24,879 nucleotides of DNA, from the IMG/VR virus record IMGVR_UViG_3300023179_000489, positions 1 through 24,879 of that record; one strand, 5' to 3'. Below the pieces are notes generated by a model. That model saw only the letters and a list, made by a program, of their open reading frames with translations. It had not been told where the DNA came from and did not search any database. This document shows positions 1 to 24,879 of the stretch, piece after piece. The translations under genes were made by a program, and so were the position numbers. Numbering within the stretch: position 1 is the first letter of the stretch; each line of letters begins with the position of its first letter. The DNA comes from a virus.

Positions 1-320
1 ACACCAGTACCAACTGAAGGACCGCCTGTTACTTTAAAAGTAGTAAACCCTGTACTATTTGAATAAACACTAACGTTTCCGTAAATACCTAGCAGGGTAT
101 TAGTAGAAACATTACCACCTTGAATATTAGTGGCTTTAAGAGTATTAGCAGAAAGCGTCCCGATAACCTCTGCATTACCGGTTGTAGATCCGGGTGTTGC
201 AGATGTGCTATTAGCTGTAATGACTTCGTTTCTTAGAGCAGTGACCAAATCATTAGTTCTTGTAATCCATGAACTAAAGCTATCTGTTGCTACTTCGACG
301 TTTGCAAGACTCTTCGTCAT
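1..320 (-). CDS. Tail-fibre-like structural protein, N-terminal part (cut by window edge)
   Basis: The reading frame starts at the ATG at 320-318 and stays open to the window edge, giving about 106 residues. The start overlaps the stop of the upstream 68-residue gene as ATGA, so it is the last visible member of the left-facing operon. The first 40 residues (MTKSLANVEVATDSF onward) look like a helical attachment segment. After that the protein turns into Asn/Ser/Thr/Gly-rich beta-type sequence (for example GNVSTNTLLGIYGNVSVYSN) typical of trimeric phage fibres. Position after the wedge genes fits a distal fibre or baseplate-attached appendage. A perfect T4-type late promoter sequence lies about 130 bases upstream inside the preceding gene. 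No receptor-binding domain can be judged because the C-terminus is missing. The fibre role is inferred from composition and context. Confidence 0.7.
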   Translation of the reverse strand, partial: MTKSLANVEVATDSFSSWITRTNDLVTALRNEVITANSTSATPGSTTGNAEVIGTLSANTLKATNIQGGNVSTNTLLGIYGNVSVYSNSTGFTTFKVTGGPSVGTG

Positions 321-523
321 TTACTATTACCCATAACAGTTTGTTTTAAAGTTTCTAGCTCCGCCTTTAGAAACGCTATATCTTGTCTCATCTCTGCAAA
401 GGCTTTTGCTTGTTCGCGTTCGTGAAGAATGCGTTCATATTCCGTATTGTTTATATTTATAACAGCTTTTGTATTAAGATCTACTACATAATCAGCAGAA
501 TTAGTTTTAGCGTAATTGCTCAA
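317..523 (-). CDS. Small coiled-coil protein with TTG start
   Basis: This is a 68-residue protein. It starts at a TTG codon (523-521) that overlaps the TGA of the 795-residue gene, and it has a good ribosome-binding sequence (GGAG) about 8 bases upstream. The next in-frame ATG would be at residue 45, so TTG is the likely start. Residues 1-30 are polar. From about residue 30 to 65 the sequence (EYERILHEREQAKAFAEMRQ onward) has heptad-like hydrophobic spacing and high Glu/Lys/Arg/Gln content, indicating a single alpha-helical coiled coil. The stop overlaps the start of the fibre-like gene. I do not recognise the family. A short oligomeric adaptor or assembly chaperone for the fibre or baseplate is possible from context only. 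Confidence 0.7.
   Translation of the reverse strand: MSNYAKTNSADYVVDLNTKAVININNTEYERILHEREQAKAFAEMRQDIAFLKAELETLKQTVMGNSK
454..461 (-). promoter_or_regulatory. Candidate T4-type late promoter (TATAAATA)
   Basis: The minus strand reads TATAAATA, the exact T4 late promoter -10 element recognised by gp55-type sigma factors. It lies inside the 68-residue gene and would start transcription near 447, about 130 bases before the fibre-like gene. I found no other exact copy in the window on either strand by eye. In DNA this AT-rich an 8-mer like this can occur by chance, so it is only a candidate. Confidence 0.35.
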
Positions 524-2907
524 GCTGAAACTCCTATCACTCTAATATCATCTACTTCCGGTACGATGTTAGGCTGATCTGCTAGCATAACAATCTTAAT
601 ACTCATTGTATTATACGTATCAACTTCTACCAGCGATGAGGTGTAGTATCTTACCACGTTGCTATTTTGAATATTGTTGAAAGCCATTTGCTTAAACTTA
701 AGCTTGTCGACACCTACAGTACTACCAGTTGAAGTAGCAATGCCTGTATTTGAAATAGGTCTTGCTAGAGAAATAGTAGATGACGAGACAGCAGTAACTG
801 GTACGACCATATAGTTAGTATTGCTAAAGAGCGGATTATAGATGCGGATTAAATCATTAGCAGCAATACTAGATGAAAGGTCTACTGATGTAGCAAGTGT
901 ATTGCTATTCAAGGTACCTGTAATAGTACCTGTAGTGATGGTGTTGTTTACTGTCGGCCACGAGTAGAAACCATAGGTATACTCAATAATATCACCTTTA
1001 TTGCCTTGAGCGCTAACTCTCGATGCATTATCTTTTGCTTCTAGTAAGCTCCAGTTTTTATCATCAAACGCTTCTATATCATTCGAATTATGAATTCTGG
1101 CGTATACCTTAAGATCGGTACCAGCTGGCTTATATGCATTAATGTATACTCTAATGTCTTCCGCAAAACTATTATTAGCAAATGTAATTCTTTTGGTTAT
1201 GTGCTTAGCAAGTGTATTACCGGTAACACCAACTTCAGAATCAAGATTTGAATTTGTAGGGCTTACTGAATTAGTAAAGCAGAACACATCCATATCGTCT
1301 TCATTTAATAGAGGAGCATGGAATAAAGGTGTAGCTGTAGGATCTGCATTAACACCTATAGAGACCGTAACGTAATTTGACTTATCGGTATTATAGAGAT
1401 TAGTAGAATTCTTAACCTCGTTTGATCTTGACGCAACATATGCTCTATATGCATCTAGATCTACCGGATCATTAAACTTAGATACCGTAGGGGTTTGAAT
1501 AGAGTATGATGAGTTGCTGAATGCAATATTACTCTGACCGTATGAAGTTGACGAGTTGCTTAGTTTAATATCTGGATCAACAACACTTACTTCATAATTA
1601 TTAATACTTGTAAGTGAAGCAGTTGCTAGCGATGTTTCACCCTTAAGAGGTGCACCTTGAACAATCTTAATAGAAGCACCTGAGCCAGAAGAAAGAGTAA
1701 CTAGGTCAGATTGTAGTACAGCTACAACAGCATTTGAACTACCGTTAAATCCTGAACCGGGAATAATAATTCTAAGAGATGTAATACCACCAGAGGTATT
1801 AGTATTAACATTTGCAATACAGTTAATACCTCCTGCAGCGGTATTGGAAACTCTTACAACATCATTATTTGAATAACCGGAGCCTCCGAACACAGCACCA
1901 CCGGTTGAATTAGTAAAGTAGTATACTGAATTAGTATAAAATCTAAAAGTTGAATTAGCCGCTGTAGACTGGTTACAAATAATTTCATTGTTAACATAGT
2001 TTGCTTCAAAAATCTTAGCCGCAGGAATTTTTTTATGATAACAACCTGATGCTGTAAAATTAAGCGACTCGTCAACTACTATTTTACTATCATCTGTTAC
2101 AGTAGTAATTTTTGCTACTTGTTGGTTTGAATAGTCGCTTGATGTAATTAATATATTATCATCAATATTATAGTCAGAAAGAAATGCTGTGCTTGTACCG
2201 GTAATTTGATAGCTACCAAGTGTTACTGTCGCGGTACCCTGACCTGAAAAAAAAGTATTAGAACTAGAATTACCAAAAGGCTGAAAAATTGTTTCCCCGC
2301 CTTTAAATTTTGGAATGTTTGACATTGTATCTACAGAGAAAAACTCATAGTCATCATTCGTCAATACGAGTAATGCTGTATTTGAAGTGAACTTTTTAAT
2401 ATTAATATTAAATTTAAGGTCTCTATCTGCAAGAGGTCGTACCCCAAGAGCATTGTCATTTGAGCTAATATAAAGCTTACCATCACCGTCATTACTTGTA
2501 CCACTATACTTTGCAGTAGAACCTAGAATAAATTCATCCTGAACGGCAGCCCACAGTTTGTAATCATCATCTTCAAATCTTATAACAATACCAAAATACT
2601 TGTCTGTTTCTAATATAATAGGTGTATTGAAATGAAATTTAGTTGACGTAGAAGCATCTGAAAGGGCTGATACCTGCGACCAATCGGCGGAAGCATATTC
2701 GTTTTGTATGACTGAGTCATACTTTGGAGTATCATCTTTGAACGGGCAAAGGTTAATAGTTATACCAGGGTTTTTGATACCTGAAGTATTGTTCACGCTT
2801 TGAGGTTTTTCTTTAAAGAAAAGCTCTACACTTGTAAGATGCACGTATGGTGCCTTGCCTACTTTAGTCGAATCAACTCTGAATGACTGAATATAATTAA
2901 ATTGCAT
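520..2907 (-). CDS. Large beta-rich virion structural protein (baseplate/fibre-associated)
   Basis: This 795-residue protein has no catalytic motif. Residues 1-180 look like a beta-sandwich. Around residues 225-275 is a module of the type GT..F......D.ILI....V......I.V, and a second copy lies near 670-730. Residues 340-400 carry two GSGY/GSGF turns followed by V.V strands. Residues 568-640 contain the segment KHITKRITFANNSFAEDIRV and a downstream Asp-Lys-Trp; I recall this type of segment from structural proteins of marine T4-like phages. The C-terminus (about 750-795) ends IVPEVDDIRVIGVSA, which looks like an intact domain end. The gene follows the 1718-residue gene after a 44-base gap, the longest in the operon. 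The start is the ATG at 2907-2905, preceded by a weak AGAG. A baseplate-peripheral or fibre-network role is inferred from position. Confidence 0.8.
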   Translation of the reverse strand: MQFNYIQSFRVDSTKVGKAPYVHLTSVELFFKEKPQSVNNTSGIKNPGITINLCPFKDDTPKYDSVIQNEYASADWSQVSALSDASTSTKFHFNTPIILETDKYFGIVIRFEDDDYKLWAAVQDEFILGSTAKYSGTSNDGDGKLYISSNDNALGVRPLADRDLKFNINIKKFTSNTALLVLTNDDYEFFSVDTMSNIPKFKGGETIFQPFGNSSSNTFFSGQGTATVTLGSYQITGTSTAFLSDYNIDDNILITSSDYSNQQVAKITTVTDDSKIVVDESLNFTASGCYHKKIPAAKIFEANYVNNEIICNQSTAANSTFRFYTNSVYYFTNSTGGAVFGGSGYSNNDVVRVSNTAAGGINCIANVNTNTSGGITSLRIIIPGSGFNGSSNAVVAVLQSDLVTLSSGSGASIKIVQGAPLKGETSLATASLTSINNYEVSVVDPDIKLSNSSTSYGQSNIAFSNSSYSIQTPTVSKFNDPVDLDAYRAYVASRSNEVKNSTNLYNTDKSNYVTVSIGVNADPTATPLFHAPLLNEDDMDVFCFTNSVSPTNSNLDSEVGVTGNTLAKHITKRITFANNSFAEDIRVYINAYKPAGTDLKVYARIHNSNDIEAFDDKNWSLLEAKDNASRVSAQGNKGDIIEYTYGFYSWPTVNNTITTGTITGTLNSNTLATSVDLSSSIAANDLIRIYNPLFSNTNYMVVPVTAVSSSTISLARPISNTGIATSTGSTVGVDKLKFKQMAFNNIQNSNVVRYYTSSLVEVDTYNTMSIKIVMLADQPNIVPEVDDIRVIGVSA

Positions 2908-2951
2908 ATTTACTTACTCTAAAAAGTGATGATATTATTGCAGCAATAGAC

Positions 2952-5900
2952 TTAAACGTGATAGTATCTCCAAGTCTTCAAATTCCATCCCCAATACCAA
3001 CCGAAATAATATGGTGAGTAAGCGGTATAATCAACTAGCATGGTCCAGTTAACAAAGGAAATTTCATCAAAACTCTTTATCTCAACTACTTTCTTAACGT
3101 CCTTATATTGACCGAGTCTTTGTTTTTCAACTAGAGCACTTCTTCCGACAGTATCTGGCAAGCCGTCACTATAATACCATCTAAATTTTATAATACCATA
3201 ATCGTCTGAAAGTAATTTACCGCCCTGTACGGTGTTTGTACCGTATACGCCCTTGTTAGGTCCTTCGATATTAGTTACCTGACTATTTAGTATGTCGTTA
3301 CCGAAGTAAAAGTCATGAAGTGTATTTGGCTTAAGACCACGAATCTCCCCAGCAACTACTGTATCAATAGCTGCTTTTGCCGCGGGCGAAAGGTTGCCAG
3401 TGAGAGTTGCGTTACCCCTCGAATTAGCAATATTAAGCCCTCTGTTGGTATTTCCGACATAATTAGAATTACCGTAGTATCCATAATTATAGTTGCTATA
3501 GTACCACGGGCTCCAGTATACATATGGATACCAAAGATTATCAGTTCTTACATAACAGTTAAGCTTACCCGGGTTTAGAGATTTAACCTTACCATTGTAT
3601 GCTGCCTTTATTCCTGTACCCGTCTGATTAGTTAGATTTACCGTAGCATCAACGGGATACTCTAGCCTATATTCATGAAATGGTGTGCCTCTTCTTACTC
3701 TTATTAAATAATACTTACCGTATGTTGGATCATGTGTCCAAGTTATCTGACCAGTATTAATCATCCAGAACTTAGAATTCCCACCTCTTGATCTCCAAGC
3801 AGGGTTTTTTCTAGTACCGTCAAGCCATTTTCCTCTTACACTTGCAATAGTATTTTGAAGTGCGTTAATTGAAGCATATCTATTTCTTTCAGATTGAGTA
3901 AGAGCTTGAGCATTTTCAGAAGTAGTTACCAGTCTTGCACCAGATGGAATCGCAGTGGAAGACCCTGAGTTATTATTGTTAGGTATTGTAAAGAATTGTG
4001 TAGTTGATTGATAGATTTCCATTCTATCTTCACCATATGCACCAAAATACATTACAGCCGGGCCAGCTGTACTACTAAAAGTAACATACTGATCATATAT
4101 TGTAGGTCCGTTATTTCTTACCTCTTCAATATATACTATTTGCTGTGTGACAGTAGTAGTAGTAGTAGTGGCGGTAGTAGTTGCGGTAACCGGGGCTGGA
4201 GGAGTAGTAGCTGAAGACTGCCTAACAACTGCATACTCCTCATATGGTAGGGTAGCGTACTTACCATATACTAACGACTTTGTAGTTGCATCATTAGTAT
4301 AGTATTTGTGCTTGATATTTCTTTGTTTTCTAGATACAGTAACTCTACCATTAAAATTAAGTGCTGAATATTCTGGATCAGATAGATCACTATAATCGGT
4401 AGACGTAAAGTTATCAACAAAAAAACCAAACTTAAATCTGCTTAAAGAGGTATTGGCCGAGCTCTTTATTGCTTTGTCTTTTACATTATCTTCTAATTCT
4501 TTAAGGTCAACTCGATATTCAATATTCTTTAGTCTTCTATCGATAGATCCAATATCAGTCATGGTATAAACAGTAGGCTGTGAATACTGAATATTTTCGT
4601 TAGTAATAGCAGCTTTAATCTTATACTTTTCTTGTCTAACGTTTAGAAGCTTCACGTTAGAAATCTTCTTATCAATAATTTCTAGAGTGTTTGCAGTTAA
4701 TACGCTAGGAATAGAAGGATAAGGAGGAATTGATATAGTGTTTATTAAGATAGAATCAGACGGAGGTGTAAATCTATTATTAAGTGCTTCAGGAGTACCT
4801 GCATTAATTACAAAATTACCGTTTGAATTTAAAACTATATTATCAGTTCTACCTGTATATCTTGTTGTATTAAATGCTAGATCGCTAACAGGGAGTGGGA
4901 AATATTTTTCAGTTGTAGTATTTAGTAATCCAGTACCAGATGGTTGCGTAGGGTTTGTAGTAATGTTAGCATCATTGTAGGTATAAACAAGATTAGCTGT
5001 ATTATTAGCATTAAGTCTAAAGTCAATGGTTTCAATAAGGTCAAAATAATTACCTTTCGAATCATACATCTCAGGTATTTCTAATGTATGAACGTTTGAA
5101 GCCGATGTCGTAAGCGCTGCTAGGGTTGTTGTAGAGCCCGAACCAGCTGTGTCTTGACGGGTATAACTATCAACAGAATATATTCCATCCCCTGACTTCA
5201 CAAAGCAGTCAAACTGTACTAAGAGATAATCTGATGTGGTTAATGTTAAAGTAGAAGAAGCTTTTTTATACAAATAACCTACATCATAGAAGTTTTCATT
5301 TTGATTATGATCAATGAAAAATTCATTGGTAACATTAGTAGAGTTTGTATTAACTGAAGATGAGGATGCTTTGTAGACATTTCTTAGTCTGAAAATATCA
5401 TTTACGCCGAGAGGCCAGGGTCCGCTTATTCCACTTGCATGTGTAGAAAGATTTAGCTTAACAAGTGTATTTCTGCTTGTTGTTTTGGCGGTAGGAGTAA
5501 GACCTGTTCGCTTTGCGTTGTATGTAACAGAAACGTTTGTTGCAGACGTAAAGTTTGCAGGTGGGTTAAGATAAACTCTAATTATCGAGCCGGAGATGTT
5601 AGCTGATCTGTTTGTTCTTGTGCTCAGCTGCACAGGCACATAACGCGGGCAAATAAATGCGATATTAGCACCCGTATTAGACGATGATAGATTTACTACC
5701 TTGTCAAGTGAAACCGAGGTTGTATTTGCGGTGCCGTTAGCTGCAACAGAGCTGTAATCAACTATACGTCTTATTTTGCTACCCGATGTATCAAAAATTC
5801 TTAAGTAGTCGCCGGGCTTGAGAGCAGCAAAGAAAACTGCGTTTGATAATGAAATTATATTATTTGTGTTAATAACATTAGCAGTAGAAACGTTAGCAGT

Positions 5901-8108
5901 CTCAGCATTCGCTAGCGGTATTACTACTAAATCTTGCATTTCTGATGCGCTTAGTTCACCTGAGTAGATTTGTGAGCCGGTTGCAATAGTAATTGAAACG
6001 TTACCATTAGTAGCAATTGTTGAAGACGTATTGGACGATCTATAACGATAAGAAATGCTATTCAGGTTAGAAAGTGCCTGAAACCCGGAATTAAAAATAC
6101 TAGTATCAAGATCCGGTCTATTAAGGTTAGTAATATAACTACCAGAGGCAGGATCATAATCTTGTAGAATGTCGCCGTAGCCTTTATAGGTTGCACCGTT
6201 ATAGTAGACAGATTTTATGTCACGAATATTTTTATTCGCGTTCATAACTACGTTGAACACATAAAGTCGGTATACGGCCGAATCAGTACCAGGTGCACCC
6301 CTATCAAATACTAAGGACTTCATTCTAGCAGTGCCAATCTTTGTACCGGTAGGTGAAAGAGTAGTACCAGTTACTTCTGTATTGCTGAGATAGGTCTGCG
6401 CAGTATCGTAGAGGTCTACAACGTCCCCGGTATTAAACTGGAAGTACCCGCCGGTTTCTTTTATTAAGAAATAATTTCCGTAATTAACATCTACGGTTAC
6501 ATTTGAATAAGCAACATTTGTAGTACCTTTATTAACAGTAGCAATAAAGGATGTTTGTGTGTCAACTCTTGCACCTTTAATATAGGCGGTACCAGTGTCA
6601 ATTACTACATTAAAGGTATTTGATTCACTGGTTGTAGTTGGGGAAGTCGTTACAGATTGAAACGCATCAGTTACGAAATTACCTGACTGCTCAAATGTTC
6701 TTGTATTGATTTGATCTTGTATTTTATTATACTGTGTCTGTCTTTGCTGACGGAAAGGCTGACCATTATTAAATTCAATAAGAGGTAGAAAATCCGTATT
6801 ACTTGCAGCAACTTCTGTAGTTAGCACTGTTAATGCTGGGGTTAATTGTAATCTATCTGCACCCGGTGCTGTATAATTTAATGAGCCTGATGCATTGTCT
6901 AATAGAGATGTATCTTCATTGTAGTCGATAAATGATTCAACTGTATCAAAACCTACAACCTTATCATCAGGTGTACCAGTAGTAGCATATTTTTCAACAA
7001 TTGTAAGCTGCTCTGACACTCTGATAAAGTGTCCTTTTTGATAGATTACACCGTTACTAACCGCAACCCCATAAGAATTACCTGTTGCAGTATCATCGTT
7101 CTGAACTGTAACTTGAGATAGAATTGTATTTGAAATTAGGTTTAAAGAACCTACCGAACCGGTATTTGAGAATACACTCACGTACGGTGGAACATAATAT
7201 CCTCTGCCACCGTTAGTAGCAGTGATTGTTATGATTTTACCTGATGCGTCTGTGATAAGACCAGCGGTAGCACCAGTTCCAATAATTTCTGTTACTACGG
7301 CCGTAGCTGAGGAGTTAGCTGTAGTCGCACCGTAGTTATTAGGAGAAATATAATCTCCAATAGAAAACTTCCATTGCGCTGAGTTTGATTGTGCGTTAGT
7401 AAGTATTGACTCGAGCGGTCTTACTTTAAGTATTGTAGCAATACTATTAGCTGTTGTATTTACTTCCAAAACTTCGGCGCGTGCATCACCCTGCTTAATA
7501 GCGGAGTTAATTACCCATGTATTCGAATTAAAATCCTTACCACCAGTAGAATTTACTACCGCTATAGCACTCAAAATAACTACCGGATCATCATTACTAA
7601 ATGAGCTTCCGCCTTCATTTACAGCTATTTTCTCTACTACGTTATTAGCATTGTATATGTTAAGTATGGTATTTTTAGAAAATTTAGTAAGATTAAAACT
7701 AGTACCGCTATTAATAAATCTTACAAAAATAGTGTTTAAGTCAGGTGCGGTTGATTCATAACCGTTTGCTGTAGCAACAATTACACCTGTGAGATTACTG
7801 GATGGGTCTTTAGCGTAATAATTTTTAAAGGTGCTGACACTAATAGGGGCACCCTTTGTGTCGTTATCTTTTAGTTTTGCGTATGTTAGCTTATTGAGAA
7901 ATGTAAAATTACATCCGTCAATAATAGTACCTCTCTTGAAGATATTATCCCCAAATCTCTCGACCTGTGTCTGTAGAATTCTTTGTAGCTGATTAAGCTC
8001 TCTAACCTGTACAGCAACACCCGGCTTGAAAAGAATTCTATGAAAATTCTTATCGTCGCTATAATCATCAAAATACGGTGAAGGTGAAAGATTTGTTTGA
8101 ATTGGCAT
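2952..8108 (-). CDS. Giant baseplate/fibre-network structural protein with DUF4815-like N-terminus
   Basis: This 1718-residue protein is the largest in the window. The N-terminus (about residues 10-60, including FHRILFKPGVAVQVRELNQL and RFGDNIFKRG) matches my memory of DUF4815 proteins of T4-like marine phages, which sit in the place of the gp9/gp10 region after gp8. GGRGY-type turns occur near residue 300, and beta modules with PGDYLRIFD occur near residue 760. A Thr/Pro linker near residues 1300-1320 is encoded by a trinucleotide repeat. Near residues 1525-1545 is a very Tyr/Trp-rich stretch (NLWYPYVYWSPWYYSNYNYG), and the C-terminus is also aromatic (FGWYWGWNLKTWRYYHV). The start ATG at 8108 has AAGG just upstream, and the gp8-like stop is 4 bases away. 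The function is probably a peripheral wedge or fibre attachment platform, inferred from gene order. Confidence 0.8.
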   Translation of the reverse strand: MPIQTNLSPSPYFDDYSDDKNFHRILFKPGVAVQVRELNQLQRILQTQVERFGDNIFKRGTIIDGCNFTFLNKLTYAKLKDNDTKGAPISVSTFKNYYAKDPSSNLTGVIVATANGYESTAPDLNTIFVRFINSGTSFNLTKFSKNTILNIYNANNVVEKIAVNEGGSSFSNDDPVVILSAIAVVNSTGGKDFNSNTWVINSAIKQGDARAEVLEVNTTANSIATILKVRPLESILTNAQSNSAQWKFSIGDYISPNNYGATTANSSATAVVTEIIGTGATAGLITDASGKIITITATNGGRGYYVPPYVSVFSNTGSVGSLNLISNTILSQVTVQNDDTATGNSYGVAVSNGVIYQKGHFIRVSEQLTIVEKYATTGTPDDKVVGFDTVESFIDYNEDTSLLDNASGSLNYTAPGADRLQLTPALTVLTTEVAASNTDFLPLIEFNNGQPFRQQRQTQYNKIQDQINTRTFEQSGNFVTDAFQSVTTSPTTTSESNTFNVVIDTGTAYIKGARVDTQTSFIATVNKGTTNVAYSNVTVDVNYGNYFLIKETGGYFQFNTGDVVDLYDTAQTYLSNTEVTGTTLSPTGTKIGTARMKSLVFDRGAPGTDSAVYRLYVFNVVMNANKNIRDIKSVYYNGATYKGYGDILQDYDPASGSYITNLNRPDLDTSIFNSGFQALSNLNSISYRYRSSNTSSTIATNGNVSITIATGSQIYSGELSASEMQDLVVIPLANAETANVSTANVINTNNIISLSNAVFFAALKPGDYLRIFDTSGSKIRRIVDYSSVAANGTANTTSVSLDKVVNLSSSNTGANIAFICPRYVPVQLSTRTNRSANISGSIIRVYLNPPANFTSATNVSVTYNAKRTGLTPTAKTTSRNTLVKLNLSTHASGISGPWPLGVNDIFRLRNVYKASSSSVNTNSTNVTNEFFIDHNQNENFYDVGYLYKKASSTLTLTTSDYLLVQFDCFVKSGDGIYSVDSYTRQDTAGSGSTTTLAALTTSASNVHTLEIPEMYDSKGNYFDLIETIDFRLNANNTANLVYTYNDANITTNPTQPSGTGLLNTTTEKYFPLPVSDLAFNTTRYTGRTDNIVLNSNGNFVINAGTPEALNNRFTPPSDSILINTISIPPYPSIPSVLTANTLEIIDKKISNVKLLNVRQEKYKIKAAITNENIQYSQPTVYTMTDIGSIDRRLKNIEYRVDLKELEDNVKDKAIKSSANTSLSRFKFGFFVDNFTSTDYSDLSDPEYSALNFNGRVTVSRKQRNIKHKYYTNDATTKSLVYGKYATLPYEEYAVVRQSSATTPPAPVTATTTATTTTTTVTQQIVYIEEVRNNGPTIYDQYVTFSSTAGPAVMYFGAYGEDRMEIYQSTTQFFTIPNNNNSGSSTAIPSGARLVTTSENAQALTQSERNRYASINALQNTIASVRGKWLDGTRKNPAWRSRGGNSKFWMINTGQITWTHDPTYGKYYLIRVRRGTPFHEYRLEYPVDATVNLTNQTGTGIKAAYNGKVKSLNPGKLNCYVRTDNLWYPYVYWSPWYYSNYNYGYYGNSNYVGNTNRGLNIANSRGNATLTGNLSPAAKAAIDTVVAGEIRGLKPNTLHDFYFGNDILNSQVTNIEGPNKGVYGTNTVQGGKLLSDDYGIIKFRWYYSDGLPDTVGRSALVEKQRLGQYKDVKKVVEIKSFDEISFVNWTMLVDYTAYSPYYFGWYWGWNLKTWRYYHV
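4152..4169. repeat. (AGT)6 trinucleotide microsatellite
   Basis: Six perfect AGT units on the plus strand read as six ACT (Thr) codons on the coding minus strand, inside the Pro/Thr linker of the 1718-residue protein. Further ACT and ACC codons flank it, giving a longer imperfect Thr tract. Slippage here would change linker length in whole codons without breaking the frame. Confidence 0.85.
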
Positions 8109-8112
8109 TGCC

Positions 8113-10146
8113 TTAATACTCCGCTAGTAGCTTAATTTTCTCAGAAGATGTTGCTGAACGAGTGATGGGGTCAGTATACTCAAGGTAAAGAATTTCACCT
8201 GAACCAGGAACTATATCACCTGGTATTACAGTAGAGATATCTACCTTTGCACCTGATGAGTTCCCTGTTGCACTGTTAGCATTAAAAATACCAAACCTGT
8301 TTGTTACGAAAAGAATCTTATTACTTGTGTCTATTGAATGATACTTAGCAGTCGAATCTTGCACTAGTCCAATAAGATTTGATGCTTGTGTAATAGTTTC
8401 ATCTTCAGCAAATGTACCGGTTACTGAATCATAATAAAATTTATCTAATTGATTAAATGTGTTAAAATTCTTTGTTTCATTATTTATGACGTAGGAAGTA
8501 ATGTTTGCTGTAGCGTACGATCTAAGACCTATAATTTTAGAGTAGTTAGTCAGCACACCGCTCACATTTGTGAGTTGAAGTGAACCGGCTGAATAAGAAG
8601 AAACATTAGCCGTTGCAGATACCGTTATCTTATAAATGTCTGAAACAGTGTTGGTAAACGGGCAGTTAGCGTCAAATGATATGCTGGTATCATTTGCTAC
8701 AAGCGTGACATTTGCTACAAAATTTGAAGTGGATGACTTAATTAAAATTCTATCACCTACATTAAAGCTATCCACAAACTTAGTATTTGTTCCGTTTGCA
8801 GTTTTACTATTGCCTGCGTCGACTGTTCCTGCTAGCTTATATGGTCTATATTGTAAGACCCCTTCATTATCAATAAAATTACCATCAGCACCTAGAGTAG
8901 AATCTTCTTTTCTAAGAGTTAGCACAACATTTGCAAATAGTGGATCTTTTAGCAGGCCAACTGTTCTATAGTCATTCTTAATAGTAATTGTATTACTTTC
9001 AGAATTAGAAAATGTAGCAGAAATTCCTAGAACTCTAGAGTTTAATTCCTTTATAGGGTTAAATCCATGACCACCATATGGTGGTAGAATTACTCTTAAA
9101 GTAGCTGTATTTGATATAGAAATAGCAGGCGATACGCTAATTATAGCGTTTGCATTAAGATATCCCTTACCTGAACTAAGTATTTCAACAGAGTATATTG
9201 AATTTGTAGAAAGAGAATTAACTAAAGCACGGGCAAATACTGTATTAGTTTCAGTACCATTACCTGAAACAGAAACATAAGGGGTAATTTCGTATCTTGA
9301 TGTTGCATCTAGCGGTATACTAAATGCTGTATCGACCGTTATCTGCTTGGTAGTAGAAAGTACATCGTATCCTACTATTCTTTTATACTGTCCTTGACCT
9401 GTACCACCTGTAATATAGATTAGGCTATTATAATAATAGTTATTTAAGGAAGATGCATCATTACCGATATTATACTTTTTAGGGTCGCCACCTACTCTAA
9501 TACCATCATTATTAAATCTGCCTGAGTAATAATTATTGTAATACTGCCCGCCAGAAAGCACTAATATTGTATCGATACTTCCTGATACGGCGTTGCCCGA
9601 AACATTACTATCAACGTATACTGGCATGTAATCCTTAGTAGCAAATTTCTCAAATACAGATTTTTCTACAGAATATAAAAATTTCCAATGGTATCCGTCA
9701 CTAGTAATAAAGAAATTATCTTGTGCTGAGGTGTCATTAAAGTTAGGCTGTATTGTTGATGCAGAGCCGCTATTATTAAACAGACACTTAAAGACGTAAT
9801 AGTTAGCACCAGTAGTAGTAACAACATAATACTTTAAATCGTCAATATTGCCTGCGATATCGTCATACTGGTCATAAACCGTACCCGCAGCCCAATCATA
9901 TCGCTTTACCATATGGGAAAGGTCTGAATTGGTTAATCTCTTACCCGCAATCATGTTTGAGTAAGAGTATGTAATTACATCTCTTGTACTGTTATTAGGA
10001 GTAGGGGTGTTGGAATCTCCGCCAGTGTACGGTACGTGATTTCCAAAAAACAAATAGTAAGTAGTATTGCTTGATTCGTTAACAGACTCGATAATCTGTG
10101 AAGCATTAAAACTTCTAAAGTTGTTTGTAAAAATTCTGTTACTCAT
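8113..10146 (-). CDS. gp8: Baseplate wedge protein, gp8-like, enlarged by repeats
   Basis: The 677-residue product resembles T4 gp8 (about 334 residues) at both ends. Near residues 20-45 it has YYLFFGNHVPY, matching the T4 pattern of a fibre-like start followed by F.FG...PW. Around residue 83 is KRYDWAAGTVYDQYDD, comparable to the RRDWGD...DPYT region of gp8, followed by YYVFKCLFN and YHWKFLYSVE near 130-165. The C-terminus (about 650-677) reads GEILYLEYTDPITRSATSSE, closely paralleling the gp8 ending GEMIYMENRPPI. Between these lie beta modules: GKGY near 325, a GT..F..F.VGDRILI module near 441-470, and a GTFAEDETITQ module near 575-635. This explains the extra length. gp8 connects wedge arms in the baseplate periphery. 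The gene ends 4 bases before the 1718-residue gene and starts 3 bases after the 384-residue gene. Confidence 0.82.
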   Translation of the reverse strand: MSNRIFTNNFRSFNASQIIESVNESSNTTYYLFFGNHVPYTGGDSNTPTPNNSTRDVITYSYSNMIAGKRLTNSDLSHMVKRYDWAAGTVYDQYDDIAGNIDDLKYYVVTTTGANYYVFKCLFNNSGSASTIQPNFNDTSAQDNFFITSDGYHWKFLYSVEKSVFEKFATKDYMPVYVDSNVSGNAVSGSIDTILVLSGGQYYNNYYSGRFNNDGIRVGGDPKKYNIGNDASSLNNYYYNSLIYITGGTGQGQYKRIVGYDVLSTTKQITVDTAFSIPLDATSRYEITPYVSVSGNGTETNTVFARALVNSLSTNSIYSVEILSSGKGYLNANAIISVSPAISISNTATLRVILPPYGGHGFNPIKELNSRVLGISATFSNSESNTITIKNDYRTVGLLKDPLFANVVLTLRKEDSTLGADGNFIDNEGVLQYRPYKLAGTVDAGNSKTANGTNTKFVDSFNVGDRILIKSSTSNFVANVTLVANDTSISFDANCPFTNTVSDIYKITVSATANVSSYSAGSLQLTNVSGVLTNYSKIIGLRSYATANITSYVINNETKNFNTFNQLDKFYYDSVTGTFAEDETITQASNLIGLVQDSTAKYHSIDTSNKILFVTNRFGIFNANSATGNSSGAKVDISTVIPGDIVPGSGEILYLEYTDPITRSATSSEKIKLLAEY

Positions 10147-10149
10147 TAA

Positions 10150-11304
10150 TTAATACCGTTCCTGGGTTGATGATACAATTGTACAATTAGTTGAGCTAGT
10201 ATTACCTTTAAGCTGCAATGATGTGTTAGGTGTTCCGGAGACTTTTTTTATAGTAATATTATTTATAGCTGTTAAAACGTTAGAGGCCGGTATTGTGTTA
10301 CTAGTAAGCGTAATAGAAGCTATATTTGCAAGATAGTTGTTATTATTATATACATGTCTACCTGAAACAAAGCTACCAGTTACATTAGATACTATTAAAT
10401 TTGATGATGCATTTGAAACTATTAGACCTTTAGCTGTTGTATTATTCTTTATTTGTAATACTTTAGCTGATGCATTGCTTGATGCACCGTAAACTATTTG
10501 ATTAGTTATGATACCGCCTATTTCATTGTCTATTACTATTTTTGTAGTATTTGCACTTACAACTCTTGCATAAGAGGTATTTGAAAAAAGTAGCGTATTA
10601 GAGGTGTTTGCAGTAGCTTTTTTCTGATAAACCGTTTCACCTGCAGTAAAGGTTCCTGAAGGTTTATTAATAGAAAGCGTTTTTGTATATTGGTAAATAT
10701 AATCACTATTTGATGGAAGAATCTGTGTGACATTAGCAACAGTAGCACTGGCTCCGCTAGTTGCACCTGTTATAAGAGTATTAGTAGAAATTGTACCTGA
10801 CGTGACGTTAATAAACGCTGTTGACTCAACGGCTTCTACTATAGTACCTGTCATCCCATTGCTGGTAATACTTTCACCTATAATAAATGAACCTGTTGCA
10901 GAATACGGCTTTATAACACTACTAAGTAAAACTTTTTGAAGTGAGCTTGAAACAACAACATTAGAAGTAGTAGTGCCTACAATATTAGCAGTATTAGAAA
11001 ATGATCCAACGGTATTTGAAATATAGATACTAATAGTATTAGAAGTACTATTTACTGAGACACCGGTTACTGTACCGGATGCTATATTTGCTGTACTATT
11101 TTGTTGGTATATAGTTGTATTTGTAAGATATAAGACATTGGCCTGAGAATTTACAGTTAGTATTGTTGAATGAGGGTCAAGAACTATACCTGTAAAAACA
11201 TTAGCGGTGCCATTTGATTGAAAAACAAGCTCACCATTACTGAACTGACCAGTTGTATTGGATGTTGTGATATTAGATGTATATACTGTTGTAGACGTGT
11301 TCAT
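10150..11304 (-). CDS. Repeat-only beta-rich structural protein
   Basis: This 384-residue protein consists almost entirely of tandem copies of one degenerate module: a GxFxxGExVxQ turn, then AxxxxGxV, then SxxLxVxxxxGxFxxxxxIxG, then SxAxAxV. Examples begin near residue 17 (TGQFSNGELVFQSNG), near 130 (ATGSFIIGESITSNG) and near 215 (SGTFTAGETVYQKKA). Composition is dominated by Asn, Thr, Ser, Val and Ile. No N- or C-terminal cap domain like those of its neighbours is visible. The ATG overlaps the stop of the 1070-residue gene as ATGA and has no clear ribosome-binding site, so translation is probably coupled. The same module occurs in the 1070-residue protein, gp8 and gp53. It may be a wedge-associated stalk or lattice protein, or a piece separated from the 1070-residue gene. 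Confidence 0.75.
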   Translation of the reverse strand: MNTSTTVYTSNITTSNTTGQFSNGELVFQSNGTANVFTGIVLDPHSTILTVNSQANVLYLTNTTIYQQNSTANIASGTVTGVSVNSTSNTISIYISNTVGSFSNTANIVGTTTSNVVVSSSLQKVLLSSVIKPYSATGSFIIGESITSNGMTGTIVEAVESTAFINVTSGTISTNTLITGATSGASATVANVTQILPSNSDYIYQYTKTLSINKPSGTFTAGETVYQKKATANTSNTLLFSNTSYARVVSANTTKIVIDNEIGGIITNQIVYGASSNASAKVLQIKNNTTAKGLIVSNASSNLIVSNVTGSFVSGRHVYNNNNYLANIASITLTSNTIPASNVLTAINNITIKKVSGTPNTSLQLKGNTSSTNCTIVSSTQERY

Positions 11305-14300
11305 AGCGGTGTTATATTTACACTAGAATTAGACGCTAGCACAACAGATCCAAATAATTTAGTACCAGCAATATGCATTACTTCCTTAAATATTTTCTCA
11401 TATGTGCTAAAAGGTAATCTAGAAAGAATTTCGTAAGAAAATTCTTGATAGTAGTCGCTATCTAGTAGATACTTATCTGATGATAAAAACCCTCTTGTTG
11501 ATTCATAGTATCCAGAACCTGTTCCCCCAAGCCCTAGTTTTGATGAGGCCAGTCCTGTAGTTTTAGATTCTGCATTACTGCTATATTCAATAACTTCTCC
11601 ATCCACGTAGCCAAATCCAGAATCGGTAACTAGTAATTCGGTAACAGCACCAGATGATGTAATAACGTTAGCAAATATTTGAGCGTTTAGTCCTGCAGGT
11701 AATGAGCTTGTTATAGGAGCAACTGCGTTTATAGTGCCGGTTGCAGCTGTTGATTGGCCAACAATAGGATTACCAATACCGAATGAAGATTGAATAGTAA
11801 GATACTTAACATCCATTGATGTAGAGTTAACTGTTCTTATTTGACCTTTACAAAATAAACCTGTTGTAAGAGGTGCAGTACCTGTGATATTAGCATTAGC
11901 TAGAAGGGTTGAGTTAGCTTGAGCGCGAACCTTTTGAAAAAAGCCTGCTGTACTGTTAAATGTACCGCTAACGTTTCTTACTACAATTGTGCCGGCATTT
12001 GCAGTTATATTAACTGATTGAATATAGCCTGTTGCTGTAGTTACCGAACCATTAGATTGATACACATAAAGACCAGGTGTAAAGCCTGCGGATGCAGCCC
12101 CGACTGTTAGAGATGTGCTATTGGCAACTGGTTGCTCCTGAGTTATAATTTCACCATTAGCAAAGCTTGCGGTTGATGTTTGAGTATATGATATTCTTAC
12201 ATCAACTTTGTTAAACCCAATACTTGCAGGCTCATATACAAGAACGAACGGATCAAGATCATAGTTAGAACCTGGGTTAATATTTGTAAGACTAGCAACA
12301 GATCCCAAATTACCTACAAAGAAGGTTAGGCAATCAAGAAGACCTGAGCTTACATTACCAGTCGGGAATTTTGGAAATCCATATGCAGTAGCATTAAGTC
12401 TTACACTGGTGTAAGGTACATTTGATGTATTATTTTGACTTAAAAAGTCAGTACCTAAACTAATTTGTTCTTCATTGTCCAGGCTGCCAATATTAAAGTC
12501 TGCACCTGAGCCTTGACTAATAATAGTTAACTTACCGGTTGTAGAATAGGCACCGGTTACAGTCTGAAGGTTTGTATTAGTAAATTTATTGTTTACACTG
12601 TGCACACCTATGGTAGTTGAAAATGCTCTTACGTTAGCAGATGAGCCTGATGAACTACCTGTAATTCTAGTACTTGTCGCAAATATTCCATTAGTATTAG
12701 AAACAGTAATATATGCATTAGAACCATCGTTAGTTATTAACGTAACAACCCCATTTGCTGTTGTACCCTGTGTTACAGTCTCAAACTGGCGAAGAGCACC
12801 TGAGAGATCTGTTGTATAAAGCACTACAGTATTACTTACACCAGTAACAATAGCAGTAGCTGAAACATTAGAGTATGAATTTGTTGTGTATCTATAGGTG
12901 TTAGGTGCTGAAGTACTACCTACGAAAAGGAAGTTTGAATAATTCGTGTTAGAAGAATCATAGAGATTGCCTGAAGTTGGTACTACTCTTATAACATAGG
13001 CATAAGGTGTTGAATTAGTATAAAATGTATCTACTACACCTCTACCGGCTACTACGCCGTTAGAATAATAACTTGTTACGTTACTACCAACCGGTGCAGA
13101 AGAATCAACTGCTGCAGCAGAAATAGTTGCAAGACTACCAGATGTTGCACCAGTTAGTGATAGAGCAGTACTAAAGGTACCTGTGTTAGGATATTTAATG
13201 GTTAATGTTGTGGAATTACTAGCATGCACTTTTCCTATGAAAACGTTAGCACCAGAAACAGCCTGGTAGACATTTTCATTTGTTGTAAATGCACCTGTGT
13301 TACTCTGAAGAGTAAGTAGTAGTACCCCTTGTACAGCGATATTTGCTACCTGTTGTGTGACCTGCTCAAAAGGTAGGAAGGGTCTCGAAAGGGATGTGTT
13401 TGTTACCGTGACATTGCTTAGAGAAAGAATCTTTTCAGAGACATATACTGTAGAGTTTGTTGAAAATCCAAAACCGCCGTCTTGAAGTGCAAAGTCGACA
13501 ACACCTGCAATATTTTTTACTGCACCTACTCTTGCTTGACCTTGTTGTCCAAAACTTGAATAGACATCAACAATATCTCCAACCTTATAACCAGTACCTG
13601 AAGAGAGAACGGTAAGAGATGTTAGAGATCCTACTACTGTAGGGTAGTTAGTAACGTCAAGGTCTGATTGACTATGTGAGCTATCTGCGTACGTAATGAA
13701 TTCGCCAGTAGTAAAGCTCTTAGTTATGTTAGAAAGATAAAAAATATCTACATACTTTGACTTTACTCTTCTTCTAATAAGTCTATCAACGAACGCTGTT
13801 GCGCCTGATGTAATACCAGTTATTTGTTTACCAACAAAATTAATATTAATATCTTCACGTGATACTTCGATATAAACTGGCTTCACCCATTGGCCATCAG
13901 ACGGTCGAAGTATATCTTGACCAGGTACGTAGATTTCAGCTTGGTCACCGTAAACTAATCTAAAAAATAATTCTACAGCTCGTGGCGTACCTTTCGAACG
14001 GTATAAATCTTGTGCTTTCTTAAGAAGAAGCTTCTTGTTCGAAGAGGTTGTAAACTGAATATTATTAAGATATTTCTCTTTGAAATGTACTATAAACTTT
14101 GCTATAGTAGTATCGATATCTTTATAATTTAATAGATTGCGGCTGTGATAAAGTGAATTTGGAGAGCTAGTAGTATTAATATATGTTACACTACCTGAAG
14201 AGCTCTCAATAGGCTTTATCTCATCACAATAAAGCCTGCATCTGAAAATTACATCACTATTGTTAACAACATAAACTGTATTGCCACTTTTATAGATAAT

Positions 14301-14513
14301 TTCACCGGACGCTTCACCTTCCGAATTATATTGGGTGACTGTGTTGCCCACATCAAACCCGGTAGCATTATCTAGATTAAGCACCATAACGAGCGTTTCT
14401 AACCACTCATAATAGGCAGAAACAAAAGCTATAAAATTCTTTCCTTCATCTCTATAAAAAGAAGGGAATTGAGATTTTACAAGCTGCTTAATACTTTTTT
14501 CAATTTCTTTCAT
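11301..14513 (-). CDS. Baseplate wedge protein, gp7/GpI-like N-terminus with long repeat region
   Basis: This 1070-residue protein sits directly after gp6, the place of gene 7 in T4 (1032 residues). Residues 1-40 (FPSFYRDEGKNFIAFVSAYY) and about 168-215 (YRSKGTPRAVELFFRLVYGD, then DILRPSDGQWVKP) form a helical head that resembles the P2 GpI-type wedge partner of gp6/GpJ. The middle, about 280-990, is beta-rich and filled with two modules: GxGYxxGDxVxV turns (near 305, 345 and 990) and GxFxxxExVxQ modules (near 405, 580 and 800). The C-terminus (about 1010-1070) is a separate domain with SSDKYLLDSDYYQEFSYEIL and AGTKLFGSVV, a pattern I recall from marine phage structural proteins. The start ATG overlaps the gp6 stop. 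Sequence similarity to T4 gp7 itself is not evident, so the gp7 role rests on order and the N-terminal pattern. Confidence 0.78.
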   Translation of the reverse strand: MKEIEKSIKQLVKSQFPSFYRDEGKNFIAFVSAYYEWLETLVMVLNLDNATGFDVGNTVTQYNSEGEASGEIIYKSGNTVYVVNNSDVIFRCRLYCDEIKPIESSSGSVTYINTTSSPNSLYHSRNLLNYKDIDTTIAKFIVHFKEKYLNNIQFTTSSNKKLLLKKAQDLYRSKGTPRAVELFFRLVYGDQAEIYVPGQDILRPSDGQWVKPVYIEVSREDININFVGKQITGITSGATAFVDRLIRRRVKSKYVDIFYLSNITKSFTTGEFITYADSSHSQSDLDVTNYPTVVGSLTSLTVLSSGTGYKVGDIVDVYSSFGQQGQARVGAVKNIAGVVDFALQDGGFGFSTNSTVYVSEKILSLSNVTVTNTSLSRPFLPFEQVTQQVANIAVQGVLLLTLQSNTGAFTTNENVYQAVSGANVFIGKVHASNSTTLTIKYPNTGTFSTALSLTGATSGSLATISAAAVDSSAPVGSNVTSYYSNGVVAGRGVVDTFYTNSTPYAYVIRVVPTSGNLYDSSNTNYSNFLFVGSTSAPNTYRYTTNSYSNVSATAIVTGVSNTVVLYTTDLSGALRQFETVTQGTTANGVVTLITNDGSNAYITVSNTNGIFATSTRITGSSSGSSANVRAFSTTIGVHSVNNKFTNTNLQTVTGAYSTTGKLTIISQGSGADFNIGSLDNEEQISLGTDFLSQNNTSNVPYTSVRLNATAYGFPKFPTGNVSSGLLDCLTFFVGNLGSVASLTNINPGSNYDLDPFVLVYEPASIGFNKVDVRISYTQTSTASFANGEIITQEQPVANSTSLTVGAASAGFTPGLYVYQSNGSVTTATGYIQSVNITANAGTIVVRNVSGTFNSTAGFFQKVRAQANSTLLANANITGTAPLTTGLFCKGQIRTVNSTSMDVKYLTIQSSFGIGNPIVGQSTAATGTINAVAPITSSLPAGLNAQIFANVITSSGAVTELLVTDSGFGYVDGEVIEYSSNAESKTTGLASSKLGLGGTGSGYYESTRGFLSSDKYLLDSDYYQEFSYEILSRLPFSTYEKIFKEVMHIAGTKLFGSVVLASNSSVNITPL

Positions 14514-16318
14514 GCTGAGGTGCCGGTGCTAGTAGATGTACCATTATCAGGTGTATTCTTTGAAGCTATAGAAGAAATAGCAAGATCTTCTTCCGATATA
14601 GTTATGATGCTGTTTTTAATAGAGAAAATATCGTCAGAGTTTATTCTAGCATATATCTTAATTGCTGTTCCTAGATAATCTGTTACTCTAAAATTTTGCA
14701 AAGTAATTCTACCAGTACCGTAATCAACAGTACCTATATCCGTAATTGAAGTTCTAGATGGATCACTTGCACCTACTATTTTAATAGTTCCAGCACCATC
14801 ATCAACTATAATTGTTCTTGAGCTGTTGTAAAAGAATACTGATGATGAAACGGTAGGCTCAACAGTATCATTAGTGACAAACAAAGCTTGATCGAAGTTT
14901 ATAGTATAGTTTTTTAATTCATTAATAACAGGCTGAATTTTTCTAATAGCCTTGACTCTAGTTTCATTACTTACAATGCTCGGGTGCGCTGTATCTATTG
15001 CATTTACTAATCTACTAAATCTGAATGTTTTCTTAAAGTCAGAAAGCGAGTTACTATTAAATGAGTTAATAGCAGAGATAACAATAGTAGTAATATCGTT
15101 TGGAGAAAGATCGGTAAGAGCAGTATCGTATCTTACTAACGATTCAATGTATAGGTTGAGCGGATCTGGCGATACGAATACAGGCTCTATCGATACCGGT
15201 GCTCGTCTGGTAAGGAAGTTTGTATATTCAACAACTTTACTTTGCGGTATACCATCAACGTTTTTAATATCGATTGAAACGAATACTCTACCGTATTGAG
15301 GAGGATCAGCTTGCTCACCACCATAAGCAGACACTGCTTGAATCTCTGGATAATTAGTTTTTAAAAGCGTCTCGTAGTCAGAAGGTGTAATAGCACGCTC
15401 TTGTGTAGAGAAATGTCTTGGTGCATTAAATCTGATTGACTCAAGAGACTCACTTACCGACCCTCCAATAGCTTTCGTGACTGTAGTAACTGTTACGTCG
15501 CTATACCCATCGACTGGACCATCAGAAGTAAATTTATAAGCCCCGTTAGGTAATTCCCCGCTTGAATCTCTATACTCTACAACAATAGTAGCCCCATTCT
15601 TAGGTTTTCTACCAGTTACATTATCCCCGAAAATAATTTCATATTTTTCATTTTCAGCGGGCTGTAGAAAGAACACTTGTGATTGGTCGTTAAGGTTAAA
15701 TAGCGAGGATGCATATGAGTATGTAAGTGATGTAGCACCGTTATCCTCTATTACCGTAACAATAATTGTTGAAGTATCAACTGTGCCATTGCTGATAACG
15801 AATCTCTGTGTTGTTGTACTTTCATCCACTACAAATGATTCTGTTATATATTCACCTTCATAAATGCTAACATTATTAGCACTGAACACACCACCGGAAC
15901 CAAATAAAACTATATTACTATCTGTAGCAAATGAAAATGTCTTATTATCAACCTTAGTTGTAAAGGTTGTACCTTTAGGCATAGTTAAAGACGTGATTGT
16001 TAGATTTCCGGCATTCACCGATATATTAATAACTGCTTCAGAAGACTTAAACGAGCGTGGCAGGTAGTTAAGCTCTTTCGCGTGTGAAATAAGACTATCT
16101 CTTAGCTGCGCAGTATCAAGGAACATTTCACTGGCGACCATGTTTGTATAGAAGGAGTTTAGATATGTGTTATATGCTAGAAGGTCTAGTAGCACACTCA
16201 TATTGCTACCTTCAAAATCATAGTCTTTGAAGGTGTCTTGATTCTTTAAATAGGCCTTGAATGACTCTTTGATTGTATCAAAGTCTAGATTTAGAAGATT
16301 AATATTACCGGCGGCCAT
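14510..16318 (-). CDS. gp6: Baseplate wedge protein gp6 (baseplate J-like)
   Basis: The 602-residue product is close to T4 gp6 (660 residues). The N-terminus (about residues 5-85) is diagnostic: LNLDFDTIKESFKAYLKNQD, followed by DYDFEGSNMSVLLDLLAYNT and ELNYLPRS. The central part (about 240-400) contains YEIIFGDNVTGRKPKNGATI and the TPSDYETLLKTNYPEIQAVS segment, the usual signature of the baseplate_J/gp6 family. gp6 dimers form the inner ring of the wedge and interact with gp25, gp53 and gp7. In this window the start abuts the gp25 stop with no gap, and the stop overlaps the next start. No unusual insertion was seen. Assignment to the family is secure. Confidence 0.95.
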   Translation of the reverse strand: MAAGNINLLNLDFDTIKESFKAYLKNQDTFKDYDFEGSNMSVLLDLLAYNTYLNSFYTNMVASEMFLDTAQLRDSLISHAKELNYLPRSFKSSEAVINISVNAGNLTITSLTMPKGTTFTTKVDNKTFSFATDSNIVLFGSGGVFSANNVSIYEGEYITESFVVDESTTTQRFVISNGTVDTSTIIVTVIEDNGATSLTYSYASSLFNLNDQSQVFFLQPAENEKYEIIFGDNVTGRKPKNGATIVVEYRDSSGELPNGAYKFTSDGPVDGYSDVTVTTVTKAIGGSVSESLESIRFNAPRHFSTQERAITPSDYETLLKTNYPEIQAVSAYGGEQADPPQYGRVFVSIDIKNVDGIPQSKVVEYTNFLTRRAPVSIEPVFVSPDPLNLYIESLVRYDTALTDLSPNDITTIVISAINSFNSNSLSDFKKTFRFSRLVNAIDTAHPSIVSNETRVKAIRKIQPVINELKNYTINFDQALFVTNDTVEPTVSSSVFFYNSSRTIIVDDGAGTIKIVGASDPSRTSITDIGTVDYGTGRITLQNFRVTDYLGTAIKIYARINSDDIFSIKNSIITISEEDLAISSIASKNTPDNGTSTSTGTSA

Positions 16319-16744
16319 TTATTGAACTCTCTCTAAAATTACTCTGAATGTTGTTGGAGATTCCACATTAACAGTATAAAACTGAATCGAAATAATATAT
16401 GCATTTTCATCTTCGATAGGGGTTGCAACAACGTCCAGAAGGCGAGCTCTAGGCTCGTGACTGATTATAAGCGATTTTATTTCTTCTTCTAACGTTAAAG
16501 TTGCTTGAGGTGAAATGTTCTCAAACAACGAACTCTTTACTCTACTACCAACATCTGGTTGAAACGGTCTTTCATATTTATCCGTAAGAATAAGGTTACG
16601 TATAGAGCGAATAATAGCATCTTCGTTTCTATTAACGACTAGCTGTTTTGTGTCTGGATGAGCGTTTAGATTTGTATAGAAGTCACTATACAAATCTTCT
16701 TTTTTTAGTTTAGTAGTAAACTTATCCGCTAATGTAATAGCCAT
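16319..16744 (-). CDS. gp25: Baseplate wedge protein gp25 (lysozyme-like fold family GPW/gp25)
   Basis: The 141-residue length matches T4 gp25 (132 residues). The family signature ERPFQPDVGS is at residues 58-67 and the conserved EPR motif at 97-99 (SHEPRARL). gp25 is the universal small wedge protein of contractile tails: it binds gp6 and the first sheath ring, linking sheath contraction to the baseplate. Despite homology to the family once called lysozyme-like, no catalytic function is expected. It is preceded by an AGGT ribosome-binding site and lies 15 bases after the PAAR gene, immediately before gp6, the conserved gp25-gp6 pairing. Confidence 0.95.
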   Translation of the reverse strand: MAITLADKFTTKLKKEDLYSDFYTNLNAHPDTKQLVVNRNEDAIIRSIRNLILTDKYERPFQPDVGSRVKSSLFENISPQATLTLEEEIKSLIISHEPRARLLDVVATPIEDENAYIISIQFYTVNVESPTTFRVILERVQ

Positions 16745-16759
16745 ATCTTACCTATTAAG

Positions 16760-17047
16760 TTATCCAGCAAAGACGTTACCTGACCCAGATGCAACTGCGG
16801 AGCCGCAAGCAACGCTATCTCCAACTCTACCTAGTGCAACACCATTAACAAAAACCGAGCCGCTACCGGCTGCTAAAGTAGAGCTATGACATCCATTATC
16901 AGGGCAGCAGTGCGAGCTCCAACCGTCGCCAACCCTATGAGCTGGCTTACCATTAACAAAAACATCTGAACTTCCAGCACTAGAAGCTCTTGGAGGCCAG
17001 CAGCCGTGACCTGTACAAGTATCACCTAATCTAGCTACTGCTGGCAT
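16760..17047 (-). CDS. PAAR-repeat spike tip protein
   Basis: The 95-residue protein shows the PAAR pattern: ARLGDTCTGHG at residues 5-15, VFVNGKPAHRVGD at 29-41 and VFVNGVALGRVGD at 65-77. Candidate metal ligands are Cys11, His14, Cys16, His37, His46, Cys47, Cys48, Cys53, His54 and Cys81. The number of Cys residues is high for such a short protein. PAAR proteins form the sharp metal-stabilised cone on the tip of the gp5/VgrG spike (gp5.4 in T4) and pierce the outer membrane. The gene begins on the last base of the 159-residue gene stop (TAATG) and precedes gp25. The whole chain is a single PAAR domain with no toxin or enzyme extension. Confidence 0.93.
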   Translation of the reverse strand: MPAVARLGDTCTGHGCWPPRASSAGSSDVFVNGKPAHRVGDGWSSHCCPDNGCHSSTLAAGSGSVFVNGVALGRVGDSVACGSAVASGSGNVFAG

Positions 17048-17526
17048 TATACCTTTCCTTGTTCTTTAAGATACATCAGCTGATTCTTACCATTATCCCA
17101 CGTATTGTATACAGTGCGAGTATATGTTTTTGTTAGTTTATTATTTAGGGAGGTTGTAGCCGTGATTGTATAATTTACTATTTTTGAAAGGGCAGGGCTA
17201 TGATACTCAAACACTTGCTTACCATCAGGTATTTTATCGATATTGCTAACTGATACTGGATCTTCTAGCAAATTACTTTTTTCTTTAGTAATATACACAA
17301 ACTCTAAATCTTTAATTAAGTTAGTATACTTACCGCTTATACTACAAGAATTAGTACCATCTGCAATAACTATGCTTTCATCATAAGCATCTGCAGTAAT
17401 CACCATACTAATAACAGTTTCAGGTAGTGCTGGGTTGTAAGGAGTAATAGTACCTGTAAACACATCGTTTATCTGTGTATTAAGTAGAAAAGCATTTGAA
17501 ATAGTAGCAGGTGTAATAACTATCAT
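17047..17526 (-). CDS. Unknown protein between spike and PAAR tip genes
   Basis: I do not recognise this 159-residue protein. It is acidic to neutral, has no signal peptide or membrane helix, and is predicted by eye to be beta-rich with alternating hydrophobic strands (TISMVITADAYDESIVIADG-like region near residues 38-60, and NYTITATTSLNNKLTKTY near 116-135). This could be an immunoglobulin-like or spike-associated beta domain. Its ends overlap the gp5 stop and the PAAR start by one base each, so it is tightly embedded between the two spike components. A spike-decorating protein, adaptor or chaperone for spike/PAAR assembly is an inference from position alone. Confidence 0.75.
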   Translation of the reverse strand: MIVITPATISNAFLLNTQINDVFTGTITPYNPALPETVISMVITADAYDESIVIADGTNSCSISGKYTNLIKDLEFVYITKEKSNLLEDPVSVSNIDKIPDGKQVFEYHSPALSKIVNYTITATTSLNNKLTKTYTRTVYNTWDNGKNQLMYLKEQGKV

Positions 17527-18236
17527 TAGTTAATGTCTACTCTAGGTGCTTTAAACTTCATATTTCCGCTAGATGTAACTGTGTAAGTTCCGTCCACCTT
17601 TATATCTACATTACCCTTTACAATAACCTTTACATTACCGCCAACATAAACTGTCTGATCTTTAACTATTATTTCATAGCTACTATCAGCTACCTTATCA
17701 ACTTTACGCCCGGTTTTATCTATTTCTGTGTATGTGCCGGATTTATGAAATACATGAATTCTCTCCTGTCCTGGAGTATCATCTATTTCAATTGCGTGTC
17801 CACTTTTAGTTGTGAATGTTTTATTAAAAGGATATTTTGCAGCATACGCAGGCCCAGGCTCAGGTCCAACTTGTTGCTTTCTAATAGAATTCGTTCCTCT
17901 AGCTAACTTAGAGACATCATGCTTTGAAACATCATTATTATTAATTTTAGGTATTGTGCCTACTATAACAGGGATATTGGTCTCATTACCGTCCATAAAG
18001 AATCCAAAGACCATAGAACCCTTAACAAGCCCGTTTGGTGATAATCCCTCTTCAAGATGGCTTGCACTCTGCGCCGGTGTCATTACAGTTGCGTATGGCA
18101 GGTCTTCTGTAGTAAGTTGACCATGGAGATTAGGAACGCGCACCTTAACCATACCAAGCTGATCTTTATCGGTTATATCTTCGACAAAACCAATAAACCA
18201 CTTAAAGCCTTCGCCACCTACGTCACGAGTTGTCAT
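17526..18236 (-). CDS. gp5: Baseplate central spike, gp5-like OB-fold protein without lysozyme domain
   Basis: The 236-residue protein begins with a gp5/VgrG OB-fold. Residues 11-100 carry FKWFIGFVEDITDKDQLGMV, then VRVPNLHG, LPYATVMTP and the GSMVFGFFMDGNETNIPVIV strand. A linker of about 35 residues follows (100-137). Then FTTKSGHAIEIDDTPGQERI (about 141-160) starts a beta-helix with strands through VYVGGNVKVIVKGNVDIKVD (197-215), ending at SSGNMKFKAPRVDIN. T4 gp5 is 575 residues with a lysozyme domain between the OB-fold and the beta-helix. That domain is absent here. The protein should trimerise under the gp27-like hub and carry the PAAR tip encoded two genes downstream. Overlap with the hub gene supports the hub-spike complex. 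No lysozyme-like sequence occurs elsewhere in the window. Confidence 0.9.
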   Translation of the reverse strand: MTTRDVGGEGFKWFIGFVEDITDKDQLGMVKVRVPNLHGQLTTEDLPYATVMTPAQSASHLEEGLSPNGLVKGSMVFGFFMDGNETNIPVIVGTIPKINNNDVSKHDVSKLARGTNSIRKQQVGPEPGPAYAAKYPFNKTFTTKSGHAIEIDDTPGQERIHVFHKSGTYTEIDKTGRKVDKVADSSYEIIVKDQTVYVGGNVKVIVKGNVDIKVDGTYTVTSSGNMKFKAPRVDIN

Positions 18237-19510
18237 ATATCACTTTCTCCGTATGAAGGCTTCACGCACTCCATTGCTGTCTTATAATGAACTTTGTCTA
18301 AAATAACAAATGTATGTCTTACTTTAGTCACCAGATAATTTCCAGATGAAAGTCTACTATCAGACTTCTTGTCGGTCGTACCACTAATCTCTGGGAACTT
18401 TAATTTTACAACGTTACCTGCAGTGATCGTCGTATCTCCGTATACGAGTACCTGCACAATATTGCCAACAATCTGACCAACAAATGATTGTAAAAATCCT
18501 ACCTTATTTTCTCTAAAGGACTCACCATTCTTAGTGGTCTTAGGTAAGAAGTTTTGAAGAGCTGCATTAACCTGACTGGGCTTTGTAGTAGTCCTAGTTA
18601 GAAAGCTATTAGTTTTAATCTGACTAGTACTACCTTTGTCTATCTGTGTGAATGCAGTTAAGTTGTCTTTTAAATTAAAATTAATAGTCTCAATCTTACC
18701 AGTACGTATATCGATCGATTGTGTCTGATTAGATACACCACCGGATTGCATTAACTCAACTGGGTTTGCTAACGACACTTGCTTGTAGGCAAGCATGTTC
18801 CGTACGTAGATGTTTTCAAGCTTGTTGTTAACATGTGAATCATAGAAGAAGATCTTATCGCCGATACTATCTTTCCCCGTCAGTAACATTTTATCTACTG
18901 TAGTGAAATTAAATCCATTCCTATTCTCAAAAAAGTTAAATGCTGACGCAGAATACTTAGTTGATACAGTCCTCTTTCTCACCATATCAATTACTTGTAG
19001 TGGTGAAATATTATTAACTAGGAATGTTTCATTGCCTCTTAGCGGAGTATCATCAACAAAAAGCTTTTTCTTAGTTTTAAGCTCGTCAGTAAGAATATCC
19101 GCAACTATTGAATACGGGCTTTGAGTAAATCTTTTTTGAATTTTCTTTTTGCTATTTTCTATAACTTCTTCACTCATACAACGTATCATATACGTCATCA
19201 TCTTGCCATCAGGGTTAGTGACTTTATTAGATACGTTTACAGTCTTAAATCTGAAGAAATAAGCATTCTGAGTTTCAGGATTTTTAACTTCGAGCTCTAT
19301 AAATTCTTCACCAATAATAGGAAATTTTTCTAAAAGATTAATTGAATCACGAACAAGCACATCACACACCATGAGGGGCAGCATAATGCTTTCGTAAATA
19401 TCAAACCCTGTGACTTGATTAATCATGGACTGTCTAAGCGAGCCGTCCATACTAACAATATCAAAGAGCGTTATTTTTGCGTCACCAGGACTAAATGCTT
19501 TATTATCCAT
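18233..19510 (-). CDS. gp27: Baseplate hub protein, gp27-like
   Basis: The 425-residue length is near T4 gp27 (391). The N-terminal segment (about residues 12-75) has ITLFDIVSMDGSLRQSMINQ, then ITGFDIYESIM-type and VLVRDSINLLEKFPIIGEEF, the pattern I know from hub proteins of T4-like phages. The region YFFRFKTVNVSNKV to MIRCMSEEVIENSKKKIQKR (about 85-127) continues the hub fold. The middle (SPLQVIDMVRKR near 170) and the C-terminal half (GNVVKLKFPEI, YLVTKVRH near 375-410) match the second tube-like domain. The gene lies between gp53 and gp5, with both ends overlapping its neighbours. gp27 trimers join the tail tube to the gp5 spike. The identity by position is strong, but sequence divergence from T4 is large. 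Confidence 0.82.
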   Translation of the reverse strand: MDNKAFSPGDAKITLFDIVSMDGSLRQSMINQVTGFDIYESIMLPLMVCDVLVRDSINLLEKFPIIGEEFIELEVKNPETQNAYFFRFKTVNVSNKVTNPDGKMMTYMIRCMSEEVIENSKKKIQKRFTQSPYSIVADILTDELKTKKKLFVDDTPLRGNETFLVNNISPLQVIDMVRKRTVSTKYSASAFNFFENRNGFNFTTVDKMLLTGKDSIGDKIFFYDSHVNNKLENIYVRNMLAYKQVSLANPVELMQSGGVSNQTQSIDIRTGKIETINFNLKDNLTAFTQIDKGSTSQIKTNSFLTRTTTKPSQVNAALQNFLPKTTKNGESFRENKVGFLQSFVGQIVGNIVQVLVYGDTTITAGNVVKLKFPEISGTTDKKSDSRLSSGNYLVTKVRHTFVILDKVHYKTAMECVKPSYGESDI

Positions 19511-20367
19511 TAGGGATTAAGTAGATTTCTAAATTGTCTTTCTACAGTAGCAGCATATCTGTTATCTAGAAGTTTAATACTCTTCTTTGATTCATTTAAT
19601 TCATTTTCATAATCAAATGCAGAATATGAAGTATAATATACTACTTCTGTGTCGTCGATATTACTATTAATAGTTGTAACTGTATTAATAGTTGCGTTAC
19701 TAGTTTCACCTGATAGGTAGTAAGAAGAATTGTTACTAAACGTTCCCTCTATATGTCTTACAACTGTAATAGAGCTATTACTAAATGATACTGTACCGTT
19801 CGCAACAGAAGCAGATCCATTCATAAGAGTAACTCTTTCATCAACAGTGAACGAATTTCCAGTATTAAAAGTTGTTGTCAGACTTAAAATTTTATTCGTT
19901 GTTAAGGTTACATCTGATGGCGATCTTTCATAGCCTACAGAAATATTATTCTCAGATGCTATAGAGGTCCAATACTTTTTTAAGTTTGCTGGAAGGGCAT
20001 TATAACCACTTAAAGTAAGTGTCTGCTCATCCAGGTACCAGTTATTTCTATATCCCAGTATTTTAGTTTGAGCATTAGTAATAGAACCATACTTTTGAAT
20101 AATATAGTTATCAAAATCTTCCTGACTCAGATATAAATCATAATATGGATCTATAATTTTATTAGTAAAATAAATTATCCAGTCATTGTACTGATCTTCA
20201 TAATAATCATAAGCTATCATATCCATACGCTCTTTTTCCTTATTTTCGTATGGATAAAAAGCGTGTGAGTAGTCCGTAATATTATCAGAAATGCGAACTC
20301 TAGTAAATATATTTTTTACTAAGTTGTTTGCGTAATTAGTAACTGGAAAATTGCTAAAGTATCTCAT
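19510..20367 (-). CDS. gp53: Baseplate wedge protein gp53 with a repeat-module insertion
   Basis: T4 gp53 has 196 residues; this one has 285. The N-terminus is typical (MRYFSNFPVTNY, then VKNIFTRVRISD). The segment about 50-80 (MIAYDYYEDQYNDWIIYFTN, then IIDPYYDLYLS) is the LysM-like part of gp53. The C-terminus (about 246-285, SYSAFDYENELNESKKSIKL) also belongs to the family. Between them, about residues 155-235, lies one copy of the beta-rich module seen in downstream wedge genes (FTVDERVTLMNGSASVANG, then GTFSNNSSYYLSG). gp53 bridges neighbouring wedges by contacting gp6, gp25 and the hub-side ring, so an inserted module would be placed close to the baseplate core. The gene overlaps both neighbours (gp48 and hub). 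Confidence 0.9.
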   Translation of the reverse strand: MRYFSNFPVTNYANNLVKNIFTRVRISDNITDYSHAFYPYENKEKERMDMIAYDYYEDQYNDWIIYFTNKIIDPYYDLYLSQEDFDNYIIQKYGSITNAQTKILGYRNNWYLDEQTLTLSGYNALPANLKKYWTSIASENNISVGYERSPSDVTLTTNKILSLTTTFNTGNSFTVDERVTLMNGSASVANGTVSFSNSSITVVRHIEGTFSNNSSYYLSGETSNATINTVTTINSNIDDTEVVYYTSYSAFDYENELNESKKSIKLLDNRYAATVERQFRNLLNP

Positions 20368-21581
20368 TTTTGAGTCTTACCTGCGCTTGAAACGCTATCT
20401 GAAATTTTAGATTTAATATCGCCTACAAATTTAGATATATCCCCGGAAAGATTACCGTCCTTACCCCCATAATCTCTACTAGAAACAATTTCTATTTCTT
20501 GAAGGTTTAACTGCATTTCAATATGAGTTGGGTAGCTAGTGCCTGCAAAGAAGCTAGGTGTGCCTTGTGCCGCATAGTTTACATTAACCGATGAAATCAT
20601 ACACTTCTTGTAGAACATTGTTTGATTTTTTAACTTTGGTTCTAGCGATATTTGTACAATTTTAGGATATCCAAGAACATTAGCTGCACCAAATCTATAA
20701 TTTGGCAAGGCGGATGCTTTAAAATATTTAATAATCGAAGCTATAGTTGCACTTTCTTTAGCATTTTTTGGTGCAAACTTATAAACAAAGCTATGACTTC
20801 TTAAATTAACGCCTTGGAAGAATACGTTTAGGTGAGGGTTAGGTATACCGCCAACTAACTGACCGACGGTGCCAGTAACTTGTGCTCCACCAAATGTATC
20901 AGGAATAGCCCCGACAGCAGCTGTATACGCAGCACCCGCACCTGTATTTACTACTGATTGTTCGCCGAGCTTGGCATTAGGTCCCATAGCAGTTATTGCA
21001 CCTGCCACCTGCTCTACTACTTGACCTACTATACCGGGGTTAGATTCGGTATTAAGTTGGACTGCTGTTGCATCGACTAGTGAAGCTGGCATCGGAAGGA
21101 AAATATAAAAGTCTGGCTTCCATGTGCTTTCTAAGTATGGCGATGGTCTAGAATATTCACCAAATCCAAAACTGATATAGTACTTTCTCATATCTAGCGG
21201 ATATTGTAGTGAATTTTTTTGACTGTTAGTAGACCTTGAACCTTTTATTTTAGTTTCTGGTGCGTGGCTTGCCGCATGCGTGGAAGCGTCTCCTGCTAGA
21301 CTTGCTCTTGAATTTACTAGCTTGTTTGGTGATATTCGTTCAATGCCTTTTTGAGCAAACCCGCTCACTTCACTTCGAAGTTTACCTACTAAATTATCAA
21401 GCGAACCACTCACTGAAGATAGTGACGTTGCGCTTAAGCCACCAAGAGACAACTTGGATGCAATGCTATCTTTGACAGGATTAGCCCCGCCGCTAATACT
21501 GCCGTTAACGCTAAGATTAATCTTAGAATTAGGGCTTAAGCTGCTAGGGGATTTAAACTGGTCATAAAAGCCTTCTGGCAT
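20364..21581 (-). CDS. gp48: Baseplate-tail tube protein gp48
   Basis: The 405-residue product compares with 364 in T4. It begins with a Ser/Gly/Asn-rich low-complexity stretch (about 1-130). The structured part then starts at LQYPLDMRKYYISFGFGEYS (about 135). An Ala/Gly-rich loop region follows (about 175-245). The C-terminal half holds SFVYKFAPKNAKESATIASI (about 285), which parallels T4 gp48 with its FTWDLTPRSTEDLMAIINIY. It ends with FAGTSYPTHIEMQLNLQEIE, comparable to LPSTFTLEITMREI in T4. gp48 sits on the hub and, with gp54, starts tail tube polymerisation. It is the first gene of the left-facing unit. Upstream is AGCGAGTAAAT, giving only a weak GAG ribosome-binding match. Confidence 0.88.
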   Translation of the reverse strand: MPEGFYDQFKSPSSLSPNSKINLSVNGSISGGANPVKDSIASKLSLGGLSATSLSSVSGSLDNLVGKLRSEVSGFAQKGIERISPNKLVNSRASLAGDASTHAASHAPETKIKGSRSTNSQKNSLQYPLDMRKYYISFGFGEYSRPSPYLESTWKPDFYIFLPMPASLVDATAVQLNTESNPGIVGQVVEQVAGAITAMGPNAKLGEQSVVNTGAGAAYTAAVGAIPDTFGGAQVTGTVGQLVGGIPNPHLNVFFQGVNLRSHSFVYKFAPKNAKESATIASIIKYFKASALPNYRFGAANVLGYPKIVQISLEPKLKNQTMFYKKCMISSVNVNYAAQGTPSFFAGTSYPTHIEMQLNLQEIEIVSSRDYGGKDGNLSGDISKFVGDIKSKISDSVSSAGKTQK

Positions 21582-21623
21582 ATTTACTCGCTAAATAAAA
21601 GTAGTTAATTAACTTCTAAGACT
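21582..21623. promoter_or_regulatory. Divergent promoter region between gp48 and gp4 blocks
   Basis: This 42-base AT-rich gap is the only divergent junction in the window. On the plus strand, GCTAAATA (21590-21597) matches the T4 late element TATAAATA at 6 of 8 positions and would start transcription near 21604, about 20 bases before gp4. A perfect 10-base palindrome GTTAATTAAC spans 21604-21613. For the minus strand no convincing promoter element was found inside the gap, so left-facing transcription may start within gp4. Assignment is by position and partial motif. Confidence 0.4.
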
Positions 21624-22061
21624 ATGTCCTATAAAGGTGTTTTCAAGCCTAAAAACCCTGGCAAGTATAAAGGTGATCCTAGTAATATTATTTATCGTAG
21701 TCTCTGGGAACTAAAGTTTATGATGTATTTAGATGCGCATAATAGCGTGATATCTTGGGCTAGTGAAGAAATAATAATACCTTACATCTCACCGTTAGAT
21801 GGTAGACCTCATAGATACTTTCCTGACTTCTATGTAAAGAAGGTAAATAGTGACGGTGCTGTTGAAGTTGCAATTATAGAGATTAAGCCCTACGCCCAGT
21901 CTGTAGAACCTATAGTTGAAGAAAAAAGAACTAGAAGATATGTAAAGAAGGTAGCCACTTATGCAATTAATCAAGCTAAGTGGAAGGCAGCAAGAGAGTA
22001 CTGCGAGGATAGAAAATGGAAGTTTATGGTTTTAACAGAAAAAGAGCTAGGGATTAAATAA
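21624..22061 (+). CDS. gp4: Head completion nuclease gp4
   Basis: The 145-residue protein matches T4 gp4 (150 residues), which completes filled heads before tail joining. It has the PD-(D/E)xK nuclease arrangement of the TnsA-like family: SLWELKFMMYLD with Glu29, then RYFPDFYV with Asp68, then IIEIKPYAQ with Glu86 and Lys88, followed by a basic helix (EEKRTRRYVKK, about 99-109) and the ending EDRKWKFMVLTEKELG. These are the expected active-site residues in the expected order. It is the first gene of the right-facing block and is followed by a TAATG overlap to the next gene. The ribosome-binding site is weak (CTAAG). The exact role of the nuclease in packaging-end trimming is known only in outline from T4. 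Confidence 0.93.
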   Translation: MSYKGVFKPKNPGKYKGDPSNIIYRSLWELKFMMYLDAHNSVISWASEEIIIPYISPLDGRPHRYFPDFYVKKVNSDGAVEVAIIEIKPYAQSVEPIVEEKRTRRYVKKVATYAINQAKWKAAREYCEDRKWKFMVLTEKELGIK

Positions 22062-22663
22062 TGCCTTTAGACTTTAAAAAGATTGCTGACAATGCTATCA
22101 AGCAGGGTATAACACCTGACAATAGCATTGCTTCTCGTGAATGGTTCAGAGCTGCAGCTGCAAGAACATCAAATATTTCTCCAGAAAATGTTCTTAAGAA
22201 TCCTGAACCATTTGAACTAGTTCCTAGGTTAACAATGCAATCTATAGGTAAGCTTTATTTGTTTAGATATGACCCTAAGACTAAAGACAAGCTACCTTAC
22301 TATGATATTTTCCCTTTAGTATTCCCAATTGAATACTATTCAGATGGCTTTCTTGGTATAAACCTACACTACCTCCCTCTTCCATACAGAGCAAAGTTAA
22401 TGAATGGTCTGTATGAGCTAATAAATAACAATAAGATGGATAGCACCACGCAGCTTAAGATGTCCTATAAGATACTTAAGAGTATGTCAAGTCTTAAGTT
22501 TTTTCAGCCTTGCTTAAAACGATATCTTGCTAGTCATGTAGCATCCAAGTTTTTATACGTTAAGCCGATTTACTGGGATATGGCATTATTTTTACCTTTG
22601 GAAAGATTTCAGAAAAAATCAAGCTCTCAAGTTTATTCAGAAAGCATTAAGAAAGTAAGATAA
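22061..22663 (+). CDS. Conserved-looking T4-like phage protein of unknown function
   Basis: The 200-residue protein has a distinctive centre, about residues 63-110: GKLYLFRYDPKTKDKLPYYD, then FPLVFPIEYYSDGFLGINLH and YLPLPYRAKLMNGLYE. I recall such segments in hypothetical proteins of marine T4-like phages next to tail and head-completion genes, but not a function. The N-terminal 60 residues are helical and Ala-rich. The C-terminal part (about 145-200) is basic and contains FFQPCLKRYLASHVASKFLY. No membrane helix or enzyme motif is visible. The ATG overlaps the gp4 stop (TAATG), and the next gene starts one base after its stop, so it is made together with gp4 and gp54. In T4 the DNA end protector gp2 is encoded next to gp4. 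That identity is possible but not shown. Confidence 0.8.
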   Translation: MPLDFKKIADNAIKQGITPDNSIASREWFRAAAARTSNISPENVLKNPEPFELVPRLTMQSIGKLYLFRYDPKTKDKLPYYDIFPLVFPIEYYSDGFLGINLHYLPLPYRAKLMNGLYELINNNKMDSTTQLKMSYKILKSMSSLKFFQPCLKRYLASHVASKFLYVKPIYWDMALFLPLERFQKKSSSQVYSESIKKVR

Positions 22664-22664
22664 T

Positions 22665-23516
22665 ATGTCACTATTAGATACATTCACAACTTCTTTAGCA
22701 AACAAGATAGGTCTAAACACCAATAGACTACCTAATGCAAGTGAAGGCTTTAATGTAAGTAAATTTAGATCTCAGGTTCTAGGTAATGCTGGTTTCCTAA
22801 GAAAGAACCTATTCTTAGTGCGTATATATTTTCCTGATGCATTTTCAACTCGTATTGAAAGATCTTTTGGTATACGAACAAGAGAGTTAATGATGTATAC
22901 GGAGAATTTTACGGCACCGGGTATCGCTTTAGCTACTTCTGACGATATTCATAGATATGGTACTGGTCCAACAGCCAAGTATGCTTATGGAGCTGTATTT
23001 ACTGATATTTCTGCTAGTTTCTTAGCAGACGGTCGCGGTGAAATTCTCAAACTATTTCAAACTTGGATGAAGTATATCGTTAACTACGATTCATCTAAAA
23101 ATTCACCTAATGGCTTGAACGGCGCAGAGCCCTACGAAGTTGGTTACAAAGATGATTATGCATGCCGTATTGAAGTAATAGTTTATAATGAAGCAGCAGA
23201 AAAAATTATTACATATACTATAAACGAAGCTTTCCCTGTCTTCCTAGGTGATATTTCTCTATCATGGGCAGATAATGATAGTATTATGAGAATACCAGTT
23301 TCATTCTCTTATAGAGATTGGCAGACAGATACAATGAGTGCTGCTTCTATAACTGGTAGTGCTTCTCAAAACTTAACACTACTACAGAAAATTATCAAGG
23401 TTGGTACAATAGCACAAACAATAGGCACCCTTAAGAAGCCTCAAAATATTGGAGATGCTATTAATTTAGTGAACAATGCAAATATTATTTCAGGTGGATT
23501 GTCCGGTATTATTTAA
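22665..23516 (+). CDS. gp54: Baseplate tail tube initiator gp54
   Basis: The 283-residue product compares with T4 gp54 (320 residues). It has the tail-tube fold pattern: NLFLVRIYFPDAF near residue 49, PGIALATSDDIHRYGTGPTA near 86 and FTDISASFLADGRGEILKLF near 110, followed by WMKYIVNYD. The segment ITYTINEAFPVFLGDISLSW (about 182-200) and the strand RIPVSFSYRDWQTD (about 209-222) parallel the T4 gp54 region with ISVSAPELSYD and FDVTFAYRVMQ. The C-terminal 50 residues are a helical, Gly/Asn/Ile-rich tail as in gp54. gp54 with gp48 caps the hub and templates polymerisation of the gp19 tube. A gp19 tube protein is the main alternative, but T4 gp19 is much shorter (163 residues). The next gene follows after 12 bases. 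Confidence 0.78.
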   Translation: MSLLDTFTTSLANKIGLNTNRLPNASEGFNVSKFRSQVLGNAGFLRKNLFLVRIYFPDAFSTRIERSFGIRTRELMMYTENFTAPGIALATSDDIHRYGTGPTAKYAYGAVFTDISASFLADGRGEILKLFQTWMKYIVNYDSSKNSPNGLNGAEPYEVGYKDDYACRIEVIVYNEAAEKIITYTINEAFPVFLGDISLSWADNDSIMRIPVSFSYRDWQTDTMSAASITGSASQNLTLLQKIIKVGTIAQTIGTLKKPQNIGDAINLVNNANIISGGLSGII

Positions 23517-23528
23517 TTAGGAGATATC

Positions 23529-24233
23529 ATGGCTTTACCAAAGATTCAGTCGCCAGTTTTTAATTTAACTATTCCTTCGACTGGTGAAAACAAGAAGTTT
23601 AGACCCTTTCTCGTTAAAGAAGAAAAGATACTTCTTCTTGCACAGCAAGGTAGTGAATTAGATCAGATCACCGGTCTTAAACAAATTATCAATAATTGCT
23701 GTATTGAAGGTATTGATGTTGACACACTAACTACTTTTGATCTTGAATATATTTTCTTAAAGTTAAGATCTAAGTCGGTTAACAATATGGTTAAACTTAA
23801 ATTTAGAGACTATGAAGATGAAGAGGTTTATGAGTTTGAAGTTAACTTAGATGAGGTTGAAGTTAAGTTTGACCCAGAGCACGAACAAACTATAAGAGTT
23901 ACAGATGACGTTGGCATTAAGATGAAGTATCCAGATGTGCGTATTACATCGCAGCTTACAGATACAGAGAATGTAGAAGATATGTTCGATGCAATTGTAG
24001 TTAACTGTATTGATAGTATCTTCGATGCAGAGAAAGTATATCCGGCAGTAGAGACTGAACCCGGTGAGTTAGAAGAGTTTATTAATAATCTGGATCATAA
24101 GACGTTTGAAAAGATTCAGAAGTTTTTTGAAACTATGCCAAAGCTTTATCATGAGTTAAACTATGTTAATAAGCTTGGCAATGATAGAAAGATTAAGCTT
24201 GAATCGGTGAAGGATTTTTTTACGTTGGGCTGA
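23529..24233 (+). CDS. gp26: Baseplate hub assembly protein gp26 (T4 base plate protein family)
   Basis: The 234-residue protein resembles T4 gp26 (208 residues). It begins MALPKIQSPVFNLTIPSTGE followed by FRPFLVKEEKILLLAQQ, the signature of the T4 baseplate family (Pfam PF12322 as I recall it). Further family segments are IINNCCIEGIDVDTLTTFDL (about 49-68) and YIFLKLRSKSVNN. The C-terminal half is acidic, and LDHKTFEKIQKFFETMPKLY (about 188-207) is the conserved helix. gp26 is needed for hub assembly and is probably a chaperone, because it is missing from finished T4 baseplates. It has the best ribosome-binding site in the block (AGGAG, 8 bases before ATG). Its last codons lie on the slippery sequence TTTTTTT, so a share of ribosomes probably makes a longer gp26-gp51 fusion. 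Confidence 0.9.
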   Translation: MALPKIQSPVFNLTIPSTGENKKFRPFLVKEEKILLLAQQGSELDQITGLKQIINNCCIEGIDVDTLTTFDLEYIFLKLRSKSVNNMVKLKFRDYEDEEVYEFEVNLDEVEVKFDPEHEQTIRVTDDVGIKMKYPDVRITSQLTDTENVEDMFDAIVVNCIDSIFDAEKVYPAVETEPGELEEFINNLDHKTFEKIQKFFETMPKLYHELNYVNKLGNDRKIKLESVKDFFTLG

Positions 24234-24284
24234 GTCATACAAGCTTAGGCAACTACTTTACTTTAGTATTTGCGATGGCTCAGC
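24215..24284 (+). promoter_or_regulatory. Candidate -1 programmed ribosomal frameshift signal
   Basis: The heptamer T_TTT_TTT (24215-24221) is in the exact phase needed for tandem -1 slippage at codons 230-231 of gp26. Seven bases later GCTGAGTC (24229-24236) can pair with GGCTCAGC (24277-24284), including one G-T wobble. Inside that 40-base loop ATACAAG can pair in part with CTT..GTAT (24261-24269). The zero frame stops at 24231-24233. The -1 frame continues to 24409 and has a stop only at 24200-24202, with no ATG, GTG or TTG before the ATG at 24275. The slippery site is clear. The structure is my inference by eye. Confidence 0.7.
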
Positions 24285-24409
24285 ACCACAAATATTCGAT
24301 AACAGAGATAGAAAATTTAATACCGTTTGAGAGAGATATTTACGTTGAGATGCTTTTAGATTATTTAAAACAAGAAGAAGAACGTCGTAAGAAAGCATAC
24401 GGGGAATAA
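24221..24409 (+). CDS. gp51: gp51-like segment, probably made as a -1 frameshift fusion with gp26
   Basis: The -1 frame after the slippery site encodes 62 codons: an 18-residue lead (YVGLSHTSLGNYFTLVFA), then MAQHHKYSITEIENLIPFER and DIYVEMLLDYLKQEEERRKK, ending AYGE. This fits the short gp51 hub-assembly proteins next to gp26 in marine T4-like phages. It also fits the T part of tape-measure chaperones, which typically read ..QHH.YS..EIE..IPFERD.Y. Fusion with gp26 residues 1-231 gives about 293 residues. The only internal start is the ATG at 24275, which would give a 44-residue free protein, but it has no ribosome-binding site and would lose the GNYFTLVFA part that reads as real coding sequence. 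T4 gp51 is 249 residues, so the match to T4 is by position and role. It probably acts with gp26 on the tape-measure protein and hub. Confidence 0.75.
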   Translation, partial: YVGLSHTSLGNYFTLVFAMAQHHKYSITEIENLIPFERDIYVEMLLDYLKQEEERRKKAYGE

Positions 24410-24424
24410 TGAAGGATAAGGGTA

Positions 24425-24879
24425 ATGGCTAACGGCGGTAAAGAAGATAATGTAGTTTTAACTATAGGAACATATCTTGCGCAGCGTATGCTCGAGAAAG
24501 CTTCCGAGGCTGCTGCTTCAGACCCCCCCGGGCACTCGGGCGTCGCCGCTGTTAATCTTTTAAGAACAGATAGCTCCTTAAGAGATAAACTTAAGTTTAT
24601 TGAGGATGACGATCTTCCCACGGTTGTAATTTTAGAGCATACTAATAAAGTAGTTAAGGTTTTAGTATCTAAAACCGATGTAAAAGTAGAAAGAGTAATT
24701 AGTAAAACAAAGAGTACTGCTTCTGGCGGCTTACCAGAAGTGGCTGCTAAAGCAGTATCTGGTAAGAAAAAAACAGAATCAAAGCCTTCTAAAAATACAA
24801 ATACAAAAGTATCTGAAGCTAAAAAAGCTGTAATTGATTTAAGCAAAGATACTAATCAAGCTACAAGCCAGGTAGAAGC
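24425..24879 (+). CDS. Start of a Lys/Ala-rich tail protein, possibly the tape measure (cut by window edge)
   Basis: The frame opens at the ATG at 24425 after AAGGATAAGGG, a good ribosome-binding context, and stays open for 151 codons to the edge. Residues 1-30 (MANGGKEDNVVLTIGTYLAQ) are followed by a helix and then a GC-rich codon patch encoding SDPPGHSGVA (residues 32-41). Next is a compact segment with LKFIEDDDLPTVVILEHTNK, and from about residue 95 a low-complexity Lys/Ser/Ala/Thr-rich region. In T4 the tape-measure gene 29 lies in this neighbourhood, after 26, 51, 27 and 28. Tape-measure chaperones usually lie just before the tape-measure gene, so the full-length protein may be gp29-like. 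The visible part carries no motif that proves it. Confidence 0.6.
   Translation, partial: MANGGKEDNVVLTIGTYLAQRMLEKASEAAASDPPGHSGVAAVNLLRTDSSLRDKLKFIEDDDLPTVVILEHTNKVVKVLVSKTDVKVERVISKTKSTASGGLPEVAAKAVSGKKKTESKPSKNTNTKVSEAKKAVIDLSKDTNQATSQVE

Follow-up and report, generated by a model that had tools for sequence, protein, structure and literature searches.

Organization of the gp26 locus

We analysed a stretch of viral DNA of 24,879 nucleotides (IMG/VR record IMGVR_UViG_3300023179_000489, positions 1 to 24,879), which is referred to here as the window. On its plus strand, a gene for a tail-tube-like protein in the position of gp54 (22665–23516; phrog_45 tail tube, E=3.9e-35) lies upstream of a gp26 homologue (23529–24233), which encodes 234 amino acids (aa) and represents the putative short form of a tail assembly chaperone (TAC-N). 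The gp26 homologue matched PF12322 T4_baseplate (E=4.7e-55) as well as the baseplate hub family phrog_150 (E=1.4e-61), and was about 40% identical to its nearest isolates. An open reading frame (ORF) in the −1 frame of the same strand (24215–24409) matched phrog_634, the baseplate hub assembly catalyst or gp51 family (E=1.8e-23), making up the candidate C-terminal domain (gp51-like, TAC-C) that would be added after a frameshift. The −1 frame was matched by 563 phage records and, among the matches listed, most begin at its first residue. The phage records that were inspected list gp26 either alone or together with a gp51 that starts at a separate downstream ATG; none joins the two frames, and the annotation of gp26 and gp51 in such records could be improved.

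The next ORF on the plus strand, in the tape-measure position, begins at 24425 and runs off the window (24425–24879). No significant family match to this ORF was found in PHROG or Pfam. In relatives, the same position is occupied by widely varying ORFs of 450–630 aa, and some of the large ones have domains resembling lysozyme or endopeptidase, or match tape measures weakly. The usual order in relatives was head completion, end protector, tail-tube-like gene, gp26, gp51 and the large ORF, the last of which is a likely candidate for the tape measure; gp26 and gp51 thus sit where G and GT do in lambda. Two further features of the window were recorded. A short C/G-rich patch (cccccccgggcactcggg, 24520–24545) lies in AT-rich surroundings where the ORF following gp51 begins. 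A 159-aa ORF on the minus strand (17047–17526), located between a PAAR-like gene (16760–17047) and a tail lysozyme gene, had a weak match to a PHROG annotated 'toxin' (E=3.4e-07).

A slippery heptamer near the end of gp26

Direct reading showed that the 0-frame tail of gp26 is ...GTG AAG GAT TTT TTT ACG TTG GGC TGA, giving the C-terminus ...VKDFFTLG-stop. The two TTT codons occupy 24216–24218 and 24219–24221, which places a slippery heptamer, T_TTT_TTT, at 24215–24221 on the plus strand in X_XXY_YYZ phase. A sequence-only reading of this DNA had claimed that gp26 ends on such a heptamer in perfect phase. The phase was borne out and the site does lie near the end of the gene, but three more sense codons (ACG TTG GGC) precede the TGA stop (24231–24233), which begins nine bases 3′ of the heptamer. 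The reading had also described the −1 frame as open from just upstream of the site to 24409, with no start codon before 24275, and this proved accurate: the last upstream stop is TGA 24200–24202, the frame is open from 24203 to TAA 24407–24409, and the first ATG, GTG or TTG past the heptamer is ATG 24275. With 24221–24223 as the first shifted codon, the predicted fusion reads KDFF|YVGLSHTSLGNYF... and would have 231 + 62 = 293 aa.

When the larger ORFs of the window were surveyed, in-phase T_TTT_TTN occurred three times in 7,837 codon pairs, and only the gp26 heptamer was near an ORF end (18 nt away). The chance of such a heptamer for the gp26 ORF alone, taken as a simple proportion, was about 0.002. 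The two other in-phase T_TTT_TTT sequences lie inside minus-strand ORFs (520–2907 and 2952–8108), far from stops, and are probably due to chance.

Conservation of the heptamer in relatives

The −1 frame of the window and those of three relatives served as queries against IMG/VR, some contigs being fetched more than once. All 312 group members, the window included, had the heptamer in phase (310 T_TTT_TTT and 2 T_TTT_TTC). Extra queries from a cyanophage, Vibrio phage nt-1 and Sinorhizobium phage phiM9 yielded 85 further contigs, all in phase (82 T_TTT_TTC and 3 T_TTT_TTG), and in-phase T_TTT_TTC/G/T was also found in named phages of the Kyanoviridae, Pootjesviridae and Straboviridae (nt-1, VH7D, PX29, P19 and Ci1). 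Within the close lineage, T_TTT_TTT was present in 39/39 nonredundant members, for which the chance was about 0.43 per lineage given the Phe/Asp codon usage of the family. Comparison of the junction, from which the sequence-only reading had expected slippery heptamers in the same phase, revealed them in more than 300 relatives; an X_XXY_YYZ heptamer in the 0-frame phase is conserved. The divergent Vibrio phage K452 (about 3709–3720) has G_CTT_TTT at the junction, and its open −1 frame is still gp51-like.

These comparisons bear on two other explanations of the locus. One frameshift joining two halves of a single family can resemble an indel error, as would be expected of a split gene, a pseudogene or a faulty assembly. 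However, the phase and the site recur in hundreds of independent contigs and finished genomes, and this reading is refuted by the comparative data, leaving it a negligible probability. Runs of seven or eight T's can also provoke polymerase slippage, and the −1 product might then arise from mRNAs with an extra U. We consider such transcriptional slippage very unlikely, since many relatives have only six T's (T_TTT_TTC or T_TTT_TTG), invariably in the register that slippage of two tRNAs in tandem requires, and one has G_CTT_TTT; moreover, a conserved stem at a 7-nt spacer, described below, fits a ribosomal stimulator.

Coding selection in the −1 frame

Many database records, for example those of Syn33 and S-RIM2, start gp51 at the downstream ATG that corresponds to ATG 24275 of the window, and gp51 could accordingly be an independent gene, translated from this ATG by reinitiation or coupling after the gp26 stop, with an incidental heptamer. 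We found, however, that purifying selection acts on the −1 frame already 5′ of this codon. Between the 0-frame stop and +60, pN/pS was 0.136 in the −1 frame (bootstrap 0.108–0.169; 79 disjoint pairs) compared to 1.85 and 1.36 in the other two frames, in agreement with the coding conservation that had been expected between the heptamer and 24275. There was no −1-frame ATG, GTG or TTG before +60 in 56 of the 113 nonredundant members, or before +84 in 18 of the 113. Furthermore, the codon at +60, which is ATG 24275 in the window, was a Leu codon and non-canonical start (CTG, TTA, CTA, CTC or CTT) in 35/113 nonredundant relatives. Because the −1 frame evolves as coding sequence before the first possible start, an independent gp51 start cannot explain the conserved sequence, and it gives no reason for the invariant heptamer. 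Coding selection upstream of every canonical start thus rules it out in practice, and we regard it as scarcely credible.

In 55/113 nonredundant members a −1-frame stop abuts the heptamer, and in these the 0-frame stop is at +7 to +16, so that a shift would be confined to the interval between the two stops.

A conserved RNA stem downstream of the heptamer

The sequence-only reading had also noted a possible stem starting 7 bases downstream of the heptamer. We found that a 7-nt spacer (24222–24228) is followed on the plus strand by a 5′ arm (GCTGAGTCAT, 24229–24238), whose first base is the first one paired and which contains the gp26 TGA stop. This arm pairs with a 3′ arm (ATGGCTCAGC, 24275–24284) across a 36-nt loop (24239–24274) to form a 10-bp helix with a few more flanking pairs. 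Structures 5–9 nt past the heptamer are common, not obligatory, for −1 frameshifts, and in the window's group the distance is 7 nt.

The stem was examined in an alignment of 113 nonredundant sequences without gaps. Standard pairs made up 93% of the cells of a nine-pair helix, compared to 18–37% when the helix was slid by one to three columns, and cells changed on both sides numbered 28 versus 8.6 in shuffles. The pair at columns 20/65 was G-C in 73, A-U in 18 and G-U in 17 of the 113 sequences; in the protein, Ser and Ala are thereby exchanged for Asn and either Ile or Val. Both arms encode protein (GLSH and M/L-A-Q-H), and the stem was therefore tested against synonymous recoding. The mean fold energy was −18.3 kcal/mol versus −6.9 kcal/mol for the recoded sequences (z about −40 to −43), with z between −7 and +3 in control windows within gp26 and further downstream. 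In addition, the 5′ arm uses CTG, the rarest Leu codon of the family, in 93/113 sequences. No consensus structure emerged from RNAalifold when it was run on the full alignment, probably owing to about 20 sequences that break the stem (20/113 of the window's group do not fold into it), and the count on the named helix and the synonymous-codon null were used in its place. An Rfam search at the site returned no family. A pseudoknot partner for the loop was also sought, and no conserved second helix was found.

The excess in stem energy varied by lineage: there was none in the sampled cyanophages (z 0.2) or rhizobial phages (z 0.4), and in five Straboviridae it was weaker (z −5). Such a stem is not generally required for the T4-like frameshift. 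In the cyanophages P-SSM2 and S-PRM1 another complementary pair, AGTATGGCTCA / TGAGTCATACT, was observed 5–6 nt past the slippery site; in P-SSM2 it forms a strong hairpin locally, and it is possibly another lineage-specific stimulator.

Taken together, it seems likely that a dedicated RNA stem of 9–10 bp, with a 7-nt spacer and a loop of about 36 nt, sets the chaperone frameshift in a large uncultivated T4-like lineage. Its 5′ arm would hold the gp26 stop while both arms code for protein, and the Leu/Gln and Ser-Asn/Ala-Ile codons would co-vary so as to keep the pairing; other T4-like lineages would lack this stem or form another hairpin, and T4 would rely on a second gene.

Predicted structures of the putative short form and of the extension

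AlphaFold2 predicted the short form with a mean pLDDT of 85.8, and the 64-aa extension was predicted to be all helical (pLDDT 74). A fold search with the extension gave no significant match. The short form likewise had no significant match in a fold search against the PDB, HK97 2ob9 appearing at E=2.6 only; in a viral library its named matches were mostly other baseplate hub proteins. A sequence search against solved structures found no match, and the Pfam families Phage_TAC_3 and Phage_TAC_12 were weakly matched (E=0.014) by one member of 78 each.

Discussion

We conclude with high confidence that gp26 and the adjacent −1 ORF are one T4-like tail assembly chaperone gene, which would be expressed as two forms by a −1 slip on T_TTT_TTT with the putative aid of a stem. 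The in-phase conservation of the heptamer, the purifying selection on the −1 frame and the conserved stem all lend strong backing to the frameshift between gp26 and gp51 that had been put forward from the sequence alone. Judged from these sequence features, the phage very probably makes two chaperone versions from one gene by a slip at seven T's. Most ribosomes would stop at the gp26 TGA and release the 234-aa short form. A minority would slip one base back on the heptamer, the stem stalling the ribosome at the usual 7-nt distance and so aiding the slip, and would go on to make the long form (TAC-NC, 293 aa), which ends in a helical domain of the gp51 type. If lambda G and GT are a guide, both forms would hold the tape measure protein ready for assembly of the tail tube and would be absent from the finished virion. 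The stem is a concrete feature open to experimental test, and it may govern how much of each form is made; if the interpretation above is true, the long/short ratio would be tuned differently from lineage to lineage.

In lambda, Xu, Hendrix and Duda reportedly described in 2004 how G and GT, a short and a long chaperone, arise when the ribosome slips by −1 close to where the first ORF ends. The two are said to be located between the tail tube and tape measure genes, with a heptamer that differs from that of the window. The gene studied here resembles this system in its two predicted chaperone forms and in lying 3′ of a tail-tube-like gene; it differs in having no detectable sequence homology and in the strong downstream stem. 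The equation of gp26 with G and of gp26–gp51 with GT, proposed in the sequence-only reading, is backed by the architecture, by the gene order of relatives and by the domains of T4 gp26 and gp51. Its placement of these proteins in the general tape-measure chaperone class agrees with the architecture and the literature; the searches by sequence and by fold showed no significant resemblance to any tail assembly chaperone of solved structure.

The window's phage and T4 have these protein families in common. T4 encodes 26 and 51 separately, on opposite strands; gene 26 has no slippery site at its end, where the window has T_TTT_TTT, and gp51 is one continuous 249-aa ORF with both domains. PMC3004832 counts both proteins among the hub assembly chaperones of T4 and describes gp51 as required yet absent from the particle. 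The two proteins are 20% identical (E=2e-6); both match PF12322 and only gp51 also matches phrog_634, suggesting that the short and long forms are divided between two genes in T4 and come from a single gene in the window's phage. The forms predicted here (234 and 293 aa) likewise share their N-terminal domain, parallel to T4 gp26/gp51. Our data give independent sequence support to the view that a single chaperone underlies the hub-assembly proteins 26 and 51 of T4-like phages, 26 being its short form and 51 its long form, and they support widespread frameshifting outside T4's own group.

The abstract of the 2022 paper by Vladimirov and colleagues is said to name T4 genes 26 and 51, to describe them as separate within T4's group and to report frameshifting in several other T4-like groups. 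From its title and the papers citing it, tail assembly chaperone genes of T4-like phages had already been identified (Vladimirov et al. 2022), and PMC12846349 cites that work when it refers to the poly-T slippery sites that such phages have in their TAC-N genes. The hypothesis that had been presented as new was therefore right but not new. Within the literature searched, in which Vladimirov et al. 2022 was represented by its title and citing papers, no description of the stem was found; the stem is apparently undescribed and lineage-specific. Pakpunavirus Adele and the Vandenendeviridae (PMC12846349) resemble the present case in a conserved poly-T −1 site at the TAC-N end and an open −1 frame across divergent genomes, and differ in the GTTTTT motif and in belonging to another phage family. 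As far as its title and citing papers indicate, the set of Vladimirov et al. 2022 concerns the same gene class in T4-like phages, whereas the window represents an uncultivated lineage with a conserved stem and a 36-nt loop past the site. Thus the frameshift device is already described for T4-like phages, and what is added here is a conserved hairpin, positioned such that it may promote the slip.
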